Under the pieces are notes generated by a model, which was not told the DNA's origin, made no database searches, and saw only the letters and a program-made list of their open reading frames with translations. Positions 1 through 64,000 of a stretch of 64,000 nt of DNA are shown here, piece after piece. The stretch is taken from positions 1,178,001-1,242,000 of the forward strand of contig NZ_CP099582.1 in assembly GCF_024022995.1 (NCBI RefSeq), in the 5' to 3' direction. The position numbers and the translations under genes were made by a program. The DNA comes from Thermococcus aggregans (GTDB lineage: Archaea; Methanobacteriota_B; Thermococci; Thermococcales; Thermococcaceae). How positions within the stretch are numbered: position 1 is the stretch's first letter; each line of letters starts with the position of its first letter.

Positions 1-67
1 CATCTCCTTCTTCTGCAGCTGTGACTTCGTTTGGCAGGTCTTCAAAGAGCATTGGTTTTGGCTTCAC
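1..67 (-). CDS. 5' end of an unidentified gene (partial)
   Basis: Only the first 22 codons lie in the window; the gene runs off the left edge. The reading frame begins with GTG at 67-65, four bases after a GGTGGT ribosome binding site, and gives a peptide starting MKPKPMLFEDLPNEV and ending in the acidic stretch AAEEGD. A second GTG at 73 is possible but overlaps the RBS. It is divergent from the M20 peptidase and shares a palindromic TATA box at about 100-109. The family was not recognised; too little of the protein is visible. Confidence 0.55.
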   Translation of the reverse strand, partial: MKPKPMLFEDLPNEVTAAEEGD

Positions 68-98
68 TTTCACCACCGGCTATAGTCGGAGTGAAAAT

Positions 99-109
99 TC
101 TTAAATATC
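99..109. promoter_or_regulatory. Shared palindromic TATA box of a divergent gene pair
   Basis: CTTAAATAT(C) reads as a Thermococcales TATA box on the plus strand and as GATATTTAAG on the minus strand. The first start codons on either side are 31 bases (GTG at 67) and 31-40 bases (ATG at 140) away, matching TATA-to-start distances with very short leaders. One element could serve both directions. This is inferred from spacing only. Confidence 0.45.
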
Positions 110-139
110 ATTTCGATGAAAATCTTAATGGTGCTGCCT

Positions 140-1459
140 ATGGATGTTGTCGAACTTCTCTCAGAACTGGTAAAATTTGACACAACGAACGACCCAACAA
201 GGGGGATAAAGCCACCAAAGGAGTGTCCAAAGTTCATCTTGGATACCCTCAATTCGTGGGGGATCGATGCGCAGTTGATTGAAAAGGATGGCTACTATGC
301 GGTCTATGGAGAAATAGGAGAAGGGAATCCAAAAATACTTTTCATGGCACATTTTGACGTTGTTCCTGTAAACAGAGATGAGTGGGAAACTGAACCTTTT
401 GAGCTTACTATCAAGGGAAACAGAGCTTATGGAAGAGGAAGTGCCGATGATAAGGGAAACGTTGCTTCAATAATGCTAGCACTAAAAGAGCTTTCAAAAA
501 TGAACCTTAAGGAAAAGGTTCTATTCGCATTTACCGGTGACGAAGAAATCGGTGGAGCTTTGGCAATGCACATTGCGGAGAAGCTGAAGAACGAAAATAA
601 CCTTCCCGAGTACATGGCAAATGCAGATGGCATCGGTATGAAGCCCATAATACGCAGGAGAAAAGGGTTTGGAGTTACAATAAGCATACCTTCTGAGAAA
701 GTAAAGCTTAGGGGAACTGTAAAGGAGAGGAAATTTAGGGTAAGTACACCAATCCTTGAGACGAGACACGCTGCTTATTTCCTTCCCGGGGTTGATACCC
801 ATCCGATGATAGCGCTGTCACACTTTTTGAGAAACTCAAACGTTCTGGCAGTTTCTCTTGAAGGGAAATTCATTAAGGGAAACGTTGTGCCGAGTGAAGT
901 GACCCTCAAATACCTCGAGCCCGGAGAAGGGGACGAGGTCGAAGTGGATATTGGTTTAACAAGGCTTCTAAAGACCATAGTCCCATTGGTGAGGGCACCG
1001 ATAAAAGCCGAGAAATACAGTGATTGTGGAGTCTCGATAACTCCCAACCTCTATTCATTCAGCGAGGGTAAGCACGTTTTAAGGCTTGACATAAGGGCGA
1101 TGAGCTATTCCTCTGAGGACATCGAGCGGACTCTGGAAGAAGTGATTGCCTTCAACATCCCTGAGGCAGAGCTTGCTGTGAAAAGCAACGAGAAAGCGGG
1201 GTATCTCTTCACTCATCCAGAAGACGAAATAGTAAAAGCAATGCTTGAAACGCTTGAAAAGTTTGGGGAGAAAGCGGAACCCGTAGAAGGCCCTGGAGCT
1301 GCTGACTCCAGGTTCTTCACACCGTATGGGGTTAAGGCAATAGACTTTGGTCCTAGGGGCGGCAACATTCATGGACCAAATGAATATGTTGAGTTAGATT
1401 CGCTCAAACTTCTTCCAGAAGTGTACAAAGAGGTTGCACTTAGGTTGATTGGAGGATAA
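140..1459 (+). CDS. M20-family metallopeptidase (dipeptidase / desuccinylase-like)
   Basis: Zinc-dependent M20 hydrolase of the ArgE/DapE/dipeptidase group, acting in the cytoplasm on small peptides or N-acyl amino acids. Counting from ATG 140, the metal-site motifs are visible: AHFDVVP (H71, D73), GSADDKGN (D103/D104) and TGDEEIGG (catalytic E135, metal E136), with a late PGAADSRFF and IHGPNE. The length of 439 residues is normal and the dimerisation insert is present. I prefer ATG 140 to the earlier ATG 116: GGTG sits six bases before 140 and the TATA box at about 104 predicts transcription starting near 128, leaving 116 outside the mRNA. The substrate cannot be told from sequence; DapE itself is unlikely because Thermococcales lack the succinylase lysine route (background knowledge). 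A T-run at about 1468-1475 may end the transcript. Confidence 0.9.
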   Translation: MDVVELLSELVKFDTTNDPTRGIKPPKECPKFILDTLNSWGIDAQLIEKDGYYAVYGEIGEGNPKILFMAHFDVVPVNRDEWETEPFELTIKGNRAYGRGSADDKGNVASIMLALKELSKMNLKEKVLFAFTGDEEIGGALAMHIAEKLKNENNLPEYMANADGIGMKPIIRRRKGFGVTISIPSEKVKLRGTVKERKFRVSTPILETRHAAYFLPGVDTHPMIALSHFLRNSNVLAVSLEGKFIKGNVVPSEVTLKYLEPGEGDEVEVDIGLTRLLKTIVPLVRAPIKAEKYSDCGVSITPNLYSFSEGKHVLRLDIRAMSYSSEDIERTLEEVIAFNIPEAELAVKSNEKAGYLFTHPEDEIVKAMLETLEKFGEKAEPVEGPGAADSRFFTPYGVKAIDFGPRGGNIHGPNEYVELDSLKLLPEVYKEVALRLIGG

Positions 1460-1537
1460 TTTTGGTTCTTTTTTTCTATTTCTCTTGTGGGAAAAGCTTA
1501 AATATTTCTTGAATATTAACGTCAGTAAGGGAAATCA

Positions 1538-2185
1538 ATGAAGAAGTTTCCAGCATACTTGGCTTCTTGGGACGACATAGAAAAGTGGGCTAAGGAAGGA
1601 GCTCTCAAGGTTCTTGAGGAAGGGTGGATACCAGATGTTGTTGTAGGTCTTGCAAGAGGCGGCTGGGTTGCAGCAAGGCTCTACTGTGACTATCTTGGCG
1701 TTAAAGACCTTGTAAGCATTAAGGTGGAGCACTGGGGAGTTACAGCAACGCCAGATGGGAAGGCAAGATTGAAATACGGCACCCAGTACAATTTTGAGGG
1801 CAAGAAGGTTTTGATAGTTGATGACATAGCTGACACAGGAGAAAGCTTAACTCTGGCAAAGAATTATGTTGAGAGCAAAAATCCAGGTGAAATAAAAGTT
1901 GCAACTCTTTTGACAATAAAAACCTCAAAGTTTAAGCCCGATTACTTTGGGGAGGAAATTGATTGGGCATGGATAGTCTTTCCATGGAACTTTGTTGAGG
2001 ACATGATAAATCTCGTAAACAACTTGTTTGAAGAAAAGGAAGCTCTAACTTCAGATGAAATAATTGAGCTGTTTAAAGAGCTCCATGGTATGGAGGTTCC
2101 GAAGGAAAAGTTGGAAGAGGCCTTAAAATTTGCCCAGATGAGAAAAATATTTAAATGGGATGGGAAAGCTTGGCGCAAAGCCTAA
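1538..2185 (+). CDS. Purine-type phosphoribosyltransferase
   Basis: Type I phosphoribosyltransferase that would join PRPP to a nucleobase (xanthine/guanine/hypoxanthine salvage is the usual assignment). The PRPP loop VLIVDDIADTGES lies at residues 91-103; VVGLARGGWVAARL near residue 35 is the conserved pyrophosphate-loop region. About 60 residues follow the core domain and end in KWDGKAWRKA, an extension seen in archaeal members. The start ATG 1538 follows the TATA box GCTTAAATATT at about 1495-1505. The next small gene begins 12 bases after the stop and probably shares the transcript. Base specificity is not deducible. Confidence 0.85.
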   Translation: MKKFPAYLASWDDIEKWAKEGALKVLEEGWIPDVVVGLARGGWVAARLYCDYLGVKDLVSIKVEHWGVTATPDGKARLKYGTQYNFEGKKVLIVDDIADTGESLTLAKNYVESKNPGEIKVATLLTIKTSKFKPDYFGEEIDWAWIVFPWNFVEDMINLVNNLFEEKEALTSDEIIELFKELHGMEVPKEKLEEALKFAQMRKIFKWDGKAWRKA

Positions 2186-2197
2186 GGTTGTGATACC

Positions 2198-2491
2198 TTG
2201 GATAAGGAGGATATGATAAAATCAATAAAGGAGCACAGCAATTACTCCAGAGAAATCTATGACATGCATGAGGATGCAATAAATGATGCTCTCGAACACT
2301 ACGATGAGCTTAAAAAAGAGTATCTGAACGATCATTCGCGTGCTAGAATCGTTAGGATAGTGATAAATGAAGATAACAACCTGCCGTTGGCCATAGAGTT
2401 CCACCGCAAGGACGATTCCTTTAAGGGCTTCAGCATAGCAATTGGAAAGCCCTACATAAAAAATGGACGGAACAATGGCTATCGGGAATAA
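2198..2491 (+). CDS. Small conserved-looking protein of unknown function
   Basis: A 97-residue soluble, acidic protein with a helical N-terminal half (HEDAINDALEHYDELKKEY) and a beta-rich second half (RIVRIVINEDN, AIEFHRKDD, FSIAIGKPYIK). No family recognised. The start is uncertain: TTG 2198 follows GTGAT with a 3-base gap, whereas ATG 2213 follows AAGGAGG almost directly. It sits 12 bases after the phosphoribosyltransferase, so an operon is likely. Codon use resembles its neighbours. Confidence 0.6.
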   Translation: MDKEDMIKSIKEHSNYSREIYDMHEDAINDALEHYDELKKEYLNDHSRARIVRIVINEDNNLPLAIEFHRKDDSFKGFSIAIGKPYIKNGRNNGYRE

Positions 2492-2532
2492 AATTCGTTT
2501 TCAATATTCCTTTCCATTATATTTTTGATGGC

Positions 2533-2544
2533 TCACCTAGGTGA
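2533..2544. repeat. 12-bp perfect palindrome
   Basis: TCACCTAGGTGA is self-complementary over all 12 bases. It lies between the 97-residue gene and the TATA-like TTTAATTTA at 2571-2579. The core CCTAGG resembles the half-sites of the metal-regulator-like box at 2805-2818 arranged the other way round. Operator or chance are both possible. Confidence 0.4.
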
Positions 2545-2579
2545 CATGCTAGACTTTGTATCTTTATTGGTTTAATTTA

Positions 2580-2593
2580 AGCCTCCCGAGGCT
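2580..2593. repeat. Inverted repeat just after a TATA-like element
   Basis: AGCCTC-CC-GAGGCT, perfect six-base arms with a two-base centre, directly downstream of TTTAATTTA (2571-2579) and just before the TTG of the small membrane ORF. Its position over the expected transcription start suits an operator; as RNA the loop would be too small for a stable hairpin. Confidence 0.4.
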
Positions 2594-2600
2594 GAGAAAT

Positions 2601-2735
2601 TTGAGGCTGCGCAAGTGGGTGTTAAAAGGAATTGCATTTTTAATAGTTGTCGCATTCCCCTTCCTTTTTGTGTTCTTGCTCTTTGGGATTCATTTTCTAA
2701 TAATTTTGATAAGAGCCAAGTTGGGACTTGGCTAG
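2601..2735 (+). CDS. Possible 44-residue membrane peptide
   Basis: A TTG-initiated frame encodes a basic start (MRLRKWVLKG), one strongly hydrophobic stretch of about 25 residues (AFLIVVAFPFLFVFLLFGI...) and a basic tail (IRAKLGLG), the pattern of a single-pass membrane peptide. The only T-rich promoter-like element (2571-2579) predicts transcription near the TTG, so it would be almost leaderless; no good ribosome binding site is present. The frame stays open upstream of the TTG for some distance. Family unknown. The hydrophobicity could also be a by-product of T-rich DNA, so confidence is modest. Confidence 0.35.
   Translation: MRLRKWVLKGIAFLIVVAFPFLFVFLLFGIHFLIILIRAKLGLG
2714..2733. repeat. 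Stem-loop at the end of the small membrane ORF
   Basis: AGCCAAGT-TGGG-ACTTGGCT has perfect eight-base arms and a four-base loop; the second arm runs into the TAG stop codon at 2733-2735. No T-run follows, so it is not a classical terminator; it could stabilise the 3' end of the short transcript. Confidence 0.45.
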
Positions 2736-2741
2736 GTATCA

Positions 2742-2761
2742 TATATGGGCTCTCTCATATA
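2742..2761. repeat. Inverted repeat TATATG-N8-CATATA
   Basis: Six-base perfect arms separated by eight bases, 15-34 bases upstream of the TATA box (2776-2789) of the metal-binding protein gene. The position is typical of an activator site upstream of an archaeal promoter, but no regulator family can be assigned. Confidence 0.3.
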
Positions 2762-2804
2762 AAAATTCGATTGAAAAAGCTTTAAATATCTCCTTCCAAT
2801 TTTG

Positions 2805-2818
2805 TTAGGGTGACCTAA
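2805..2818 (+). promoter_or_regulatory. DtxR/MntR-like operator overlapping the RBS of the metal-binding protein gene
   Basis: TTAGGGTGACCTAA has perfect TTAGG / CCTAA arms around GTGA. DtxR-family metal regulators (DtxR, IdeR and archaeal relatives) use TTAGGTTA-CCTAA type sites (established knowledge). The box covers the predicted transcription start (about 25-30 bases after the TATA box at 2776-2789) and contains the GGTGA ribosome binding site. A bound repressor would block the start of a gene whose product binds transition metals, so the two lines of evidence agree. Confidence 0.55.
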
Positions 2819-2819
2819 A

Positions 2820-3788
2820 ATGAAAAAGATGGCAACGTTACTGTTCATGCTTATCTTGATATCTCCTTTAACTTTGGCTCAGGAGAAGCCTTTGGTAGTT
2901 ACGAGTATAGCTCCCGTAGCTGAGATACTTAAGGAAGCCTTTGGGGGCACTGTTCAAGTTGAATACCTCGTCCCTCTTGGCGTTGATCCGCATCAATACC
3001 AGCTTACACCAGAGCAGATTGAAGAACTTCAAAGGGCAGATGTTATAGTCACAATAGGCCACTTGCCCAGCGAGAGGAAAATAGAAGAACTTGAAAAAGA
3101 GGGCTTTCTGAAAGGGAAAGTTCTTGAGATAGAGGATTACCAGAGATACGGCTTCCGCTATCTGCCAGAGAGGTGGTACAACAACAAGTACAATCCTCAT
3201 GGCATCTGGCTGGATCCGTATAATGCCCTTGCAATAGCAAGGACCGTAAGAGTTGCTTTAGCAGAGCTTTATCCATCTTACAGTTTCTTAGACTCCCAGC
3301 TTTCTGAGTTTGAGGCAAAAGTGGAGGGAATTATCTTAGCATACCAAAAACTTGACTTAAACGGGAAGAAGGCCTTGATAGAGCTTCCGTCTCATCAGTA
3401 TGCCGTGGAATGGATGGGGATTGTAGTTGTTGATTCTATAAAACCCGAAGAAGAAGTTCCAACCAAGAGCGTGGATGAGCTCTTAGAGGTTGCTAAATCT
3501 GTTGATGTCATAGTGTATTCTGAGGAGTCTCCGGAGCAGTTGAAAAATGCTGCCCTTGAGCTTTCAAAAAGAGCAGGAGTTCCTGCGGTCAAAGTTTCCG
3601 TTATGTGGAGCGGAAAGAATTATACCGAAGTTTTAGCTCAAAATTCAGCTAATATAGCCTCTGCATTTAGAACTTATCCTTTAGAACAGGTTCCTCAACA
3701 AACAAGTCTTAACACAACGTATGTAATTCTTGCCCTTATAGTGGGCATTACTCTCGGAACGGCTATTGGGGTAATAATAAAAAAGTAG
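2820..3788 (+). CDS. Metal ABC transporter substrate-binding protein (ZnuA/TroA family), membrane anchored
   Basis: Periplasm-facing cluster A-I binding protein for Zn2+, Mn2+ or Fe2+. The N-terminus is a signal sequence (residues 1-20, cut near LTLA/QEKP). Candidate metal ligands are H58 (GVDPHQY), H127 (YNPHGIW), H192 (LPSHQYA) and an acidic residue in YSEESPEQ near 260, the expected four-ligand pattern. The long His-rich loop of ZnuA is absent. A hydrophobic C-terminal segment (TTYVILALIVGI...IIKK) would anchor it in the membrane instead of a lipobox. No permease or ATPase is adjacent, so the partners must be encoded elsewhere. Start ATG 2820 follows the GGTGA embedded in the 2805-2818 box. 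Confidence 0.85.
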   Translation: MKKMATLLFMLILISPLTLAQEKPLVVTSIAPVAEILKEAFGGTVQVEYLVPLGVDPHQYQLTPEQIEELQRADVIVTIGHLPSERKIEELEKEGFLKGKVLEIEDYQRYGFRYLPERWYNNKYNPHGIWLDPYNALAIARTVRVALAELYPSYSFLDSQLSEFEAKVEGIILAYQKLDLNGKKALIELPSHQYAVEWMGIVVVDSIKPEEEVPTKSVDELLEVAKSVDVIVYSEESPEQLKNAALELSKRAGVPAVKVSVMWSGKNYTEVLAQNSANIASAFRTYPLEQVPQQTSLNTTYVILALIVGITLGTAIGVIIKK

Positions 3789-3796
3789 TAGAGAGC

Positions 3797-4702
3797 TCAC
3801 TCTCTCTTGTATGGCTTTCCATCGGCCTTTGGAGGCCTTACCTTTCCTATTATTCCTGCCACAATGATCAATGTCACTAGATATGGAAGTGTGGCAACGA
3901 ACTGCCATGGAATGATTTTCTGAATCTCTGGATTAGTTCTTACCCACACTGAAAGGTTGTCGAAGAATCCGAAGATGAAGCCTCCGAGGAGGGCCCTCAA
4001 TGGGTTCCATCCACTGAACACCATGTTTGCCAATGCAATAAAACCTCTACCTGCTGAAAGCTGCTTTGTGACTGTTCCAAGCCAATCAACGCTCATAAAT
4101 GCTCCACCAAGTCCGGCAAGGGTTGCTCCATAGACTGTTGCCAGAAATCTGTAGCGCTCCACGTTTATACCTAACGCATCTGCCGCTTCAGGATTTTCAC
4201 CTACTGCCCTTATTCTAAGGCCTAACGGCGTTTTAAAGAGCACCCAATGTGTCAAGATTGCTATAATGATCGTTATAAGAACCATGGGGCTTAAGCTTCC
4301 GTAGGGAGTTTTTATTATGGGCGAAACTCTGAAGGTGTCGGGCACTACATGCTGGCCTGCGGTTCCCCAATATGCGGGGATTCCAAAAGCCACAATACCA
4401 AGTGCCAAGAGGTTAACACCTATACCCGGAATGACGTGGTCTCCCTTCAAATAAACTGTAATGACTCCGTGAAGCATTCCAAGGAGCATGCCCACAAAGG
4501 CTCCACCCAAAAGACCTATCCATGGACTTCCAGTGACCTCTGCGAACATTGCCCCAAAGAATGCGCTCATGAGAAGTATTCCCTCGTATCCTATATTTAC
4601 TACACCTGCTCTCTCGCTTACTACCGCTCCTACGCTCGTGAGCACTAGTGGAACCATTGCCGTTAGTGCTCCGATAAGTGTTGAAATAATGGCCTCTATC
4701 AT
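3797..4702 (-). CDS. Nucleoside/sugar ABC transporter permease 2 (NupQ/YufQ-like)
   Basis: Integral membrane permease of the BPD_transp_2 (LivH/RbsC-like) family, 301 residues with about eight to ten hydrophobic segments. It has the hallmarks of this family: VVSERAGVVNIGYEGILLMSAF near the N-terminus, RAVGENPEAADALGI in the cytoplasmic coupling loop, and GLGGAFMS. It is the last gene of a BMP-ATPase-permease-permease operon and its start overlaps the stop of the upstream permease by four bases. Together with the BMP lipoprotein this set resembles purine-nucleoside importers such as B. subtilis NupNOPQ. The substrate is inferred from family, not shown. Confidence 0.85.
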   Translation of the reverse strand: MIEAIISTLIGALTAMVPLVLTSVGAVVSERAGVVNIGYEGILLMSAFFGAMFAEVTGSPWIGLLGGAFVGMLLGMLHGVITVYLKGDHVIPGIGVNLLALGIVAFGIPAYWGTAGQHVVPDTFRVSPIIKTPYGSLSPMVLITIIIAILTHWVLFKTPLGLRIRAVGENPEAADALGINVERYRFLATVYGATLAGLGGAFMSVDWLGTVTKQLSAGRGFIALANMVFSGWNPLRALLGGFIFGFFDNLSVWVRTNPEIQKIIPWQFVATLPYLVTLIIVAGIIGKVRPPKADGKPYKRE

Positions 4703-5730
4703 CTTCTCACCACCCTCTTTAGAAGGTCTAAAAGTCCGGGGATTGCAACGGCCACAACTATAACACCCTGCACAACCCTTACCATCTCCAATGGAACTCC
4801 AGCTTCGATCTGCATAGCCGTGGCTCCTGCTTTAAGCATTCCAAAGAAGATTCCGCTGAATATTATTCCGAGTGGGTGGTTTCTTCCAACCAGTGAAACA
4901 CCTATTCCGTCGAATCCATAGCCATATATATTTGCCATTCCTTGGCTTATTGCATAGCTTGGGGGCCTTCCCATTACCTCTGTCGCTCCCGCAAGACCAC
5001 TCATGATACCTCCGAGCAGGAAGGACCATATAACCGCTTTCTTTGGATTTATTCCCCCATAACGGGCCGCTCTCTCATTGTACCCGCTCACTCTAAGTTC
5101 GTATCCTAATCCTGTGTGCCAGAGGATGTAGTATGTTATGAGGGCAGCCATTACTGAAATCGCGAAGGCCCATGAAAGTTCAGTTCCCTTCACTATAATT
5201 GGAAATCTCGCACTGACTGGAACCGCTATTGTCTTGTTCGGGTCTTCTGGGTTGGGTATTTTTTGCAGGACTATATAGAGGGCTATGAAGTAAGCCATCC
5301 AATTGAGCATGATTGTGGATACAACTTCGTTTACTCCTCTAATGACCTTTAGAAGTGCAGGAATTGCCATCCACACTATTCCAGCTAGTATTCCACCTAA
5401 AAGTCCCATCAAAATGTTTCCCCATAAGTTTGTGAGTACAATTGCCGCTATTGCTCCGAAGTACACTGTTCCTTCTCCACCGATGTTAAATAGCCCCGTC
5501 CTAGCCCCTATTCCAAAGGTCAATGCTGTTAGAATTATTGGGGTTGCAGAGCTTAATGTCATAGCTAATCCGTACTTTGAGCCGAGAGCACCATCAAAAA
5601 GTGCCACATAAGCGTCAACCGGGCTGTAGCCGGAGAATGCTAGAATAACTCCACCTACTGCGATTCCGATTACTATTGCTATCAGGCTTTCTATAAGGGG
5701 CTTTGCGAATTCTTTGATATCAACTCTCAT
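4699..5730 (-). CDS. Nucleoside/sugar ABC transporter permease 1 (NupP/YufP-like)
   Basis: Paralogous BPD_transp_2 permease of 343 residues, the heterodimer partner of the downstream permease. It shows RTGLFNIGGEGTVYFGA after the first transmembrane segments and the coupling-loop motif LRVSGYNERAARYGGI. The longer N-terminal region relative to its partner is typical of the P-type subunit. The start ATG follows GGGGGGT and overlaps the 3' end of the ATPase frame by 11 bases, so translation is probably coupled. Confidence 0.85.
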   Translation of the reverse strand: MRVDIKEFAKPLIESLIAIVIGIAVGGVILAFSGYSPVDAYVALFDGALGSKYGLAMTLSSATPIILTALTFGIGARTGLFNIGGEGTVYFGAIAAIVLTNLWGNILMGLLGGILAGIVWMAIPALLKVIRGVNEVVSTIMLNWMAYFIALYIVLQKIPNPEDPNKTIAVPVSARFPIIVKGTELSWAFAISVMAALITYYILWHTGLGYELRVSGYNERAARYGGINPKKAVIWSFLLGGIMSGLAGATEVMGRPPSYAISQGMANIYGYGFDGIGVSLVGRNHPLGIIFSGIFFGMLKAGATAMQIEAGVPLEMVRVVQGVIVVAVAIPGLLDLLKRVVRR

Positions 5731-6628
5731 GCTTAATACCCCCCATCATTAGTCCTATTTGCTCTTCGGTAACCTCTTCGGGCTTCACTATGCCCACGAA
5801 TTGACCTTCATAGATTATTGCCATCCTATCACTAAGCTGTAGCACTTCATCCAAGTCCGCAGAAACCAGAAGAACTGCCTTGTTCTCGTTTCTGAGCTTT
5901 ATCAGGTAGTTTCGTATATACTCAGTTGATGCTACATCTACACCTCTTGTGGGTTGGGATGCAATTATAAACTCAGGTTCTTTGCTGACTTCCCTTGCAA
6001 CTATGAGCTTTTGCTGATTTCCTCCGCTCAAACTTTTTGCTGGGGCTTCGATGCTTGGAACGGCAATTTCGAAGTCCTTTACGAGCTTTGCCGCATGTTC
6101 TTTGACCTTGTCCCATCTTATAAGTCCTAACGGACCTCTGAACTTCTCTCTCCAGTGAAGTCCAAGAATTGAATTTTCAGCCACACTCATTTCTACGACA
6201 AGCCCCATATGGATTCTGTCCTCTGGAATGTGCGCCATTCCAAGATCATAGAGCTCTCTCGGAGGCCTGCCAGTTATGTCTTTTCCGTTGAGTATTACTT
6301 TACCTTTTTCTACTTTTCTCAACCCGCTTATGGCTTCTATAAGTTCCGTCTGCCCGTTGCCTTCTACGCCAGCGATTCCGAAGATTTCTCCAGCTCTTAC
6401 TTCAAATGTAAGTCCTTTTACTGCGTCTTCGCCCCTATCTCCTTTCACCCATAAATCTTTTACTTCAAACACGGGTTTTCCAGGTTCTTTCGGTGGCTTC
6501 TCTATTTTGAGGACGACTTCTCTCCCAACCATCATTTTAGCCAGTTCTTTTGGAGAGGTCTTGCTTGTATTGACTGTTCCTATTACCTCTCCCTTTCTTA
6601 GAACGGTTACCCTGTCAGTTATCTCCAT
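5720..6628 (-). CDS. C-terminal part of the split ABC ATPase (second nucleotide-binding domain)
   Basis: This frame carries the second ABC domain of a double ATPase: degenerate P-loop GIAGVEGNGQTEL, signature LSGGNQQKL, and the Walker-B/D-loop region in the form ASQPTRGVDVAS, all usual for the C-terminal half of RbsA/NupO proteins. The frame stays open upstream of its first ATG to about 6675, where it reads QGKTIIFISHKL, the H-loop belonging to the N-terminal domain. Hence it is not an independent gene: it is the rest of the gene starting at 7248, separated by a one-base frameshift. If the frameshift is real, a restart at ATG 6628 would give a protein without the first domain and probably no functional transporter. 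Confidence 0.7.
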   Translation of the reverse strand: MEITDRVTVLRKGEVIGTVNTSKTSPKELAKMMVGREVVLKIEKPPKEPGKPVFEVKDLWVKGDRGEDAVKGLTFEVRAGEIFGIAGVEGNGQTELIEAISGLRKVEKGKVILNGKDITGRPPRELYDLGMAHIPEDRIHMGLVVEMSVAENSILGLHWREKFRGPLGLIRWDKVKEHAAKLVKDFEIAVPSIEAPAKSLSGGNQQKLIVAREVSKEPEFIIASQPTRGVDVASTEYIRNYLIKLRNENKAVLLVSADLDEVLQLSDRMAIIYEGQFVGIVKPEEVTEEQIGLMMGGIKHES

Positions 6629-6657
6629 GACCTCTCTGAGCTTGTGGCTAATGAATA

Positions 6658-7248
6658 TTATTGTTTTGCCCTGGATTTCAGCTTTCTGAGCACCTCAAAG
6701 AGTTCCTTGACTTCTATTGGTGTTAGCACTGCGGTTGGCTCATCCAAAATGAGAACGTCAACGTCTCTGTAGAGGGTTTTTAATATCTCAATTCTCTGCT
6801 GAACACCTACTGGAAGGTTTTCAACAGGCACATCTAGAGGAACTTGGAAGTTCAGCTCATCCATAAGTTTTTGTAATTTCTCTTTTGCTTTCTCAACATC
6901 TATCTTGGAGAAAAGACCGTGACCTTCCATTCCAAGTATGATGTTATGAAGCCCATCAAAAACATCAACGAGAGTAAAATGCTGGTGAACCATCCCAATT
7001 CCGTTTGCAAGGGCATCTGCTGGACTTTTAAATCTCACTTCCTTACCCTTAACAAAGATTTTACCCTCAGTTGGCTGGAGCATTCCAGAGAGGATTTTCA
7101 TTAAAGTAGTTTTTCCAGCCCCGTTCTCACCTAACAAACCGTGAATCTCACCTTTTTTTACAGAGAAATCAACACCTTTTAGAGCCTTTGTTCCGTCTGG
7201 ATATATCTTGACGATTCCTTTCATTTCGATAATCGGAACTTCTTCCAT
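6658..7248 (-). CDS. N-terminal part of the split ABC ATPase (first nucleotide-binding domain)
   Basis: Energises the BMP-type importer. Visible motifs: Walker A GENGAGKTTL near residue 40, Q-loop MVHQHFTLVDVF, a weak signature (NLPVGVQQRIEI) and Walker B VLILDEPTAVLTP. The frame then runs into KLKSRAKQ and a stop, 30 residues after Walker B and before the H-loop. Reading one base shifted from about 6672-6675 continues QGKTIIFISHKLREVMEIT, exactly what follows in NupO/RbsA-type ATPases of about 500 residues. The defect looks like one missing base in a CC(C) run. It may be a true mutation or an assembly error. Start ATG 7248 is the first codon of a conserved-looking MEEVPIIEMKGI. Confidence 0.75.
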   Translation of the reverse strand: MEEVPIIEMKGIVKIYPDGTKALKGVDFSVKKGEIHGLLGENGAGKTTLMKILSGMLQPTEGKIFVKGKEVRFKSPADALANGIGMVHQHFTLVDVFDGLHNIILGMEGHGLFSKIDVEKAKEKLQKLMDELNFQVPLDVPVENLPVGVQQRIEILKTLYRDVDVLILDEPTAVLTPIEVKELFEVLRKLKSRAKQ

Positions 7249-7301
7249 AGCGCACTCCCCCCAAGAAGCTGTAAAAGAAAGTTAAAAAGGGATAAGGGAA
7301 A

Positions 7302-8564
7302 TCAGCTGCTTTCCCACTGCTTTGCTAATTCTTCCATTTCTTGCCATGTCTGGGCGTTTCTTATAGCCTCTATCTGGTCTTTAGTGGTTGCCATTGGGAC
7401 TTTTATTTCTCCGCTCTTTATCTTTTCCTCAAGCTCTTTTACGGCATCCCAAATCCAGTCTGGAACTTGGTTTCTTGTCTCTTCAAGTTTGGCGAACAGC
7501 TCGTCTTCGCTTGTAAAGCCAAGCTCTTTAAGCTTCTGCTTCTTTGTCTCTTCTGGAAGTGAGTTGAACATCTCCTTGACATCATCGATTGTGCTTACTC
7601 CAACACCGCCTTCTTTGAGTCCGAGCTCCATTATTCCTCCTTGCCAGTTGCCCTTGATAGCCATCTCCACAGCCCTGTAAACACCGACGTCAACTCTCTT
7701 CATCATTGAAGCAATTATGACTCCAGGCTTAATCCAGTCTTGGGCTGAGTCAACACCAATTGCAAATGGGGGCCCCATTTCTTTTCCTTGGCTCTTGAGG
7801 TATTCATAAACGGCATCGAAGACTCCCAATCCTGTAGCACCTGCGATTTGGTAAATGACCCATGCGCCCTGACCGAGCTGAGCTTGGGCTGCGGTCTTAC
7901 CCTTTGCAGGGTCGGTAAATGAACCAGTGTAGGTGTAAAGGATATCAATGTTGACGTCTTTTCCAGTCTTTTGCTTGTAGTAATCCTCAGCCCAAGCGAC
8001 ACCGAATCTGTATCCACCTTCGAATTTATACAGAACTGGGATTTCAACACCGAGGACGGCACCTACTTTGTCTTTGCCGTCGTTAGCTGCTATTAATCCC
8101 GCTAAAGCCCCGACAAGAGCTGAGCCCTCGTTTTCTTTAAAGAGAATGCTTACAACGTTTGGCTTGTCTGGGATGTAACCGTCGACAATGGCAAACTTTT
8201 GGTCAGGGAATTCATCAGCAACTTGCTTTACGGCATCAGTCATCATGAATCCAACGGCGATAATAAGGTCGTACTCTCCCTTTTGGGCGAGACTTCTAAG
8301 ATTTGGTAAGTAATCGGATTCGCTGTTGCTTTGTACTTCCTTAAGTTCAAGGTTAAAGTCCTTTGCGGCCTTTGAAGCTCCAAGATATGCCATATCGTTG
8401 AAGCTCAAATCACCTCTTCCACCAACGTCGTAAACAACTGCAATTTTTCCCGCGTATTGGGAAATACTTGTTTGAGTTTCTGTGCTTTCTCCACCAATAC
8501 AACCACTAATAGCAACACTAAGTAGTAAAATTCCTACTAAAAATGCTGCTAACTCTCTCTTCAT
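7302..8564 (-). CDS. BMP-family substrate-binding lipoprotein (nucleoside importer)
   Basis: Extracytoplasmic binding protein of the Bmp/Med/PnrA family (PF02608), which bind purine nucleosides in characterised members. The start is ATG 8564 (MKRELAAFL), after GGGAGGTCGAT; the 15 codons further upstream are unlikely to be translated. A lipoprotein-type signal ends at C22 (VAISGC) and is followed by a Gly/Ser/Thr-rich linker. Family motifs include GGRGDLSFND, IIAVGFMMTDAV, FAIVDGYIP and the hinge-region YQIAGATGLGVFDA. First gene of the operon with the split ATPase and two permeases; a TATATATTAAA promoter lies at about 8609-8620. Confidence 0.88.
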   Translation of the reverse strand: MKRELAAFLVGILLLSVAISGCIGGESTETQTSISQYAGKIAVVYDVGGRGDLSFNDMAYLGASKAAKDFNLELKEVQSNSESDYLPNLRSLAQKGEYDLIIAVGFMMTDAVKQVADEFPDQKFAIVDGYIPDKPNVVSILFKENEGSALVGALAGLIAANDGKDKVGAVLGVEIPVLYKFEGGYRFGVAWAEDYYKQKTGKDVNIDILYTYTGSFTDPAKGKTAAQAQLGQGAWVIYQIAGATGLGVFDAVYEYLKSQGKEMGPPFAIGVDSAQDWIKPGVIIASMMKRVDVGVYRAVEMAIKGNWQGGIMELGLKEGGVGVSTIDDVKEMFNSLPEETKKQKLKELGFTSEDELFAKLEETRNQVPDWIWDAVKELEEKIKSGEIKVPMATTKDQIEAIRNAQTWQEMEELAKQWESS

Positions 8565-8692
8565 GTAGATCGACCTCCCTGGGAGTTGTGTAGGGATACT
8601 GAAAAACAATTTAATATATACTTTGCGGTTGTTTTGAGTGAGTGCCTTAGGTTTTTAAAGAGGTTTAATTCTATTAACTGAAGGGATTTCGC

Positions 8693-9148
8693 ATGCTTAA
8701 GGAGATAGCAAACCTCGAAAAGGGCGTGGTTTTGATTACTGGTGATGCTAAGAAGCTTGCAAAGATATTTCTCAATGCGTGGCTTTCCAAAGGTAAAGTT
8801 TTCCTTGTGGAATATCTTCCTTTTGAAGTGGACTATCCGGAAAATGTCTTTATCGGGAATATAGACGAAGGAGTTGGATTTGATGGTTACTTGCTCTATT
8901 CTCTCCTTTCGAGGCCAAAATCAGAACGGACTAAATATTATTCGTTCATAGCAGGACAGAAAGATAAGCTCATCCTCATATATGAGCCCAAGTACTTTAG
9001 GGATTCTCTTTTTGGGTATGCTCTCAAGGATTTTATAGACTATCTGGTCGCTTACAAGCGTGAGACTATGGGAATGGAGAGAATTGATGTTTATAAGCTC
9101 GAAGAAGGCAAAGTTATTAAAAAGAAAACTTATGTAAGGAGATTTTGA
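8693..9148 (+). CDS. Hypothetical protein with a RecA/KaiC-like outline but no P-loop
   Basis: 151 residues, soluble. Alternating hydrophobic strands and helices (GVVLITGDA, KVFLVEYLPF, VFIGNIDEG, KLILIYEPKYF) suggest an alpha/beta nucleotide-binding-like fold, but the expected Walker A GxxxxGKT is replaced by GDAKKLAK, so ATP binding is doubtful. The C-terminus is strongly basic (IKKKTYVRRF). It stands alone, divergent from the BMP operon and upstream of the phosphohexomutase. The family was not recognised. Confidence 0.65.
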   Translation: MLKEIANLEKGVVLITGDAKKLAKIFLNAWLSKGKVFLVEYLPFEVDYPENVFIGNIDEGVGFDGYLLYSLLSRPKSERTKYYSFIAGQKDKLILIYEPKYFRDSLFGYALKDFIDYLVAYKRETMGMERIDVYKLEEGKVIKKKTYVRRF

Positions 9149-9220
9149 AGGATGCAGAATAAAAAATTTTTTTAATTTAGCCTCATATCTCTTAGCGTTA
9201 ACAATCATTGGGTGATTCTC

Positions 9221-10570
9221 ATGGTGAAGTACTTTGGGACAAGCGGCATAAGGGAAGTCGTCAACGAGAAATTAACCCCCGACCTTGCTCTAAAGGTTGG
9301 AAAGGCATTAGGAACTTATCTTGGCGAAGGGAAAGTAGTCGTCGGAATGGACACAAGGACGAGCGGCGAGATGCTTAAAAATGCACTGATAAGCGGACTT
9401 TTAAGCACTGGAATCGATGTTATTGATATTGGCCTTTCTCCAACACCTCTAACAGGCTTTGCGATAAAGCTCTACGAAGCAGATGCGGGTGTTACGATAA
9501 CTGCTTCTCACAATCCTCCAGAGTACAACGGGATAAAAGTGTGGCAGCCAAATGGAATGGCATACACAAGCGAAATGGAGAATGATCTGGAGAGAATTCT
9601 TGAAGAAGAGAAATTTCACCAAGCACCTTGGAATGAGATGGGAGAACTAACAAAGGCTGATCCAAAAAAGGAGTACATAAAAAGAGCCCTTGAGATGATA
9701 GGGCTTTCAAAAGGCTATAAGGTTGTCGTTGACTGTGGGAATGGGGCAGGTTCAATTCTATCTCCCTACCTCCAGAGGGAGCTTGGGAACGAAGTTGTTT
9801 CCCTTAACTCTCACCCCAGCGGGTTTTTTGTTAGAGAGCTTGAGCCAAATGCTAAAAGCTTAGAAGCTCTTTCAAAGGCTGTAAAGTCCCTTGGAGCTGA
9901 TGTGGGAATAGCGCACGATGGAGATGCCGATAGAATTGGTGTTGTTGACGACCAAGGTAATTTTGTTGAATATGAAGTCATGCTCTCCCTCATAAGCGGC
10001 TACATACTCAGAAAGTTCGGGAAAGGGAAGATTATAACCACTGTGGATGCGGGATTTGCCTTGGATGACTATGTTAAGCCTTTAGGGGGAGAAGTCGTCA
10101 GGGTAAAGGTTGGAGACGTTGCAGTTGCAGAGGGTGTAGTAGGAGAAAACGCAGTCTTCGGTGGTGAGCCAAGCGGAACTTGGATAATCCCCCAGTGGAA
10201 CTTAACTCCAGACGGAATCTTTGCTGGAGCCTTGGTTCTTGAGATGATTGATAAGTTTGGCCCGCTGAGCGAGCTTGCAAAGGAAGTGCCGCGCTACGTG
10301 ACGTTGAGAGAAAAGATACCCTGTCCAAATGAGAAGAAGGCCAAAGCAATGGAATTCATAAAGAGAGAAGCCCTCCAAAACTTTGAGTACAAAAGGATTA
10401 TTGACATAGACGGCATCAGGATTGAAAACGACGAGTGGTGGATTTTGTTTAGGCCGAGCGGGACTGAGCCAATAATGCGCATTACTCTTGAGGCACACAC
10501 AAAGGAGAAAGCACAGGAGCTGATGGAGAAGGCTAGAGCCCTTGTTGAGAGAGCCATCAAAGAAGCCTGA
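9221..10570 (+). CDS. glmM: Phosphohexomutase (phosphoglucosamine/phosphomanno-mutase type)
   Basis: Interconverts hexose-1-phosphate and hexose-6-phosphate (GlcN, Man or Glc) for nucleotide-sugar synthesis. Four-domain alpha-D-phosphohexomutase: FGTSGIR at the start, active serine loop [11 protein letters not shown] near residue 93, metal-binding loop DGDADRIG near 232, sugar-recognition GGEPSGTW near 315 and phosphate-binding [11 protein letters not shown] near 415. Length 449 is typical. ATG 9221 is chosen over GTG 9212 because GGTGAT (9211-9216) is its ribosome binding site. Archaeal members often have mixed GlmM/PMM activity, so the symbol is a best guess. Confidence 0.85.
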
Positions 10571-10593
10571 TCCTGTAGTTTCAAGCACACATT

Positions 10594-11032
10594 TTACTTT
10601 TCTACTTTGGCCTTAATTTCTTCCGCAAACCTCCTCGCCCTCTCCAAGTCCTTCTCGTCCGGATGCCCATTGTTTATCCCCCACTCTTCTCAAGCGTCCC
10701 ATTTATATTCCAGCCCCTGCAGGAGAACTCTCCAACTACCTCGAAGCCCTTCTCCCTTAGGGCTTTCTTTAGTTTCCTGTGGTTGTACCATCTTATGTTC
10801 ATCCCTGCGGTTGAGAAAATTAACGCCTTTTCCGTCCATTCTGGGCAGTGATTCAATGAGCTTGAAGATGCCTCAGTGGTGAGCCGAAGCCGATGAGGTC
10901 GTATCCCGCGAGCTTCTCTTGTTCAATTTCCCAGGGCTTAGCAAGATCCACTTCGAGGGTCTTTGCCATGGTTCTGGCTATCCTCTCCGTGTTCCTGTGG
11001 TGAATGGACACGTAAGCAATCAGAGCGTTCAT
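10594..11032 (-). pseudogene. Decayed flavodoxin-family gene
   Basis: Three reading frames must be joined to recover one flavodoxin. The first piece (from 11032) reads MNALIAYVSIHHRNTERI, the FMN phosphate-binding loop, to GYDLIGFGS. About 15 codons that should follow (the GIYFG region) are missing and the frame shifts near 10870 to FKLIESLPRMDGK. Another shift near 10835 gives ALIFSTAGMNIRWYNH and GFEVVGEFSCRGWN. A last one near 10680 gives INNGHPDEKDLERARRFAEEIKAKVEK ending at TAA 10594. Three frameshifts plus an internal deletion exclude a working protein. It lies against the GC-rich methyltransferase. Confidence 0.8.
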
Positions 11033-11144
11033 ATTCCACACCATTTGTTTTTGCAGGAGATGTATTTGTAGGTTTTTGTGTAGCCCGTTTTGCCCTCTTC
11101 GAAAGTTTTTTAACTGAAAACAGCGACTCCTGTACGTGATTGTC

Positions 11145-11897
11145 ATGAACAAGAAAAAGCCCGAATGGGAAGAATTTTTTGATAGGGAAGCCGACTATTA
11201 CCTGCAGGAGCCTTTTACCAGGTACACCAAGGAGGAGGTCGAGTTTCTCCTGAACGAGTTCAAGCTCCCGAAGGGCGCAAAAATACTGGACGTTGGCTGT
11301 GGTGTCGGAAGACACTCCATAGAGCTTGCGAAGAGAGGTTACCGCGTCACGGGTGTTGACATTTCCCGGAAAATGCTTGAGAAGGCAGAGGAGCGGGCCC
11401 AGAAGGAGGGCGTTGAAGTTGAATTTATAAAAGCAGACGCGACCAAGTTTGCGAGAGATGAAGAGTTTGACGCCGCGATATGCCTGTGCGAGGGAGCATT
11501 CTCGCTGCTTGGCCTGTCCGACGACCCGATAGAGCACGACCTCGCCATCCTGAGGAACGTGTACAGGTCGCTGAAGCCGGGTGGCAAGTTCATCCTGACC
11601 GCCCTGAGCGCGCTCTCAAGGGTCAAGAAAGCCACGAACGAGGACATTGCCCACGGACTTTTTGACCCGAACACCATGACGTTCTATGAGGAACTCGAGG
11701 CCCCGGACGGCACGAAAGTCCCGATACGGGAGCGGGTCTACGTCCCGACCGAGCTCTACCTGATGTTTAAGATGGTCGGGTTTGAAGTGAAGGCCATCTG
11801 GGGCGGGACCGCCGGAAGGTGGGGGAAGCGAAAGGTGGACATGGATGACATTGAACTGATGGTGATTGCCGAGAAGCCCCGAAAATCCTCTCCTTAG
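11145..11897 (+). CDS. SAM-dependent class I methyltransferase
   Basis: Methyltransferase of unknown substrate. Motif I is textbook, ILDVGCGVGRHSIELAKRG at about residues 46-64, followed by the acidic ribose-binding VTGVDIS, then FIKADATKF and DAAICLCEGAFSLLG. 250 residues from ATG 11145 (GTGAT upstream); GTG 11136 is less likely. Its DNA is far more GC-rich and uses more C/G third positions than the genes on either side, pointing to acquisition from a high-GC relative. It overlaps the 3' end of the convergent TudS-like gene by four bases. Confidence 0.85.
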   Translation: MNKKKPEWEEFFDREADYYLQEPFTRYTKEEVEFLLNEFKLPKGAKILDVGCGVGRHSIELAKRGYRVTGVDISRKMLEKAEERAQKEGVEVEFIKADATKFARDEEFDAAICLCEGAFSLLGLSDDPIEHDLAILRNVYRSLKPGGKFILTALSALSRVKKATNEDIAHGLFDPNTMTFYEELEAPDGTKVPIRERVYVPTELYLMFKMVGFEVKAIWGGTAGRWGKRKVDMDDIELMVIAEKPRKSSP

Positions 11898-12469
11898 TGT
11901 TTGAGGTGTTCTTCGAGCCTTTCTAGGCTCTCTTCAATGGTATCCTTGTCGAACTCGATGTAGGTAGCTTCTGGAAACCTTGCCATTAGGATTTCAAACA
12001 GTGTACCGGACATATTCACGAGCCTGAAGTTCTGCTCCTCAACGAGCTCCTTCGAGCGCTTTATCCTCTCCCCCTTGCTCAGGTAGAAGAACTCCTGCAT
12101 CGCCCGATACGGGTAGCTCTCTGGGTCGCTTGAGCTCGTGTGGAAGACTCCACAAGTTGGTGAGCCCTTAACTCCCACGAAAACAATTTTATCAGGCTTT
12201 TCCTCCGTCAGAATCCTTCCTATGAAGTCGGCTATTGTATTTGCCTTCTCGCGCATGCCGAGCCTCTTGTAGACCTCTCTGCTCGCCGGCGCCCTTGGCC
12301 AGCCTATAAGCTCGAACTCGGGGCATGGATAAGCTAAGATCTGCCATTCATCGCCCAGCTCTCCAATTAGCTCCCTTAAGAGCCTCGCTGTCTTGTATTC
12401 CTTCTCTTTTGCCCCGCGGTAGACGTAGAAGGGGCTCAAAAGGCAAGGAGCAATGATAATTATTTTCAT
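11894..12469 (-). CDS. DUF523/TudS-like protein, candidate [4Fe-4S] desulfurase
   Basis: 191 residues with the cysteine pattern of the DUF523 / thiouracil-desulfurase (TudS) family: C9 in APCLLSP, C49 in YPCPEFE followed by GWPRAP, and C106 in GSPTCGVFH. In TudS three cysteines hold a [4Fe-4S] cluster that takes sulfur from thiolated bases (established for that family). The usual second Cys of the N-terminal motif is absent and the C-terminal 80 residues are not those of bacterial TudS, so substrate and activity are open. Start ATG 12469 at MKIIIIAPC. Convergent with the methyltransferase. Confidence 0.6.
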   Translation of the reverse strand: MKIIIIAPCLLSPFYVYRGAKEKEYKTARLLRELIGELGDEWQILAYPCPEFELIGWPRAPASREVYKRLGMREKANTIADFIGRILTEEKPDKIVFVGVKGSPTCGVFHTSSSDPESYPYRAMQEFFYLSKGERIKRSKELVEEQNFRLVNMSGTLFEILMARFPEATYIEFDKDTIEESLERLEEHLKH

Positions 12470-12504
12470 TGAGGCTCACCAATAAAAAAGAAGTTCAAGA
12501 AGCT

Positions 12505-13086
12505 TTAAACTTTTTTAGACTTCAGAACTGCTATAAGTTCTTCAACCTTTTCCTTTAGCTCTTCTAGGGTTCCTTCGTTTACAATTAAAAAGTCAGCCAG
12601 ATCTTTAAGCTTGCTTGTGTGGTAAAGCTCCTCTTCGGCTTCATCCACCTTTAGAAAGTCCTCAAAGCTTTTTATAACCTTGTCCTTGCTTGCGTTTCTC
12701 CTCTTTAGGCGTTCATACCTTATCTCCGGCCTAGCATCGACGTAAATTATAACTCCCCCGCGCTTTTTTATTGCTTCAATCTCTCCCTTAGAGCGGACTC
12801 CGTCGATAACTACATCTTTGCAGTTTCTTTTCTTATCAAGTGCCAGCCTTATCAGAATGTCCTCTCCAAAAGCTTCTTTGAGGCGTTTGCCGTACTCAAT
12901 GAGTTTATCTCTTGTCGGTTCGCTCTTTTCTGGAATCTCCGGAACCCATGAGTATTCGCTTATATTGTGAGTCAAAAGATCAACGAGGGGCTCGCTGCAT
13001 GAAACCCTGCAAAATCCTTTTTCCTCAAAGAACTTTGCGACCGTTGTCTTTCCAGCTGCGATTTTACCCACAATTCCGACTATCAT
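12505..13086 (-). CDS. UPF0200-type P-loop kinase-like protein
   Basis: P-loop NTPase resembling nucleotide and dephospho-CoA kinases. Walker A GKIAAGKTT is at residues 7-15, followed by EKGFCRVSCSEPL, DVVIDGVRSKGE (Walker-B-like) and the lid-type YERLKRRNASKDKV. This archaeal family (UPF0200) is usually annotated as a predicted kinase without proven substrate. The start is ATG 13086, two bases after GAGGTGAT; the six upstream codons belong to the leader. It follows the 276-codon ORF closely and is probably in one operon with it. Confidence 0.75.
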   Translation of the reverse strand: MIVGIVGKIAAGKTTVAKFFEEKGFCRVSCSEPLVDLLTHNISEYSWVPEIPEKSEPTRDKLIEYGKRLKEAFGEDILIRLALDKKRNCKDVVIDGVRSKGEIEAIKKRGGVIIYVDARPEIRYERLKRRNASKDKVIKSFEDFLKVDEAEEELYHTSKLKDLADFLIVNEGTLEELKEKVEELIAVLKSKKV

Positions 13087-13104
13087 TGGATCACCTCGCT
13101 GCAT

Positions 13105-13908
13105 TCATCGTTTTTTCATCGCCCACCATATTAAGTTTGCTCCGTCTGTTGACTCCATGAGGCCCTCGGCTACCATGTCCATCACGAAGTCTATCATGGC
13201 TTCTTTGTCGACTCTGACTGGCTTTTCAAAACCAAAGAAGTATTTTGCTTCAAAGAACCCGATATGGAAAAATCTTAGGGGGTTTAGGAGTGCGATACCT
13301 TCGTTTATCTTTAGGTCAAATGGAAAATCGCCTATTACTATTCTGATGCCCCTTTCCTCTGCGATATCTGTGAGCTTCTTCTCATCGGGGAAGAAGAGCT
13401 CCTTCAAAGACCCCTCTATTGCCTCATACTCCATTTTTGGAAAGGTGTACTTGATCCCAATTTTCTCAGCTTTTAGGCCAACTTTTTCGGCAAAACCTAT
13501 CATAGCTTTTGCATTGAAGCTGAGGAACACGAGGGCTTTTTCACCAGCGTTTAGCTTTGGCCATTTGCGGGGTGGAAAGTTAAACTCGGCCTCAATTATT
13601 GGAACCAAAAATTCCAAAAAAGTTCCTTTAATTTTCTTTAGGTTCTCTTCGAGCTTCTTTCGCTTGATAATTAAGTCTAGCTTTGAGTAGACAGTAACTT
13701 GCTTGACTCCAAGCTCCTCTTTGAGCTTTCCGATTACAAAGCTGTTCCCGATTATTGCGCTTTTGTCGCTCCTATCCCTGGCTATTATAAACAGCTTGTC
13801 GCTCTCTTTATCATACCTAATTTCGTCTATCACAAAGGGCACTACGGGAAAGCCGTTTTCCTTTCTTATTTTTACAATCTTTTTTTCTATCTCGCTTGTT
13901 GCAAACAT
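13105..13908 (-). CDS. Hypothetical protein of unknown fold
   Basis: 267 residues, rich in Lys, Glu and Phe. No recognised motif. The N-terminal third (IIARDRSDKSAIIGN, GKLKEELGVKQVTVYSKLD) looks like a small nucleic-acid-binding alpha/beta domain; the centre (NAGEKALVFLSFNAKAMIGFAEKVGL) suggests a Rossmann-like unit. The RBS GGTGAG precedes ATG 13908, and this ATG overlaps the stop of the upstream 91-residue gene (TGATG), so the two are translationally coupled. The UPF0200 kinase gene follows within about 20 bases. Confidence 0.65.
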   Translation of the reverse strand: MFATSEIEKKIVKIRKENGFPVVPFVIDEIRYDKESDKLFIIARDRSDKSAIIGNSFVIGKLKEELGVKQVTVYSKLDLIIKRKKLEENLKKIKGTFLEFLVPIIEAEFNFPPRKWPKLNAGEKALVFLSFNAKAMIGFAEKVGLKAEKIGIKYTFPKMEYEAIEGSLKELFFPDEKKLTDIAEERGIRIVIGDFPFDLKINEGIALLNPLRFFHIGFFEAKYFFGFEKPVRVDKEAMIDFVMDMVAEGLMESTDGANLIWWAMKKR

Positions 13909-14183
13909 CAGCTCACCTTGTATGCCTTGAAGCACTCGTAGATTTCTTGGGCAATTTTTAAAGCTTCTTCCTTGTCGTCCGTTTCCTTAACTATGATTTT
14001 TCCGCTTGGAAATATGCTTATGTCGTAATTTTTCCTAACAAGTGCTAAAAATCTTGTTACTCGCTTTATCTGGTATCCTTTTTCTGCTAGGCATTCGCAG
14101 ACTTCTTCGAGGTCAAGATCAAACTTTTCTTGGGGTGTTATATTTATTGCCTTCATACTTGCGCATGGTTTTGCAATCAGCAT
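13908..14183 (-). CDS. Small protein with a TBP-like half-domain outline
   Basis: 91 residues from ATG 14183, which has a GGTGGT six bases upstream; an internal start at 14156 (MKAINITPQE) is possible. The C-terminal part, YDISIFPSGKIIVKETDDKE followed by an alanine-rich helix, resembles one repeat of the TATA-binding-protein fold (beta strand IFxSGKI, then AxxxAxxIxE). There are no DNA-intercalating Phe pairs that I can place, so DNA binding is not claimed. Coupled by stop/start overlap to the next gene. Function unknown. Confidence 0.6.
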   Translation of the reverse strand: MLIAKPCASMKAINITPQEKFDLDLEEVCECLAEKGYQIKRVTRFLALVRKNYDISIFPSGKIIVKETDDKEEALKIAQEIYECFKAYKVS

Positions 14184-14245
14184 AGAACCACCAAGAGGAC
14201 TTTATGAAGCACAGTTCATAAAATTTATTAAAGAGAACCAAATTC

Positions 14246-14267
14246 CAGAGTGCAAATTGACACTCTG
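14246..14267 (-). repeat. Hairpin upstream of the 91-residue gene
   Basis: CAGAGTG-N8-CACTCTG, perfect seven-base arms, between the stop of the P-type ATPase and the AT-rich promoter (TTTAATAAATTTTA) of the 91-residue gene. A T-rich run (14276-14291 on the minus strand) ends the ATPase transcript just before it. It could be an operator upstream of the promoter or part of the 3' end of the ATPase mRNA. Confidence 0.4.
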
Positions 14268-14291
14268 TTGATTCAAGTTAAAAAATAAAAA

Positions 14292-16961
14292 TCACGAAAG
14301 CCTAATTCCCAGCTTTTTCCTGATTTCATCTACAAGTGGCACAACGGGGAACACTAAAAGCAGCGGTAGCAGCTCTTTTGGCAACATTTCTGTCTTGAAC
14401 ACTGTATTTAATGGTGGAAGTATTGCTATCAACTGAAGAATTATTGCGCCTAACAGAGCCCAAATCAGCTTTTTATTGGCTGGTAATTTGAATATAAGGT
14501 TGTTTTCGCTCCTAGAGACTAGTGCCAGCCCAATTTCAGCAAGCACTAAGCCGGTAAATACAAATGTCCTTGCAATACCCACGCCGTATTTGGGAAGTAG
14601 TAATGCGTAGAATGCCACAGTGGTACTACCCAACAATAGACCCATGAATACGTAGTATGCTAACTTTCTTCTATTGATGAGCCTCTCTTTACGAGGCGGT
14701 CTCTCTAGGAGTCCCGGTTCTGGCGGCTCGAGTCCAAGTGCTATTGCTGGGAAGGAGTCTGTTACTACGTTTATCCATAGCAGTTGAATCGGCAAGAATA
14801 TCATTGGGAGCTTTGCAAAAGCACTTGTGGCTACTGCGACAACTTCAGCAAGATTACATGACAAGAGGAAGTTGATTGGCTTCTTCAAGTTCTCCCAGAT
14901 TAGTCTACCTTCTTTTACTGCCTCTACTATTGTGGCGTAGTTATCGTCTAGCAGAATTAAATCTGCGGCTTCTTTTGCAACATCTGTGCCTCTTATTCCC
15001 ATAGCAACTCCCACATCTGCCGCTTTCAGGGCAGGGGCGTCATTAACACCGTCTCCAGTCATTGCCACTCTGTATCCTTTGCTCTTTAGTGCCCTAACTA
15101 TTCTGACCTTGTGCATTGGGGTCACTCTAGCAAAGACAGTGATGTTGTCTATGACCTTCAGCAGTTCTTCATCGCTCATCTTTTCGAGAGTTGCTCCTTC
15201 AAGAACGTTTTCTTCTGAAACATCTAGTCCAATCATTCTAGCTATTGCCATTGCCGTTAATTTGTGGTCTCCGGTAACGATCACGGTTTTTATTTTGGCT
15301 TTTTTAGTCATTGCTACTGCTTCTTTCACTCCTTCTCTTGGTGGATCGACGATTCCCAATACAGCTAAGAAAACGAGGTCTTTTTCCAATTCTTCATCAT
15401 CTTCTGGTATTTCCTCAATTATCTTATAAGCAACACCAAATGTTCTGTAGCCAGAAGAAGCAAGCCTTTCTATCTCTGAAAGAATGTTTGATTTTATGTC
15501 ATCTGTAAGCGGCTTTTCTACACCGTCGATTCTTACCTTAAATGAGATATCAAGCAACATCTCTGGTGCACCGCTTGATACTACTAGGTAGCGGTCTTGA
15601 TAGGTATGGGCTGTTGTTTTTCTCTTTCTGAAGCGGTCGAAGGGTATTATCTTGACGGTTTTCAACTCATTTATAGCTTTGTTAACACCTTCTGGGCTCA
15701 GGCCTTTGTATGATAAAACCAAAGCGGCTCCTTCTGTTGGCGATCCTTGAATGCTCCATTTTCCTTCTTTGTTTATTAATTTTACATCGGTTGAGATGTG
15801 GGCTGCCAAAATCTCTAATAGGAATTTTAAGTCTGCTTCGTTGTGTTTGCCGTTGCTTAGCTTTAGCTCTCCATGGGGCTCATATCCTGCTCCACTAACA
15901 GAGTACTCCGAGTTGGGGAATTTAACAACTTTGACGGTCATTTCACCTTTCGTGATAGTGCCGGTCTTGTCTGAACATATTACATCAACAGATCCAAGCG
16001 CTTCAATTGCAGACAATCTCTTGACGAGGGCGTTCTTTTTGCTCATTCTTAGAGCCCCTAGTGCCAAAATTGCCGTGGCTATTGCGGGCAGACCTTCGGG
16101 GATAGCAGCGACAGCCAGCGCAATGGAAGCCATTAGTGCGTGTATAACTTGTTCACGGTCAATCAGCACATAGATAGTGAAAACTATTGCCGATAGTGCG
16201 AGGATTACAAGACCAATCCTTTTAGCAAAGTAATCCAGCTCGACTTCTAGCGGCGTTTTTTCTTCTTTGGCTTCTGCCACTTCAACTGCGATTTTTCCCA
16301 ATTCTGTAGTTAAACCGGTCTCAACAATAACGGCTTTTCCTTTCCCTCTAACCACATAAGTCCCTGCAAAAACCATGTTTGTTCTGTTGCTTACGGGAGT
16401 ATCTTCTGGCAGTACTGCATTTGCATCTTTAGCAACTGGGACCGATTCTCCAGTTAGCGATGATTCGTCAACTTCAAGGTTATATGACTCAATAAGACGA
16501 GCATCGGCAGGAATTTTATCGCCTTCAGACAAGATAAGAATATCCCCGGGCACTAGGTTCTTTGAGGGTATTTGTTGCTCCTTGCCATCCCTAATGACCA
16601 AGGATACAGGTTCCATTAACTTTTTTAGGGCTTCTATAGTCTTTTCGGCTCGATACTCTTGCAGAAACCCCATAATACCCATGATGAGGATAACTATTCC
16701 GATAGCTATTGAATCTATAATCTCTCCTAAAAGAGCGGATATTAGGGCTGCGATTATCAGTATTAGTATGAGAAAGTTCTCAAATTGTCTCAGGAATATT
16801 TGAAGTGGGCTTTTCTTTTTTACACTAATCTCGTTGTATCCATGTACCTTCAGTCTTTTATTAGCTTCTTCAGAAGTAAGCCCTTTGGAACTTGTTTTCA
16901 GTATTTTAATGACTTCCTCAGCTGATAGTGAGTGCCAAGGCTTTTTTATTTCTTTTTCCAT
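14292..16961 (-). CDS. P-type cation ATPase, Ca2+ (P2A) type
   Basis: 889-residue ion pump. Domain order is complete: N-terminal cation_ATPase_N helix (WHSLSAEEVIKIL), actuator TGES at 170-173, M4 motif AAIPEGLP at 286-292, phosphorylation site DKTGT at 331-335, nucleotide-binding domain with a KGAPE-equivalent SSGAPE, hinge TGDGVNDAP, then six C-terminal transmembrane segments. IPEGLP in M4 and NxxTD-like LLWINVVTDSFPAIALG in M6 are features of SERCA/PMR1-type Ca2+/Mn2+ pumps rather than heavy-metal (CPC) or K+ pumps. Monocistronic. Start ATG 16961 at MEKEIKKPWH. Confidence 0.9.
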   Translation of the reverse strand: MEKEIKKPWHSLSAEEVIKILKTSSKGLTSEEANKRLKVHGYNEISVKKKSPLQIFLRQFENFLILILIIAALISALLGEIIDSIAIGIVILIMGIMGFLQEYRAEKTIEALKKLMEPVSLVIRDGKEQQIPSKNLVPGDILILSEGDKIPADARLIESYNLEVDESSLTGESVPVAKDANAVLPEDTPVSNRTNMVFAGTYVVRGKGKAVIVETGLTTELGKIAVEVAEAKEEKTPLEVELDYFAKRIGLVILALSAIVFTIYVLIDREQVIHALMASIALAVAAIPEGLPAIATAILALGALRMSKKNALVKRLSAIEALGSVDVICSDKTGTITKGEMTVKVVKFPNSEYSVSGAGYEPHGELKLSNGKHNEADLKFLLEILAAHISTDVKLINKEGKWSIQGSPTEGAALVLSYKGLSPEGVNKAINELKTVKIIPFDRFRKRKTTAHTYQDRYLVVSSGAPEMLLDISFKVRIDGVEKPLTDDIKSNILSEIERLASSGYRTFGVAYKIIEEIPEDDEELEKDLVFLAVLGIVDPPREGVKEAVAMTKKAKIKTVIVTGDHKLTAMAIARMIGLDVSEENVLEGATLEKMSDEELLKVIDNITVFARVTPMHKVRIVRALKSKGYRVAMTGDGVNDAPALKAADVGVAMGIRGTDVAKEAADLILLDDNYATIVEAVKEGRLIWENLKKPINFLLSCNLAEVVAVATSAFAKLPMIFLPIQLLWINVVTDSFPAIALGLEPPEPGLLERPPRKERLINRRKLAYYVFMGLLLGSTTVAFYALLLPKYGVGIARTFVFTGLVLAEIGLALVSRSENNLIFKLPANKKLIWALLGAIILQLIAILPPLNTVFKTEMLPKELLPLLLVFPVVPLVDEIRKKLGIRLS

Positions 16962-17079
16962 ATTGCATCCCAGATAAGTTTGATTAAAAGCGCTTTAAAT
17001 TTTTGCGAAATATCCTATACTGTCGAAATGGCTTTAACATAAATCGCTGTTTCCAAAAACGAGTAAAAAAGAAGGGAAA

Positions 17080-18276
17080 TCATCTTAAGCTTTTCACGAG
17101 CTCTTCTATAACCCCAAGGAATGTCTCAACTTCTTCGAGGCTGTTGTAAACGTGGAACGATGCCCTTACAGTTCCATTTATTCCAAGTTTTTTCATTACT
17201 GGCAGTGCACAGTGGTGACCGCTTCTCACCATAATGTTGTGCTCATCTAATATAGCTGCAACATCGTGTGGATGCAGTGGTGGAACGTTAAAGCTCACGA
17301 CTCCTGCATGTTTCTTTAAGTCTCTTGGCCCATACCATGGCACCTCAAGCTCCGTTAGTCCCTCAGTTGTTCTCTTTACAAGTTTGTGTTCTTGCTTTTC
17401 GATTTTGTCAATGCCTATTTTTTTGATGTACTTTATTCCCGCCGCAAGACCTATTGCTCCGCCGATGTTTGGTGTTCCAGCTTCAAATCGCTCTGGCGGT
17501 TTTGTGAGCTTGTAGTCGTATAAGTCAACATCTTCAATGGTTCCTCCGCCGATTAATGGGGGTTCAAACACGTCAAAGAATTCCTCCCTTATGTAAAGCA
17601 CGCCTATCCCCGTTGGCCCCATTGGGCCCTTGTGACCTGAGAATGCCAAGAAGTCGGCATGTAACTTATCAACGTTAACTTCCATGTGCCCAACGCTTTG
17701 CGCGGCATCAACAACGAATATTGCACCTTCATCTTTTGCCATTTTTCCAATTTCTTCTACTTCATGAATGACTCCAAGGGCGTTGGAGACGTGCTGAATA
17801 GCTACAAGCTTTGCTCCTTTGATTTTCTTTTCTGCATCCGCTAAATCCAAGTTTCCTTCATTGTCTCCTTCAATTATCTCCAGCTTTAGGCCGAGTTTTT
17901 TGGCCAATCTCTGCCATGGGAGCAGATCGGAGTGGTGCTCATATGGAGTTGTTACTATCTTGTCTCCTTTCTTAAAGATGCCCTCCAATCCTAAGGCCGT
18001 TAAATTTAAGCTTTCGCTTGTGTTTTTTGTGAAAACAATCTCTTCAAATTTTGCTCCAATAAATTTTGCCGTAATTTCTCTCGCTTTTTCATATTCATGT
18101 GTCGCCTTTTGAGAAAGCCTGTGCACCCCACGGTGGACGTTTGCTCTGTATTTCAAATAGTACTCGTCCATAGCCTCGACAACAGGTTTGGGGGTTAGAG
18201 AAGTAGCGGTGTTGTCAAAATATATGACCTCTTGGGTCAAGGGGATGTCTTTTCGAACATCATCGGGTATTCTCAT
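17080..18276 (-). CDS. Cysteine desulfurase, SufS-type
   Basis: PLP-dependent class V aminotransferase-fold enzyme that takes sulfur from cysteine for Fe-S clusters, thiamin or tRNA thiolation. From ATG 18276 (RBS GGTGGTT): YFDNTATSLTP near 19-29, D190 (VVDAAQSVGH) under the PLP ring, Schiff-base lysine K216 in SGHKGPMGPTG, and the catalytic cysteine C356 in SGHHCALP. The RSGHHCA form and short Cys loop are of the SufS (group II) type. Divergent from the ECF transporter and separated by a repeat-rich promoter region. Neighbouring ThiR makes a role in thiamin thiazole sulfur conceivable; Fe-S assembly is the default. Confidence 0.88.
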   Translation of the reverse strand: MRIPDDVRKDIPLTQEVIYFDNTATSLTPKPVVEAMDEYYLKYRANVHRGVHRLSQKATHEYEKAREITAKFIGAKFEEIVFTKNTSESLNLTALGLEGIFKKGDKIVTTPYEHHSDLLPWQRLAKKLGLKLEIIEGDNEGNLDLADAEKKIKGAKLVAIQHVSNALGVIHEVEEIGKMAKDEGAIFVVDAAQSVGHMEVNVDKLHADFLAFSGHKGPMGPTGIGVLYIREEFFDVFEPPLIGGGTIEDVDLYDYKLTKPPERFEAGTPNIGGAIGLAAGIKYIKKIGIDKIEKQEHKLVKRTTEGLTELEVPWYGPRDLKKHAGVVSFNVPPLHPHDVAAILDEHNIMVRSGHHCALPVMKKLGINGTVRASFHVYNSLEEVETFLGVIEELVKSLR

Positions 18277-18330
18277 CTTAACCACCGTAGAATTTACTTT
18301 CATAGAACATATAAATGCTTTGCTTCTCAT

Positions 18331-18388
18331 TTTTGTTCCTTCAAATATTCCAATTATGGAACAAAATTTTATAAGTATTGGAACAAAA
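18331..18388. promoter_or_regulatory. Repeated GGAACAAAA motif between cysteine desulfurase and ECF genes
   Basis: Three copies of one motif are packed into 58 bases: TTTTGTTCC at 18331-18339 (minus orientation), ATGGAACAAAA at about 18356-18366 and TTGGAACAAAA at 18378-18388. The first two form an inverted pair and ATTCC-N6-GGAAC makes a further small palindrome at 18347-18361. TTTTATAAG (18367-18375), the likely TATA box of the ECF gene, sits between copies two and three. This layout suits a repressor covering the promoter(s) of the divergent pair. ThiR, encoded 700 bases away, is the obvious candidate, but its binding site is not known to me. Confidence 0.5.
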
Positions 18389-18406
18389 ACGCGAATGGGG
18401 GTTCAA

Positions 18407-18991
18407 ATGAGGACTAAGGAAATAGCGTTAATGGGGTTGCTGTTGAGCTTATCACTGGTATTAGAGATTTCCCCGCTTAAAGTTCCAACTCAATGGGGAA
18501 TGACAATTGACTTGGTGGCGGTTCCTATAGTTGTCATATATGTTTTGCTGGGGTTCTGGAGCAGCGTAACGGCTCTAATGTTGTTGTTCGTGGGGCTGAG
18601 TTTGATATCATCTGCCACTTGGCTCGGGGCTACCATGAAATATTTTGCAACCCTAAGCGTAATAATAGGTCTTGAAATTGCCAAAAAGCTTACAACGTTT
18701 GATTTTAAGCAGCATGAGAAAAGAGATCTCGTTATTTTCCTGCTTGTGGCGTATTTAGCAGGAATTGCAATAAGAATCCCCGCAATGGTTGCAATGAACT
18801 ACTACTTCGCCATGCCGTTTTATTTTGGTATCTCCAGGGAACAGGTAATTCCTATGATTGAGGAATTGTTCCATATCCCGTTCTGGCTGGTAATAGGCAT
18901 ACCAAACGCCATCCAAAGTGCCGTTGATGTTGTAGTTGGGGTTTTAGTCTCCTTACCGGTTATCAGGGCGTTGCCACATATTATTGAATGA
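18407..18991 (+). CDS. ECF transporter S component, substrate unknown (thiamin-related candidate)
   Basis: 194-residue membrane protein with about six hydrophobic helices, the size and pattern of vitamin-binding S subunits of energy-coupling-factor transporters. It begins MRTKEIALMGLLLSLSLVLE, with the basic start and Ala-rich first helix typical of S components. Start ATG 18407 follows GGGGGTT; the long upstream extension in frame runs over the promoter repeats and is not credible. No A/A'/T components are adjacent, as usual for group II ECF systems. Immediate linkage to the ThiR-type regulator suggests thiamin or a precursor (inference). Confidence 0.7.
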   Translation: MRTKEIALMGLLLSLSLVLEISPLKVPTQWGMTIDLVAVPIVVIYVLLGFWSSVTALMLLFVGLSLISSATWLGATMKYFATLSVIIGLEIAKKLTTFDFKQHEKRDLVIFLLVAYLAGIAIRIPAMVAMNYYFAMPFYFGISREQVIPMIEELFHIPFWLVIGIPNAIQSAVDVVVGVLVSLPVIRALPHIIE

Positions 18992-19073
18992 CCCTTTCCA
19001 TCTTTCTGCATTTATTTTAAAATCTGGAAAAGGTTTATAACTTGGTTTTAAAGATAAACAACTGGTGAGGGGA

Positions 19074-19970
19074 ATGAAAACCCCGTGTGAATTTTGGGCT
19101 GAAGAGGTCATGCCTACCCTTAGGGCAAACGTTGCTCGGATTTTATACTCCAAGGGCTTAACTCAGGCAAAAATAGCGGAGTATTTAGGGATTACTCAAG
19201 CAATGGTTAGCAAATACCTGACTGGCAAATACAAAAAATTAGAGGGAAGGCTTGGCAAGGAGATTGAGAAAGTTGCCGAAGAAGTTGCGAGCCTTATTTT
19301 GTATGGGGCAAAGAAGGAAGATTTGGTGAGGTTTTTAAACAGAAAGTTCTTTGAGATGTTCAAAAGCGGTATTCTCTGTAAGGATTATTTAAACTATATC
19401 GGGAGCAACGACGAATCTTTATGCAGGGAGATATTTTCAGAAGAGCCTTCAAGAAATCAGATTCTGGAGGAACTGTCATTAGCTTTAAATGAACTGCTTC
19501 GCGATGAGAAGTTCCTAGACCTCATACCTGAAATCAGGAGCAACTTTGCTTATTCTCTTCCAAAACCAAAGGAAAAGAACGATGTTGCAGCTATTCCAGG
19601 GAGGATAACTGTAGTAAAAGGAAAGGCATACGCGCTGCCTCCCGAGTTTGGAGTGAGTGAGCATATGGCGGATGTATTAATTAGACTCTCTGAGATCTTT
19701 CCAGAGATTAGAAGCGTTTTGAACATAAGATACAACGAGAGAGTACTCAATGCCCTTAAAAGGGCAGGCTTTAAAATTGGGACTATAGAAAAGAGCGAGA
19801 GGAGTGAGGAAGAAACCGTTGAACTAATAATCGAGGAGTTCAAAAAGAAGGGTGCCCTTGATGCAGTGGTAGATAAAGGTGGATTCGGAATAGAACCGTG
19901 TGTCTACATTTTTGGTAAGAACCCAATAGAGGTCGTTGAAAAAGTTAAAAAACTGGAGCGTTTCCTATGA
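19074..19970 (+). CDS. thiR: ThiR-type regulator: HTH domain fused to ThiN-like domain
   Basis: 298 residues. The N-terminal helix-turn-helix reads LTQAKIAEYLGITQAMVSKYLTGKY at about residues 28-52. The C-terminal half (AAIPGRITVVKGKAYALPPEFG to the end) is a ThiN-like domain, the archaeal thiamin-phosphate-synthase fold, with RYNERVLNALKRAGF and DKGGFGIEPCVYIFG. Archaeal ThiR proteins have this architecture and repress thiamin genes upon binding thiamin phosphates (established for the family). The start is ATG 19074 after GGTGAGGGG; TATA at about 19033-19039. Upstream lies the ECF S component; the VanZ-like gene starts in its stop codon (ATGA). Confidence 0.8.
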   Translation: MKTPCEFWAEEVMPTLRANVARILYSKGLTQAKIAEYLGITQAMVSKYLTGKYKKLEGRLGKEIEKVAEEVASLILYGAKKEDLVRFLNRKFFEMFKSGILCKDYLNYIGSNDESLCREIFSEEPSRNQILEELSLALNELLRDEKFLDLIPEIRSNFAYSLPKPKEKNDVAAIPGRITVVKGKAYALPPEFGVSEHMADVLIRLSEIFPEIRSVLNIRYNERVLNALKRAGFKIGTIEKSERSEEETVELIIEEFKKKGALDAVVDKGGFGIEPCVYIFGKNPIEVVEKVKKLERFL

Positions 19971-20266
19971 AATCCATTAGGTACCTCTATCTTCTTTTTC
20001 TAGCTTATGCAAATCTTTCTCCTAAAGTTCCTTCTGCTGGAGTGGTGGGAGGGGACAAAATAGCACATTTCTTGGAGTTCCTTATCCTTGGCTTAATAAC
20101 TGGAAACAAGCTGTACGTTGTTTTCCCGGTTATTTTTGAGTCTCTTCAACTTTTCATTCCCGGGAGGAGTTTTTCCTTCATGGATATGGCCGCAAATCTA
20201 ATAGGGTTTGGAGTTGGGTATTTAGTATGGAGGTGGTGGAATGAAGGTAGTAACGGAAGAACTTAG
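19967..20266 (+). CDS. VanZ-like small membrane protein
   Basis: 99 residues, three to four hydrophobic helices. Motifs of the VanZ family are visible: GGDKIAHFLEFLILG, where the KxxHxxxF signature lies, and FMDMAANLIGFGVGYLVW at the end. The function of such proteins outside glycopeptide resistance is unknown. The start overlaps the ThiR stop by four bases and the frame overlaps the next gene by 26 bases, so all three are likely one transcript. Confidence 0.75.
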   Translation: MKSIRYLYLLFLAYANLSPKVPSAGVVGGDKIAHFLEFLILGLITGNKLYVVFPVIFESLQLFIPGRSFSFMDMAANLIGFGVGYLVWRWWNEGSNGRT

Positions 20267-20654
20267 ATTTTCCACGAAAGGGGAGATAGACCTCGTGGAC
20301 ATAACCTCTGAGGTCGAGGAAATAGTGGAAAGAAGTGGGATAAAGGAAGGTCAGGTTTTGGTGTTTGTCCCCGGAGCTACTGGAGCCGTGGTGACAATAG
20401 AACACGAAAAAGGTCTTCTTGAGGATTTTAAAAGAATCCTGAAGGAAATTGTCCCTAAAGGTGCTGGTTACAAGCATGATATAATAGACAACAACGCTCA
20501 CTCCCACCTGAGGGCTACCCTCCTGGGACCTTCACTTGTTCTCCCCGTTGTTGATGGGAAAGTTGTTAGAGGGATATGGCAGCAGATATTCTTCGTAGAG
20601 CTTGACGTAAGGCCGAGGAGGAGGAAATTAGTAGTTCAGGTAATGGGATATTAG
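20241..20654 (+). CDS. YjbQ/UPF0047 family protein
   Basis: 137-residue protein of the YjbQ (UPF0047) family. Conserved signatures: GQVLVFVPGATGAVVTIEHE, NAHSHLRATLLGPS and the end RGIWQQIFFVELDVRPRRRKLVVQVMG. Some members show weak thiamin-phosphate-synthase activity (reported for the family), which fits its position directly behind ThiR. Start ATG 20241 has GGAGGTGG upstream. It ends four bases inside the convergent MBL hydrolase gene. Confidence 0.85.
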   Translation: MKVVTEELRFSTKGEIDLVDITSEVEEIVERSGIKEGQVLVFVPGATGAVVTIEHEKGLLEDFKRILKEIVPKGAGYKHDIIDNNAHSHLRATLLGPSLVLPVVDGKVVRGIWQQIFFVELDVRPRRRKLVVQVMGY

Positions 20655-21406
20655 ATTCTCAAAATCATGAAGTCCTTTCCTACTATTCCATTTTCTCCAA
20701 CTTTTTCCTCCAGCTCTTCGTGAGTGTAGTTTGAGTGGCTTATGTGGACAAAGAGCGTCTTTTTTGCTTCTACTCTCTGGGCCAGTTTAACCGCATCTTC
20801 CACTCCAAGGTGGGTTTTGGGAATTGAATACTTATGAGTCATTTCAGAGACCAGAAGGTCTGCTCCTTGGATTTCCTTTAAGACTTCTTCATCTTTTAGA
20901 ATTTCCGGCCCTGTGTCTCCAGTTATGGCGATTTTCTTGTTGCTTATCCTTAAAATGAACCCTCCAGCTACTTCTCCCGGCTGATGGACAACGGGAAAGT
21001 GCTTGACCTCAAACTTTTCGAATTCATACCACCTATTGAATTCCAGAGGGATGTATTTCCATTCTCTCTGGCCTAAGAAAGTCTCCTGCAGGAGCTTTGC
21101 AGTAGAGAGTGTTTTCTCATGGGCATAAAAGCTGACTTCCTTGAAAACCTGCAGTTCGGGAACTCCGGCAATGTGGTCAAAGTGGGGATGCGTTATGAAG
21201 ACTCTCTCAATTTTCTCGTTTAAATGCCTCAGGTGGTAATAAAGATCTGGGGAAGGATCTATGAGAGCGTTTATTTTGGGAATATACAGTGAAAACCTCG
21301 TTCGTTGGTACTGTGGGAATTTTCTCGCCCTTGTGCAGTTCTCACAGTTGCACAGTGCCTTAGGTGTCCCGCTGTAGGATCCAGAGCCTAGGAGAATAAC
21401 CTTCAT
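20651..21406 (-). CDS. MBL-fold metallohydrolase (PhnP-like)
   Basis: 251-residue metallo-beta-lactamase fold enzyme. Metal-binding THPHFDHIAG near residue 75 and later single ligands (GDTGPE; HISHSNYTHEEL) give a dinuclear site. The N-terminal KVILLGSGSYSGTP plus a CNCENC segment (three Cys within about 15 residues of the start region) matches PhnP-type phosphodiesterases, which bind an extra structural zinc there. Its start ATG 21406 follows GGGGGGAG and overlaps the end of the YgjP-like gene. Confidence 0.8.
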   Translation of the reverse strand: MKVILLGSGSYSGTPKALCNCENCTRARKFPQYQRTRFSLYIPKINALIDPSPDLYYHLRHLNEKIERVFITHPHFDHIAGVPELQVFKEVSFYAHEKTLSTAKLLQETFLGQREWKYIPLEFNRWYEFEKFEVKHFPVVHQPGEVAGGFILRISNKKIAITGDTGPEILKDEEVLKEIQGADLLVSEMTHKYSIPKTHLGVEDAVKLAQRVEAKKTLFVHISHSNYTHEELEEKVGENGIVGKDFMILRI

Positions 21407-22062
21407 TTCTCTCCCCCCAAGATTTCTTTCCATATGGGGTTGCTATGAACTATTACCCACCACTCCTTAAGTTCTTTCCTCTTTTTTCTCCAGTCAGGAT
21501 GGAATTTCTCAACTAGCCTCCAGAACCTTTTGGAATGGTTCATCTCTACCAGATGCGCAACTTCATGTGTAACGAGGTATTCAATGAGCTCTAAAGGTAG
21601 GGCAAGCATTGCCAAATTAAAGCTCAAGTTTCCTTTTGGAGAACAGCTTCCCCACCTTGTCCTCTGTTTTCGAATAAAAACTCTCTTCGGCTTAACTCCT
21701 AAACTTGCCGCACGTTCTTCAATAATGGGCATTATTAATGTTCTAAGCTCTTTCTTTAGGCCTTTCTCAAGCTTTCTCTTGTCTGAGAGGTCCAGGATTT
21801 TATTGTCGAGTAGAATAACCCCGCATCTAGAGGAGTAAAACTTCCCGAGGTAGGGAAATCCTCGAATCTCTTTTGCTCTTTCCACGCTCTCCAGCTTCGA
21901 TAGTATCCATTTTTCTTTTTCTTTTAAGAACTTTTCAACGTTCTTTGTCGGAGAAACGACATGAAGCTTGCCTTCTGGGCTTACATAGATTCTCACGTAC
22001 CTTACATTTCTCACACTGACTTCATACTGGATTTTCTTACCATTAAGCTCTATTTCTGGCAT
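21403..22062 (-). CDS. YgjP-like metallopeptidase domain protein (DUF45)
   Basis: 219 residues of the YgjP/SprT-like M48-type family. The zinc motif THEVAHLVEMNHSKRFW contains HExxH with a third His nine residues on. An upstream TRWGSCSPKGNLSFN is the family hallmark strand. A beta-rich N-terminal part (VRNVRYVRIYVSPEGKLHVVSP) precedes it. In bacteria such genes are often linked to type I restriction; no such system is present here. Shares a transcript with the downstream MBL gene. Confidence 0.82.
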   Translation of the reverse strand: MPEIELNGKKIQYEVSVRNVRYVRIYVSPEGKLHVVSPTKNVEKFLKEKEKWILSKLESVERAKEIRGFPYLGKFYSSRCGVILLDNKILDLSDKRKLEKGLKKELRTLIMPIIEERAASLGVKPKRVFIRKQRTRWGSCSPKGNLSFNLAMLALPLELIEYLVTHEVAHLVEMNHSKRFWRLVEKFHPDWRKKRKELKEWWVIVHSNPIWKEILGGEK

Positions 22063-22129
22063 GTTTCCTTCTTGCGCTTCAGAGAATTTAAGTGTTTGTA
22101 CTCTAAGGAGCCCAAGCGGAAGGTACTAA

Positions 22130-22240
22130 AGCATTGAGACCAAAACTTATTGGGATGGGAAACTGCAGAGAGGCTCCAATAAGAGGGTCTTAACTGCCGC
22201 TGAGTTCTTGGGAAAGAGACCAAAAGTTCTGGAAGTTTAG
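22130..22240 (+). pseudogene. Short coding remnant
   Basis: An open frame without start codon reads SIETKTYWDGKLQRG and then NKRVLTAAEFLGKRPKVLEV to a TAG. Its composition (Lys/Arg/Leu rich, no bias of AT-rich spacer DNA) looks protein-like, as if it were the 3' end of a lost gene. The family was not recognised, so this is only a suspicion. No other gene was seen between 22063 and 22292. Confidence 0.25.
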
Positions 22241-22298
22241 TATGATATTGAGTTATCGTTTTAACCTCCTAATCAAATTTACTTTTAGGGTGATGGTA

Positions 22299-23183
22299 GT
22301 GGACGTTGGAACAGCTGACAAACTTAGAATATATGTTTTAGCCGAGGATTATGCCGGCTACAACAGTCCATTTTTAGCTCAACATGGAATCTCCTTCCTA
22401 ATAGAGGTAAAGTTTAACGGAAATACACGAAGAATACTCTTTGATGTTGGTTCTTACGCTGAGCCAGTTCTCTTTAATATGGAGCTTTTAAGCATTGACC
22501 CAAAAACAGTAGATATGATAATACTTTCACACAGCCATTTTGATCACACAGGCGGTTTACTGGGCATCATGAAGAAAATAAATAAGGAGGTTCCTATCTT
22601 TGCCCATCCCGAGATTTTTAAAGTGAGCTTTGCTACAGAACCGGAGTTCACTTATGCAGGAATTCCACCATTGAGAGGAGGCTCAAAAGGTGAAATTGAG
22701 AAGCTTGGTGGTATTTGGGTTCTGAGCAGAGACCCCATAAGGCTAATGCCGGGTGTTTTTACGCTTGGGGAAGTATCAAAAGAAGAAAAAGTTGGGTTCG
22801 AGAAAAATGTCACGATAAGCCTTTACAAGCTTGAAAAGGGAAGATTAGTTCCAGATGAAGTTGAAGATGAGATAGGGCTTGCAATAAATACTAAAAAAGG
22901 CCTAGTTGTTATTGGAGGATGCTCCCATCCTGGCATCGTCAGCATGACGAGGAAAGCCATAAAAATAAGCGGAATTGATCAAGTATATGCCGTTGTAGGA
23001 GGATTTCACCTGATATCTGCAGATGAAGAAAGAATTCAGAAGACTGTAGAAGCATTTAAAGAGCTGGGAGTTAAGAAAATTTATACTGGGCACTGTACAG
23101 GACTTAGAGCTGAAGCCACCTTTGCGAGAGAATTCGGGAAGAATTTTGAAAAACTCCATTCTGGAAAAGTCATAGAAATCTAG
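22299..23183 (+). CDS. MBL-fold metallohydrolase (MJ0301 / dihydropterin-RFA-P-synthase-annotated family)
   Basis: About 294 residues. Dinuclear metal site SHSHFDHTGG near residue 83, later GGCSHPG and YTGHCTG. The order HxHxDH, CSHPG, GHCT is characteristic of archaeal MBL proteins often named 7,8-dihydropterin-6-methyl-4-(beta-D-ribofuranosyl)aminobenzene-phosphate synthase; that activity is not proven for this branch and the organism makes no tetrahydromethanopterin by current knowledge. I chose GTG 22299 (five bases after GGGTGAT); ATG 22293 overlaps the RBS, and ATG 22242 adds an unsupported hydrophobic leader. Confidence 0.78.
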   Translation: MDVGTADKLRIYVLAEDYAGYNSPFLAQHGISFLIEVKFNGNTRRILFDVGSYAEPVLFNMELLSIDPKTVDMIILSHSHFDHTGGLLGIMKKINKEVPIFAHPEIFKVSFATEPEFTYAGIPPLRGGSKGEIEKLGGIWVLSRDPIRLMPGVFTLGEVSKEEKVGFEKNVTISLYKLEKGRLVPDEVEDEIGLAINTKKGLVVIGGCSHPGIVSMTRKAIKISGIDQVYAVVGGFHLISADEERIQKTVEAFKELGVKKIYTGHCTGLRAEATFAREFGKNFEKLHSGKVIEI

Positions 23184-23296
23184 GCACTATTGAGGTTTTC
23201 ACCTTTCATTATGAAACGTTTATTAATCTTGCAAAAGGGTGGAAAATTTGACAGAAAAACATTAAGAGAGGCAAGGAGGGTACTTGAAGGAATCAC

Positions 23297-24286
23297 TTAA
23301 ATAATCATTTTTCTTCCTCCGCGGATATAACTTCTAAATGTGCTTAAGTTTTCCAGAAATACCTCCTTAGCCTTTTCATTGACAAATGGGTTTTTCTCCG
23401 GCTCTTTAACAACTCCCTCGTATGCTGAGAGTAATCCTATTGGGGTAAGCTCCATTACTTTCTTGAAGTCTTCAAAATCCCTTTTGTATGGGTAGCAGAG
23501 CCAGACTTTATCGAATATGCTGCCCTCTATCTTTTCTTCTCTGTATTCCATATATGGATTTATTAGATACATCATGGCTTCCCCTATGGCTTCATACGCC
23601 TTTGCCTTTTGTATAGCTCCTTTATTAGTGCGGTATCCTTTTACTTCTATCCCTATTATATGCTTTTTCTCTTCATTTATTGCTATTATGTCTGCGTCTG
23701 GAGAAAAAGCTATGAAGGGATCCCATTTATCTCCACTTAGAGCGTTATGCTTTACATCCACAAGAACGTAATCAAACTTTCTTGAAAGAGCTAAAACCAA
23801 CATTTGTTTTATTTCTTTTTCACGCTCTTTCGAAGGGACAAATGTTTTTGGCTTTGTTTTCTCCAAGACATTTAGTAAATTCCACCCTTCCCTCAATAGA
23901 GCTTCTAGAAATTCAAAAATTTCATTCTCATACCTCAGAGCTAGCAGTATTGCATCATTTTCAACGACTGCTATTGTTCCGGCCACGTAAACATTTCCTG
24001 ATCTGCTCTTGAATTTAGAAGAAACTGTATCACAATATAAATTTAGCCCCCTTCCTATTAATTTACTGCAGTTTGCCATGATCACTTGCGAGTATGGCTT
24101 TAATTGATAGTCGTATACATAAGTTTCAGATTTTTCCGCTTTTTTAGGATACCAATCTGGAGACCAGGGCCCTACTGGTATTTCCTCATAATCTATGCCA
24201 TGTTTCTGTTTTATTTCTTCTAGGAGATTGATGATCTCCAGGTGTTTCTCTTTTTTGTAATATGGGGCATAATATCTTAAGTGCAT
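23297..24286 (-). CDS. Hypothetical protein with PD-(D/E)XK-like nuclease signature
   Basis: 329 residues, no transmembrane segment. The central part holds SPDADIIAINEEKKHIIGIEVKGYR, with the spacing P-D...(11-15)...E-x-K expected for the catalytic core of PD-(D/E)XK nucleases; helices with conserved-looking Lys/Gln follow (AIQKAKAYEAIGEAMMYL). The N-terminal domain (HGIDYEEIPVGPWSPDWYP) is unfamiliar. It is a single gene with its own leader, AT-rich and unlike its ACD neighbour. It may be a defence or repair nuclease or an orphan restriction-type enzyme. No methyltransferase or helicase is adjacent. Confidence 0.55.
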   Translation of the reverse strand: MHLRYYAPYYKKEKHLEIINLLEEIKQKHGIDYEEIPVGPWSPDWYPKKAEKSETYVYDYQLKPYSQVIMANCSKLIGRGLNLYCDTVSSKFKSRSGNVYVAGTIAVVENDAILLALRYENEIFEFLEALLREGWNLLNVLEKTKPKTFVPSKEREKEIKQMLVLALSRKFDYVLVDVKHNALSGDKWDPFIAFSPDADIIAINEEKKHIIGIEVKGYRTNKGAIQKAKAYEAIGEAMMYLINPYMEYREEKIEGSIFDKVWLCYPYKRDFEDFKKVMELTPIGLLSAYEGVVKEPEKNPFVNEKAKEVFLENLSTFRSYIRGGRKMII

Positions 24287-24342
24287 TGTATGTCCCTTCA
24301 GTCACAATTTATCTGGACAAAAAAGGAGAAGAGATAAAAAGC

Positions 24343-25050
24343 TCACTTCAATATGATTCTTGCGTCGGCGATGGCTGCGCCTTCGCCCTCTGGATAGACA
24401 AAGACTGGGTTTAAGTCCATCTCCTTAATGTAGTCTTTAAGATCGTCAACGAGGTTTGAAACCTTAAGCATCATGTTCACAATTGCCTTCATGTCCGCTG
24501 GGGGTTCTCCCCTCGTTCCAGCGAGGATTGGATAGCCTTTAATGCTCTTTATCATTTCCCAAGCGTCCTTCTCCTCAATTGGTATTATCCTGAAGGTAAC
24601 GTCCTTGAGGATTTCCACAAAGATACCACCGAGGCCAAACATTATTGCATGCCCGAACTGTGGGTCTTCGGTGACGCCAATGATTACTTCTCTTCCGGGC
24701 TTGAGCATTGGGGCTATTAGGACACCAAGAATCTCTGCATCGGACCTGTATCTTCTTGCGTTCTCGTGGATTTCCTCCCATTTTTGTTTGAGTTCTTCGT
24801 CGTTTTTTATGTTGAGCATGACGACTTTTGCATCGCTCTTGTGGAGTATTTGTGGCGACATGAGCTTCATGACGATGGGGTAACCAATTTCGTTTGCGTA
24901 TTTTATGGCTTCGTCGAGAGTTTTTGCGAGTTTTTCTTCTGGGACTGGTAAGCCGTAAGCTTTTAGGACTTGTTTTGCCTCGTATTCGACTAAGGCCTTC
25001 CTACCTTGAGCCAAAACATTTTCAATAACTTTCAAAGCCTCCCCCCTCAT
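24343..25050 (-). CDS. acdB: Acetyl-CoA synthetase (ADP-forming), beta subunit
   Basis: Beta subunit of ACD, which converts acyl-CoA + ADP + Pi to acid + ATP, the energy-conserving last step of sugar and peptide fermentation in Thermococcales. 235 residues with an ATP-grasp fold: YEAKQVLKAYGLPVPEEK, YPIVMKLMSPQILHKSDA, GVTEDPQFGHAIMFGLGG (phospho-His loop region) and LAGTRGEPPADM. The start is ATG 25050 after GGAGGGG. The alpha subunit gene lies directly upstream in the same orientation. Other Thermococcales carry several ACD isoforms; which isoform this is cannot be said. Confidence 0.9.
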   Translation of the reverse strand: MRGEALKVIENVLAQGRKALVEYEAKQVLKAYGLPVPEEKLAKTLDEAIKYANEIGYPIVMKLMSPQILHKSDAKVVMLNIKNDEELKQKWEEIHENARRYRSDAEILGVLIAPMLKPGREVIIGVTEDPQFGHAIMFGLGGIFVEILKDVTFRIIPIEEKDAWEMIKSIKGYPILAGTRGEPPADMKAIVNMMLKVSNLVDDLKDYIKEMDLNPVFVYPEGEGAAIADARIILK

Positions 25051-25078
25051 AAAATACCCCTCCAATAATGATGTGGGA

Positions 25079-26500
25079 TTATTCACCTTTTAACTTTTCG
25101 AGATATTTAGCATATTGGACTAGTCCAGCCAGTGCTCTAACTCCTCTCTCCGGTGTTGGGTATACTGGAACTCCCTTTTCTTCGAGTATCTTTGCGTACT
25201 TCTCTGTCTTTTTACCTCCCATGGCTACAGCGAGTATTGGCTTCTCGCTCTTTTTCGCGTATTCTGCGAGAATTTCTACTATTTCATCCTCGTCTAAAAG
25301 CGGTACTTGGAAGAGCACGATTACTATTATTGCATCAACATTGGGATCGTTAACAAAAGCTTCAATTGCGTACTTGTATCTCTGGGCATCTGTGTCTCCA
25401 ACAACGTCAGTTGGGTTTCCTACAACGGCATGTGGTGGGAAGTGCTCTTTTAAGTATTTGATAGTTTCCTCGCTCAGTTCGGCCATTCTAAGACCGAATT
25501 TGGCGACGGCATCACTTGCCATAACTCCCGCTCCACCGCCGTCTGTGATTATTCCAACTCTGTCTCCTTTTGGAAGTTTGCACTTTGCAAACGCCTTTGC
25601 AACATCAAACATGTGTTCAAAATCTTCCGCTCTTAAAATTCCTGTCTGTTTGAAAACTGCATCGTAAATTACATCTGTTCCAGCCAAGCTTCCAGTGTGT
25701 GAAGAAGCTGCTTTTGCACCGTATTCTGTTCTTCCGCTCTTGAGAGCTATAACGGGCTTTACTTTTGTTATTCTCTTTGCAGCTTCGATGAATTTTCTAC
25801 CGTCTTTTACTCCCTCTATGTAGAAGGTGACGACTTTTATGGAGTCATCGTAAATGAAGTAGTCCATTAAGTCAGCATCGTCCACGTCTATTTTGTTGCC
25901 GTAGCTTACCATTTTTCCAATTCCTATTCCTGCTAAAGCTGCCCAATCAAGCATTGCTGCGGCAAAAGCACCACTTTGAGAAACGAAGGCTATTGGACCG
26001 CTCTTTGGTCTGTCCATTTTTTCATCTGGGAGGAAAACCGTGTCAACACCTGTGTCAGGCACGTAAACTCCAACACAGTTAGGTCCTATGACTCTTATTC
26101 CATTTTCCTTTGCTATTTGGAGAATTTCTTCTTCCATTTTCTTTCCTTCTTCACCAAGCTCTCCAAAGCCGCCAGTGATAATAACTACTGCTTTTATTCC
26201 CTTTTCTGCAATCTCTCTCATTGTGTTTGGTACAAAAGGTGCTGGAATAGCTATTACTGCCAAATCCGTGTCATCTGGAAGCTCTTTGACGCTTTTATAT
26301 ACCCTATACCCTTCGATTTCATCAAGCTTTGGGTTTACGGGGTAGATGTTTCCTTTGAAAATCCCCTGTTCTTTGTTCCTTTTGAAGTTCTCAAAAATAA
26401 CGTTTCCAACTTTTCCTTTTTTGTTTGTGGCTCCTATGATTGCGACAGCCTTGGGTTCGAAGAAGGGTTTGAGTTCTTCGACGATTTTTGGATTTTCCAT
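25079..26500 (-). CDS. acdA: Acetyl-CoA synthetase (ADP-forming), alpha subunit
   Basis: Alpha subunit of ACD, 473 residues. CoA-binding Rossmann domain (AVAIIGATNKKGKVGN, residues 18-33), ligase-CoA domains, and the phosphorylated histidine H268 in AASSHTGSLAG. GPNCVGVY and FVSQSGAFAAAML are conserved succinyl-CoA-synthetase-type motifs. The true start is ATG 26500, right after GAGGTGATACC; the 44 codons before it in frame lie in the AT-rich leader. Gene order alpha-beta with a 28-base gap suggests one operon and equal expression. Confidence 0.92.
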   Translation of the reverse strand: MENPKIVEELKPFFEPKAVAIIGATNKKGKVGNVIFENFKRNKEQGIFKGNIYPVNPKLDEIEGYRVYKSVKELPDDTDLAVIAIPAPFVPNTMREIAEKGIKAVVIITGGFGELGEEGKKMEEEILQIAKENGIRVIGPNCVGVYVPDTGVDTVFLPDEKMDRPKSGPIAFVSQSGAFAAAMLDWAALAGIGIGKMVSYGNKIDVDDADLMDYFIYDDSIKVVTFYIEGVKDGRKFIEAAKRITKVKPVIALKSGRTEYGAKAASSHTGSLAGTDVIYDAVFKQTGILRAEDFEHMFDVAKAFAKCKLPKGDRVGIITDGGGAGVMASDAVAKFGLRMAELSEETIKYLKEHFPPHAVVGNPTDVVGDTDAQRYKYAIEAFVNDPNVDAIIVIVLFQVPLLDEDEIVEILAEYAKKSEKPILAVAMGGKKTEKYAKILEEKGVPVYPTPERGVRALAGLVQYAKYLEKLKGE

Positions 26501-26628
26501 GGTATCACCTCTTTTATAAATAAATTTCCATTTGAACTTTATCTTCTTGTGTATAAAAGTTTTATGTAAGTAAAATAAGCTCTTTGATGAATTGATAGAA
26601 GCATTACTGTCCAAAAATTGGAAAAATA

Positions 26629-27396
26629 TCAACCACTGTTGCTAAGTTCCTCCAAAAAGTTGAGGCTTTTGAGGACAGCGTCAAAAGTTCTTACTTCCAG
26701 AGACATTGGAACTCTAGGTATTTTCTTCAGTATCTCTCTCCAGGGAACAGTGCCTTCTCCTAGGGCAAGATGAGAATCTTCAGTACCGTTGTTGTCACTT
26801 AGGTGTATATACTCGATTCTGTCCCTTAAAAGCTCGATAAACTCATCGAAGTTCCTAGTTGTTGTGTTTAAGTGTCCTACATCAAACGCCACGCCGAGAT
26901 TAGTGCCATCAATTAGCTCTGCTATTCTCTCCGGCGTTTGCCCGTCGAGAATCCAGAGGGAAGGCATATTCTCTAGAACTACCTTTATCCCTATTTTTTC
27001 CGCTACTCTGTCTATTTCTTCAAGAGAGCGCTTTTGAACTTTTTCGTAAGCTTTTGGAAATTTTCCGCCTAGTGGAGATCTGTAGGCTGGATGAATCACG
27101 ACAAGGAGAGATCCCGTATCGTGTGCTATTTCCAGAGTTTCAAAGAGTAAACTGAGGGATACTCTCCTAATTTTTTCGTTCAATGAGCCGATGTTTACAT
27201 CACTGAAAGGAGCGTGGATAGTGCTTTTTAATGCGTTGTCCTCTAAAAACTCTTTGTGCACTCTATAGTTATGTCTGTTCAGCTCATGGTAACCTTCATT
27301 GACAATCTCAACAAAATCAACGTCAAGGTTCTTTATTTTATGAAGAACCAAGCCTAGGCTTTTGTCAAATAGGCACTGTGTTGAGACTCCTATCAC
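26629..27396 (-). CDS. Sugar-phosphate isomerase/epimerase-like TIM-barrel protein
   Basis: 255 residues of the xylose-isomerase-like / AP-endonuclease-2 superfamily. Barrel landmarks include VVLENMPSLW (metal-ligand Glu), GVAFDVGHLNTT, EYIHLSDNNGTEDSHLALGEGTVPW and SLEVRTF at the last strand. The ligand set Glu-Asp/His-Glu fits a divalent-metal isomerase or endonuclease IV relative; a sugar role is the usual annotation. Substrate unknown. Stands between ACD and AIM24 on the same strand. Confidence 0.78.
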   Translation of the reverse strand: MIGVSTQCLFDKSLGLVLHKIKNLDVDFVEIVNEGYHELNRHNYRVHKEFLEDNALKSTIHAPFSDVNIGSLNEKIRRVSLSLLFETLEIAHDTGSLLVVIHPAYRSPLGGKFPKAYEKVQKRSLEEIDRVAEKIGIKVVLENMPSLWILDGQTPERIAELIDGTNLGVAFDVGHLNTTTRNFDEFIELLRDRIEYIHLSDNNGTEDSHLALGEGTVPWREILKKIPRVPMSLEVRTFDAVLKSLNFLEELSNSG

Positions 27397-27438
27397 TTTC
27401 CCCCACCGGAGGAGAATAAAAGGGAGGGTATAAAAAGC

Positions 27439-28107
27439 TCACTCCCGGGACTTGGGCAGGAATGGAATGAGCCAGCTTAAAAAGCTGTCTATGCTCCTTG
27501 TTTGGATGTAAAGCGTTCCAGTACCGTAGAATTCTGCAACAAGCCCTTCGCCACCAAAAATCGTGCTCTTTAATCCCCCAACTCTTTTTATCTTAAAATC
27601 GAGACCCTCTGTAAAGGCAACCAAATGGCCTGTGTCTACGATAAATCTCTCATTTCTGAGCTCCTTTTTGTATATTCCTCCGAAGCTCGAGAGAAACACC
27701 GTCCCTTCTCCGCTTAGTTTGAGCAGGAATAAGCCCTCCCTTGAGAAGAACGTTTTTGCACCGCCGAACTTGGTGTCAATGTCTATCTCTTCAGAGCTCG
27801 CTAAAAATGCTCCGCTCTGGGCGTAGAGGGTTCCCCTCAATTCCAGCGCTTCTATATCGCCCATGTATGGCGGTGCCAGACCAACGTTGCCTTTACCCCC
27901 GCTAGCTCTGAACGTGTTCACGAATATGCTCTCTCCTCCGAGCATTGACCTCTTTAACGCCTTAAAGAGTCCTCCTGTCTTTGTCTCTATTTCTATATTC
28001 GGGCTCATATGAACCATCGCGCCCGGTTCCGCCTTGATGGCTTCTCCCTCTTCCAGTTCTACCTCAACCAAGCTGAAGCTTGGTCTTTGAATAATTTCGT
28101 ATCTCAC
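27439..28107 (-). CDS. AIM24/TIGR00266 family protein
   Basis: 222-residue all-beta protein of the AIM24 family (TIGR00266). It shows the repeated AxPGAMVHM, GGLFKALKRSMLGGESIFVN, Gly-rich GTVFLSSFGG and GEGLVAEFYGTGTLYIQTRS. Molecular role unknown in prokaryotes. The chosen start is GTG 28107 (MRYEIIQRPSF), with GGTGTT six bases before it; the 39 in-frame codons upstream overlap the nth end and lack family similarity. Confidence 0.82.
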   Translation of the reverse strand: MRYEIIQRPSFSLVEVELEEGEAIKAEPGAMVHMSPNIEIETKTGGLFKALKRSMLGGESIFVNTFRASGGKGNVGLAPPYMGDIEALELRGTLYAQSGAFLASSEEIDIDTKFGGAKTFFSREGLFLLKLSGEGTVFLSSFGGIYKKELRNERFIVDTGHLVAFTEGLDFKIKRVGGLKSTIFGGEGLVAEFYGTGTLYIQTRSIDSFLSWLIPFLPKSRE

Positions 28108-28151
28108 GTGCAACACCAAAGAAAGTTGGGAGTTCTGATATATAGCTCTTC

Positions 28152-28868
28152 TTATTTTATATCTTCTCTCGTTATCTGGCCTTTGAAATATGGGCAGAGG
28201 TCTTGCAGAATGCACTCGTCGCATTTGGGGGCTATGGGCTTGCAGACCATCTTTCCATGGTCAACCATTGCATGGTTTACATATACCCATAAATCTTTAG
28301 GTATCAGTTGTTTGAGGTATTCTTCGACTTTTTCCGGTGGGACTTTTGGAGGAGCTAAGCCCAAGCGTTTGCTTATCCTGTTTACGTGAGTATCGACGGG
28401 AATTGCTTGTTTTCCAAACCCATATGCCAAAACAATGTTTGCACACTTTCTTCCTATTCCTGGAAGTTTCATAAGCTCTTCAATACTATCTGGCACTTTG
28501 CCACCATATTTTTCGAGGATTATTCGGGAAGCCTTTACTATCCATTCTCCCTTTGTCTTCCAGAGACCGACACCGTTCTTCCTTAAAAACTCCTGCATTT
28601 CCTCAACTGGGGTGTTTGCTATGGTTTTGATGTCCTTGTACTTCTTAAATAGCTCTTCCCAAACCCTATACGTGACTTCATCCCTCATTCTTTGGGATAT
28701 TATACAGTGGATCAATGTTTTGTACGGCTCCCCAATAAGTATCTTTTCTCTAGGATAGGTGTTTATGAGCCTTTTAACAATCTCTTGGGCGCGTTTTTTC
28801 TTATCTTCCCAGCTTTCGGCAAAGGTAAATTCATCATGACTGGATGATTGTAAGTTTGTTTCCATCAT
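28152..28868 (-). CDS. nth: Endonuclease III (DNA glycosylase/AP lyase)
   Basis: Removes oxidised pyrimidines and cleaves abasic sites. HhH-GPD core with the helix-hairpin-helix LPGIGRKCANIVLAYG; the catalytic Lys falls in this hairpin (GRK) and the Asp in VDTHVNRISKRLGL. The C-terminal [4Fe-4S] motif is intact: C-x6-C-x2-C-x5-C in CKPIAPKCDECILQDLC. Starts at one of two adjacent ATGs (28868 or 28865) after GGTGGTTC. It overlaps the end of the 143-residue gene upstream by about 35 bases. Confidence 0.92.
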   Translation of the reverse strand: MMETNLQSSSHDEFTFAESWEDKKKRAQEIVKRLINTYPREKILIGEPYKTLIHCIISQRMRDEVTYRVWEELFKKYKDIKTIANTPVEEMQEFLRKNGVGLWKTKGEWIVKASRIILEKYGGKVPDSIEELMKLPGIGRKCANIVLAYGFGKQAIPVDTHVNRISKRLGLAPPKVPPEKVEEYLKQLIPKDLWVYVNHAMVDHGKMVCKPIAPKCDECILQDLCPYFKGQITREDIK

Positions 28869-29265
28869 GAACCACCAGCACAGTGTCTTTTGCAAGCCTA
28901 ACTTCTTTAAGCTTCTCGAACTCCTGGTTAAAAATCTTCCCTCCTTTGTGGTCTAAGATTAAAACTTCGTTCTCAAAGACGACTACAATAATGTTTTCTC
29001 CAGGAATTATGCCTTTAATTTCCTTTTTAAATTCGAGGGTTATAGAAAAGATCTCCCTCTCACTCAGCTCTACTGCCGTCGAGTCGGTGATTCTGAGGAC
29101 TTTCGGTTCTGCATAAACCACTTTAAATTTTAGTGGTTTTCCAAGCAAATCTATTTCTAGAATATCTCCTTCTCTCGCTTCTTTTCCTTTGAGCTTTGCC
29201 CTTATAACCTCCGCAAAATCGGGAGTTAAGGGGGTTTCAAACAGAGGTTTTAGTATAAGCTTCAT
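28834..29265 (-). CDS. Hypothetical beta-rich protein, Cdc48 N-domain-like outline
   Basis: 143 residues, mostly beta strands. The first half (AEVIRAKLKGKEAREGDILEID, KVVYAEPKVLRITDSTAVEL) has the spacing of a double-psi beta-barrel like the N-domain of Cdc48/VAT, a substrate-adaptor fold. The second half repeats short strand patterns (NEVLILDHKGG; NKLTIIQS). No AAA module is attached. Start ATG 29265 lies after GGAGGGGAGATGC. The end overlaps nth, suggesting co-expression. This fold guess rests on sequence pattern only. Confidence 0.55.
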   Translation of the reverse strand: MKLILKPLFETPLTPDFAEVIRAKLKGKEAREGDILEIDLLGKPLKFKVVYAEPKVLRITDSTAVELSEREIFSITLEFKKEIKGIIPGENIIVVVFENEVLILDHKGGKIFNQEFEKLKEVRLAKDTVLVVHDGNKLTIIQS

Positions 29266-29330
29266 GCATCTCCCCTCCACTAACTATACTTCAGACATAA
29301 TTAAGGGTTTTTGAAGGAAAACTTTATAAA

Positions 29331-29352
29331 CGATATATCGTTCGATATATCG
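29331..29352. promoter_or_regulatory. Double palindromic operator of the PadR-ABC operon
   Basis: Two identical perfect 10-bp palindromes, CGATATATCG at 29331-29340 and again at 29343-29352, with starts 12 bases apart. They follow the TATA box CTTTATAAA (about 29322-29330) and end at the GGTGAC ribosome binding site, covering the predicted transcription start. PadR proteins are typically autoregulated dimers binding such dyads (established knowledge); with one helical turn between copies, two dimers could bind the same face. Confidence 0.7.
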
Positions 29353-29361
29353 GTGACTAAC

Positions 29362-29838
29362 TTGGAAAGGCCAAAGTATAAGGGACATCTCAAACTCCTC
29401 ATCCTCAAGATATTGTCAGAGAAGCCTATGCACGGCTACGGCATAATGGCCGAGCTGGAGCGCTCTTACGGCATACCCTACCCAAGTCCCGGAACTATAT
29501 ATCCAATACTTTCTTCGTTAAAGCGTAGGGGGTTAATAGAAACCGTCGGTGAAGGGAAGAGGGATAAACGCCTCTATAGGGCTACCGAAAAGGGGAAAGA
29601 ATACCTTGAGGAGCACGCAGAGGAGCTGGAAAAGATGCTCCGCATGGCGGCTCTCTTCAGGGAGTTCGCAAGGCTCGGTGGAAGGGAGCTTGGAGAGCTC
29701 CTCAAGGAGGTCTTTCTCTCCCTCGACAAGCTGAGCGACGAGCAGAAAACTGCACTCGCAAGGGAGTTCTCCGAGTTCACGAAGAGGGTCAGGCTGATTC
29801 TCCTAGGTGAAATACCCAGGAGGGATGGAAATGAGTGA
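29362..29838 (+). CDS. PadR-family transcriptional repressor
   Basis: 158 residues from TTG 29362 (MERPKYKGHL), the codon properly spaced from GGTGAC; an in-frame extension upstream would cover the operator. The winged HTH is clear: LLILKILSEKPMHGYGIMAELERSYG, GTIYPILSSLKRRGLIE and a wing RDKRLYRATEKG. A C-terminal helical dimerisation part follows. It heads an operon with an exporter and probably senses the exporter's cargo. The DNA is GC-rich compared with both flanks. Confidence 0.9.
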   Translation: MERPKYKGHLKLLILKILSEKPMHGYGIMAELERSYGIPYPSPGTIYPILSSLKRRGLIETVGEGKRDKRLYRATEKGKEYLEEHAEELEKMLRMAALFREFARLGGRELGELLKEVFLSLDKLSDEQKTALAREFSEFTKRVRLILLGEIPRRDGNE

Positions 29839-30814
29839 AGCGATTATCGTTGAGAACCTCGTGAAAAAATATGGGGACTTTGAAGCCGTTAGGGGAATAT
29901 CCTTCAAGGTGAAACGGGGCGAGATATTCGCCTTCCTCGGGCCGAACGGCGCGGGAAAGACCACCACTGTCCACATGCTCACGACACTGCTGAGACCGAC
30001 CTCAGGCAGGGCAGTAGTTGCTGGCCACGACGTCGTCAATGAGCCGATGGAGGTAAGGAAGAGGATAGGCATCGTGTTTCAGGATCCAACCCTCGACGGG
30101 GAGCTCACCGCCTACGAGAACATGTACATCCACGGGAGGATATACGGACTGAAGGGGAGCGAGCTGAAGGAGAAGATAGAGCGCCTTCTCAAGTTCGTCG
30201 AGCTGTGGGAGTTTAAAGACAAGCCCGTCAAGACGTTCTCAGGTGGAATGCAGAGAAGGCTTGAGATAGCGCGCTCCCTTCTCCACGAGCCGGAGGTACT
30301 TTTCCTCGACGAGCCGACGATAGGCCTCGACCCGCAGACGAGGGCTCATATCTGGGACTACATAAAGGCTATGAAGGAGGAGCACAACATGACAATTTTC
30401 CTCACGACGCACTACATGGACGAGGCGGAACAACTGGCCGACAGGATAGCGATAATTGACCACGGCAAGATAATTGCAGAGGGCACCGCGGAGGAGCTGA
30501 AGAAGCTCGTGGGTAACGATGTGATTTACCTCAAGCTCGAAGCGCCCGAAGAGCTGAGGTGCTTCAAGGCTGACTTCATAAGGGGATGCAAAGTCCTCGC
30601 GGACGGTAGGGTGGCCCTCGAAGTCGAGAACGCCGCGGAGGCCCTCCCAAGGCTCTTCGAGCTGGCAGGTGAGAAGGGCATCAAAATCCTTGAAGTGACA
30701 TACCACAGGCCGACGCTCAACGACGTCTTCCTCCACCTGACCGGGAGGGAGATAAGGGAAGAGGGCGCGGAGAACCCGATGGCGGCCTTCGCGAGAATGA
30801 GGATGAGGAGGTGA
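29831..30814 (+). CDS. ABC exporter ATPase (DrrA/CcmA-like)
   Basis: 327 residues with Walker A GPNGAGKTTT near 36, Q-loop VFQDPTLDGELT, signature FSGGMQRRLEIARSL, Walker B LFLDEPTIGLDP and H-loop LTTHYMDEAEQL. The C-terminal extension with LNDVFLHLTGREIR is the DrrA-type tail (DUF4162-like) found in drug and antibiotic exporters. ATG 29831 is chosen for its six-base distance from GGAGGG and overlaps the PadR stop, so translation is coupled. It pairs with the permease that starts four bases downstream. Confidence 0.92.
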   Translation: MSEAIIVENLVKKYGDFEAVRGISFKVKRGEIFAFLGPNGAGKTTTVHMLTTLLRPTSGRAVVAGHDVVNEPMEVRKRIGIVFQDPTLDGELTAYENMYIHGRIYGLKGSELKEKIERLLKFVELWEFKDKPVKTFSGGMQRRLEIARSLLHEPEVLFLDEPTIGLDPQTRAHIWDYIKAMKEEHNMTIFLTTHYMDEAEQLADRIAIIDHGKIIAEGTAEELKKLVGNDVIYLKLEAPEELRCFKADFIRGCKVLADGRVALEVENAAEALPRLFELAGEKGIKILEVTYHRPTLNDVFLHLTGREIREEGAENPMAAFARMRMRR

Positions 30815-30818
30815 GAGA

Positions 30819-31589
30819 ATGGAGGCACTCACAACGATGGCCTACAGGCAGCTGAAGAGGTTCGCAAGGGCCAGGTCAAGGGTCGCGGGAATGATAATCA
30901 ACCCGCTCCTGTGGCTCGTCTTCTTCGGAATGGGATGGAGCAAGGTCTTCGACAACCCCATGGTGAGGACTATCTTTGGGGGCGTTGACTACCTCACGTT
31001 CTTGGCCCCGGGTATCTTCGCAATGACTGTCTTCAACCAGAGCTTCGTTGCCGGGGTGAGCGTCATCTGGGACAAGCAGTTCGGCTTCCTCAAGGAGGTT
31101 CTTGTAGCGCCGGCGTCGAGGAAGGAGAGCATCCTCGGGCGCATAATCGGGGATTCCCTCGTCACGCTTACGCAGGGCGCTATAATCCTCGCGCTGACGT
31201 TCTTCCTCGCGGAGAACTTAAAACCCAGCGGCTTCCTTCCGGCGCTCGGAGTGGGCTTCCTGCTCGCCATGGCATTCTCGGGCTTCGGCGTCAGCCTCGC
31301 CCTCAGGATGGAGAGCATGGAGGGCTTCCAGATGATAATGATGGTCCTCATGCTCCCGCTGACCTTCCTGAGCGGCGCAATATATCCAATAGAAACCATG
31401 CCGGGGTGGATGAAGGCCCTCGCCTACGTCAACCCGCTCACATACGCCGTAGATGGGGCGAGGCACTTCCTCGTGGGGGCGAGCGTGGCAAAGTTCTCGC
31501 TCGCAGTTGACCTCGGCGTACTTGCCGTTTTGGCGGCCATACTCGTCGGGCTGGCGATGGTTGAGTTCGAGAGGGCCACGATAGGGTAA
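30819..31589 (+). CDS. ABC-2 type permease (DrrB-like)
   Basis: 256 residues, six hydrophobic helices, ABC-2 family. It has YLTFLAPGIFAMTVFNQSF, a central KQFGFLKEVLVAPASRKES coupling motif and LPLTFLSGAIYPIETMPGWM, the conserved exit-helix segment of this family. Forms the membrane part of the PadR-controlled exporter. Substrate unknown; a drug, bacteriocin-like or lipid substrate is typical. The GC-rich composition ends at its stop codon, marking the right edge of the acquired block. Confidence 0.9.
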   Translation: MEALTTMAYRQLKRFARARSRVAGMIINPLLWLVFFGMGWSKVFDNPMVRTIFGGVDYLTFLAPGIFAMTVFNQSFVAGVSVIWDKQFGFLKEVLVAPASRKESILGRIIGDSLVTLTQGAIILALTFFLAENLKPSGFLPALGVGFLLAMAFSGFGVSLALRMESMEGFQMIMMVLMLPLTFLSGAIYPIETMPGWMKALAYVNPLTYAVDGARHFLVGASVAKFSLAVDLGVLAVLAAILVGLAMVEFERATIG

Positions 31590-31625
31590 ACGGGAAAAGG
31601 AGTTAAGAACCTTTGGAGAGATACG

Positions 31626-32873
31626 CTATTGCACTTCCCTGTTCTCCACTTTTTTCTTGAAAGCCTCATAGCTTATTTTAAGTGCTTCAACAACAGGGAG
31701 CTTTTCCCCGGCGAAAAATGTCAGCATTGCTCCACCACCAGTGCTTATATGGGAAACCCCTTTTATGTTGTACTTGTAGATGCTCGCTATTGAGTGTCCT
31801 CCGCCGATTGCCGAGAATGCCTTGCTTTCTCCTATTGCCTTGAAAACTTCTACAGTTCCTTTTGCGAAATCTTCTATTTCAAATACGCCCATAGGACCGT
31901 TTGCAACTATTATAGCAGCTTCCTGAAGTATTTTTCTATACTTTTCTATTGTTCTGCTTCCTATGTCCATGATTGGCCTCTCATCGAAAATCCACTTCTT
32001 ATCGCTTAGCAGGTCGACTTCGACTCTCTCACCCTTGTATTCAACTGCAAAGTCTACCGGAGTTCTTACATATGGATAAAACTCGTTTAATATCTCCTCT
32101 GCCCAATCTACTAGATTTATCAGCCCTTTTTTCTCAAGAAAGCTTATGTTTGCATCTCCCAAATCAAACCCTTTTGCTAGGGTAAAGATCTGTCCCACTA
32201 AACCCCCGGTTAAAATTAAGTCGGCTTTTCCATTTCTCAGAACATTCTCTGCGACTTTAAGTGAATCATCAACTTTTGCTCCACCCAGCACATAGATTTT
32301 GGGCCTTTCTTCGCTCTCATATGCCTTGTTCAGCGCTTTCAGTTCTCTTTCCATTAAAAATCCTGGTATCATTGGTTTTAGTCTTGCAAAACCAACTAGG
32401 GAGGGCTGTGATCTATGAGAAGCAGCGAAAGCATCTATAACCACGTAATCTATTAGAGGGCTGAGCTTTCTGACAAAGTATGTTCTCTCGCACTTTTCCA
32501 AGGGGGCCTGCTTAATTTCTTCTGCTGCAAATCGAAGATTCTCCAGCATTATAATTTCTCCGGGTTTTAGTGAGGCTATTGCTTCCCTTGCGCACTTTCC
32601 GAAGACGTCTTCCACGTACTTTACTTCAATGCCAAGCAGAGAGCTTAGTATTTTGGCATGCTCCTCTGTGGTCAGGTAGTCTTCCTCGTAGGGCTTGCTC
32701 TGGTGCGTTCCAACAACTACCTTTGCGTTATGTTCAAGGAGATACCTTATAGTTGGCAAGACTGCTCTGAATCGAGCATCGCTGATTATCTTTCCATTTT
32801 TGACGGGTGAGTTTAAATCGGCCCTAAAAAATACTGTTTTTCCGTGATAATCAAATTCAGTTATCCTAAACAT
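31626..32873 (-). CDS. pgk: Phosphoglycerate kinase
   Basis: 415-residue archaeal PGK, reversible 3-phosphoglycerate + ATP to 1,3-BPG. N-terminal substrate-binding residues in FFRADLNSPVKNGKI, VVGTHQSKP and AFAASHRSQPSLVGF; nucleotide site in YVLGGAKVDDSLKV, GGLVGQIFTLAKG, IVANGPMGVFE and the Gly-rich AIGGGHSIA...STGGGAML. In Thermococcales the glycolytic flux bypasses PGK through GAPOR, so this enzyme mainly serves gluconeogenesis (established knowledge). The upstream TGM-like site in activating position agrees. RBS GGTGAG precedes ATG 32873. Confidence 0.95.
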   Translation of the reverse strand: MFRITEFDYHGKTVFFRADLNSPVKNGKIISDARFRAVLPTIRYLLEHNAKVVVGTHQSKPYEEDYLTTEEHAKILSSLLGIEVKYVEDVFGKCAREAIASLKPGEIIMLENLRFAAEEIKQAPLEKCERTYFVRKLSPLIDYVVIDAFAASHRSQPSLVGFARLKPMIPGFLMERELKALNKAYESEERPKIYVLGGAKVDDSLKVAENVLRNGKADLILTGGLVGQIFTLAKGFDLGDANISFLEKKGLINLVDWAEEILNEFYPYVRTPVDFAVEYKGERVEVDLLSDKKWIFDERPIMDIGSRTIEKYRKILQEAAIIVANGPMGVFEIEDFAKGTVEVFKAIGESKAFSAIGGGHSIASIYKYNIKGVSHISTGGGAMLTFFAGEKLPVVEALKISYEAFKKKVENREVQ

Positions 32874-32919
32874 TCTCTCACCGAAAGGATATACATGAGA
32901 TACGTTAAAAGGTTATTTT

Positions 32920-32936
32920 AAACACCAGTAGTGATA
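32920..32936 (-). promoter_or_regulatory. TGM-like site upstream of the pgk TATA box
   Basis: On the minus strand TATCAC-TACTG-GTGTTT, which matches the Thermococcales glycolytic motif TATCAC-N5-GTGATA in nine of twelve defined bases. It touches the TATA box (TTTAAAATA, 32914-32922) from upstream. TrmBL1 (Tgr) is known to activate gluconeogenic genes when the motif lies upstream of BRE/TATA and to repress glycolytic genes when it lies downstream. The position thus predicts activation of pgk without sugar. Confidence 0.65.
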
Positions 32937-32975
32937 GGTGCTCATGCAAAAGTAACCGGAAAAGAGAAAAGGGAT

Positions 32976-33587
32976 TCAGGTCATCAAAAGACTTTCAATT
33001 AGCTTTATTGCCTCCACTATCTTTGTTTCTGGAACTTCCTCTTCAGGCAGTTCGAGGTTTATTACAAGCCTCTCCTCTTGGGAGTCTTCATCCAATCCGT
33101 AAACCTCGAGCTCTTCTACATCTACATCCTCAAAGAAGTTCTCAATCTCAGGGCCTATGATCTTTTTGTCATTCCCATAAACTTCCACTCTGATAAGGTC
33201 ATCTTTGGACGATGCAACAACTGCTATTTCATAATCTCCAATCTTCTTTGTGAACTTGATTAGGTTTCCGTAACCCAGAACCTCTTCTTCAAATCCGAGG
33301 TTTTTCATAACTCCCCTTATTCTCTCAATCTTGGCTTTCATTCTATTCAATATCTTGTCTCTCAGCTTGTAGCTCTCTTCAAGGGCTTTCTTTATCCCCT
33401 CGCCGGCTTTTTCTACTTCTCCTTCCCATATTCCAACTACCTTTATTCCAGAAGAAGTTGGTCTAAGCTCGATTTTTAGGGTCTCTATATCAAAATCCTT
33501 TAAATCTTCAATTTTAAGCTCGCTAACGCTAAGTATTTCAAATTCAATTCTAACTAAATTGCCAAAGGCCTTCCCTTTAAATTTCAA
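32976..33587 (-). CDS. Hypothetical protein, Lys/Glu-rich
   Basis: 203 residues, highly charged, soluble. Strand-helix pattern with two similar-looking halves (EFEILSVSELKIEDLKDFDIETL; EDVDVEELEVYGLDEDS) and a C-terminal helix. No motif recognised. The start TTG 33587 lies four bases after GGTGGT; two GTG codons at 33596 and 33593 overlap that site. Monocistronic between the CGP-CTERM phosphoesterase and pgk. Function unknown. Confidence 0.6.
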   Translation of the reverse strand: MKFKGKAFGNLVRIEFEILSVSELKIEDLKDFDIETLKIELRPTSSGIKVVGIWEGEVEKAGEGIKKALEESYKLRDKILNRMKAKIERIRGVMKNLGFEEEVLGYGNLIKFTKKIGDYEIAVVASSKDDLIRVEVYGNDKKIIGPEIENFFEDVDVEELEVYGLDEDSQEERLVINLELPEEEVPETKIVEAIKLIESLLMT

Positions 33588-33668
33588 GGGCACCACCTAT
33601 GAGGGGGAAAGACAAGTGGGTTTAAAAAGTCTTCTATATGAGGAACGAAAATATAAAAAAGAAAAAGA

Positions 33669-35636
33669 TCATTTCTTTCTTCTAAGTAGAGCGAGCGGAA
33701 TCAGGGAGAATGCTAAAACTGCTGCAGGCCCACAGGTTGATTTGCTTTCTGTTGAAGATGAGGTTTTGCTCGTAGTTTGCGTGCCTCCGATAACCTTTTC
33801 GAATGTTGCTTTGTTTCCATAAAAGTCCACTGCCACAGCTCTTATAATGTATTCATCAGCATCAACGCCTGGAATCTCTGCTACAAAGTACTCCGCTTGC
33901 CCTCCGCTTGATTGTACTGCTGGATACCTTGTAATCTTTCCATTGGCTTCTATTTCCACGTAGATGTCTCTAATTCCGAGGTTGTCTTTGGCACCTATGT
34001 AGACCTTAAACGGCTTGCCTTTTACTAGCTTTGAGGGGGTGGTATAGGGAATAGTCACTTCCGGCTTTTGGGTATCTTTTCCTTTACTTATTACTAGCTG
34101 AGATACTCCTTCTGGAACCGTTATCTCAAAGAGTTCGTAGGTCTTGTCCCCAATTTTTCTCTCTCCAAGAAGCTTGTAAGTGACGTTTGTAACGCTGGCA
34201 TCAACTTGAGCACCTTCTGGCACCTCTATGGCAAATTTACCGCTCTCTTCTCCAATCAAGTTTATGAACTTCACTGCACTTCCAAAATCCGTTGTCCATC
34301 TAAATGCAACGAACTCCTGTGGAATCGACAGAGAGATAAAGTCACTGAACAGTGTTCCAAACATTTCTTCGATCTCTGGGAGCCTGACGTTTCCGTTTTC
34401 GTCTATCTCAACTATTCTCGAACCGTACCACGTGGGACTTTTGTCGGGTTCTGAAGGAGGATTGGTTTCCTTATCTGGAGCACCGGTTGCTGTTAACGTT
34501 ACAAACCAGTGTTCGTTGCCATTTTTATCAACATAGATGTGGAGCTTGTCGTGGTGGATATGACCGCTCATGACGAGCTTGATGTTGTACTTCTCAACGT
34601 CTTGGAGGAATCTTCTTGCTATATCTTCACTTGTCTTCTCTGGCCCCCCGATCCAGTAGTAACCTACATATTGAGTTAATTCTTCCCAATCTTTGTCATC
34701 AAACGCAGTAAACCCTTCAATTGTTCCTCCAATCCATCCTTGTGGGGCAGAATACCAGTAGGGGTGGTGAACGATAACTATTGGGATTTTGTCGGGGTGC
34801 TCTTCAAGAACTTTCTCCATCCATTCGAGCTGGTTCATGTAGGGATGCGCTTCGTCTCCATGAGAGTCGAGGGCTATAATGAGGAACTTTCCTATGGTGA
34901 GGTAATAGTCAGTTGGCCCTATCAGTTTGGGATAATAGTTCGGTGGGTCATCATGGTTTCCTTTCACGATTATCGTTGGTCTTCCGGCTGCAGCTGCTCT
35001 AGAAATTATATCGAGCATCATTTTGTATCCCTTGCTATCTCCAGCGGTATCAACGACGTCTCCGGTATTTATTATAACGTCAACCCTGTTATCCATGCTC
35101 CAGTAGGTATAAGCACTATCTGTGGCAACGTAGCTGTGGAGTGGAATGATCATGCCTCCATCACATAGCTCTTGTATTTTCTGTATATCCCTTTGGAAGT
35201 ATTCTCCACAGACGTAGCCGAACTTAGTTCCGCTTGTGATGTGAGTATCACTTACGTGTGCAATTCTAAGTACCTTGGGATACTCCTTAAGAACCCAGAC
35301 TCCGTTGGGAATGACAACTTCTCCTTTGTTCGACTTGACCTGGAGAAAATACACATCTGGGGCAACATTTTCGGGTATTTTGGCTTTTATTCCATCTCCC
35401 TTCTCCAAAATTTCAAGTTTATACGGGCCATTCATGACTGAGACTATTGTGAGCTCTGTTATATCAACACCTTCTTGGGGCTGTATCTCTATCGTCTCTC
35501 CCGGAAGTGCTATAGCTGGAGCACCGGGCATTGGCATCTTTAAAATATCTCCTGGAAGTGCTTCTGCACTTACTGGGCTTACATTAATCAAGGACAAAGT
35601 CAGAAACGTCAGCAAAAACGCAAGCATTCGTCTCAT
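33669..35636 (-). CDS. Secreted calcineurin-like phosphoesterase with CGP-CTERM anchor
   Basis: 655 residues. Signal peptide (1-24, cut near VSAEA), a beta-rich N-terminal part, then a metallophosphoesterase domain: IAHVSDTHI, NTGDVVD, VKGNHDDP, LDSHGD, VHHPYW and SGHIHHD, a complete dinuclear site. Ig-like regions follow (VTIPYTTPSKLVKGKPF...). A Ser/Thr linker leads to CGPAAVLAFSLIPLALLRRKK, the CGP-CTERM signal known from Thermococcales surface proteins. So it is exported, processed at the C-terminus and held at the cell surface, where it would hydrolyse phosphate esters. RBS GGTGAT before ATG 35636. Confidence 0.9.
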   Translation of the reverse strand: MRRMLAFLLTFLTLSLINVSPVSAEALPGDILKMPMPGAPAIALPGETIEIQPQEGVDITELTIVSVMNGPYKLEILEKGDGIKAKIPENVAPDVYFLQVKSNKGEVVIPNGVWVLKEYPKVLRIAHVSDTHITSGTKFGYVCGEYFQRDIQKIQELCDGGMIIPLHSYVATDSAYTYWSMDNRVDVIINTGDVVDTAGDSKGYKMMLDIISRAAAAGRPTIIVKGNHDDPPNYYPKLIGPTDYYLTIGKFLIIALDSHGDEAHPYMNQLEWMEKVLEEHPDKIPIVIVHHPYWYSAPQGWIGGTIEGFTAFDDKDWEELTQYVGYYWIGGPEKTSEDIARRFLQDVEKYNIKLVMSGHIHHDKLHIYVDKNGNEHWFVTLTATGAPDKETNPPSEPDKSPTWYGSRIVEIDENGNVRLPEIEEMFGTLFSDFISLSIPQEFVAFRWTTDFGSAVKFINLIGEESGKFAIEVPEGAQVDASVTNVTYKLLGERKIGDKTYELFEITVPEGVSQLVISKGKDTQKPEVTIPYTTPSKLVKGKPFKVYIGAKDNLGIRDIYVEIEANGKITRYPAVQSSGGQAEYFVAEIPGVDADEYIIRAVAVDFYGNKATFEKVIGGTQTTSKTSSSTESKSTCGPAAVLAFSLIPLALLRRKK

Positions 35637-35687
35637 GAGATCACCAAAATATTAGAAAGTTTTGAACATTAAAAAGGTTATCACTTT

Positions 35688-36290
35688 TCAGGGATTCCAT
35701 CTTAGAGCTGCGGTTGCAAACCCCATAATCTTTTCTGCGAGTTCGCTTCTACCTCCAAGTTTTTTGTAGAGCCTGTAACTTTCCCAAATCTTGGAATAAA
35801 GCTTTTGAGATTCCCTCACATTTAATGATCTGGTCGCCACATACAGTCTTGTTATGTGTATCCCCATCTCCAGCAAGTGGAAATCTGCCCGGCTGAGGGG
35901 TGGAAATACCATCGGATGTATGTCCTCATAGGTTGGAATCAACGAGCATTCTAACATATGGGCTCTCCCTAATTCGTCTTTTATGTCTCTCTCAAGAAAC
36001 TCCACCCTACCTTCTATACTGGGAAGGTCCTTTATTTTCTTAATGGGAACTGATTTTGCTTCTTCAAACTCTACTTCAACTGGTAAGTTGAGGGCGGCTT
36101 TCACTAATAGCTCAACATCCCATGTTATATGAATCACTGCATAGGGAGTATTTCTTATGTCTTTGGCACTTTTGCCTTCAAAGAGCTTGAAGTTCAACTT
36201 ATTTCCGCGTCTAATAACTCCAACTGGGGTTATGTTTGACTTGGTTGCAAGAAGGACCTCGTAGACTTTTCCTTCTTCGAAAATCTCCAT
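35688..36290 (-). CDS. DUF447-family FMN-binding-like protein
   Basis: 200 residues resembling archaeal DUF447 proteins, which adopt a split-barrel flavin-binding fold. Recognisable are YEVLLATKSNITPVGVIRRG at the start, NTPYAVIHITWDVELLVKAAL, and AHMLECSLIPTYEDIHPMVFPPLSRADFHLLEMGIH. No catalytic assignment is established. Lies between the CGP-CTERM esterase and the ABC ATPase on the same strand, with its own short leader. Confidence 0.75.
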   Translation of the reverse strand: MEIFEEGKVYEVLLATKSNITPVGVIRRGNKLNFKLFEGKSAKDIRNTPYAVIHITWDVELLVKAALNLPVEVEFEEAKSVPIKKIKDLPSIEGRVEFLERDIKDELGRAHMLECSLIPTYEDIHPMVFPPLSRADFHLLEMGIHITRLYVATRSLNVRESQKLYSKIWESYRLYKKLGGRSELAEKIMGFATAALRWNP

Positions 36291-36316
36291 TGCGCAACCC
36301 CCAAAACAAAAAAGAA

Positions 36317-37381
36317 TTAAAGGTTTTGTTTAGGAAGCACAAGAATGTCATTTCTGTCTATGTAGAACGTTACTTCTCCCTGAAGCTTTAGATGAGCAAC
36401 GTCTTTGTCGTTTATTGTTCTGGCAATTATTCTCTGTTCTCCGAACATTCCAACGACTTCAATGAAAAATCCGTAGTATTCTATGAGGTCGACTTTGCCC
36501 GTTAGTGCCACCGCGTTTTCAATGGGGTGAAGGCTGATGCGCTCTGGTCTTATGACCAAGACAACTTTGTCATTCTTGTCCCTGTATGTAAGTCCGTTGA
36601 GTCTGAAGTTTTCGAATTCAACAGTTACCTTGTCTCCGTCCCTCTCTACGACTTCGGCTGGAATTACGTTGGTTTTACCCATAAATGATGCAACAAACTC
36701 GGTTTTTGGTTGTTCATATATCTCTTTTGGCGTGCCTACCTGCTCTATCTGTCCTATGTTCATCACGGCTATTCTATCGCTTATTGCCATTGCTTCTTCC
36801 TGATCGTGGGTAACATATAGAACCGTGATTCCAAGTTCCCTCTGTATTCTTCTTATCTCCGATCTCATTTCCAGCCTGAGTTTTGCATCCAGATTTGAGA
36901 GAGGTTCATCAAGCAGGAGTAGCTTTGGTTCTACTACAAGGGCTCTTGCTATGGCAACTCTTTGTTGCTGACCACCACTGAGCTGTGTTGGGTATCTATC
37001 TTCATAACCTTGGAGTTTGACTAATTCAAGAGCCCATTTTACTCTTCTTTCGATTTCCTGTTTGGGGAGCTTTCTTATTTTTAACCCATAGGCTATGTTG
37101 TCGTAGACAGTCATGTGGGGCCATAATGCATAGTTTTGGAAAACTAAAACCGCTCCCCTTTCACTTGAGCTTTTGTAAGTTACTTCTTCGTCATCAAAGT
37201 ACAGATGTCCTTCATCTGGAAAGTCCAGCCCCGCTATTATTCTTAACGTTGTCGATTTTCCACAACCGCTTGGCCCGAGTAGTGTAAACAGCTCCCCGTG
37301 TTTTATGTGAAGATCGATACCCTTCAAGGCAACGGTTTCACCAAAAGTTTTCACTATGCCCTCAAGCTTGACTTCAACCAT
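36317..37381 (-). CDS. ABC importer ATPase (FbpC/PotA-like)
   Basis: 354-residue ATPase of the CUT1/iron/spermidine class. Walker A GPSGCGKSTTLR near 37, signature LSGGQQQRVAIARALV, Walker B LLLDEPLSNLDAKLR, H-loop YVTHDQEEAMAISD, then a C-terminal TOBE regulatory domain (IRPERISLHPIENAVALTGKVD...). Last gene of a three-gene operon with the fused permease and the binding lipoprotein. The GAGGTGAG before ATG 37381 is a good RBS. Family members import Fe3+, thiamin, phosphonate or 2-aminoethylphosphonate. Confidence 0.88.
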   Translation of the reverse strand: MVEVKLEGIVKTFGETVALKGIDLHIKHGELFTLLGPSGCGKSTTLRIIAGLDFPDEGHLYFDDEEVTYKSSSERGAVLVFQNYALWPHMTVYDNIAYGLKIRKLPKQEIERRVKWALELVKLQGYEDRYPTQLSGGQQQRVAIARALVVEPKLLLLDEPLSNLDAKLRLEMRSEIRRIQRELGITVLYVTHDQEEAMAISDRIAVMNIGQIEQVGTPKEIYEQPKTEFVASFMGKTNVIPAEVVERDGDKVTVEFENFRLNGLTYRDKNDKVVLVIRPERISLHPIENAVALTGKVDLIEYYGFFIEVVGMFGEQRIIARTINDKDVAHLKLQGEVTFYIDRNDILVLPKQNL

Positions 37382-37390
37382 ATTCTCACC

Positions 37391-39235
37391 TCATGTTAAT
37401 CCAATGAAGGAGTACCTCTGCTTTGTAATAATGTTAACCACAACAATTGCCGCTATCTGTACCACTATCAACAAGACTCCCAACGCTGCTGCTATGTTTA
37501 TACTACCCGCTGCGGACATTAAAACTTCTTTCATGAATGCTGTTATTGGTGCCTGTGCCATATTTATTGAACCAAGGGTTATTCCAACGCTTGTTTCGCT
37601 CATTGAATAGACAAAGCTTAGCATTGCTCCACCAAAGACGTTCAAAGATATTAGTGGCATTAAAATTCCTGTTATCGTTTTCCACCTTGAGGCTCCGAGG
37701 TTCATAGACGATTCTTCGAGTGATACGTGAACTTGCTGCAGACCTGCATAGACAGACCTTGCTGCAAATGGGAGTCTTCTTATGGAATAAGCAAGTATCA
37801 GCACCAACGCAGGGTTAAATCCATAGAGCGACGTTGGGTTTAGCGGTGAATTCTCTGGGGTAACCGCTGAGAAGAAATAGAAGTATCCCATTGCGACTAC
37901 AATTCCCGGCACTGCAATTGGGAGTATTACTATGCTTTCCAAGATAGGAGTTAGAATGCCCTTGAATCTGCTTGTGGCGTAAGAGGAAGTTATTGAAAGG
38001 AGCACTATGAGAACTACGGCGGCTCCAGAATAAACAAGGCTGTTCACAATGAACCTCCTGACGTCAGGGTTTAGTATCATTTCTTTTACGTAATCAGTTG
38101 TGAACCCTTGTGGAAGTACTGTTGTAGTCCATCTTTCGGAGAAAGCAAGCATAATCACGCCCAATTGTGGGAATATGGTGATTAACAATACTGGGAGAAG
38201 AACCAAGTAGATTAAGAGGGCTTGCCATGGCTTTGGATCGCTTATTCTTGGCTTCCACCTTCCACCTTTGCTTAGCATTGCATACTGCCTTAGGCTTACA
38301 TATTTCCTTATGCCAAGGAAAGCAATTACTGCTAGGGTCAGCATTATTATTGAAAGGGCAGCTATTTCTGGGCTTCTTTCTCCAAGCCCATAGATGAACT
38401 TGCTGAATATCTGATAGGACATGAGTTTCTTCGCCAGTGGGTCTCCATGGAAGACAATTGGTGCCGCTAGGTCTTCAAGGCTGAAGATGAACACTAAAGT
38501 TGCCCCTGCGGCAATTCCGGGGAGGGCAAGGGGGAAGGTTACTGTTCTAAAGAGGTGGAATCCTTTACTTCCAAGGTTTTCTGCCTGCTCTTCAAGGGTT
38601 GGGTCTATGTTGATAAAGCTTGCATAGGCATTCAAGTAAACGATTGGATAATACGCCATGGATTGAGCTAAAACTACACCTGCTAAACCATCTATTTTAA
38701 TCCTAAACGGGAGTATGTGAAGGACTTCGTGGAAAATGTAATTTATAAGCCCAAATTCGCTAAACATCTGCTTTATTACATAAGCGTTCACAAAGGGAGT
38801 TACCAGCAGAGGTATAAAGAGAGCAATTCTAAAGAAGTTCTTTCCTTTGAAGTTGTATCTCGCCATTACAAAGGCGAAGACAGTTCCCAAAATTGCCGTG
38901 AAGAGCGTTACCAGTGCGGCAACAATGAGAGAATTAAGCACAACTCCAAAATCTAAACCCCTGATTAGATACAGAGTTTCGCCTGTGGAGGTTGTCAATT
39001 TTTGAGCAAATTCCCCATGTGGGGGAATTTGAATATAGTAGGAATCCGTTAATATGCTCTTAAACCAGTGAAGGGAAATGTTCCCATCATACGTGAAAGC
39101 AATAAGCAACATGGACAAAACTGGCACTATTAAAAATACTATCAGATACAAGAGCGGAAAAATATAAGAAAAAGCGACGAGGGGCTCAAACAGTGGAGTC
39201 CCGAAAAGTCTTTCACTCCATTTGCTAACTTTCAT
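37391..39235 (-). CDS. ABC importer permease, two fused permease domains (FbpB/ThiP-like)
   Basis: 614 residues with about twelve helices in two halves. Each half carries an EAA loop for the ATPase: EEQAENLGSKGFHLFRTVTFPLALPG in the first and EESSMNLGASRWKTITGILMPLI in the second. Such internally duplicated permeases are typical of Fe3+ (SfuB/FbpB), thiamin (ThiP) and phosphonate (PhnV-type) importers. True start ATG 39235 (MKVSKWSERLF) behind GGAGGTG; it overlaps the stop of the binding-protein gene by four bases. Confidence 0.88.
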   Translation of the reverse strand: MKVSKWSERLFGTPLFEPLVAFSYIFPLLYLIVFLIVPVLSMLLIAFTYDGNISLHWFKSILTDSYYIQIPPHGEFAQKLTTSTGETLYLIRGLDFGVVLNSLIVAALVTLFTAILGTVFAFVMARYNFKGKNFFRIALFIPLLVTPFVNAYVIKQMFSEFGLINYIFHEVLHILPFRIKIDGLAGVVLAQSMAYYPIVYLNAYASFINIDPTLEEQAENLGSKGFHLFRTVTFPLALPGIAAGATLVFIFSLEDLAAPIVFHGDPLAKKLMSYQIFSKFIYGLGERSPEIAALSIIMLTLAVIAFLGIRKYVSLRQYAMLSKGGRWKPRISDPKPWQALLIYLVLLPVLLITIFPQLGVIMLAFSERWTTTVLPQGFTTDYVKEMILNPDVRRFIVNSLVYSGAAVVLIVLLSITSSYATSRFKGILTPILESIVILPIAVPGIVVAMGYFYFFSAVTPENSPLNPTSLYGFNPALVLILAYSIRRLPFAARSVYAGLQQVHVSLEESSMNLGASRWKTITGILMPLISLNVFGGAMLSFVYSMSETSVGITLGSINMAQAPITAFMKEVLMSAAGSINIAAALGVLLIVVQIAAIVVVNIITKQRYSFIGLT

Positions 39236-40623
39236 CCTTGCACCTCCGCGAGAACGCTTTGATATTTCTCTCTTGCAGCATCTCTCCATTCTTGCATGAG
39301 GGTATCTCTAAAGGAGGAATCTTTTGCAAGTCTGTCGTTGATTTTCTTGGCGTACTCCTCTGTTAGTGTCATTATTTCTCCAGTATCTGGATCTTTGAAT
39401 TTTACAGGCTCAAGGAGCTTGGCTTTTAGCTCTTTGTACTTCTCTTCGCTTATCTTTCCTTCCTTGTAGGCTTTTACCAAGGCTACCCATGCTCTATGGA
39501 GCTCCTGGTTTGCATCGACAAGTGTGGCCTTGAAGTAAAGCTGCAATGAATTTACTGTTGCTAGAGCTCTATTATCATCAAATTCTATTCCCTCTGTTTT
39601 CAGAGCATTCTCATAAGCTTTCTTTAAGTCGGGTCTCTTTTGTCCTTCTGGGGTGTCGAATACGCTTGGGTTAACTGGCAGTCTGTTTATTTCTTCATCG
39701 AGCCATATCTTCTGTCCTTCTGTTAGAACCCAATAGATGAATGCTTGGGCAGCTTCTTTGTTTTGTGAATTCACAAGAAGGGCTATAGGATCACCGTTTA
39801 TGATACTCTGGCCTTTCGGGATAATATATTCACAAGCGGGATTTAGCTTCATTGCGGTATATCCATAAAAGTCGATTGTGTTTCCAACGGCAATGTCTCC
39901 AGCAATTACGGCTTCTCTGACAGCATCGCTAGCATCGTAAATCTTTGAGTTTGCTGCGATTAGTGTAAGAATATTCCATCCTTCATCCCATCCAAAAGCC
40001 TGAAGAATTATCTGGTAAATCCTTGTGTTTGAAGTACTCCTTGTTGGGTCGGCAATTCCCACTTGAGGTGGATCCATTGCAAACGTTTCGCTCGCTATGT
40101 CTTCCCATCTCTGGGGAACTGGAAGGTTCCATCTCTTAAGAACGTCGTGGTTTACGGTAAATCCAAACGATGATAATGCCGCTGCAATCCAGTATATCTT
40201 TCCATCGTTGCCTTTTCTGACCATTGGCATTCCAGCGATTGTTTCTTGAATTTGAGTTCCAATGAGACCCAGAACCTTTTGGTCTTCTATGGGGGCAAGA
40301 TAATTATTCTTGAAGAGATCGTCAAAGAGTGTTGGACCGCCTCCCCATCCAACGTCAGCTCCTTTTTCTATATATGTTGGCCACAGTGACTCAGGAGCCT
40401 TTATGAACTTTACATCCTTGATATTATACTGCTTCGCTATGTCACTTTGAAGGAACATCTTCTTTGCCATTACCTGTATAGTTACGTCGTGTCTCGTTAA
40501 AACGACAAGAGTTACTCCCTCTGTTTGCGTTTCTGTTTTAGTTTCCCCTCCTCCAATACATCCTGCGGCAACTACGCTGAACAATATAATGAACAAAATC
40601 GAAAGGCTCGCAAGTTTTTTCAT
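39232..40623 (-). CDS. ABC substrate-binding lipoprotein (family 1, Fe3+/thiamin/phosphonate type)
   Basis: 463 residues. Lipobox at VVAAGC (C22) followed by a Gly/Thr linker. The mature part has the two-lobe pattern: VTLVVLTRHD, TYIEKGADVGWGGGPTLFDDLF, GFTVNHDVLKRWNLPVPQRWEDI, YIIPKGQSIINGDPIALLV and EAAQAFIYWVLTEGQKIW. VGWGGGPTLFDDL matches iron-binding-like proteins; no tyrosine pair for Fe3+ can be identified confidently, so the ligand is open. First gene of the operon; ATG 40623 follows GGGGTGAG. Confidence 0.85.
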   Translation of the reverse strand: MKKLASLSILFIILFSVVAAGCIGGGETKTETQTEGVTLVVLTRHDVTIQVMAKKMFLQSDIAKQYNIKDVKFIKAPESLWPTYIEKGADVGWGGGPTLFDDLFKNNYLAPIEDQKVLGLIGTQIQETIAGMPMVRKGNDGKIYWIAAALSSFGFTVNHDVLKRWNLPVPQRWEDIASETFAMDPPQVGIADPTRSTSNTRIYQIILQAFGWDEGWNILTLIAANSKIYDASDAVREAVIAGDIAVGNTIDFYGYTAMKLNPACEYIIPKGQSIINGDPIALLVNSQNKEAAQAFIYWVLTEGQKIWLDEEINRLPVNPSVFDTPEGQKRPDLKKAYENALKTEGIEFDDNRALATVNSLQLYFKATLVDANQELHRAWVALVKAYKEGKISEEKYKELKAKLLEPVKFKDPDTGEIMTLTEEYAKKINDRLAKDSSFRDTLMQEWRDAAREKYQSVLAEVQG

Positions 40624-40714
40624 CAATGCTCACCCCTTTTGAAGTTCAGATGCCTATTTTTAAATTTTGTCATAAAAATGTTAAAAGCTCAAAAAGAAAG
40701 GAAAAGATGCAAGA

Positions 40715-41776
40715 CTACTTCTTTCTTCTAAAGGCCAACGGAAGTAGGATTAGTCCTACTAAAGCTGCTGGACCACAAACTCCTCCACCGGCTTGAGTCT
40801 CTGTTTTTGCTGCTTGGTCTAGTGCCCAGTGTATCATGTTTGTGACGAATGCTGGGCCGTCTAGGTCGACACCGTGGTACTTAGCACTCCATGTTGGCTC
40901 GTAGTCGCCGTATGGGCTTTCACCGCTTACGATGAGAACGCTCTGCTTTCCATTGTCGAATTTAATTATCTCGACTGCCAAGAGTGGGAATACTCCGGTT
41001 TCTCCGGCCGTGTAAGCGTTTGCCGGTGGGTCGCTGTTCTCTACGATTGTGCCATCTTGTGAAGTTTTTACGATTCTGTAAACGTTCTCTGGAACGTTTC
41101 CGTCAACGAGTTTTTGCCAGTTTCCATTGTCATCGACCCATGCAACTATGGCTGGACCATGATAGAGAACTTTTCCTTCGTGCTGGAAGTTTTGGGTGAG
41201 TTTTTCCTTGTCTGGAGTGCCGTCGTCAGGTTGTACAAGACCAACAACTCTATAAGATGCTCCAGCGTTGCTTGTTGGGTCTTCAACAGAACAAAGGTCA
41301 ATTCTCAAGTGTCCGACACCGAGTTGTTCAAGAAGTGTGTTTGCAATATCTTGGGCTTGAGGACCGCTACTACCGTAGTCACTATCGGCAGCAACCCAGA
41401 GAACTTTTCCTCCTTGCTTAAACCACTCTGCAATGGCTTGGATTTCATCTGGTGCGAAGGGGCTTGTTGGCTGGCCAAGAATGAGCATGTCAACATTTGC
41501 AAGGGCATCAGAGGTTATCTTTTCTCCAAGGTGCTTAATACCCAGAGTGTCTGCGGCCATTGGGTCGCCAAAATAGCCCCATTCGACGTCGGTAATAGTC
41601 TTAACAATTCCATGCGCGAGGGTTTTATTGGTTTCGTATTCAAGGACGTCCTCCGCGAGATACTTCTCGTTTTCTCCATGAGCCAAATCCACTGCAACTG
41701 TAGCTGCACTAGCAAAAGCCATACCAAAAAGGCCAAACAACACAAAGACTGAAAGCAGTATTGAAAGCTTCCTCAT
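40715..41776 (-). CDS. Secreted CGP-CTERM protein with GATase1/DUF4350-like domain
   Basis: 353 residues with a signal peptide (cut near AFASAA). The body has VDLAHGENEKYLAEDVLEY at the start, VDMLILGQPTSPFAPDEIQAIAEWFKQGGKVLWVAADSD, and QSVLIVSGESPYGDYEP, a Rossmann-like GATase1 outline of the sort found in DUF4350/GldG-like proteins. It ends in GGGVCGPAALVGLILLPLAFRRKK, the same CGP-CTERM signal as the phosphoesterase at 33669-35636. It is likely displayed on the cell surface. No enzymatic residues can be assigned. The start ATG 41776 follows GGTGAA. Confidence 0.78.
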   Translation of the reverse strand: MRKLSILLSVFVLFGLFGMAFASAATVAVDLAHGENEKYLAEDVLEYETNKTLAHGIVKTITDVEWGYFGDPMAADTLGIKHLGEKITSDALANVDMLILGQPTSPFAPDEIQAIAEWFKQGGKVLWVAADSDYGSSGPQAQDIANTLLEQLGVGHLRIDLCSVEDPTSNAGASYRVVGLVQPDDGTPDKEKLTQNFQHEGKVLYHGPAIVAWVDDNGNWQKLVDGNVPENVYRIVKTSQDGTIVENSDPPANAYTAGETGVFPLLAVEIIKFDNGKQSVLIVSGESPYGDYEPTWSAKYHGVDLDGPAFVTNMIHWALDQAAKTETQAGGGVCGPAALVGLILLPLAFRRKK

Positions 41777-41883
41777 GGCGTTCACCAAACTATTTTATAA
41801 AATTGAAAGTTATAAGATTTTTGAATGTTCTTAAAGAAAAATGCTTAAAAGAGTCATTTCATAGGTGGGAGTAGGTGGTGTGA

Positions 41884-43011
41884 ATGGACATAGAAGAGAA
41901 AATACGCCTAATAACAAAGAAGCCCACCGAGGAAGTGCTAACAGTTGAGAACCTCAGACATTTGCTGGAAATTGGAATGCCATTACAGCATTATATTGGA
42001 TTTGAAATAAGCGGTTACATTCACCTTGGCACTGGATTAATGGCTGGTGCAAAGATAGCTGACTTCCAAAAAGCCGGAATAAAAACGAGAATATTTCTGG
42101 CCGACTGGCACAGCTGGATTAATGATAAACTTGGAGGAGACCTTGAGGTTATACAAAAAGTTGCCCTAACTTACTTCAAGGAAGGTATGAAGCAGAGCAT
42201 TAAAGTTATGGGGGGAGACCCAGACAAAGTGGAGTTCGTTCTGGCCAGCGAGATTCTAGAGAGAGGCGATTACTGGAGGACGGTTATTGATATCTCAAAG
42301 AACGTCACCTTGGCAAGAATGATGAGATCTATAACTATTATGGGAAGACAGATGGGAGAGGCGATAGACTTTGCAAAGCTTATCTATCCAGCTATGCAGG
42401 TTGCCGATATCTTCTACCAGGGAGTTAACATTGCACATGCTGGAATGGACCAAAGAAAAGCTCATGTTATTGCGATTGAAGTCGCTCCAAAATTAAGGTA
42501 TCACCCGCTCGTTTGGAATGGGGAAAAGGTAAAGCCTGTTGCGGTTCACCACCACCTCCTCTTAGGTCTCCAAGAACCTCCAAAATGGCCAATTGAAAGC
42601 GAAGAGGAGTTTAAGGAAATTAAAGCGGCAATGAAGATGAGCAAGAGCAAGCCATACTCAGCAGTGTTTATCCACGACAGCCCGGAGGAAATAAGGCAAA
42701 AGCTTAGAAAAGCCTTCTGTCCAGCAAGAGAAGTTAACTACAACCCAGTTCTTGATTGGGCTGAGCACATAATCTTCAGAGAAGAGCCAACGGAGTTTAC
42801 AATTCACAGGCCAGCCAAGTTTGGTGGCGATGTAACGTACACAACATTTGAGGAACTTAAGAAAGACTTTGCAGAGGGCAAAATACATCCACTCGACTTA
42901 AAGAATGCGGTTGCTGAATACCTGATAGAGCTCCTCAAACCAGTTAGGGAATACTTCGAAAAGCACCCCGAACCATTGGAGCTTATGAAAAGCGTGCAAA
43001 TAACAAGATGA
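41884..43011 (+). CDS. tyrS: Tyrosyl-tRNA synthetase (archaeal type)
   Basis: Class I synthetase, 375 residues without a C-terminal S4 domain, as in archaea and eukaryotes. HIGH-type motif YIHLGTG at 45-51, KMSKS motif in AAMKMSKSKPYS at about residue 255, tyrosine-binding residues in QVADIFYQGVNIAHAGMDQRKAH (the archaeal tyrosine-recognition helix). RBS GGTGGTG directly precedes ATG 41884; TATA GCTTAAAAG at about 41846. The T-rich stretch after the stop (43016-43035) is a plausible terminator. Confidence 0.95.
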   Translation: MDIEEKIRLITKKPTEEVLTVENLRHLLEIGMPLQHYIGFEISGYIHLGTGLMAGAKIADFQKAGIKTRIFLADWHSWINDKLGGDLEVIQKVALTYFKEGMKQSIKVMGGDPDKVEFVLASEILERGDYWRTVIDISKNVTLARMMRSITIMGRQMGEAIDFAKLIYPAMQVADIFYQGVNIAHAGMDQRKAHVIAIEVAPKLRYHPLVWNGEKVKPVAVHHHLLLGLQEPPKWPIESEEEFKEIKAAMKMSKSKPYSAVFIHDSPEEIRQKLRKAFCPAREVNYNPVLDWAEHIIFREEPTEFTIHRPAKFGGDVTYTTFEELKKDFAEGKIHPLDLKNAVAEYLIELLKPVREYFEKHPEPLELMKSVQITR

Positions 43012-43188
43012 GCTTTTTATTTTGAGTTTTTATCTCTAACTTTTTCTGTTTCTGGATAACTCTAGACGAGAATGAAAAGTAATGTCTACCGTTTCAACTT
43101 AACATCAAAATTCCCGGAAACAGACTAAATTTTGTAGTAATGCATTGTATGAGAATTTCAAAAAAGAAGAAAAGAAATAAATAAAAAG

Positions 43189-44364
43189 CTATTCGAATGT
43201 TCCAAATTTTATGGGCTTTCCTTCTTTTACTAGTATCTCCCCTCTAGCTATAACGTATTTAATTTTCAATGTATTCTTGTCTAGGATTACCAAGTCAGCA
43301 TCTTTATTGGGTTTTATTTCTCCTTTTTGGCTAAGTTTCAAATGTTTTGCAATGTTTGTGGAAGTTATTCTAACGGCATCTTCAATATCTATCTTTTCTT
43401 CCTTTACCATGTCCACAAATTCCTTGTATAAAGATGATACTGGAGCTATAAGCATGCGAACTAGTTCTTTCTTTTCATTGACCTTTGGCATACTCCCATT
43501 CCCGTCAGTACTCATTGTAATTCTATCGACCGGAACTCCCTTCTTTAGTAGTGTTTTAACAGCTTCGCTTGGTTTTATAGCTTCGTCAAAGCCATATTCG
43601 GGGGAAACACCTGCCGTTATGTCCACATAACCTCCAAGTCTTCCAAATTCTATGCTCTCGTTGAACAGATCCTCACACCTATTTAAGTGAGTTGGGGCAA
43701 ACTGCTCTATCGGAATATCGGTGTTTTCTATGGCTTTTAAAATGGGAGTAAGGCCAGGTTTTTCGCTCCCCATGTGAATATGCACTACTCCAGCTTTTCC
43801 AGATAGAATGCCACCCACTCTAGCATCCGAAGCAATCCTCCGAAGCTCGTCTATCGTTGGATGGGATGACCTGTGATCTGACAACGCCATCTTCACTCCG
43901 ATTACCTTATCTATGAGCACGATGTCAGATAATATGCTTCCTGTGATCGTTGGAGAAGGGACTTGGTAAGCTCCAGTATAAATCCAAGTGCTGATGCCTT
44001 CATTTTCTAATCCCCTAGCTTTCATTAACAACTCTCTTAGTGACCTAGCAACTCCATCTGTTCCCAATACTCCCACCACAGACGTTATTCCAACTGTGCT
44101 CAACTGGGTCAACTGAACAGGCGGTGTGCGATATTGTGGACCTCCCTCTCCACCAGCACCATTAATATGCACATGTTGATCTATAAAGCCGGGAATCACA
44201 ATTGAGTCTGATGCGTCAATGACTTCAATATCACCTAAGTGGTGAGTAATCTCAGGAGGAATATCTTCTTTAATTGTAGATATCTTTCCGTGCATAACAA
44301 GTATATCCTTTTTTCCTTTATATTCTGGTGAGTAAATTTCGCCGTTTTTTATCAATATATTCAT
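43189..44364 (-). CDS. iadA: Isoaspartyl dipeptidase (beta-aspartyl peptidase)
   Basis: Amidohydrolase-family enzyme cleaving beta-aspartyl dipeptides from damaged proteins. 391 residues. Metal-site motif GFIDQHVHINGAGGEGGPQYRTPP, the putative carboxylated lysine in VIGVKMALSDHRSS, histidines in GVVHIHMGSEKPGL and PTHLNRCEDLF, and the catalytic aspartate in TMSTDGNGSMP. These match E. coli IadA. The NhaC-family gene is directly upstream on the same strand and an Lrp-type regulator farther upstream, suggesting a peptide/amino-acid uptake and use unit. RBS GGAGGGGAT. Confidence 0.9.
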   Translation of the reverse strand: MNILIKNGEIYSPEYKGKKDILVMHGKISTIKEDIPPEITHHLGDIEVIDASDSIVIPGFIDQHVHINGAGGEGGPQYRTPPVQLTQLSTVGITSVVGVLGTDGVARSLRELLMKARGLENEGISTWIYTGAYQVPSPTITGSILSDIVLIDKVIGVKMALSDHRSSHPTIDELRRIASDARVGGILSGKAGVVHIHMGSEKPGLTPILKAIENTDIPIEQFAPTHLNRCEDLFNESIEFGRLGGYVDITAGVSPEYGFDEAIKPSEAVKTLLKKGVPVDRITMSTDGNGSMPKVNEKKELVRMLIAPVSSLYKEFVDMVKEEKIDIEDAVRITSTNIAKHLKLSQKGEIKPNKDADLVILDKNTLKIKYVIARGEILVKEGKPIKFGTFE

Positions 44365-44427
44365 AATGATCCCCTCCTTAAAGATTTAAAATAGAAAAAC
44401 AAAAACGGAAAATCAAATTTCATTGTT

Positions 44428-45807
44428 TCACTCTTCTTTCCAGATTGCTATTCCCGTATAACCATATATCCATGCTGTAATGAAACCAAGGTAACACATT
44501 ATAGCCCATGGAAGGTACTGGATAGTTGGCACACCTAGCACTGTAGTCATATAGATACCCGCCGCGGACCATGGAATTAAGGGAACAACAACAGTTCCCG
44601 AGTCTTCTAGAGTACGGGATAGCACTGTTCTCTTGATTTTCATTTTGTCAAAAAGGTCTCTGAACATTGTAGCTGGCATTATCTCAGAAAGATATGAATT
44701 TCCAGTTCCCAGTCCGGTTAATATTCCAGTGAGAGATGTTGCAAATATTAGTCTTGCAACGCTTCCTTTTATGAATTTAGTTTGCAAATACTCTATAATC
44801 TTTGAAATACTACCACTGCGCTCTAATTGTCCAGCGAAAATATATGCAAAGAATACAACTGCCATTGCACTTGCCATGAACGAAATTCCTCCTCTGTTGA
44901 GCATCTTATCAACGGCCTCAACTCCAGTGTTAATTGAAGGTCCCTTTGCCATAACTTTAACAATCGTGGCAATATCATAGCCTTGCCACATTGCTATGGG
45001 GATTGCAGCAAGAATGGCTACCCATAACACTGGTATTGTTGGATATTTCTTATAAGCTAAGATTAACAAGAGAATGGGAGGAATTAATGTTATTGGACTT
45101 AAATTAAAGTTCTGTTCCAATGCTTGTAGTATAACGTTAACTTTGCTCCAATCGATGTTTCCGCCTGCCTTTAACCCTACTAAACCATATACTATTAAGG
45201 AAATTAAATACCCTGGCATTGTAGTGTACAACATCGACTTTACGTGATCAAGAACATCAACTTCTGCCAATGCAGCTGCTAGAACTGTAGTATCAGATAC
45301 AGGACTGATTTTGTCTCCTAAATATGCACCAACTACTATGGCTCCAGCAGCAGCAGGTAATGGCACTCCAAGTCCATAGGCAACGCCCATAAGAGCTACT
45401 CCAAAAGTGGCTGCTGTTCCCCATGAAGTTCCAGTTAAAAGGGAAGCTATACTACATATAATCGTCGCAGCCACTAAGAATATTTTTGGACTCAGGGTCT
45501 TGAGACCTGCATACATTAGGTAGGGTATTGTTCCAGAAATCATCCAAATGGCAATTAATGGCCCTACTGTGATCAAAATAATCATTGCTCCCATAGCTTT
45601 TGCAGCTAGTGGAACTGTGCCCTCTTCAAAGAGCTCTTTCCAAGAGAAACCATAATAAAACACGTATATCGCTGTTGTCATTATGCTTACGAACATTAAC
45701 AGAATTGCCGTGTCAAATTCCAATATCAACTTTCCTACGACCATTGTTGCCAAAATTAGTAGTATTACTGCACTTGCTCCTTTTAACCCAACTTCTCTTT
45801 TTGGCAT
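44428..45807 (-). CDS. NhaC-family Na+/H+ (or amino acid) antiporter
   Basis: 459 residues, about eleven to twelve hydrophobic helices. NhaC signatures: TGTSWGTAATFGVALMGVAYGLG, GAYLGDKISPVSDTTVLAAAL and LPWAIMCYLG near the end. Relatives include malate/lactate-type antiporters, so with IadA next door it might export or exchange an amino acid against Na+. Start ATG 45807 behind GAGGTGAA, 22 codons inside the longest frame. A TATA-like AAATATAAAAG lies upstream at about 45893-45903. Confidence 0.82.
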   Translation of the reverse strand: MPKREVGLKGASAVILLILATMVVGKLILEFDTAILLMFVSIMTTAIYVFYYGFSWKELFEEGTVPLAAKAMGAMIILITVGPLIAIWMISGTIPYLMYAGLKTLSPKIFLVAATIICSIASLLTGTSWGTAATFGVALMGVAYGLGVPLPAAAGAIVVGAYLGDKISPVSDTTVLAAALAEVDVLDHVKSMLYTTMPGYLISLIVYGLVGLKAGGNIDWSKVNVILQALEQNFNLSPITLIPPILLLILAYKKYPTIPVLWVAILAAIPIAMWQGYDIATIVKVMAKGPSINTGVEAVDKMLNRGGISFMASAMAVVFFAYIFAGQLERSGSISKIIEYLQTKFIKGSVARLIFATSLTGILTGLGTGNSYLSEIMPATMFRDLFDKMKIKRTVLSRTLEDSGTVVVPLIPWSAAGIYMTTVLGVPTIQYLPWAIMCYLGFITAWIYGYTGIAIWKEE

Positions 45808-46037
45808 CTCTATTTCACCTCTTTCCTTATTTATCCTCTTAGCTGGTGTCAGAACGAATTTCCCATCATCCACCAGCTTTGTGGCTTTTCTTTTATATTT
45901 TAGTCAAAGTTTGCATGTGGCAATGTTAAATCTCGTGTTTAATAGTTAAAAGCCTAGTGTGTTAATTTTTGTCTATATGTTTCGTAAAGTATTGATTTAG
46001 AAATTGGCTTTAATCCCATGAATGTCGTAATTAGTAG

Positions 46038-46442
46038 TTAAAACTTAAACTGAAAAGGAGCGATCAAAATAATACCAAAAGAATTCCATGATTTAAAATT
46101 GTATTCTGTTATTTCGTATATTCTCGGATTTGCAATTGCTTCGTAAATGAAGCTATTGATGTCATCCCTTTTTGCTTGACGATTTAGTTTGACTAAAACA
46201 TCTGCATATGCAACATTTGCTGCCCGCAAGAGAAGAAGTCCAACTATTTGCAAAATTCCTTCCTCTTGAAGCCTTAAACGTCGCCTCCTGACTGTAGTGA
46301 CTGAAACTCCAAGTTCTTCTGCAATTTTTGTATCACTCATTCTACCGTCCTCTCGCAGTAACTGGTAAATCTTAATGTCAAGATCATCAAGTTTGCCCTT
46401 GAAAATCTTCCTTAAAACAAGTATCTCGTTATCTGTCTCCAT
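46038..46442 (-). CDS. Lrp/AsnC-family transcriptional regulator
   Basis: 134 residues from ATG 46442 (RBS AAGGGAG). DNA-binding domain: LDDLDIKIYQLLREDGRMSDTKIAEELGVSVTTVRRRRLRLQEEGIL, the classic Lrp wHTH. The ligand-binding RAM domain follows but stops at FGIILIAPFQFKF, about 15 residues shorter than full-length family members, so the last RAM strand/helix may be missing or replaced. Adjacent to NhaC and IadA on the same strand; probably controls them. Confidence 0.85.
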   Translation of the reverse strand: METDNEILVLRKIFKGKLDDLDIKIYQLLREDGRMSDTKIAEELGVSVTTVRRRRLRLQEEGILQIVGLLLLRAANVAYADVLVKLNRQAKRDDINSFIYEAIANPRIYEITEYNFKSWNSFGIILIAPFQFKF

Positions 46443-46578
46443 CTTGTCTCCCTTATCATAATTTAATCTACAGTTTTTATGTTTTCTGGCTAACGTATTC
46501 GTGTCTGATCTTAAGTACTCGGTACTCGTTAGGATAATCAACAAAAGCAAAAGAAGAGCTTGAAAGTAAACTGTCTTC

Positions 46579-46666
46579 TGGTGCGGGGGCGGGGATTTGA
46601 ACCCCGGAACCCCTACGGGACGGGACCCTGAATCCCGCGCCTTTGGCCAGGCTCGGCAACCCCCGC
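46579..46666 (-). tRNA. tRNA-Leu (anticodon CAG)
   Basis: On the minus strand the 7-bp acceptor GCGGGGG / CCCCCGC, a D-arm (GCCGAGCCTGGCCAAAGGC), anticodon stem CGGGA/TCCCG with loop TTCAGGG (anticodon CAG), a long variable arm (GTCCCGTAGGGG) and TPsiC arm GGGGTTCAAATCCCC are all present. The long variable arm and anticodon show leucine, decoding CUG. The terminal CCA is encoded (46579-46581). No intron. TATA GATTTAAAAGG at about 46691-46701. Confidence 0.96.
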
Positions 46667-46729
46667 GCGTTAGTAGATGAATTTCGAAGACCTTTTAAAT
46701 CTTTCTAATCGATATGGTTCACCCTCACT

Positions 46730-47374
46730 TTAGTCCTCGAGCCATATCTCTATTCTCTGAACTCCTCTTCCTATGCTTGAGCGTTTGAGCTTCTTTATGT
46801 GGCCAATTTCCTTAATGTCCTTTACGTGTGTTCCTCCACAGGGGAGTATTTCAAAGTCTCTAATCTGGGTTAACCTCTTCTCCCCTTCCCACCAGATTTT
46901 GACTTCTCCGCCTTCATCAACGTACTTATTAAACAGCTCAATTATCTTATCTTTGTATTGATTGATGTTCTCAGGGTATCTTATGTCGTACCTGCCCTTT
47001 TCTGGGCTCATTCCACTCCCATGTGGTTGCCAGTTTCCTTTTCCTAAGACTTCATTAAGCACGTGATCTAAGAGGTGCAGCGCAGTGTGTATTCTCATAA
47101 GTTTGTACCTTCTTTCCCAGTCGAGTTTTAGTTCTACTTCGTCCCCAACGCTAAAGGGACTTACATCCTCAACAACATGCCAAATGTTTCTGTCTTCATC
47201 CTTGTAAACATCCAGAACGCTGACTCCATTTATTGTGCCTGTATCGTGGGGTTGTCCGCCTCCAGTTGGATAAAATATGGTCTGATCTAAAAGCAGGGCA
47301 TTCTCCTTTATCTGAACTACTTTTGCCTTGGCTTCCTTTAAATATGCGTCCTCATAATAAAGTTCCCTTGTCAT
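46730..47374 (-). CDS. alaX: Alanyl-tRNA editing protein AlaX
   Basis: Stand-alone trans-editing enzyme that hydrolyses mischarged Ser/Gly-tRNA(Ala). 214 residues with the N-terminal beta domain (QTIFYPTGGGQPHDTGTI) and editing core zinc ligands HTALHLLDH (HxxxH) and CGGTHVKD (C...H). The size points to the AlaX-M class. Start ATG 47374 after GGTGGT. Lies next to tRNA-Leu by chance or genome arrangement; no functional link is implied. Confidence 0.9.
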   Translation of the reverse strand: MTRELYYEDAYLKEAKAKVVQIKENALLLDQTIFYPTGGGQPHDTGTINGVSVLDVYKDEDRNIWHVVEDVSPFSVGDEVELKLDWERRYKLMRIHTALHLLDHVLNEVLGKGNWQPHGSGMSPEKGRYDIRYPENINQYKDKIIELFNKYVDEGGEVKIWWEGEKRLTQIRDFEILPCGGTHVKDIKEIGHIKKLKRSSIGRGVQRIEIWLED

Positions 47375-47422
47375 ATTTACCACCTGACAAAAAATATTGA
47401 AGGGAAAATTAAAAACCTAATG

Positions 47423-48856
47423 CTACCTCTTTTTTAACATGAAGAGGGCGATACCTATTAAAACTGCTGCTCCTGCTATTCCCGCTATCTGAGGAGTTGT
47501 TAAGTTTATTTTGCTTTCTTCTGAGGGCAGTCTATACCGAATATAGGCTCTCGTGACTTCTCCTAGAAGGGATTGTATGTCCTCAAAGGGAGCACCGTAT
47601 CTGACAAATACATTCGCTGTTATCAAAATCTTACTTCCTTCTACGTTTGTGGAGAGTATGTATCTGTTTCCTTTGACTTCTTTGCTTACGTTGTTTGGAA
47701 CTTCAACAATTTCTGCATCTTGTGGAATGATAAACTCAATTCTTAGGCTCTGGTTTATCTCGTTTTGAGCTCTATATCCCAGCTGGGATGGATTCAAGAG
47801 CGTTGGGTCAAATGAGTATTCGTAGATTCCATCTACTAACTTAGTGAAGTTCTTCAGGACGTAGTTGGTTTCTATTGTCAATGGACCTTCCTTATCCAAT
47901 CCCAATATGCTTGCATTTGCATCTTCCACTGTTATTCCTTGAGCTACCATCCCCTGGAGGGAGTTTTGAAGTATCATATTGGTTACGTTTCCAGCCCCCA
48001 TAAGATTTATTTGGAGTTTCATAAGTTCTATTTGCTCCTTTGGTTCGATATAGGTCTCCCTTATACGGAGATTGGTAGTCCCATCTTCTGAAATCTCCGC
48101 TCTTATATACTGCTCGGTTTTTACAGGCTGGTATGTTTCTTCTCCTTTGTGTGGGGTGGTATAACGTATGTAAAATGCATTATAATCACCAAAGAGTGCC
48201 TCAAACCCTTCTGGAGACAGATTTTCTTCCAAGTAAATATCGGAACTTATTATAATCTTGTTACCTTCAACTTTTGATAGTACGTGGAATTTGCTTTGCC
48301 CGAATTCTCTTGTGTATTCTTTAGGATATTCAACAAGCTCTGCATTCTCAGGGAGCTCTATAATAAATATGTTGTGAAGTTCTATTCTTTGGGGTAATCC
48401 GATAGTTGGGGTTGGCATTGTTCCATAGCCTCTAGTTGGATCCACAACTATTTCCCAGTAGTCATCGTAGGAGTAATATTTGGCAAACTTTTCTGCATAT
48501 GCCGCGAAGACTGCTGTAAAGTTATCCTCTTTAATGCTGGTCAGTTTGAATGTTTGATTTTTAGTGTTTATCCCTGCGTTTGCTAAACTGGCAACGTAGT
48601 TATCCAGTTGCTCTTTTTCAAACTTTGCTATTGCCTCTTCTTCACTCATGTTTGTTTGATTTAATACGCTGGCAATTTCTTTTTGTATTTCATCCTTCGG
48701 CCCTAGTATAGAGGTCGTTACCGTTATTTGAGCATCTCCATTTTGGAGTAGCTTAACTTTGAGCGTAAATTCTTCTTTATAGTGGTCTACTGTCTCTGCT
48801 TGAGCAAAAGAAAGACTCAGAAGGAGAATTAGCAAAAAACTTCCTAACTTTTTCAT
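47423..48856 (-). CDS. Surface protein with two repeated beta domains and a C-terminal anchor
   Basis: 477 residues: signal peptide 1-20 (SFAQA), extracellular body, and a C-terminal helix (AGIAGAAVLIGIALFMLKKR). The body is an internal duplication. Unit 1 (about 28-240) and unit 2 (about 255-445) each have an N-terminal sheet, a helical part with Gln/Asn-rich text, then IELPENAELVEYPKEYT / IEFIIPQDAEIVEVPNNVS, a KVEGNKIIISSDIYL / NVEGSKILITANVFV strand pair, and a closing ALFGDYNAFYIRYT / SLLGEVTRAYIRYR. Many N-x-S/T sites suggest glycosylation. Function unknown. Confidence 0.75.
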   Translation of the reverse strand: MKKLGSFLLILLLSLSFAQAETVDHYKEEFTLKVKLLQNGDAQITVTTSILGPKDEIQKEIASVLNQTNMSEEEAIAKFEKEQLDNYVASLANAGINTKNQTFKLTSIKEDNFTAVFAAYAEKFAKYYSYDDYWEIVVDPTRGYGTMPTPTIGLPQRIELHNIFIIELPENAELVEYPKEYTREFGQSKFHVLSKVEGNKIIISSDIYLEENLSPEGFEALFGDYNAFYIRYTTPHKGEETYQPVKTEQYIRAEISEDGTTNLRIRETYIEPKEQIELMKLQINLMGAGNVTNMILQNSLQGMVAQGITVEDANASILGLDKEGPLTIETNYVLKNFTKLVDGIYEYSFDPTLLNPSQLGYRAQNEINQSLRIEFIIPQDAEIVEVPNNVSKEVKGNRYILSTNVEGSKILITANVFVRYGAPFEDIQSLLGEVTRAYIRYRLPSEESKINLTTPQIAGIAGAAVLIGIALFMLKKR

Positions 48857-48947
48857 TTTTATCCCCCAATGTTTTTGTACTAAGAACCAAATGGTGGTGG
48901 GGTATTTAACTCTATCCCTCCCAAATTAAAAAAAGGAGAAAAGGAAA

Positions 48948-50225
48948 TCACCACTTGCTTAAGTCAAGTTCTCCCTCAGTCTTTGCAACTATGGTAGTTC
49001 CAGTCAAATCTCCTGTAACGTTAACCATTGTTCTACCCATGTCGAGGATAGCATCGATTCCAAGTATCATTGCGTAAGCCAAAGCAACAGGAGTTCCTGG
49101 TTCTAAGGGTAATCCTACGCTTTCTAGAACCATCGCTAGCATTATTGCTCCAGCTCCCGGCACACCAGCGGTTCCAATTGAAGCCAAGACTGCTGTGAGG
49201 ACTATTACTAACTGCTGGCTAAGTGGTAAAGGATGTCCAATTGCATAAGCTATGAACATTGCACAGACACCTTGGTAGATAGCAGTTCCGTCCATGTTAA
49301 TGGTTGCACCCAATGGAAGTGTAAATGAATAGATGCTCCTTGGCACGCCCATATTCTCTTCTGCAACACGCATTGTGACCGGCAAAGTACCACTTGAGCT
49401 CCTTGTAACGAATGCCATGATCATGGCGTCTTTAGCCTTGCTGAGGAACTTGACTAGATCCAGACCAAAGATCTTGAGGAGAAGCCCATAGACGACCACT
49501 ATTTGAATTGCTAAGCCCAGATATACTGCAATGGTTACTTTAGCGAGAGGCCCAACAACCTTCGGCCCATAAACTGCCATGATGTATGCTATTAATGCAA
49601 ATACACCTATTGGAGCGTACTGCATAACTCCTCTAACTATTTTGTACATAGCCTCTGCAAGCCCGTCAAATGCATGATAGAGTGTTGTTGCTGAGTTCTT
49701 GATTCTTTCATCTTCGCTGTTCATGAGATAGCTGAGGGCTATTCCTAAGACAATAGCAAAGAATATCGTTGGAAGAACTGCGCCACTTGCAAGAGCTCCA
49801 AATGGGTTTGTTGGTACTATGTTTAAGAGGGTATCTACAAGGGATGGGGCTGTTGCTTCTATGGCTTTACCTTCACCAGTGCCGAGTTCAAGCCCAAGGC
49901 CTGGCTTGAAAATGTTGGCCATTATAAGTCCTATGGATACTGCAAAGGCTGATGTTACTAGATAGTAGAACACTATTTTTACACCAACTCTTCCAAGTCT
50001 TGCCGGGCTTATGCTTGCGGCACCAACGACAAGCGAAGCTAGGACTATTGGCATCACTAACATCTTTAGGAGCCTAACAAAGAGGTCTCCAAGAGGTTTT
50101 ATTGCAGTTGCTGCTCCTGGGTGGCCAATGGCCTCCACTATCAGTCCGTATATTGCACCTAAAATCAGTCCAATAAATATCTTCCTCAAAATTGGATATT
50201 CAAGGTATCCTTTTAGAAGTCCCAT
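48948..50225 (-). CDS. gltT: Na+-coupled aspartate/glutamate transporter (GltTk/GltPh type)
   Basis: 425-residue elevator transporter of the DAACS family, closely like the structurally known GltPh and GltTk. HP1 tip [12 protein letters not shown]7 [11 protein letters not shown]2 [13 protein letters not shown], and TM8 [18 protein letters not shown], which carries the aspartate and Na+ ligands (Asp, Arg, Asn, Asp). The arginine in TM8 is the specificity residue for acidic substrates. Start ATG 50225 ([11 protein letters not shown]) after GAGGTGAT. Monocistronic, divergent promoter region is AT-rich. Confidence 0.95.
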
Positions 50226-50327
50226 TGAGATCACCTCTGGATGTACGTTGTACATAGATGCCTACGGCAGAGAAACTTTGTACGTTCGTGGTATATAACT
50301 TTTTCCAAAAATACAAAATGCGGGAAA

Positions 50328-51086
50328 TTATTCAAACCTCAGTGATACATCTCCGTAGAGAACTTTTTCTTTTCTGCCATCTTCGAGTTCAAGGATCAAT
50401 GCGCCAAGTTCATCAATATCTACAGCTTTTCCTCGAATTTCTCCTTCTTCTCTTATCACTCTAACTTCCCTATTTAGAATGGCTTTCTCTTTCCACTTTT
50501 GAAGTATCTTTTCATCTTTTCCGTGGAGAAATTCCTTGTACCAATATTCCAATCTCTCTACAAGGATTTTAAAGACATCCTCTATTGGGATTTCAACTCC
50601 CAAAACCTTGCTTATTGAGGTGGAAGTACTTAAAAGTTCCTCTGGAATTGGGTTATTAACGTTTATTCCTATGCCTAAAATTACGTAGTAAACTTCTCTT
50701 TCAGAAAAGCTACCCTCTGCTAAGATTCCGCATATCTTTTTTTCATTTACAAGGACGTCGTTGGGCCATTTTATTTTTGCTGCTTCCACTCCAAATCGCT
50801 CTAGAGTTTCAACAACGGCTATTGCTCCAAGGAAAACTATTTTGACTATGTGTTCTGGGGTGGTTTTTGGTTTTAATATTACGCTCATCCATAGTCCGCC
50901 CTTAGGGGACATCCAAGTTCTGAACTTTCGGCCGTAGCCTCTTTTTTGGACATCGGCTGTTATTATTGTTCCCTCGTCTTCGTGGGGAGCTATTTTTTTG
51001 GCGTATTCGTTTGTTGACTCTATTTCTTGAAAATATATCACTTTCCTTCCAATGCTCTTAGTATTAAGTCCAAGCACTTCCTCCAC
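50328..51086 (-). CDS. birA: Biotin-protein ligase (no HTH domain)
   Basis: 252 residues, mono-functional ligase. Adenylate loop KRGYGRKFRTWMSPKGGLWMSVIL is the GRGRx-type signature; ESTNEYAKK near the start, KWPNDVLVNEKKICGIL with catalytic lysine, and GIGINVNN are conserved. The N-terminal regulatory HTH of E. coli BirA is missing, so no biotin repressor function is expected from this protein. It starts at GTG 51086 or GTG 51077; the promoter TTAAATAA is close. Shares its short promoter region with the divergent fba gene. Confidence 0.9.
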   Translation of the reverse strand: MEEVLGLNTKSIGRKVIYFQEIESTNEYAKKIAPHEDEGTIITADVQKRGYGRKFRTWMSPKGGLWMSVILKPKTTPEHIVKIVFLGAIAVVETLERFGVEAAKIKWPNDVLVNEKKICGILAEGSFSEREVYYVILGIGINVNNPIPEELLSTSTSISKVLGVEIPIEDVFKILVERLEYWYKEFLHGKDEKILQKWKEKAILNREVRVIREEGEIRGKAVDIDELGALILELEDGRKEKVLYGDVSLRFE

Positions 51087-51153
51087 CGTAGTATATCTTG
51101 GGCTTTTGAGATTATTTAATTAACGATAGGTTTAAATCCTGCTTTTCATAGTG

Positions 51154-51170
51154 TATCACCAGAGGTGAAT
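51154..51170 (+). promoter_or_regulatory. TGM-like site over the fba transcription start
   Basis: TATCAC-CAGAG-GTGAAT agrees with TATCAC-N5-GTGATA except in the last two bases. It lies about 20 bases downstream of the TATA box (TTTAAATC, 51131-51138) and includes the start of the RBS GAGGTGA. Downstream TGMs mark genes repressed by TrmBL1 in the absence of sugar. Because RBS bases are shared, the right half may be partly fortuitous. Confidence 0.55.
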
Positions 51171-51173
51171 GGT

Positions 51174-52022
51174 ATGGAAGCGTACAACAACATTGGGATT
51201 AAAAGAAGACTTAGAAGGTTTTTTAGGAGAAATGGGAGGGCTTTGATTTTTGCAATGGATCACGGGTTTGAACATGGGCCAACAGATTTTGAAGAAAACT
51301 GGGAGCACATTAAGCCTGGAATCATAATCCGAAAGGTTGTTAGAGCTGGCGTAGATGGCGTAATGATGCTTCCAGGGATAGCGAGAATAGCAGGTGAAGA
51401 GCTCATCGGTAAGGATGTAGGCTTGATGGTAAAGCTTACCAGCAAAACAGGGCTTAGACCGAAAGAAGAATGGCTTATGCAGGATCAGCTCGGCTTTGTT
51501 GAAGATGCTATTAAACTGGGCGCTGATGCCGTAGCGGCAACTGTTTACTGGGGAAGCCCATATGAGGGTGCAATGATGAGACAATTCGCAGAAATAGCAA
51601 GCTATGCCCACGATTTGGGATATCCAGTTGTTCAGTTTGCCTATCCAAGGGGACCATACATTAATGAAAAATACGGCAAGAAGGAGGATTACAGGGTAGT
51701 TATGTATGGTGCAAGAGCTGCAGCCGAGATGGGAGCGGATATGATCAAAACCTATTGGACGGGGTCAAGAGAAACATTTGCCAAAGTTGTTGACGCCGCA
51801 TCTGGTGTTCCGGTTCTCTTGAGTGGAGGCGCAAAGACAGACAATCCCGTGGACTTCTTAAAGCTCGTCTGGGAAGTCATTGAAGCTGGAGGAAGCGGAG
51901 CAGTTGTTGGGAGAAATATATTCCAGAGAGAAAACCCAGAACCAATGATCAAGGCGCTTCTGAGGGTAATCCACAGAAACGAAGACCCAGAAGAAGCCGC
52001 AAAGGCTGAAGGATTAATCTGA
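51174..52022 (+). CDS. fba: Fructose-bisphosphate aldolase, archaeal class I (DhnA type)
   Basis: 282 residues from ATG 51174 ([13 protein letters not shown]); GTG 51165 falls in the RBS. Schiff-base enzyme of the archaeal FBA family: [56 protein letters not shown] (the Schiff-base lysine is in IKTYW) and [27 protein letters not shown]. Serves glycolysis and gluconeogenesis. Divergent from birA. T-rich sequence (52021-52042) after the stop. Confidence 0.95.
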
Positions 52023-52454
52023 CTTTTCTTAACTCTTTATTTTGGAAATACTGACAGGATAAGCAGTAGAGCGCTACACTTAAGTTGTCGACCATATTTC
52101 AGAAAACCATTATTTACTTTGAGTAATTTCAGTCTTAAAACTCTTTTCGCCAGAAAAGAAAATCAGGACAGCAAGAATATACCGAAGAGAGATCTCGGCT
52201 ACAAACAAGTCGTAAAAATCTGGAATCGATCACACAACAATCCTTCCTGCTTGTCTTGGAATCTTACGAAAATCAACTTTTTCTGATTGATAAGGCAAAA
52301 GGGGTATAAGTCTGCTTTTAAGAGTCTGGAGCTGGGTTTTATTCATGGGACTTTTGGGTTGGGGGGCATTGGAGCAAAATTATCGGTAGAGTTTTTAAGG
52401 CAGAACAAGGGCTGTAACCCATACCGCGGAAAAGAAAACAGAAACTAAACTGAG
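52023..52454. other. Gene-free spacer before the transposase remnant
   Basis: About 430 bases between fba and the recognisable transposase frames. Short open stretches exist (for example QQSFLLVLESYENQLF near 52235) but none has a start, RBS or known family. The sequence may contain more debris of the insertion element. Nothing else is seen. Confidence 0.3.
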
Positions 52455-53330
52455 CCAAGTACGAACAGTTAAGAAATCTCCCGAACAAACAAGTATTCAA
52501 AACACTCAAAAACGCAATTTACACCCTACCAGAACCCTACACAGTCCACAAAGGCGGAAGAGGCCGACCAGCCTACAACCCAAAAGCCATAACAGTCCTA
52601 ATACTCTGGCAATTCTACATAAACAAAAGCGACAGAAACTACCAGAACTACCTCAAATCAACCGACTGGATCAAAAAAAGAACTAAACCTAACCAAAATT
52701 CCCGACAGACAGACTCTAGACAGATACAGGAAGAAAACAACACCAGAATACCTAGCAAACCTCAACAAACTGATCCTAAAGCAAATTAACTCCAGAAAAC
52801 TGGCGATTGACTCCACGGGCTTGAAGGTTTCTAGAAGACTGCCAGCATGCTCCGTAAAAAGGCGGCCGGGGATTTTTAAAACTGCATGTTCTTTACGATT
52901 TAGAATCTAAAACTGTAGTTTCACTGCGCGTGACTGAAGGTTTTCGGTATGATTCGTCGGTTTTCAGGAATTTGATCAGGGATGTTGGACAGTTGGAGTG
53001 TTTGCTGGTTGATTGTGGGGCATTTGGCTTGGCAGAATGAGGGGTTGGTTATTGAGAAGGGTGGTTTGCCGTTTATTAAGCTGGAGAGGAATGTTGGTAG
53101 GGGTTCTAGACCGAGGGGGTGTTCTGCTTGGAAGGATATGGTTAGGTTTCAGTTGGATCATCCGCGGAAGTTTCGGCGTGTTTGCAGGTCTAGGGTGTTG
53201 GTTAAGTCGTTTTTCAGTGTGTTTCAGTCTAAATTTCTGGATTTTGTTCGGTGTAGGTTGTCTGCTTCTATCTTCACTGAAATTTTTGGTAAAATAATTC
53301 TGTTAAACCTGATTCAGGATTCAGGTGATC
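52455..53330 (+). pseudogene. Wrecked DDE transposase (IS4/IS5-type remnant)
   Basis: At least four frames must be joined: KGGRGRPAYNPKAITVLIL and DRNYQNYLKSTDWIKK (52520-52680), a shift in the A7 run near 52680 to LTKIPDRQTLDRYRKK and LAIDSTGLKVSRR (52690-52840; the D of AIDSTG is a catalytic candidate), a shift near 52870 to LHVLYDLESKTVVSLRVT and CLLVDCGAFG (second D), a shift near 53030 to LAWQNEGLVIEKGGLPFIKL and then SFFSVFQSKFLDFVRCRLS with FTEIFGKIILLNLI. The catalytic order D...D...E is intact in outline but not translatable. Family assignment is tentative. No terminal inverted repeats or target duplications were found by eye. Confidence 0.75.
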
Positions 53331-53407
53331 AAAATGCAGAAAAACCTAATGCTCCAATGTCCATTGAACCAAAAACTTTTAAATTTGTCAGGAGATAAAA
53401 TCATGTA

Positions 53408-54115
53408 ATGAACATGAATACTGAAGAGATAGTAGAGATTGGAGTACGTCAGCAAGGATGGCGTTCGAGTCTTACAACCACCTTATTAGATAGCAAAATT
53501 GAAAAAATAAGTTTTTTTTTCAAAGACATTCTGGCATTTTCAACCCAATATGTACTAAACGCTCCCCCAAGGTGCATTTATGAGTTTTTAAATCAAGATG
53601 GAAATGTAATAGATTACCATGTAATTGAGGTATCGGAAAATATGAGTTTTGTAGTAACTTGGGAAAAATTAGAACATCTTACACCATATTTTGTTGAGGC
53701 AGGGTTTTACCCTCTCTACCCACCAGTAGTTGAGAAAGGCATCACAAAGTGGTTATTAGCAACCAGACCTTCACTAACATCTTTTTCCAAATTATTTGAG
53801 TTATTAGAAAAAGCAAATGTTAATATTGTATATATTAATAGAATGGAAATTCAAGAAGCAAAAAAAGAAATACTCACCTATGTTTGCAAAGCTAATATTT
53901 TCATAGATTTACCCATATTATCAGAAATTGAAGAAAAAATTTTAAAGAAATGCTTGGATGAGGGGTACTATGAGTTCCCAAGAAAAAAGAGTCTCCGTGA
54001 TATATCAAAAGCCTTGAATATGTCTCCTTCAACTTTTAGCTATACATTAAGAAAAGCTGAAAAAAAAATTATTAGTTGGGTTCTTAATTCCAAATTCTAT
54101 AAAAAACAGCCTTAA
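53408..54115 (+). CDS. Bat-type HTH transcriptional regulator
   Basis: 235 residues. The C-terminal 60 residues are an HTH_10 (bacterio-opsin-activator type) domain: LSEIEEKILKKCLDEGYYEFPRKKSLRDISKALNMSPSTFSYTLRKAEKKI. The N-terminal 150 residues form an alpha/beta sensor-like region without transmembrane segments. TATA CTTTTAAATT (about 53376-53385) predicts a start near ATG 53408, so the mRNA may be leaderless. The gene heads the AT-rich catabolic island and is the natural candidate to bind the two repeated 47-bp elements. Confidence 0.8.
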   Translation: MNMNTEEIVEIGVRQQGWRSSLTTTLLDSKIEKISFFFKDILAFSTQYVLNAPPRCIYEFLNQDGNVIDYHVIEVSENMSFVVTWEKLEHLTPYFVEAGFYPLYPPVVEKGITKWLLATRPSLTSFSKLFELLEKANVNIVYINRMEIQEAKKEILTYVCKANIFIDLPILSEIEEKILKKCLDEGYYEFPRKKSLRDISKALNMSPSTFSYTLRKAEKKIISWVLNSKFYKKQP

Positions 54116-54331
54116 TTCTTTAAACTTTTAGGAATCGATTATTGTCCTAGACATTTAGGAATATACATTTACCCTATACCTTGATATTGTTTTTTGTTAT
54201 TAAGCGAATCCACAAAGTTCAAGCGAAAATTAGGGTATTTTCTCTATATTTTTAAAGATGAGATTACTAAAGCCAACTTTAAAATTCTTGAGGAATTGTT
54301 TTGTCCTTTAATAAGTTATGCCGCTCTAGAG
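54116..54331. other. AT-rich spacer upstream of the island's first operon
   Basis: About 215 bases between the regulator's stop and the 47-bp promoter element. Two T-rich runs after the stop (ATTCTTTAAACTTTTAGG; TTGTTTTTTGTTATT) may end the regulator transcript. A short stretch near 54265-54310 has a protein-like look but no support. No gene found. Confidence 0.3.
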
Positions 54332-54378
54332 ATTTATAAAGTTCTCATTGTATATTTTCAAATATAATTGCACATTTT
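54332..54378 (+). promoter_or_regulatory. 47-bp promoter/operator element, copy 1
   Basis: Starts with the TATA box ATTTATAAAG and continues with CATTGTATATTTTCAAATAT and a TGCACATTTT end. It matches 60087-60133 in 42 of 47 positions with no gaps, and all five differences are C/T transitions. The part after the TATA box includes TATTT-TC-AAATA (perfect five-base arms) over the expected transcription start, the place for a repressor. It drives the M29-like gene and the first symporter module. Confidence 0.65.
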
Positions 54379-54433
54379 AGACAATAAGAAAATAATTTAT
54401 TGAGGAGCATCATGGAATAGGGGTGGCCGCTGT

Positions 54434-55414
54434 ATGACCAAATGTGAAATAGAGGGTGCACGTATATTAGTTAATACTTGTGGATGTGTGAAGCCGGGGG
54501 AGAATGTAGTAGTAATTACAGACACGAATAAGATTTCTATCGCAGAATACATTGTCATTGCAGCTCAAGAAAAAAATGCAGAAACTGTGCTTATTATCAT
54601 GTCTCCTCGAGAAACACATGGAGAAGAGCCCCCTAAAACTGTAGTTGGTGCCGTGAAAGAGGCAGATGTAGTATTTGCAGTCACAACATTTTCACTTTTT
54701 CACACCAAAGCACGCCAAGAAGCATGTAAAAATGGAGCTCGTTGGATAAACCTACCAGACTTTCGTAGAGAAATGCTTTGTAGCGGGGGTTTATATGTAG
54801 ACTTTTTATCTCAGAGGGAATTAGTTGATAAATTAGCTTCAATTCTTTTAAATGGTTCGCAAGTTAAAGTTATCACAGAAAGAGGTACTGATATTGAATT
54901 TTCTATAAAAGGTCGTTCTCCTATTCGAGAATATGGTATCTGTGATAAGCCAGGAATGGTTTCTTCTCCCCCCGATATTGAAGTTTGTATTGCGCCAGTA
55001 GAAGGTACAGCAAATGGGAAGATTGTTGTGGATGGAAGTATCGTTCTGCCTGAAATAGGACCTCTTTCTAAAGGTAAAGAAGTTATACTAACAGTTAAAG
55101 ATGGTTTTATCAGAGAAATTAATGGTGGAACTGAAGCTAGGAAGTTTAAAAAAGTGCTTGAAACAGCAAATGATCCTTCTGTATATAATATAGCAGAATT
55201 TGGAATAGGTCTTAATCCAATGTGTGAATTAAGTGGAAGTATGCTTGAAGATGAAGGGGTTTATGGAACTATCCACTTTGGTATAGGAGATAATCACACT
55301 ATGGGGGGAATTACAAAAGCTCCCATGCACATTGACGTGGTAATTAAGGAGCCTACGGTAATTGTAGATGGTAAAATCATCATAGATCACGGAGAACATG
55401 TTTATGCAAAATGA
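54434..55414 (+). CDS. M29 aminopeptidase / NicX-like metalloprotein
   Basis: 326 residues resembling the family that unites M29 (thermophilic) aminopeptidases and NicX 2,5-dihydroxypyridine dioxygenases. Visible motifs: VKPGENVVVITDTNK at the N-terminus, RGTDIEFSIKGR, APVEGTANGKIVVDGSI, AEFGIGLNPMCEL and GTIHFGIGDNHTMGGITKAPMHIDVVI, the metal-ligand region (E, H, H, D). M29 enzymes are about 410 residues; this one is nearer to NicX in length. Activity could be exopeptidase or ring-cleaving; no ring hydroxylase is present. First gene of the island's first operon, followed by the symporter module. Confidence 0.7.
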   Translation: MTKCEIEGARILVNTCGCVKPGENVVVITDTNKISIAEYIVIAAQEKNAETVLIIMSPRETHGEEPPKTVVGAVKEADVVFAVTTFSLFHTKARQEACKNGARWINLPDFRREMLCSGGLYVDFLSQRELVDKLASILLNGSQVKVITERGTDIEFSIKGRSPIREYGICDKPGMVSSPPDIEVCIAPVEGTANGKIVVDGSIVLPEIGPLSKGKEVILTVKDGFIREINGGTEARKFKKVLETANDPSVYNIAEFGIGLNPMCELSGSMLEDEGVYGTIHFGIGDNHTMGGITKAPMHIDVVIKEPTVIVDGKIIIDHGEHVYAK

Positions 55415-55546
55415 TGATGGGGGTGATAAACAAATGAGATAAAACATATTATCTATCCTAGAGAAGGAATATAGAATTTATGTTAGTGGATAAGTTGAAT
55501 ATTTCGTTATTCTAAGTAAACTAAATTAATTGAGGGGGAATTAAAA

Positions 55547-55666
55547 ATGGAGGGATATGTCTTAACAGGTTGGTTGATGTTAGTTTTCATTCCACTAGCA
55601 AGTTTGGGATACATGACATGGTGGAGTTACAATATTCTAAAGAAAGAAGAAGGTGAAGAAGGATGA
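55547..55666 (+). CDS. Small symporter-associated membrane protein 1
   Basis: 39 residues: one transmembrane helix (GWLMLVFIPLASLGYMTWW) followed by a charged tail (LKKEEGEEG). RBS GAGGGGG at 55532-55538. Its TGA overlaps the ATG of the SSS symporter (ATGA, 55663-55666), so translation is coupled. A similar ORF (60341-60448) stands before the second symporter in the same arrangement, which strongly supports that both are real and act as accessory subunits. Confidence 0.75.
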   Translation: MEGYVLTGWLMLVFIPLASLGYMTWWSYNILKKEEGEEG

Positions 55667-57156
55667 TAGAAGAAGCGATATTCATAGGATACTTGATTCT
55701 TTTACTTATAGTTGGTTGGTTAGGAACTAAATACACGAAAACTGTTGAAGATTTCTATGTTGCTGGCAGAAAAATGGGAGCGTGGGTTATGGCATTTACT
55801 CATGAAGCAAGTGCTATGAGTGGTTGGGTATTCCTAGGAGCTGCTGGGATGTGTTATGCAATGGGCTACACTGGACTATGGAATGTACCGGGAGTTGTCA
55901 TTGGTACTGTCATGGTTTTTGTGCTTTGTGCTATCCCTACTTGGAGACTAGGGAAATTATTAGGAGCCATAACTTTAACAGATGTTTTAAAGGCTAGATA
56001 TTATGATGATGAAAACCGCCTATCTACTGTTGTAAGTGCAGTGATTCTTTTGGGCTCATGGTTGTATGTACTAGCTCAATTAGTAGCCTCAGGTAAGACA
56101 TTAGAATTCTTTTTTGGTTGGAAATATGCATATGGAGTTATTTTAGCAGGGTTAATAATTACATTATACACAATGGCAAGTGGATTGTTTGCTGTAGCAT
56201 GGACAGACTTCATTCAAGGAGCAATAATGTTACTTGGATTAACACTTGCAGTAATTGCTGGGATTAAGGAGGTTGGGGGTATTACCCCAACGTTTCACGC
56301 CTTACATTCAATTGATCCTAGTTTAGTACAGCTTGCTCCCACTATGGCAGTACTTGCGTTTGGAATAAGTTTTCTACTAGGAGAGGGGACTGTGTCCTAT
56401 CTCGGACAACCCCATCTTTACCCAAGGTATCTTGCATCCAAGTCTCCAAAAACTATTGCAAGAGCAGGATTAATAGCAACAGTTGTAATCATTATTTTTA
56501 TGATAGGAGCAGCTTTGGGGGGTTTTGCTGGTAAGGTACTATGGCCTGATCCGTCAGTATTTCCAAGAGGAGATCCGGAGTACGTACTGTTACAGTTGTT
56601 TAGATACGTATACCCACCAGTTATTGCTGCTCTCTTCACAACTGCAGTTTTAGCAGGAGCCATGTCAACAGCAGACTCCTGGCTTCTCGTAGCAGCTAGT
56701 ACAGTAGCTTGGGATATTTACACAAGGATATTAGGTAAAGAAGTTGACCAAGAAAAACATGTTCAACTTTCTAGAATTGTCGTTCTAATTATAGGAATTA
56801 CAACAATACTAATTGCTCTAAAACCTAGCTCTGTATTATGGCTTGTTGCTTATGCATGGGGAACATTTGCTCAATTAGGAGTTATTATAGTAGGCGGGTA
56901 CTACTGGAAGAGAGGCACCCAAAAGGGTGCTATATGGGGATTAATAGCAGGAGTTGTCACTAATATTGTTTGGTATCATACACTGAGGGATTTAGCTCAT
57001 CCTGCACCCATAGGAATGGCTGTAGGTTCTATAGTTTATATCATTGTTAGTTTGCTAGATAAAGAACCTCCAAAGAAAGCACAGGATTTAGTAGTCTACG
57101 CTAGGACGGGTAAACTTCCTGAAGACTCCGAGTGGAAGCAATTACAAGCTTCATGA
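55663..57156 (+). CDS. Sodium:solute symporter (SSS family) 1
   Basis: 497 residues, about 13 helices, LeuT-fold SSS transporter (PutP/PanF group). Family motifs: EDFYVAGRKMGAWVMAFTHEASAMSGW, LVASGKTLEFFFGWKYAYGV, MASGLFAVAWTDFIQG, YLGQPHLYPRYLA and FTTAVLAGAMSTADSWLLVAAS, whose S/T residues include the Na2-site signature. The cytosolic tail (DLVVYARTGKLPEDSEWK) is identical to that of the second copy. Adjacent enzymes suggest an amino-acid-like or organic-acid substrate. Shares several exact blocks with 60445-61947 (see repeats). Confidence 0.88.
   Translation: MIEEAIFIGYLILLLIVGWLGTKYTKTVEDFYVAGRKMGAWVMAFTHEASAMSGWVFLGAAGMCYAMGYTGLWNVPGVVIGTVMVFVLCAIPTWRLGKLLGAITLTDVLKARYYDDENRLSTVVSAVILLGSWLYVLAQLVASGKTLEFFFGWKYAYGVILAGLIITLYTMASGLFAVAWTDFIQGAIMLLGLTLAVIAGIKEVGGITPTFHALHSIDPSLVQLAPTMAVLAFGISFLLGEGTVSYLGQPHLYPRYLASKSPKTIARAGLIATVVIIIFMIGAALGGFAGKVLWPDPSVFPRGDPEYVLLQLFRYVYPPVIAALFTTAVLAGAMSTADSWLLVAASTVAWDIYTRILGKEVDQEKHVQLSRIVVLIIGITTILIALKPSSVLWLVAYAWGTFAQLGVIIVGGYYWKRGTQKGAIWGLIAGVVTNIVWYHTLRDLAHPAPIGMAVGSIVYIIVSLLDKEPPKKAQDLVVYARTGKLPEDSEWKQLQAS
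56530..56608 (+). repeat. Exact 79-bp block shared with 61315-61393
   Basis: Inside the symporter genes, GGTAAG...GATACG is identical over 79 bases to the second copy. The bases on both sides differ. Synonymous sites within the block show no change, unlike the rest of the two genes, so recent conversion is likely. Confidence 0.85.
56626..56694 (+). repeat. Exact 69-bp block shared with 61411-61479
   Basis: GCTGCTCTC...GTAGCA, identical over 69 bases, coding for AALFTTAVLAGAMSTADSWLLVA in both symporters. Separated from the 79-bp block by only 17 diverged bases in each copy. Confidence 0.85.
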
Positions 57157-57169
57157 ATTTTTAAATTTT
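57047..57169 (+). repeat. Exact 123-bp block shared with 61838-61960
   Basis: Covers the last 36 codons, the stop and 13 bases of 3' flank (TTTTTAAATTTT). Identity ends four bases before the flanks diverge. Because it extends past the stop codon, it reflects DNA exchange and not protein constraint. Confidence 0.85.
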
Positions 57170-57180
57170 ATTTTTTTAAT
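57157..57180 (+). terminator. T-rich transcript end of symporter 1
   Basis: TTTTTAAATTTTATTTTTTTAATTT immediately after the stop codon is a run of T's of the sort used for archaeal intrinsic termination. The second symporter has a similar but shorter run at 61947-61970. Confidence 0.45.
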
Positions 57181-57213
57181 TTCAACTGATGAAAGTGGTA
57201 AAAATCCAGTTAG

Positions 57214-57294
57214 TTGAATTTCTCAAGACCACACAAGAAGGAGATTGCCGAGGGTATTGAGAAACTAGCTAAACTTTATAAGGAAAAGGTTTGA
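57214..57294 (+). pseudogene. 3' remnant of an aminotransferase gene
   Basis: A frame without start reads LNFSRPHKKEIAEGIEKL-AKLYKEKV and ends at TGA 57294. It resembles the end of the aminotransferase at 62736-63947 (FSYPSEEEIVEGIKRLAKTCKEEG). Hence a second aminotransferase-like gene was probably present here and was lost by deletion. Confidence 0.55.
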
Positions 57295-57371
57295 AGGTAC
57301 ACAGTTTATTTTTTGCTTTGGCTCTGTACCTACTGGTAATAGCATTAATCGGGTGGGCAAGGGAAACTTGA
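57291..57371 (+). CDS. 26-residue membrane peptide
   Basis: TTG start overlapping the previous stop (TTGA): MKVHSLFFALALYLLVIAL followed by IGWARET, one hydrophobic helix with a short polar end. Tandem TTGA overlaps on both sides suggest a translationally coupled string. It is short and could be a chance frame; the next ORF overlapping in the same manner raises the odds. Confidence 0.4.
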   Translation: MKVHSLFFALALYLLVIALIGWARET

Positions 57372-57499
57372 GAAAAGAAGTAAGAGCAATTATAGGAGTG
57401 GTGGGTATTGCAGTTGCAACTTTAAATATAATTCCAGTAGCAATTGGGGCGGCAATTGTTATATGGTTAAAGCTCTTCAGAGGAAAGCTCAAAGTTTAA
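57368..57499 (+). CDS. 43-residue membrane peptide
   Basis: TTG 57368 overlaps the stop of the 26-residue ORF (TTGA). The product is basic-hydrophobic-basic: LRKEVRA, a long helix (IIGVVGIAVATLNIIPVAIGAAIVIW), then LKLFRGKLKV. This resembles small subunits that accompany NSS or SSS transporters. No transporter gene is left next to it, so it may be the residue of a lost module. Confidence 0.4.
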   Translation: MRKEVRAIIGVVGIAVATLNIIPVAIGAAIVIWLKLFRGKLKV

Positions 57500-57606
57500 G
57501 GGTTAGCTTCTCTTGCTTTTCCCTTTTTCACTAAATCCCCATAGTAGAAAAATAAAATCAGGTAAACATGTAGATATTACTAAATAAATGTTATGAGGTG
57601 ATAAAT

Positions 57607-58797
57607 TTGTTATTTAACCGGAAAAGGGCTTTAGAAATTATGGAGAAGTATGACTTAGACGTGCTTGTATCTACCACACCGGAAAACGTCCTTTATCTTA
57701 GCAACTACCAAAGTGTTAGCCACAAATTGTTAAAAGAAGTTCAGATATACGCAGTATTTCCACGTGATCTTGAACCGGTCTTGATAATACCAATGTCCGA
57801 CTTAGATCTCTATGCAGATAACCCCAGTTGGATAAAGGATGTGAGAACCTATGGCACGTTCTATATAGAGGAAGGAGAATCAACCGAACTTTCGAAATCG
57901 GAATTGAGACTTGCTAAACTCCAAAAGATAGCTAAACCAGGGTTAGATCCCTTTACAGTCTTAACAAATGTTTTATCAGAAAAAGGGCTGGACAAAAGCA
58001 ATATAGGATTAGACGAAATGGGCATAGACTACGTCACACAGTCTAAACTTAAGGCTATGTTACCAGAGGCTAATTTTAAGCCCGCTTATAACATACTTAG
58101 AGAAATCAGGATGATTAAAACAAAGGAGGAAATAGAATTATTACGCAAATCTGCTGAGATATCACAAAAAGCAGTAGAGAGGATGCTGGAGTCCGTAAAA
58201 GAAGGTGTAACTGAACGAGAGCTTGCCCAAGAACTTGAAGAAGTAATAGTTAGAAACGGTGCAAAACCCTTCCTCACAGTTCTAGGGTGTGGCACTAGAA
58301 GCGCTTTTCCCAACGCATTGCCAAGTGATTATAAAGTTAAAAAAGGTGATATAATCCGTTTTGATGGTGGATGTGAATACAAAGGGTACTACTCAGACAT
58401 AGCAAAAATAGCAGTATTGGAAAGGGCCAATGAAAAAGTCAAGAAGTACTTTAAGGCAATCGCTTTAGGAGTTGAAGAAGCAGCTAATGCTATAGAACCA
58501 GGGGTCAAGGCATCAGAAATATTCCAGATAGCAATGGAAGCAGTTAAAAAAGCAGGAATACCACATTATAGAAGGCATCATGTCGGACATGGTATTGGTG
58601 CAGAGTGCTATGATCCACCCATACTTAGGCCAAGTAATCAGACTGTTTTGGAACCAGACATGGTAATAAACATCGAGACACCGTACTATGAATTTGGTTT
58701 AGGCGGACTTCAAGTCGAAATAACTATTCGAGTGACACAGGATGGTTACGAATTGTTAACCCCTCAAACTTTTGATAATGATTTATTAATAATATGA
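57607..58797 (+). CDS. M24-family peptidase (Xaa-Pro dipeptidase-like)
   Basis: 396 residues from TTG 57607, four bases after GAGGTGAT; GTG 57598 lies in the RBS. Creatinase-type N-domain (1-130) and pita-bread C-domain with all five metal ligands: Asp in IIRFDGGCEYKGYYSDIAK (two), His in RRHHVGHGIG, Glu in NIETPYYEF and Glu in GLQVEITIRV. Could cleave X-Pro peptides or, as some M24 members do, C-N bonds in non-peptides (creatine-like). The threonine-synthase-like gene follows by 15 bases. Confidence 0.85.
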   Translation: MLFNRKRALEIMEKYDLDVLVSTTPENVLYLSNYQSVSHKLLKEVQIYAVFPRDLEPVLIIPMSDLDLYADNPSWIKDVRTYGTFYIEEGESTELSKSELRLAKLQKIAKPGLDPFTVLTNVLSEKGLDKSNIGLDEMGIDYVTQSKLKAMLPEANFKPAYNILREIRMIKTKEEIELLRKSAEISQKAVERMLESVKEGVTERELAQELEEVIVRNGAKPFLTVLGCGTRSAFPNALPSDYKVKKGDIIRFDGGCEYKGYYSDIAKIAVLERANEKVKKYFKAIALGVEEAANAIEPGVKASEIFQIAMEAVKKAGIPHYRRHHVGHGIGAECYDPPILRPSNQTVLEPDMVINIETPYYEFGLGGLQVEITIRVTQDGYELLTPQTFDNDLLII

Positions 58798-58812
58798 AAG
58801 AGATGATGTCAG

Positions 58813-60084
58813 ATGGCAGATAGAGTCATAGGTTTAAAATGCTTAAATTGTGGTGCAGAATACCCTCTCAGCAGAATGTTCGAGGGTTGCCCTAAATGTG
58901 CAACAGACAAATTCAGATCTAACCTAACAGTAGTATACGATTACGACGCAATTTCAAAACTTATTTCCAAAGATCTCTTCCTAAAGAGATCAAGACTTAT
59001 GGGAGTGTGGAGATTCAAAGAGCTTTTACCAGTTGAGAACGAAAAATACATGATAACACTGGGAGAGGGTAATACTCCATTACTCAAATGTAAAAACTTG
59101 GAAAAAATCTTGGGACTTAGAAATCTCTATGTAAAAGATGAGTCGAGGAATCCTACTTGGTCATACAAAGACCGGTTATGTTCTGTTGCTATCTCAAAGG
59201 GGCTAGAGTTTGGTGCTAAAGTGGCCACAGTAGCAACAACAGGTAATCATGGGGGCTCTACTGCCGCATACGCTGCTAAAGCAGGGATGGATTGTGTTAT
59301 ATTTACCTTGCCCACAGTCTCGGACATAATGTTAACTTTGATGCATATATATGGAGCAAAAGTAGTGCCCATTACAACACCCGAAGGCAGATGGGCATTA
59401 ATGAAAAAGTGTGTAGAAGAATTAGGATGGTATCCTACGGGCACATATTCGTCTCCAATGCCTACGGGAAATCCCTACGGGGTTCAGGGGTATAAGACCA
59501 TAGCTTTTGAAATAGCTGAGCAGTTGGAGTTTGAAGTGCCTGACTGGGTGGTAGTACCCACGGTTTATGGAGAGGGGTTATACGGTATATGGTTGGGGTT
59601 TAATGAATTTCAAAACTTAGGTATTACTGATGATCTCCCACGGATGATAGCTGCTGAGACAGAAATGGGACCCATAGCGAATGCATTAAGAAAGAATCTT
59701 GACTACATTGAAAAAGTCCCATCGAAACCCACTGTAGCATTATCGATAGCTGGTACTATAAGTAGTTACCAAGCATTAAAGACTATGCGTGATTCAAATG
59801 GCTATGCCATGCCAGTTACTGATGATGAAATATTACAAGCACAAAAAATGTTAGCTAAGCATGAAGGAATTTTTGCGGAACCAGCTTCCTCTGCTTCTTT
59901 AGCAGCCGTGATAAGATTAGTAGAAGAGAACAGGATTGATAGAGATGAAAAAATAGTACTAGTGATTACATCAACAGGGCTAAAGGATATAAGGCCTGTG
60001 ACTCCAAAGAAGTTACCAGCAATAGAGCCAGTATGGAAAGATCTTGAAATATTTCTGAAAAAGCACTATAATTTTCAGCTATAG
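58813..60084 (+). CDS. Threonine-synthase-like PLP enzyme with zinc ribbon
   Basis: 423-residue fold-type II PLP enzyme. N-terminal rubredoxin-like zinc ribbon, C10-x2-C13 and C26-x2-C29. PLP lysine K119 in TWSYKDRLC; GEGNTPLLKC; ATTGNHGGSTAAYAAKAG; the phosphate-binding Gly-rich loop. Though like ThrC, the catabolic setting suggests a related lyase/dehydratase: beta-replacement enzymes such as diaminopropionate ammonia-lyase or threonine dehydratase share this fold. I do not assign a reaction. Just 15 bases after the M24 gene. Its stop is directly followed by the second 47-bp promoter element. Confidence 0.75.
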   Translation: MADRVIGLKCLNCGAEYPLSRMFEGCPKCATDKFRSNLTVVYDYDAISKLISKDLFLKRSRLMGVWRFKELLPVENEKYMITLGEGNTPLLKCKNLEKILGLRNLYVKDESRNPTWSYKDRLCSVAISKGLEFGAKVATVATTGNHGGSTAAYAAKAGMDCVIFTLPTVSDIMLTLMHIYGAKVVPITTPEGRWALMKKCVEELGWYPTGTYSSPMPTGNPYGVQGYKTIAFEIAEQLEFEVPDWVVVPTVYGEGLYGIWLGFNEFQNLGITDDLPRMIAAETEMGPIANALRKNLDYIEKVPSKPTVALSIAGTISSYQALKTMRDSNGYAMPVTDDEILQAQKMLAKHEGIFAEPASSASLAAVIRLVEENRIDRDEKIVLVITSTGLKDIRPVTPKKLPAIEPVWKDLEIFLKKHYNFQL

Positions 60085-60086
60085 GT

Positions 60087-60133
60087 ATTTATAAAGTCTT
60101 CATTGTATATTTTCAAACATAACTGTACATTTT
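60087..60133 (+). promoter_or_regulatory. 47-bp promoter/operator element, copy 2
   Basis: Near-copy of 54332-54378 (42/47). TATA box ATTTATAAAG, then TTCATTGTATATTTTCAAAC and TGTACATTTT. In this copy TGTA...TGTACA gives a further palindromic core. It begins three bases after the stop of the threonine-synthase-like gene and drives the second symporter module. Confidence 0.65.
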
Positions 60134-60340
60134 GGGAGATAAAAATATGTGCTAATGATTGATTACATATATCTGGAACCATAGTAGATAAAAGGAAACT
60201 GGGGGTGATGGCCAAACTTTTGTCATATCCTCAGTAGTAGTTCCATACTTCATTTGCAAACTTCACCATCCCTGACGTAATGCAAATTGAACATTTCGTT
60301 GTTAGCAACTAATTAAGATAAGAAGTGAGGGGGATTAAAA
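60134..60340. other. Leader between promoter copy 2 and second symporter module
   Basis: About 200 bases without a gene. GGGGGTG-ATG at 60207-60216 opens a frame that stops after nine codons (MAKLLSYPQ), perhaps the remnant of a lost gene at the place where copy 1 has the M29-like gene. The last 60 bases (ATTTCGTTGTTAG... GAGGGGGATTAAAAATGG) resemble the leader before the first accessory gene. Confidence 0.35.
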
Positions 60341-60448
60341 ATGGAAGATTACGTGGTAATTGCTGGTCTCTGGGTTTTTGGAATTCCTTTGGTTTCAATA
60401 TTAGTGTCTGTCCTATACTGGTACAAGGTCAGGAGGGGCATAGAATGA
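60341..60448 (+). CDS. Small symporter-associated membrane protein 2
   Basis: 35 residues: a membrane helix (VIAGLWVFGIPLVSILVSVLYW) and a basic tail (YKVRRGIE). RBS GAGGGGG, ATG 60341. Its TGA overlaps the symporter ATG (ATGA, 60445-60448). It shares the position, coupling and shape with the ORF at 55547-55666, but sequence identity is low, so each small protein probably fits its own symporter. Confidence 0.75.
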   Translation: MEDYVVIAGLWVFGIPLVSILVSVLYWYKVRRGIE

Positions 60449-61947
60449 TAGAAGAAGCGATATTCATAGGATACTTGATTTTTTTACTTATAGTTGGTTG
60501 GTTAGGAACAAGAAGAACTAAGACTGGTGAAGACTTCTATGTTGCTGGCAGAAAAATGGGAGCGTGGGTTCTAGCGTTTACTCATGAGGCTAGTATTATG
60601 AGTGGTTGGGTATTCCTAGGAGCTGCTGGTTTTGTATATGAACATGCAGTTGCAGGAACATGGGTAGTGCCTGGAGATGTGCTTGGTACATTAATGGTAC
60701 TTATTCTGTGTGGAATTCTAGTACACAGGATAGGAAAATTAACGGGAGCTATATCAGTAATAGACGTTTTGGAAGCTAGATACTATGATGAAGATAAACG
60801 TATTATCAGATTAATTTTAACCTTGGTAATTTTATTTGCATCATGGGCATATGTAGTGTCTCAGCTAGTAGCAGGGGGCAAGACGCTAGAATTCTTTTTT
60901 GGCTGGAAATATGGCTATGCAGTTGTGATAGTAGGGATGATAATTATACTCTACACAATGGCAAGTGGAATGCTTGCTGTAGCGTGGACTGACTTCGTCC
61001 AAGGACTATTGATGCTGATAGGACTCTCCCTAGCTATAATAGTTGCGCTTAAAGAAGTAGGTGGTTTTGCACCTATGCTCGATAAACTTCATGCAATGGA
61101 TCCTTCATACACAAAGCTTGCTCCCAATTTTCTAGTAACTATGCTTTCATTTACAGTACTTTTGGGTTCAGGAACTTTTGGATATCTAGGTCAGCCCCAT
61201 ATACATGCAAGATATCTTGCAGCTAAGGATGAAAAAACAATTGCAAATGCAACAGTAATATCAGTGGTTGTAATCTCTATATTCATGATAGGAGCAGCTT
61301 TAGGAGGGTTAGCGGGTAAGGTACTATGGCCTGATCCGTCAGTATTTCCAAGAGGAGATCCGGAGTACGTACTGTTACAGTTGTTTAGATACGCATTTTC
61401 TCCAGCGATGGCTGCTCTCTTCACAACTGCAGTTTTAGCAGGAGCCATGTCAACAGCAGACTCCTGGCTTCTCGTAGCATCCACATCTGCTTCATGGGAT
61501 TTCTATAAACAGTACCTTAGAAAACCGATAGATCAGAAAAAACAAGTTAATATTGCTAGAATTACAACATTAGTTCTTGGATTCCTCGCAATTCTGTTTT
61601 CCTTCAAACCAGAATCCGTATTCTGGCTTGTGGCATTAGCATGGGGAACATTTGCATCAGCGATTGGCCCTCCATTAGTTCTTGGTTTATATTGGAAAAG
61701 AGCTACCAGAAAGGGTGCTTTGGTAAGTATAATAGTAGGAGCCATAGTAAATGCTGCATGGCACTATGCTGGTTTAGAAGCTTATTCACATCCTGCAGTT
61801 CCAGGCATGGCAGCTGCAACGATAGCTCTTGTTGTTATTAGTTTGCTAGATAAAGAACCTCCAAAGAAAGCACAGGATTTAGTAGTCTACGCTAGGACGG
61901 GTAAACTTCCTGAAGACTCCGAGTGGAAGCAATTACAAGCTTCATGA
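60445..61947 (+). CDS. Sodium:solute symporter (SSS family) 2
   Basis: 500 residues from ATG 60445 (MIEEAIFIGYLI), not the longer frame that overlaps the accessory gene. Paralogue of the symporter at 55663: same N-terminus, motifs EDFYVAGRKMGAWVLAFTHEASIMSGW, FLGAAGFVYEH, YLGQPHIHARYLA and the shared conversion blocks. The central helices differ (SWAYVVSQLVAGGK, FAPMLDKLHAMD), so the substrate range probably differs too. Confidence 0.88.
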   Translation: MIEEAIFIGYLIFLLIVGWLGTRRTKTGEDFYVAGRKMGAWVLAFTHEASIMSGWVFLGAAGFVYEHAVAGTWVVPGDVLGTLMVLILCGILVHRIGKLTGAISVIDVLEARYYDEDKRIIRLILTLVILFASWAYVVSQLVAGGKTLEFFFGWKYGYAVVIVGMIIILYTMASGMLAVAWTDFVQGLLMLIGLSLAIIVALKEVGGFAPMLDKLHAMDPSYTKLAPNFLVTMLSFTVLLGSGTFGYLGQPHIHARYLAAKDEKTIANATVISVVVISIFMIGAALGGLAGKVLWPDPSVFPRGDPEYVLLQLFRYAFSPAMAALFTTAVLAGAMSTADSWLLVASTSASWDFYKQYLRKPIDQKKQVNIARITTLVLGFLAILFSFKPESVFWLVALAWGTFASAIGPPLVLGLYWKRATRKGALVSIIVGAIVNAAWHYAGLEAYSHPAVPGMAAATIALVVISLLDKEPPKKAQDLVVYARTGKLPEDSEWKQLQAS

Positions 61948-61981
61948 ATTTTTAAATTTTTAATTTCGTTGGAGGTGGCGA

Positions 61982-62689
61982 ATGATGATAAGAAGATGCA
62001 AATTGGGGGTATTAGTTCCTTCCTCTAATATTACTATGGAGTATGAACTTTATAAGATGGCACCAGACGGAGTGTCGATTCATTTCTCGAGAATACCTCA
62101 AACAGAAGATACAGAAGAGCAATTGGCAGCTATGATTGATTATGTTCCCCAAGCTGCCGAATTATTAGCTCATGCAAGAGTTGATGCGATAGCATTCGGT
62201 TGTACTAGTGGTAGTTTCATAAAAGGAGTTGGATATGACAAACAAATTATAGAGAGCATACAACAAAACACTGGAATACCCGCAACTACTACAACAACTG
62301 CTGTTTTAGAAGCCTTGGACTTAATGGGGTTGAAAAAAATCTCAGTTGGTGCACCATACACTGATCCGATAATGCAGAAATTAAAGAAACTACTGGAAGA
62401 AAATGGATTCAAAATAACAAAAATAAAAGGCCTTGGTCTTCTCAAGGGTGAAGGAGACTTACCCATAGATGAAACGTATAAATTAGTCAGAGAAATTGAT
62501 ACTCCTGAGTCCGATGGGATCTTTATAAGCTGTACGGATTTCAAAACTGTCGAAATTTTAGAATTGCTAGAAGAAGATCTCGGAAAACCTGTTGTTTCGA
62601 GCAATCAAGCAACTATGTGGAAATTGTTGAGATTATCGGGGTTAAAGACCAAAATAAGAGGGTTTGGTGCATTATTACGAGAATTCTGA
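61982..62689 (+). CDS. Maleate isomerase / Asp-Glu racemase superfamily enzyme
   Basis: 235 residues of the arylmalonate-decarboxylase/maleate-isomerase (PF17645-like) group. Two catalytic cysteines sit in symmetrical positions: C74 in AFGCTSGSF and C183 in FISCTDFKT. VPSSNITMEYE near the N-terminus and the VGAPYTDPI loop are typical of maleate isomerases. Two Cys suggests racemase or cis-trans isomerase and not a one-Cys decarboxylase. RBS GGAGGTGG; two adjacent ATGs. The gene lies 34 bases behind the symporter and 46 before the aminotransferase. Confidence 0.75.
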   Translation: MMIRRCKLGVLVPSSNITMEYELYKMAPDGVSIHFSRIPQTEDTEEQLAAMIDYVPQAAELLAHARVDAIAFGCTSGSFIKGVGYDKQIIESIQQNTGIPATTTTTAVLEALDLMGLKKISVGAPYTDPIMQKLKKLLEENGFKITKIKGLGLLKGEGDLPIDETYKLVREIDTPESDGIFISCTDFKTVEILELLEEDLGKPVVSSNQATMWKLLRLSGLKTKIRGFGALLREF

Positions 62690-62735
62690 GAAGATGTGGT
62701 ATGTTTCATCAAATGGAAAAGATGGGGGGATAAAA

Positions 62736-63947
62736 ATGAATTATGAAAAATACTATTCGGAAAAAGTGAAAGGTATGAGGCCCTCAATAATTAGGGAATT
62801 GTTAAAGAAGTATGTAGGAAAAAAAGGCCTTATCTCTCTAGCAGCTGGCAATCCTAGCCCAGAAACTTTTCCAACAAGGATAATCAAAAAACTTGCAGAT
62901 GAGGTGCTTGAAAAGTATGGAAAGGATGCACTCCAGTATGGTCCTACGCCTGGTTATTCGGGACTTATAGAGCAGATAAAGAACTTCATAGAAGAAAGAT
63001 ACAAAATAGATTCCTCAAAAGTGGGCGTGTTGATAACGTCTGGTGCACAACAGGTGCTTGATTTAACTGGTATGACTTTTCTAAACCCAGGAGACGTTGT
63101 AATCATTGAAGCGCCCACATATGTAGCGGCTATTGATGCTTTTGCTCAGTATGGTCCTGAGTTTGTTCAAGTGCCAGTTGATGAGGAGGGGATGAGGGTT
63201 GATGTGCTTGAGGACAAGCTTAAGAAATTGAAAGCTGAAGGCAAAAACGTGAAATTCGTCTATACAATCCCAACATTTCAAAATCCTGGTGGAGTAACAA
63301 TGAGTGAGGAAAGGAGGAAGTACCTTCTTGAGCTTGCAAACAAATACGACTTTTTAATCATTGAAGATGATCCATACCACGAGCTTAACTATTCGGATAA
63401 AGAACCTCCGCTGCCTATAAAGCACTGGGATTCAGAGGGGAGAGTTATCTACTCTGGAAGTTTCTCAAAAATCCTTGCACCTGGCTTTAGAGTCGGGTGG
63501 ATTGTGGCGGATCCGCAGATTATCAGAAAATTTGAGATTGTTAAGCAACGGCGTGATCTTCACACGAGTAGTTTTTGCCAGTACATCGCTGCAGAGTACA
63601 TAAAAGGAGGTTATCTTAGAGAGCATATTCCAAAGATTAGGGCATATTATAAACCAAAGTTAAAGGTAATGCTTGACGCTTTGGAAGAGTACATGCCGGA
63701 GGGATTTGAGTGGACTAAGCCGACAGGAGGCATGTTTGTTTGGGTAATGGGTCCAAGTGAATTGAATACAACTTCCATGCTAGAGAAGGCCGTGGAGAAT
63801 GGTGTAGTGTACGTTCCAGGTGAAGCGTTTTACCCAGACAGAAGTGTAAAGAACGCTATGAGAGTGGATTTCTCGTATCCAAGTGAAGAGGAGATTGTTG
63901 AGGGAATTAAAAGACTAGCAAAAACATGCAAAGAAGAGGGGGTGTGA
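62736..63947 (+). CDS. PLP-dependent aminotransferase (class I/II, LysN/ArAT-like)
   Basis: 403 residues from ATG 62736 (MNYEKYYSEKVKGM) behind GGGGGGAT. Fold type I: ITSGAQQVLDLTG, PTFQNPGGVTMS, Asp/Tyr at IIEDDPYHEL and the PLP lysine K245 in SGSFSKILAPGFRVGW. YPTF-like IPTFQNPGG and the overall length resemble archaeal 2-aminoadipate/aromatic aminotransferases. In the island it would form the 2-oxo acid from the imported amino acid. Five bases before the next gene, so one operon. Confidence 0.88.
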   Translation: MNYEKYYSEKVKGMRPSIIRELLKKYVGKKGLISLAAGNPSPETFPTRIIKKLADEVLEKYGKDALQYGPTPGYSGLIEQIKNFIEERYKIDSSKVGVLITSGAQQVLDLTGMTFLNPGDVVIIEAPTYVAAIDAFAQYGPEFVQVPVDEEGMRVDVLEDKLKKLKAEGKNVKFVYTIPTFQNPGGVTMSEERRKYLLELANKYDFLIIEDDPYHELNYSDKEPPLPIKHWDSEGRVIYSGSFSKILAPGFRVGWIVADPQIIRKFEIVKQRRDLHTSSFCQYIAAEYIKGGYLREHIPKIRAYYKPKLKVMLDALEEYMPEGFEWTKPTGGMFVWVMGPSELNTTSMLEKAVENGVVYVPGEAFYPDRSVKNAMRVDFSYPSEEEIVEGIKRLAKTCKEEGV

Positions 63948-63951
63948 CAAG

Positions 63952-64000
63952 TTGAAAGTAGAATTTATGCTTGGAAACCACGCTATTGTGGAGGGTGCTA
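63952..64000 (+). CDS. Probable 2-oxoacid:ferredoxin oxidoreductase alpha subunit, 5' end
   Basis: Only the first 16 codons are in the window. TTG 63952 follows GGTGTGA. The visible start MKVEFMLGNHAIVEGA fits the xGNxAxxEGAxxAG opening of KorA/VorA-type alpha subunits, where pyruvate-binding domain I begins. The gene directly follows an aminotransferase, as such enzymes do in amino-acid fermentation. The short visible length limits certainty. Confidence 0.55.
   Translation, partial: MKVEFMLGNHAIVEGA

Follow-up and report, generated by a model that had tools for sequence, protein, structure and literature searches.

Two symporter operons in the 64-kb window (the whole stretch of Thermococcus aggregans DNA that was analysed) are each preceded by a near-copy of the same 47-bp stretch, and a gene for an HTH_10 regulator adjoins the first of them. 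Do these stretches define a small regulon, as a first-pass annotation had proposed, or are they a promoter that was simply copied along with the genes behind it? The features on which the answer depends are the following.

53408..54115, + strand: HTH_10 regulator gene (235 aa), the candidate binder; PF04967, 60.7 bits
54332..54378, + strand: element copy 1, TATA box through predicted start region, nicX-like/symporter-1 operon
54333..54340, + strand: TATA box TTTATAAA of copy 1, canonical by inspection of the sequence
54434..55414, + strand: NicX/M29-like gene, first behind copy 1; 7cn3 match, E 1.5e-20
55547..55666, + strand: 39-aa ORF overlapping the start of symporter 1; no Pfam match
55663..57156, + strand: SSF symporter 1; PF00474, 242 bits
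60087..60133, + strand: element copy 2, TATA box through predicted start region, symporter-2 operon
60088..60095, + strand: TATA box TTTATAAA of copy 2, canonical by inspection of the sequence
60341..60448, + strand: 35-aa ORF overlapping the start of symporter 2; no Pfam match
60445..61947, + strand: SSF symporter 2; PF00474, 275 bits
61982..62689, + strand: Amdase/EutA-like gene behind symporter 2; PF17645, 130 bits
62727..63947, + strand: aminotransferase gene behind the Amdase/EutA-like gene; PF00155, 148 bits

The two element copies and the genes behind them

Direct comparison of 54332-54378 with 60087-60133 bore out the 42/47 match reported for the two copies, as well as the claim that they diverge by C/T changes only: 5/5 differences (54343, T/C; 54344, C/T; 54363, T/C; 54368, T/C; 54371, C/T) are of this kind on the + strand. 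The BLAST match is longer (54323-54378 / 60078-60133, 86% over 56 nt, E 1.8e-12). An 18-bp block, 54345-54362, is unchanged between the copies and lies in the TATA-to-start spacer, which is normally free to vary. Outside the element, in register, 34/80 positions are identical upstream and 22/55 downstream, and conservation is limited to the TATA box through the predicted start region. The annotated TATA box is indeed canonical, while the start is placed by distance only; from the usual distance to the TATA box, we take transcription from copy 1 to begin near 54362-54366.

The copies precede the first and the second symporter operon, as had been annotated, and copy 2 is separated by two bases from the stop codon of a PALP gene (60082-60084). 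A genome search for further copies, which the annotation had recommended, found these two places, both at symporter operons, and none at unrelated genes. In the own genome (1,889,107 bases), BLAST at E<=0.001 returned no other place, and relaxing the threshold to E<=0.1 added one 31-nt match (C1:1323692, E 0.07). A 30-base core with <=3 mismatches occurs at 2 places genome-wide, the reversed control pattern at 0, and the next best 47-mer on both strands of the window reaches 27/47. Among 94 family genomes, own included, 17 match the element at E<=0.1; outside the own genome these matches are weak and short (16-35 nt, E 0.0026-0.082) and we read them as chance. No exact element was found in viral contigs, Rfam gave 0 matches in 51000-64000, and a literature search by titles and the starts of abstracts, with most subscription papers outside its scope, yielded no report of the element or the regulator.

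The first gene behind copy 1 resembles 7cn3, a 2,5-dihydroxypyridine 5,6-dioxygenase, and scores 25.2 bits against Peptidase_M29, under the cut-off of 27. Beyond the window, the aminotransferase gene is followed by genes with POR-type oxidoreductase and succinate-CoA-ligase-type domains, the latter subunits scoring under the curated NCBIfam cut-offs. Between the two operons, whose limits we infer from spacing, lie a 48-aa ORF, an M24 peptidase gene and the PALP gene, which may have their own promoter (TTTATAA at 57275) without the element.

Several further observations concern these genes. The small ORFs of 39, 35 and 48 aa (55547-55666, 60341-60448 and 57353-57499) are hydrophobic by eye and have no Pfam match. 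At 54412-54420, ATG GAA TAG follows GAGGAG and forms a two-codon frame immediately ahead of the NicX-like start codon; it may be a leader feature. The stretches 57598-60084, 61982-63947 and L022 952-6846 hold a gene set for M24 creatinase-like, PALP, Amdase/EutA-like, aminotransferase, 2-oxoacid oxidoreductase, succinate-CoA-ligase-like and D-glutamate-cyclase-like proteins, some of which resemble ectoine-utilisation proteins. A search of the operon-2 leader for remains of nicX found none (score 17, equalled by 65% and 99% of shuffles).

Duplicated symporters and the age of the promoter copies

Symporters 1 and 2 are 65% identical as proteins, and their DNA is a mosaic in which seven exact tracts of 28-107 nt stand inside strongly diverged sequence. 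Fourfold sites are identical at 62/62 positions inside the tracts and at 51/97 outside them. The tracts look like gene conversion, which in this hyperthermophile has probably struck the paralogous symporter pair 55663-57156 / 60445-61947 repeatedly. Set against the 51/97 fourfold rate, the 42/47 identity of the element has a P of 8e-8 (5e-5 if the rate is taken as 0.63). Since the symporters behind it are such diverged duplicates, the element is constrained or homogenised. A second homologous block stands immediately ahead of the small ORFs (alignment score 39, with 0/300 shuffles as good). The promoter was thus probably part of the duplicated unit, its core having stayed alike.

The promoter may be a plain duplicate: it would have travelled with the small-ORF/symporter unit, gene conversion or constraint on the basal promoter would have kept the copies similar, and no dedicated regulator would be needed. 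Such a history agrees with the exact tracts in the symporters, with the second homologous block, and with the transition-only differences of the element (5/5, vs 70/183 third-position differences between the symporters, P 0.008), as expected of a younger shared copy. Long stretches of similarity are moreover frequent between the two symporter genes, owing in part to protein constraint and in part to the exact tracts: of their 1445 47-bp windows, 259 are as alike as the element, with 42 matches or more. However, the similarity starts with the TATA box and stops shortly after the predicted start, the DNA upstream of copy 2 (the end of the PALP coding region) is unrelated, and constraint on the basal promoter would not by itself keep the spacer between TATA box and start unchanged. 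We regard a plain duplicate as unlikely, although with a chance that has to be reckoned with. The sharp limits and the conserved spacer are best accounted for by selection on a binding site, with homogenisation of a short shared block as the main rival explanation.

The HTH_10 regulator and the origin of the locus

If a binding site is under selection, the neighbouring regulator is the most likely candidate to occupy it. The gene had been called Bat-type and placed 200 bases upstream of copy 1. It adjoins copy 1, with a gap of 216 bp from its stop codon to the element, and the name suits its C-terminal HTH_10 domain (PF04967, residues 171-222; 60.7 bits vs a cut-off of 23.1) but not the remainder, since no other Pfam domain, BAT, PAS, GAF and REC included, matched at E<=0.001. 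Its predicted structure has a mean pLDDT of 48 with an unusable N-terminal part, and a search of solved structures returned no relative (best E 0.73).

Relatives of the regulator are few. At E<=1e-10 in the 94 family genomes, only the own genome matches, with the gene itself and one paralogue (37% identical, C1:1277702-1278355, 46 kb away). A profile built from both matches 5/115 phylum genomes, the other four in the HTH part only, and at the cut-offs used the paralogue is the sole full-length relative in these 115 genomes. Weak relatives occur in 54 plasmid records, and among the matches listed all are haloarchaeal; the best is 24% identical over 91%, the haloarchaeal ones are annotated as bacterio-opsin activator or helix-turn-helix protein, and the neighbourhood of one plasmid relative has no symporter among 12 features. 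Viral contigs contained no regulator. In genome contigs, full-alignment patterns picked out 287 stretches with no regulator relative, the search relying on two eight-residue patterns that could miss distant relatives, while patterns of the HTH part gave 23 loci from 122 stretches; at two archaeal loci of this set (L050, and L051 in part) no symporter operon was seen by eye.

Immediately downstream of the paralogue comes an SNF-type transporter gene, behind which follow genes like acyl-CoA synthetase alpha, indolepyruvate oxidoreductase, aminotransferase, SSF symporter and acyl-CoA synthetase beta, the aminotransferase and a second oxidoreductase subunit being named by eye (L023 8861-18367, - strand; G000:C1 about 1268861-1278367). 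An HTH_10 regulator thus stands beside genes of amino-acid uptake and fermentation twice, and because this neighbourhood recurs it supports a local role for each. The paralogue's stretch contains no exact half-site of the element, and no operator common to the two loci was seen. The paralogue promoter has a palindrome, TTCGAATATATTCGAA, just upstream of its TATA box (by eye); a 10-nt likeness between this palindrome and the element, TTCRAAYATA, is visible by eye and probably due to chance.

Symporter 2 and its paralogue are found in 1/115 phylum genomes at E<=1e-100. The regulator, the symporters and the element share a restricted distribution, because full-length relatives of the regulator and of symporter 2 were found, at the cut-offs used, in no other of the 115 phylum genomes. 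NicX-like relatives are spread more widely (36/115 phylum genomes, own included), and in two relatives (L073, L074) they belong to other gene clusters, which are bordered by Lrp-like ORFs (named by eye). Acquisition of the locus as an island is likely. Directly before the regulator, at about 52454-53300, decayed pieces of a DDE-type transposase lie in several frames (by eye), in a stretch that is single-copy in the genome; 2/4 scanned pieces match transposase families, one of them at the Pfam cut-off (DDE_Tnp_1, E 5e-5), with all NCBIfam matches far under their cut-offs. The pieces suggest the mobile-element edge of an island. Between 52 and 64 kb, 2-kb blocks have a G+C of 35-40%, against 39-55% in the rest of the window; since values down to 36% are also reached by 1.5-kb blocks outside this region, composition is weak evidence for acquisition.

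A putative operator over the start site

Downstream of each TATA box, the element contains two putative half-sites, YTGYAYATTTT, 20 bp apart in both copies, and copy 1 also has an inverted repeat.

54348..54358, + strand: putative half-site 1 of copy 1, TTGTATATTTT, defined after looking
54351..54366, + strand: inverted repeat TATATTT-TC-AAATATA of copy 1, shuffle P 0.026
54368..54378, + strand: putative half-site 2 of copy 1, TTGCACATTTT, 20 bp from half-site 1
60103..60113, + strand: putative half-site 1 of copy 2, TTGTATATTTT
60123..60133, + strand: putative half-site 2 of copy 2, CTGTACATTTT

The exact half-site occurs at 4 places in 120 kb of the own genome, all inside the elements; with one mismatch, 8 more places appear in the 30.5 kb scanned (52001-82500). 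The laxer two-half-site pattern finds 6 places in the genome, as does its reversed control, and only the two elements fit it with 0 mismatches. As a direct repeat, the arrangement has shuffle P values of 0.08 and 0.06 when each copy is taken alone and of 0.017 for both together, and the inverted repeat has one mismatch in copy 2 (60106-60121, shuffle P 0.37). The exact half-site is absent from the regulator's own promoter and from the paralogue's operon. Because half-sites and repeats were defined after looking, we treat these weak signals as a lead.

Our preferred reading, to which we give a probability of about 45%, is that the two stretches are core promoters with a built-in operator, bound by a regulator, most likely the neighbouring HTH_10 protein, that acts as a repressor. 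The 47-bp stretches would then be promoter and operator of two duplicated symporter operons within an amino-acid catabolism cluster. The protein encoded 216 bp upstream of copy 1 would cover the DNA between the TATA box and about +15, probably as one dimer or as two, bound to half-sites with a 20-bp spacing. As long as substrate is lacking, the bound regulator would block RNA polymerase or the opening of the start site, and the transported compound would lift the block. This scheme, in which start site, operon limits, binding, binder, repression and ligand are all predictions from the sequence, is supported by the 42/47 identity with its sharp limits, by the unchanged spacer block, by exact half-sites that were confined to the elements in the 120 kb scanned, by the restricted distribution common to regulator, symporters and element, and by the paralogue's place beside a transporter/amino-acid operon; against it stand the weakness of the repeats inside the element, the many symporter windows that are equally alike, the activating role of Bat and, judged by exact half-sites, the lack of an element copy at the regulator's own promoter and at the paralogue's operon. 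Overall, the small regulon that had been proposed appears plausible, with two copies and no third found, each at a symporter operon, and the HTH_10 gene adjoining the first.

The position of the conserved stretch, downstream of the TATA box, favours repression over a Bat-like upstream activation, and many archaeal repressors are described as acting by occlusion (PMC5569661). Activators with downstream DNA contacts have been described too (PMC7830388). It is improbable, in our view, that the HTH_10 protein binds the element but activates as Bat does. Activation is the role of Bat, the best-known of the HTH_10 proteins (PMC3184054, PMC5847659), and some Lrp-type activators contact DNA downstream of the TATA box (PMC7830388), but upstream, where an activator site would be expected, the two promoters show no conservation (34/80). 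That another regulator, e.g. of the Lrp family, binds the element and the HTH_10 gene is merely a neighbour seems quite improbable, as the Lrp-like ORFs bordering the NicX-like clusters of two relatives would suggest such a protein but the absence of the element from other family genomes, weak short matches apart, fits a lineage-specific binder better. Returning to repression by the HTH_10 protein, we consider it a long shot that the reading holds in its fullest form, i.e. a short HTH_10 protein serving as local substrate-responsive repressor over the start site and inverting Bat's role, together with C/T-only divergence caused by cytosine deamination on the strand that open promoter complexes leave exposed when temperatures are high.

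Such a regulon would be a tidy, fairly ordinary local control circuit. If true, a hyperthermophile would offer an operator recognised by a short HTH_10 regulator, and the pair of promoters would form a compact system in which to test how, in archaea, repression or activation follows from where a site stands with respect to the TATA box. The circuit would also point to a cluster for amino-acid catabolism, and what induces this cluster could reveal its substrate.

Among known systems, Bat/bop of Halobacterium salinarum resembles the present locus in that the HTH_10 regulator gene adjoins its target, and its bop and crtB1 promoters have a regulatory sequence in common (PMC3184054), like the two promoters here. 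Bat is however described as carrying REC, PAS, GAF and BAT domains (PMC5847659), for which our regulator has no Pfam matches, and the sequence shared by its promoters is an upstream activator sequence, whereas the conserved stretch here lies downstream of the TATA box. The CopR regulon of Pyrococcus furiosus, from a related order, is similar in that a semi-palindromic AT-rich motif is common to co-regulated promoters, being reported at 8/9 regulated promoters with an annotated start site, but CopR is an Lrp-type protein and its motif lies directly upstream of the BRE (PMC7830388). Finally, the placement of the element would suit an occlusion repressor such as PhrA, LrpA or TrmB, which are described as blocking TBP/TFB or polymerase (PMC5569661), although these belong to other protein families than the candidate HTH_10 regulator.

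Follow-up and report, generated by a model that had tools for sequence, protein, structure and literature searches.

Two short open reading frames (ORFs) in a 64,000-nucleotide window of the Thermococcus aggregans genome (the whole stretch of DNA analysed here) very probably encode real but overlooked helper subunits of membrane transporters, judging by comparison with related loci. Each lies directly 5' of, and overlaps, a gene for an SSS-family symporter, a sodium-driven uptake transporter, and a one-helix protein is encoded at the equivalent place in all of the nearest symporter subfamilies.

Small ORFs upstream of two SSS symporters

The first-pass annotation had drawn attention to ORFs of 39 and 35 residues, each with a ribosome-binding site (RBS), a single helix and an ATGA overlap with the SSS symporter gene that follows, and all of these features are in place at both loci:

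55532..55538, plus strand: RBS-like GAGGGGG 5' of small ORF A; four-nucleotide core match to the Shine-Dalgarno (SD) sequence
55547..55666, plus strand: small ORF A (39 aa) with one predicted membrane helix; its product is a putative accessory protein of symporter A
55651..55656, plus strand: AGGTGA, the SD of symporter A, located within the codons for the tail of small protein A
55663..57156, plus strand: symporter A, 497 aa, of the SSS family (PF00474); its start and the end of small ORF A overlap as ATGA (55663-55666)
60327..60333, plus strand: RBS-like GAGGGGG 5' of small ORF B, at the equivalent place
60341..60448, plus strand: small ORF B (35 aa) with one predicted membrane helix; its product is a putative accessory protein of symporter B
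60432..60436, plus strand: GGAGG, the SD of symporter B, located within the codons for the tail of small protein B
60445..61947, plus strand: symporter B, 500 aa, of the SSS family (PF00474); its start and the end of small ORF B overlap as ATGA (60445-60448)

Translation gives MEGYVLTGWLMLVFIPLASLGYMTWWSYNILKKEEGEEG (39 aa) for small ORF A and MEDYVVIAGLWVFGIPLVSILVSVLYWYKVRRGIE (35 aa) for small ORF B, with the GAGGGGG standing seven to eight bases before the ATG in both cases. Each protein has one hydrophobic segment, with a best 17-residue Kyte-Doolittle mean of 1.98 for A and 2.48 for B. The two have in common a Pro within that segment, an acidic N terminus (ME.Y) and positive charges past the helix, so that, by the positive-inside rule, the topology is probably N-outside/C-inside. 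Neither protein matched Pfam at E<=1 or any NCBIfam model, and protein B, the one searched against PDB chains, had no match there at E<=10. No closer relative of the pair was found among 115 genomes of the phylum.

The duplicated symporter module and its surroundings

Both symporters exceed the gathering cut-off of PF00474 (22.8 bits), scoring 242.2 bits for A and 275.0 bits for B. Against TIGR02121, the PutP sodium/proline symporter model, they score 309.5 and 332.5 bits, below the equivalog cut-off of 515.5, and the symporter tree places them outside the bacterial PutP clade. Their genes are 3.3 kb apart within one amino-acid/peptide catabolism cluster, which also contains genes for an M29-like protein, an M24 peptidase, a threonine-synthase-like enzyme, an aminotransferase (62736-63947) and an Asp/Glu-racemase-like protein near arylmalonate decarboxylase and the ectoine-utilisation protein EutA, both below cut-off. 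Because the symporters are embedded in this catabolic cluster, they probably take up amino acids, peptides or derivatives of these, for instance an ectoine-like solute. Two remnants are located between symporter A and the M24 gene:

57214..57291, plus strand: about 25 codons resembling the C terminus of the aminotransferase (62736-63947), with a local score of 66 in one frame versus 25-30 in the others
57291..57499, plus strand: C-terminal part of a TRAP transporter fused permease of the TAXI type, recognised from a motif and split over two frames

An ORF of 48 aa at 57353-57499, considered as a third small membrane protein, was rejected as such; it is the TRAP-permease remnant.

Symporters A and B are 65% identical as proteins and 72% identical as DNA. 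This identity is a mosaic, near-identical tracts alternating with tracts of about 55% identity. The former, synonymous sites included, cover approximately codons 1-25, 281-340 and 464-500, the remainder being ~54% identical, a pattern that looks like gene conversion after duplication. The leader 5' of the small ORF, the small ORF and the symporter all correspond between the two copies, and since the leader is recognisably common to both, it belongs to the duplicated unit. The three elements are one module that was duplicated as a unit in the T. aggregans genome. The small proteins, at 31% identity, have diverged further than the symporters, as had been remarked earlier; the co-evolved specificity that was read from this contrast is not supported, because the symporters' 65% is a mosaic and says little on co-evolution, and because small partners are in general the less conserved member (see below).

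Presence of a small partner follows the symporter subfamily

A survey for small ORFs upstream of SSS genes, proposed in the first-pass annotation, was carried out on 94 Thermococcaceae genomes and outgroups and revealed strict, subfamily-wide linkage. Partners were scored by a fixed rule: an ORF of 24-80 aa with a hydrophobic segment, its stop codon lying between -60 and +30 nt from the symporter start. By this rule a partner, conserved in sequence, precedes all 50 of the symporters tested in three subfamilies, P1 (6/6), P2 (11/11) and P3 (33/33), whose symporters are about 32-38% identical to symporter B; the window pair scores 2/2. For subfamilies P4, P5, P6 and P8, one divergent symporter and bacterial PutP, the rule found an ORF in 3/75 cases, with unconserved sequences, and this ~4% is the null rate of chance ORFs under the rule. 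P7 symporters have a different partner, of about 70 aa and two helices, in 11/11 cases. Loci of NF045580, a modelled 'symporter small accessory protein', gave 12/12; these loci were found via the small protein, and the informative part is therefore that an SSS gene comes next in all of them. A lack of such ORFs beside homologous symporters, which had been named as the observation that would tell against the proposal, is thus true only of other subfamilies (P4, P5, PutP) and not of the nearest relatives.

In the symporter tree, partnered and partner-less subfamilies form separate, well-supported whole clades. Entries from named Thermococcus contigs are identical there to family members, in keeping with a window genome from the family of Thermococcus. 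One PutP-like group contains P1-P3 and the window pair together with partner-less PutP and P4, and partners have therefore been gained, lost or replaced over the history of the group. Members of one subfamily do not count as independent events; the weight rests on the consistency of the rule across subfamilies. A profile of the P3 partner gave 54 matches in 53 genomes, 53 of them directly 5' of a P3 symporter and the last at the edge of a contig, with no orphan lacking a symporter among the 54. A profile built from the P1 partners and the window proteins matched strongly only in front of the six P1 symporters and at its own two window members. Partner presence is subfamily-specific, and the small protein is never separate from its symporter.

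This always-or-never rule by subfamily offers a natural comparison of the role of the extra helix. The idea that the helix stands in for a missing symporter helix was rejected, as symporter length does not differ accordingly: partnered symporters are ~490-540 aa long versus ~485-500 aa for partner-less ones. A motif scan of genome contigs, with overly specific motifs, gave five loci. Of its hits, neither a 'WOR-3' contig (L035) with a near-identical Thermococcus gene nor a 'Proteobacteria' contig (L039) from an unverified MAG was counted toward wide spread.

Conservation of the partners and relationships among them

The partners of P1, P2 and P3 have pN/pS values of 0.20, 0.29 and 0.21, respectively, with changes concentrated at third codon positions; they are therefore selected as proteins. 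Along with the linkage and the absence of orphans, this purifying selection in related families upholds the earlier claim that the small proteins are tied to their own symporters. For the window pair pN/pS is 0.67, a single A-B comparison at saturated divergence. Mean identities of small protein and symporter are 0.75 and 0.91 in P1, 0.69 and 0.81 in P2, 0.82 and 0.88 in P3, and 0.64 and 0.73 in NF045580. Since small partners are thus generally less conserved than their own symporters, the contrast in the window pair runs in the usual direction.

P1 partners are 32-39% identical to window protein B and have the motif LW.FGIP in common with it. In empirical tests, B matched the P1 partners with p of 0.0007-0.012, whereas A did no better than shuffled sequences, and the relation of B to P1, like that of P2 to P3, was only marginally supported. 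Profile-profile comparison among the small families gave window versus P1 as its best pair, with E 0.0037 and low probability. A single common family for all partners was accordingly rejected as a claim, profile-profile likeness being too weak, and any sequence relation of the window proteins to the P2 and P3 partners appears weak and unproven. A match of P2 partners to Pfam CydS, weak and below cut-off, was judged compositional. The Thermococcaceae thus hold at least four sequence-distinct one-helix partner families (window type, P1, P2 and P3), none of which scores above a Pfam or NCBIfam cut-off.

Proposed translational coupling and probable role of the small proteins

The SD site of the symporter lies inside the charged-tail codons of the small ORF in both window loci (2/2), in P1 (6/6) and in P3 (32/33), the codons that carry it being GAGGAGGG for Glu-Glu-Gly and GGTGAA for Gly-Glu. 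ATGA overlaps occur in 2/2 window loci, 2/6 in P1, 7/11 in P2 (one a doubtful GTGA) and 32/33 in P3. The charged tail noted in the first-pass annotation is present, and its standing as a functional feature is not established: because the SD lies in the tail codons, the charge is at least partly a by-product of the RBS. This embedded SD warns against taking charged C-terminal tails in ORFs of this type as functional.

We consider it likely, from the sequence comparisons above, that ORFs A and B are translated single-span microproteins that are made just before, and bind, their own symporter as an accessory subunit. We favor this reading because the NF045580 family has been modelled as such and because MAP17 and CbrX are physical precedents, known from experiment, for helpers of SLC5-fold proteins. 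The ATGA overlap and the SD within the small ORF would couple translation of the small protein to that of the symporter, so that the helix would emerge beside a symporter still being synthesized, at a level that matches it. It may then pack against the lipid-exposed face of the symporter and could aid the latter's folding, stability, oligomer contacts or activity. Counting against the subunit reading are the window pN/pS, which is not decisive at saturation, the weak likeness to P1, and the dispensability of CbrX on histidine.

The strongest competitor, which we nevertheless judge unlikely, is that each small ORF is a mere translated leader, from which ribosomes restart on the symporter, the peptide itself being idle. 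Both the ATGA overlap and the position of the symporter SD would suit such a leader. Moreover, the Pseudomonas gene cbrX directs cbrA translation through coupling (PMC6591292), and CbrX, while it binds CbrA, is dispensable for growth on histidine (PMC13022988). A pure leader needs no conserved sequence, however, yet in P1-P3 the amino-acid sequence of the partner is conserved; these partners are without exception hydrophobic single helices, and that of P3 retains a conserved region past its helix. CbrX is itself a coupled leader and a bound subunit alike. Less probable still is that the small proteins are free-standing regulators, which, like MgtR or SgrT, would transiently inhibit their symporter or steer its turnover and would not be constitutive subunits. 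Proteins of similar size do act in this way on other transporters (PMC10710835), but MgtR- and SgrT-type regulators can be made apart from their targets, and here the gene is always directly 5' of the symporter, which suits production at a fixed ratio. That the ORFs are accidental open hydrophobic stretches 5' of two duplicated genes is very improbable despite the chance rate seen under the fixed rule and although direct evidence at the protein level is weak for A and B, since RBS, helix and ATGA overlap are found in both copies in spite of their divergence and an equivalent partner occurs throughout the nearest symporter subfamilies.

If the subunit reading is true, work on archaeal SSS transporters has to include a subunit that may be absent from pipeline annotations. 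The earlier suggestion that ORFs of this length escape automatic gene finding does not hold in general, as the NCBI pipeline names modelled ones (e.g., WP_022276091.1). A more far-reaching proposal, speculative and probably too strong, is that archaeal PutP-like SSS proteins are obligate two-part transporters in which a fast-evolving one-helix subunit, particular to each subfamily, sets substrate choice, ion coupling or thermal stability; the symporter alone, as used in most heterologous tests, would then be inactive or altered.

Comparison with known systems

The closest modelled type is NF045580 (33 positions, equivalog, cut-off 35 bits), whose members are 33-40 aa long with one helix and are encoded directly 5' of an SSS gene. 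It was found in 12 genomes of the same class and on a Bacteroides plasmid, there beside a broken SSS gene. The window proteins have two of its traits, a gene directly 5' of an SSS symporter gene and a single helix within 30-45 aa. Neither A nor B matched the model at E<=10, however, and a search of their own genome gave nothing at E<=0.001. NF045580 members carry the pattern M[LF]GI.DP...YLL..., whereas the window proteins carry ..[FG]IP.. within their helix, and the NF045580 genes examined are without ATGA overlap (0/12), unlike the window genes.

Other small membrane proteins encoded beside SSS genes are DUF3311 with MctP-like SSS, DUF485 with ActP, DUF4212, and YhdT with PanF. These subunits have two helices and 60-110 aa, whereas the window proteins have one helix and no match to these Pfam models; we liken the two-helix type to the ~70-aa proteins 5' of P7 symporters. 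The DUF3311 gene adjoins mctP (PMC9100948).

In Pseudomonas, CbrX is a small hydrophobic protein whose gene lies 5' of, and overlaps, that of CbrA, an SLC5-STAC histidine kinase (PMC6591292, PMC13022988), and a cryo-EM structure has CbrX bound to the SLC5 domain of CbrA (PMC13022988). The gene order, and the fact that the two genes overlap, are as in the window. CbrX differs in being a two-helix hairpin of 58 aa with a 17-nt overlap, against one helix, 35-39 aa and a 4-nt overlap, and its partner is a sensor-transporter, while the window partners are plain symporters. MAP17 (PDZK1IP1) is, like the window proteins as read here, a single-span accessory protein of an SLC5/SSS transporter; it packs on TM13 of human SGLT2/SGLT1 and is essential for SGLT2 activity (PMC9616851). 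In contrast to them it is eukaryotic, not gene-linked and unrelated in sequence (no PDB chain at E<=10, with window protein B searched).

The P1, P2 and P3 partners of the Thermococcaceae share with the window proteins their position, one helix, the Pro within it and the symporter SD in the tail codons. Strict genetic linkage to one symporter subfamily, a trait of bacterial and archaeal SSS/SLC5 accessory subunits, is seen both in the window (2/2) and in these relatives (50/50). The kind is known in outline, and the window proteins appear to be an unmodelled variant of it, not members of a known family: they fail NF045580 and all Pfam models, have no CbrX-like hairpin, and show homology elsewhere only as the weak likeness of B to P1. 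As such they would widen the theme set by SGLT2-MAP17 and Pseudomonas CbrXA, that of an SLC5-fold transporter with a small helper helix.

Mosaic identity of the two symporter genes

The two SSS symporter genes, A (55663-57156) and B (60445-61947), display a mosaic pattern of identity. They are nearly identical, synonymous sites included, at codons 1-25, approximately 281-340 and 464-500, and outside these tracts the DNA identity falls to approximately 55-65%. This mosaic is probably the result of gene conversion. The ATGA overlap marks the start of the first near-identical tract, and the adjoining upstream small ORF has diverged between the copies.

Symporter A is followed by a stretch of degraded coding sequence:

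57214-57499, gene debris after symporter A

The first piece, approximately 25 codons, resembles the C-terminus of the aminotransferase encoded at 62736-63947; the second is the C-terminal end of the permease from a TRAP transporter of the TAXI type, split across two frames. Elsewhere in the same genome, a homologue is found within a 767-aa open frame. The locus of symporter A may once have carried a TRAP uptake system and since lost it.

Partners of related symporters

Symporters of the Thermococcaceae subfamily P7 (L142-L152) have a different type of partner directly upstream, with two helices and approximately 70 aa. In subfamily P3, the symporters of genomes G070 and G009 (L165, L172) carry an in-frame stop near the start beside an intact small partner ORF; these are either recent pseudogenes or sequencing errors. 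A near-identical Thermococcus symporter with its small partner is also present on L035 (JALSOD010000089.1), which is labelled candidate division WOR-3 and is probably a contaminating contig.

Neighboring enzymes

In two related genomes (L140, L141; G079:C8, G084:C1), a similar threonine-synthase-like enzyme lies approximately 3.4 kb from an SSS symporter that belongs to another subfamily, P8, and has no small partner. Adjoining the transporters at 57598-63947 are genes for an M24 hydrolase, a PLP enzyme, an EutA/arylmalonate-decarboxylase-like protein and the aminotransferase. In outline, this set is similar to ectoine-degradation clusters, with the matches of its proteins to ectoine models all scoring below the equivalog cut-offs.
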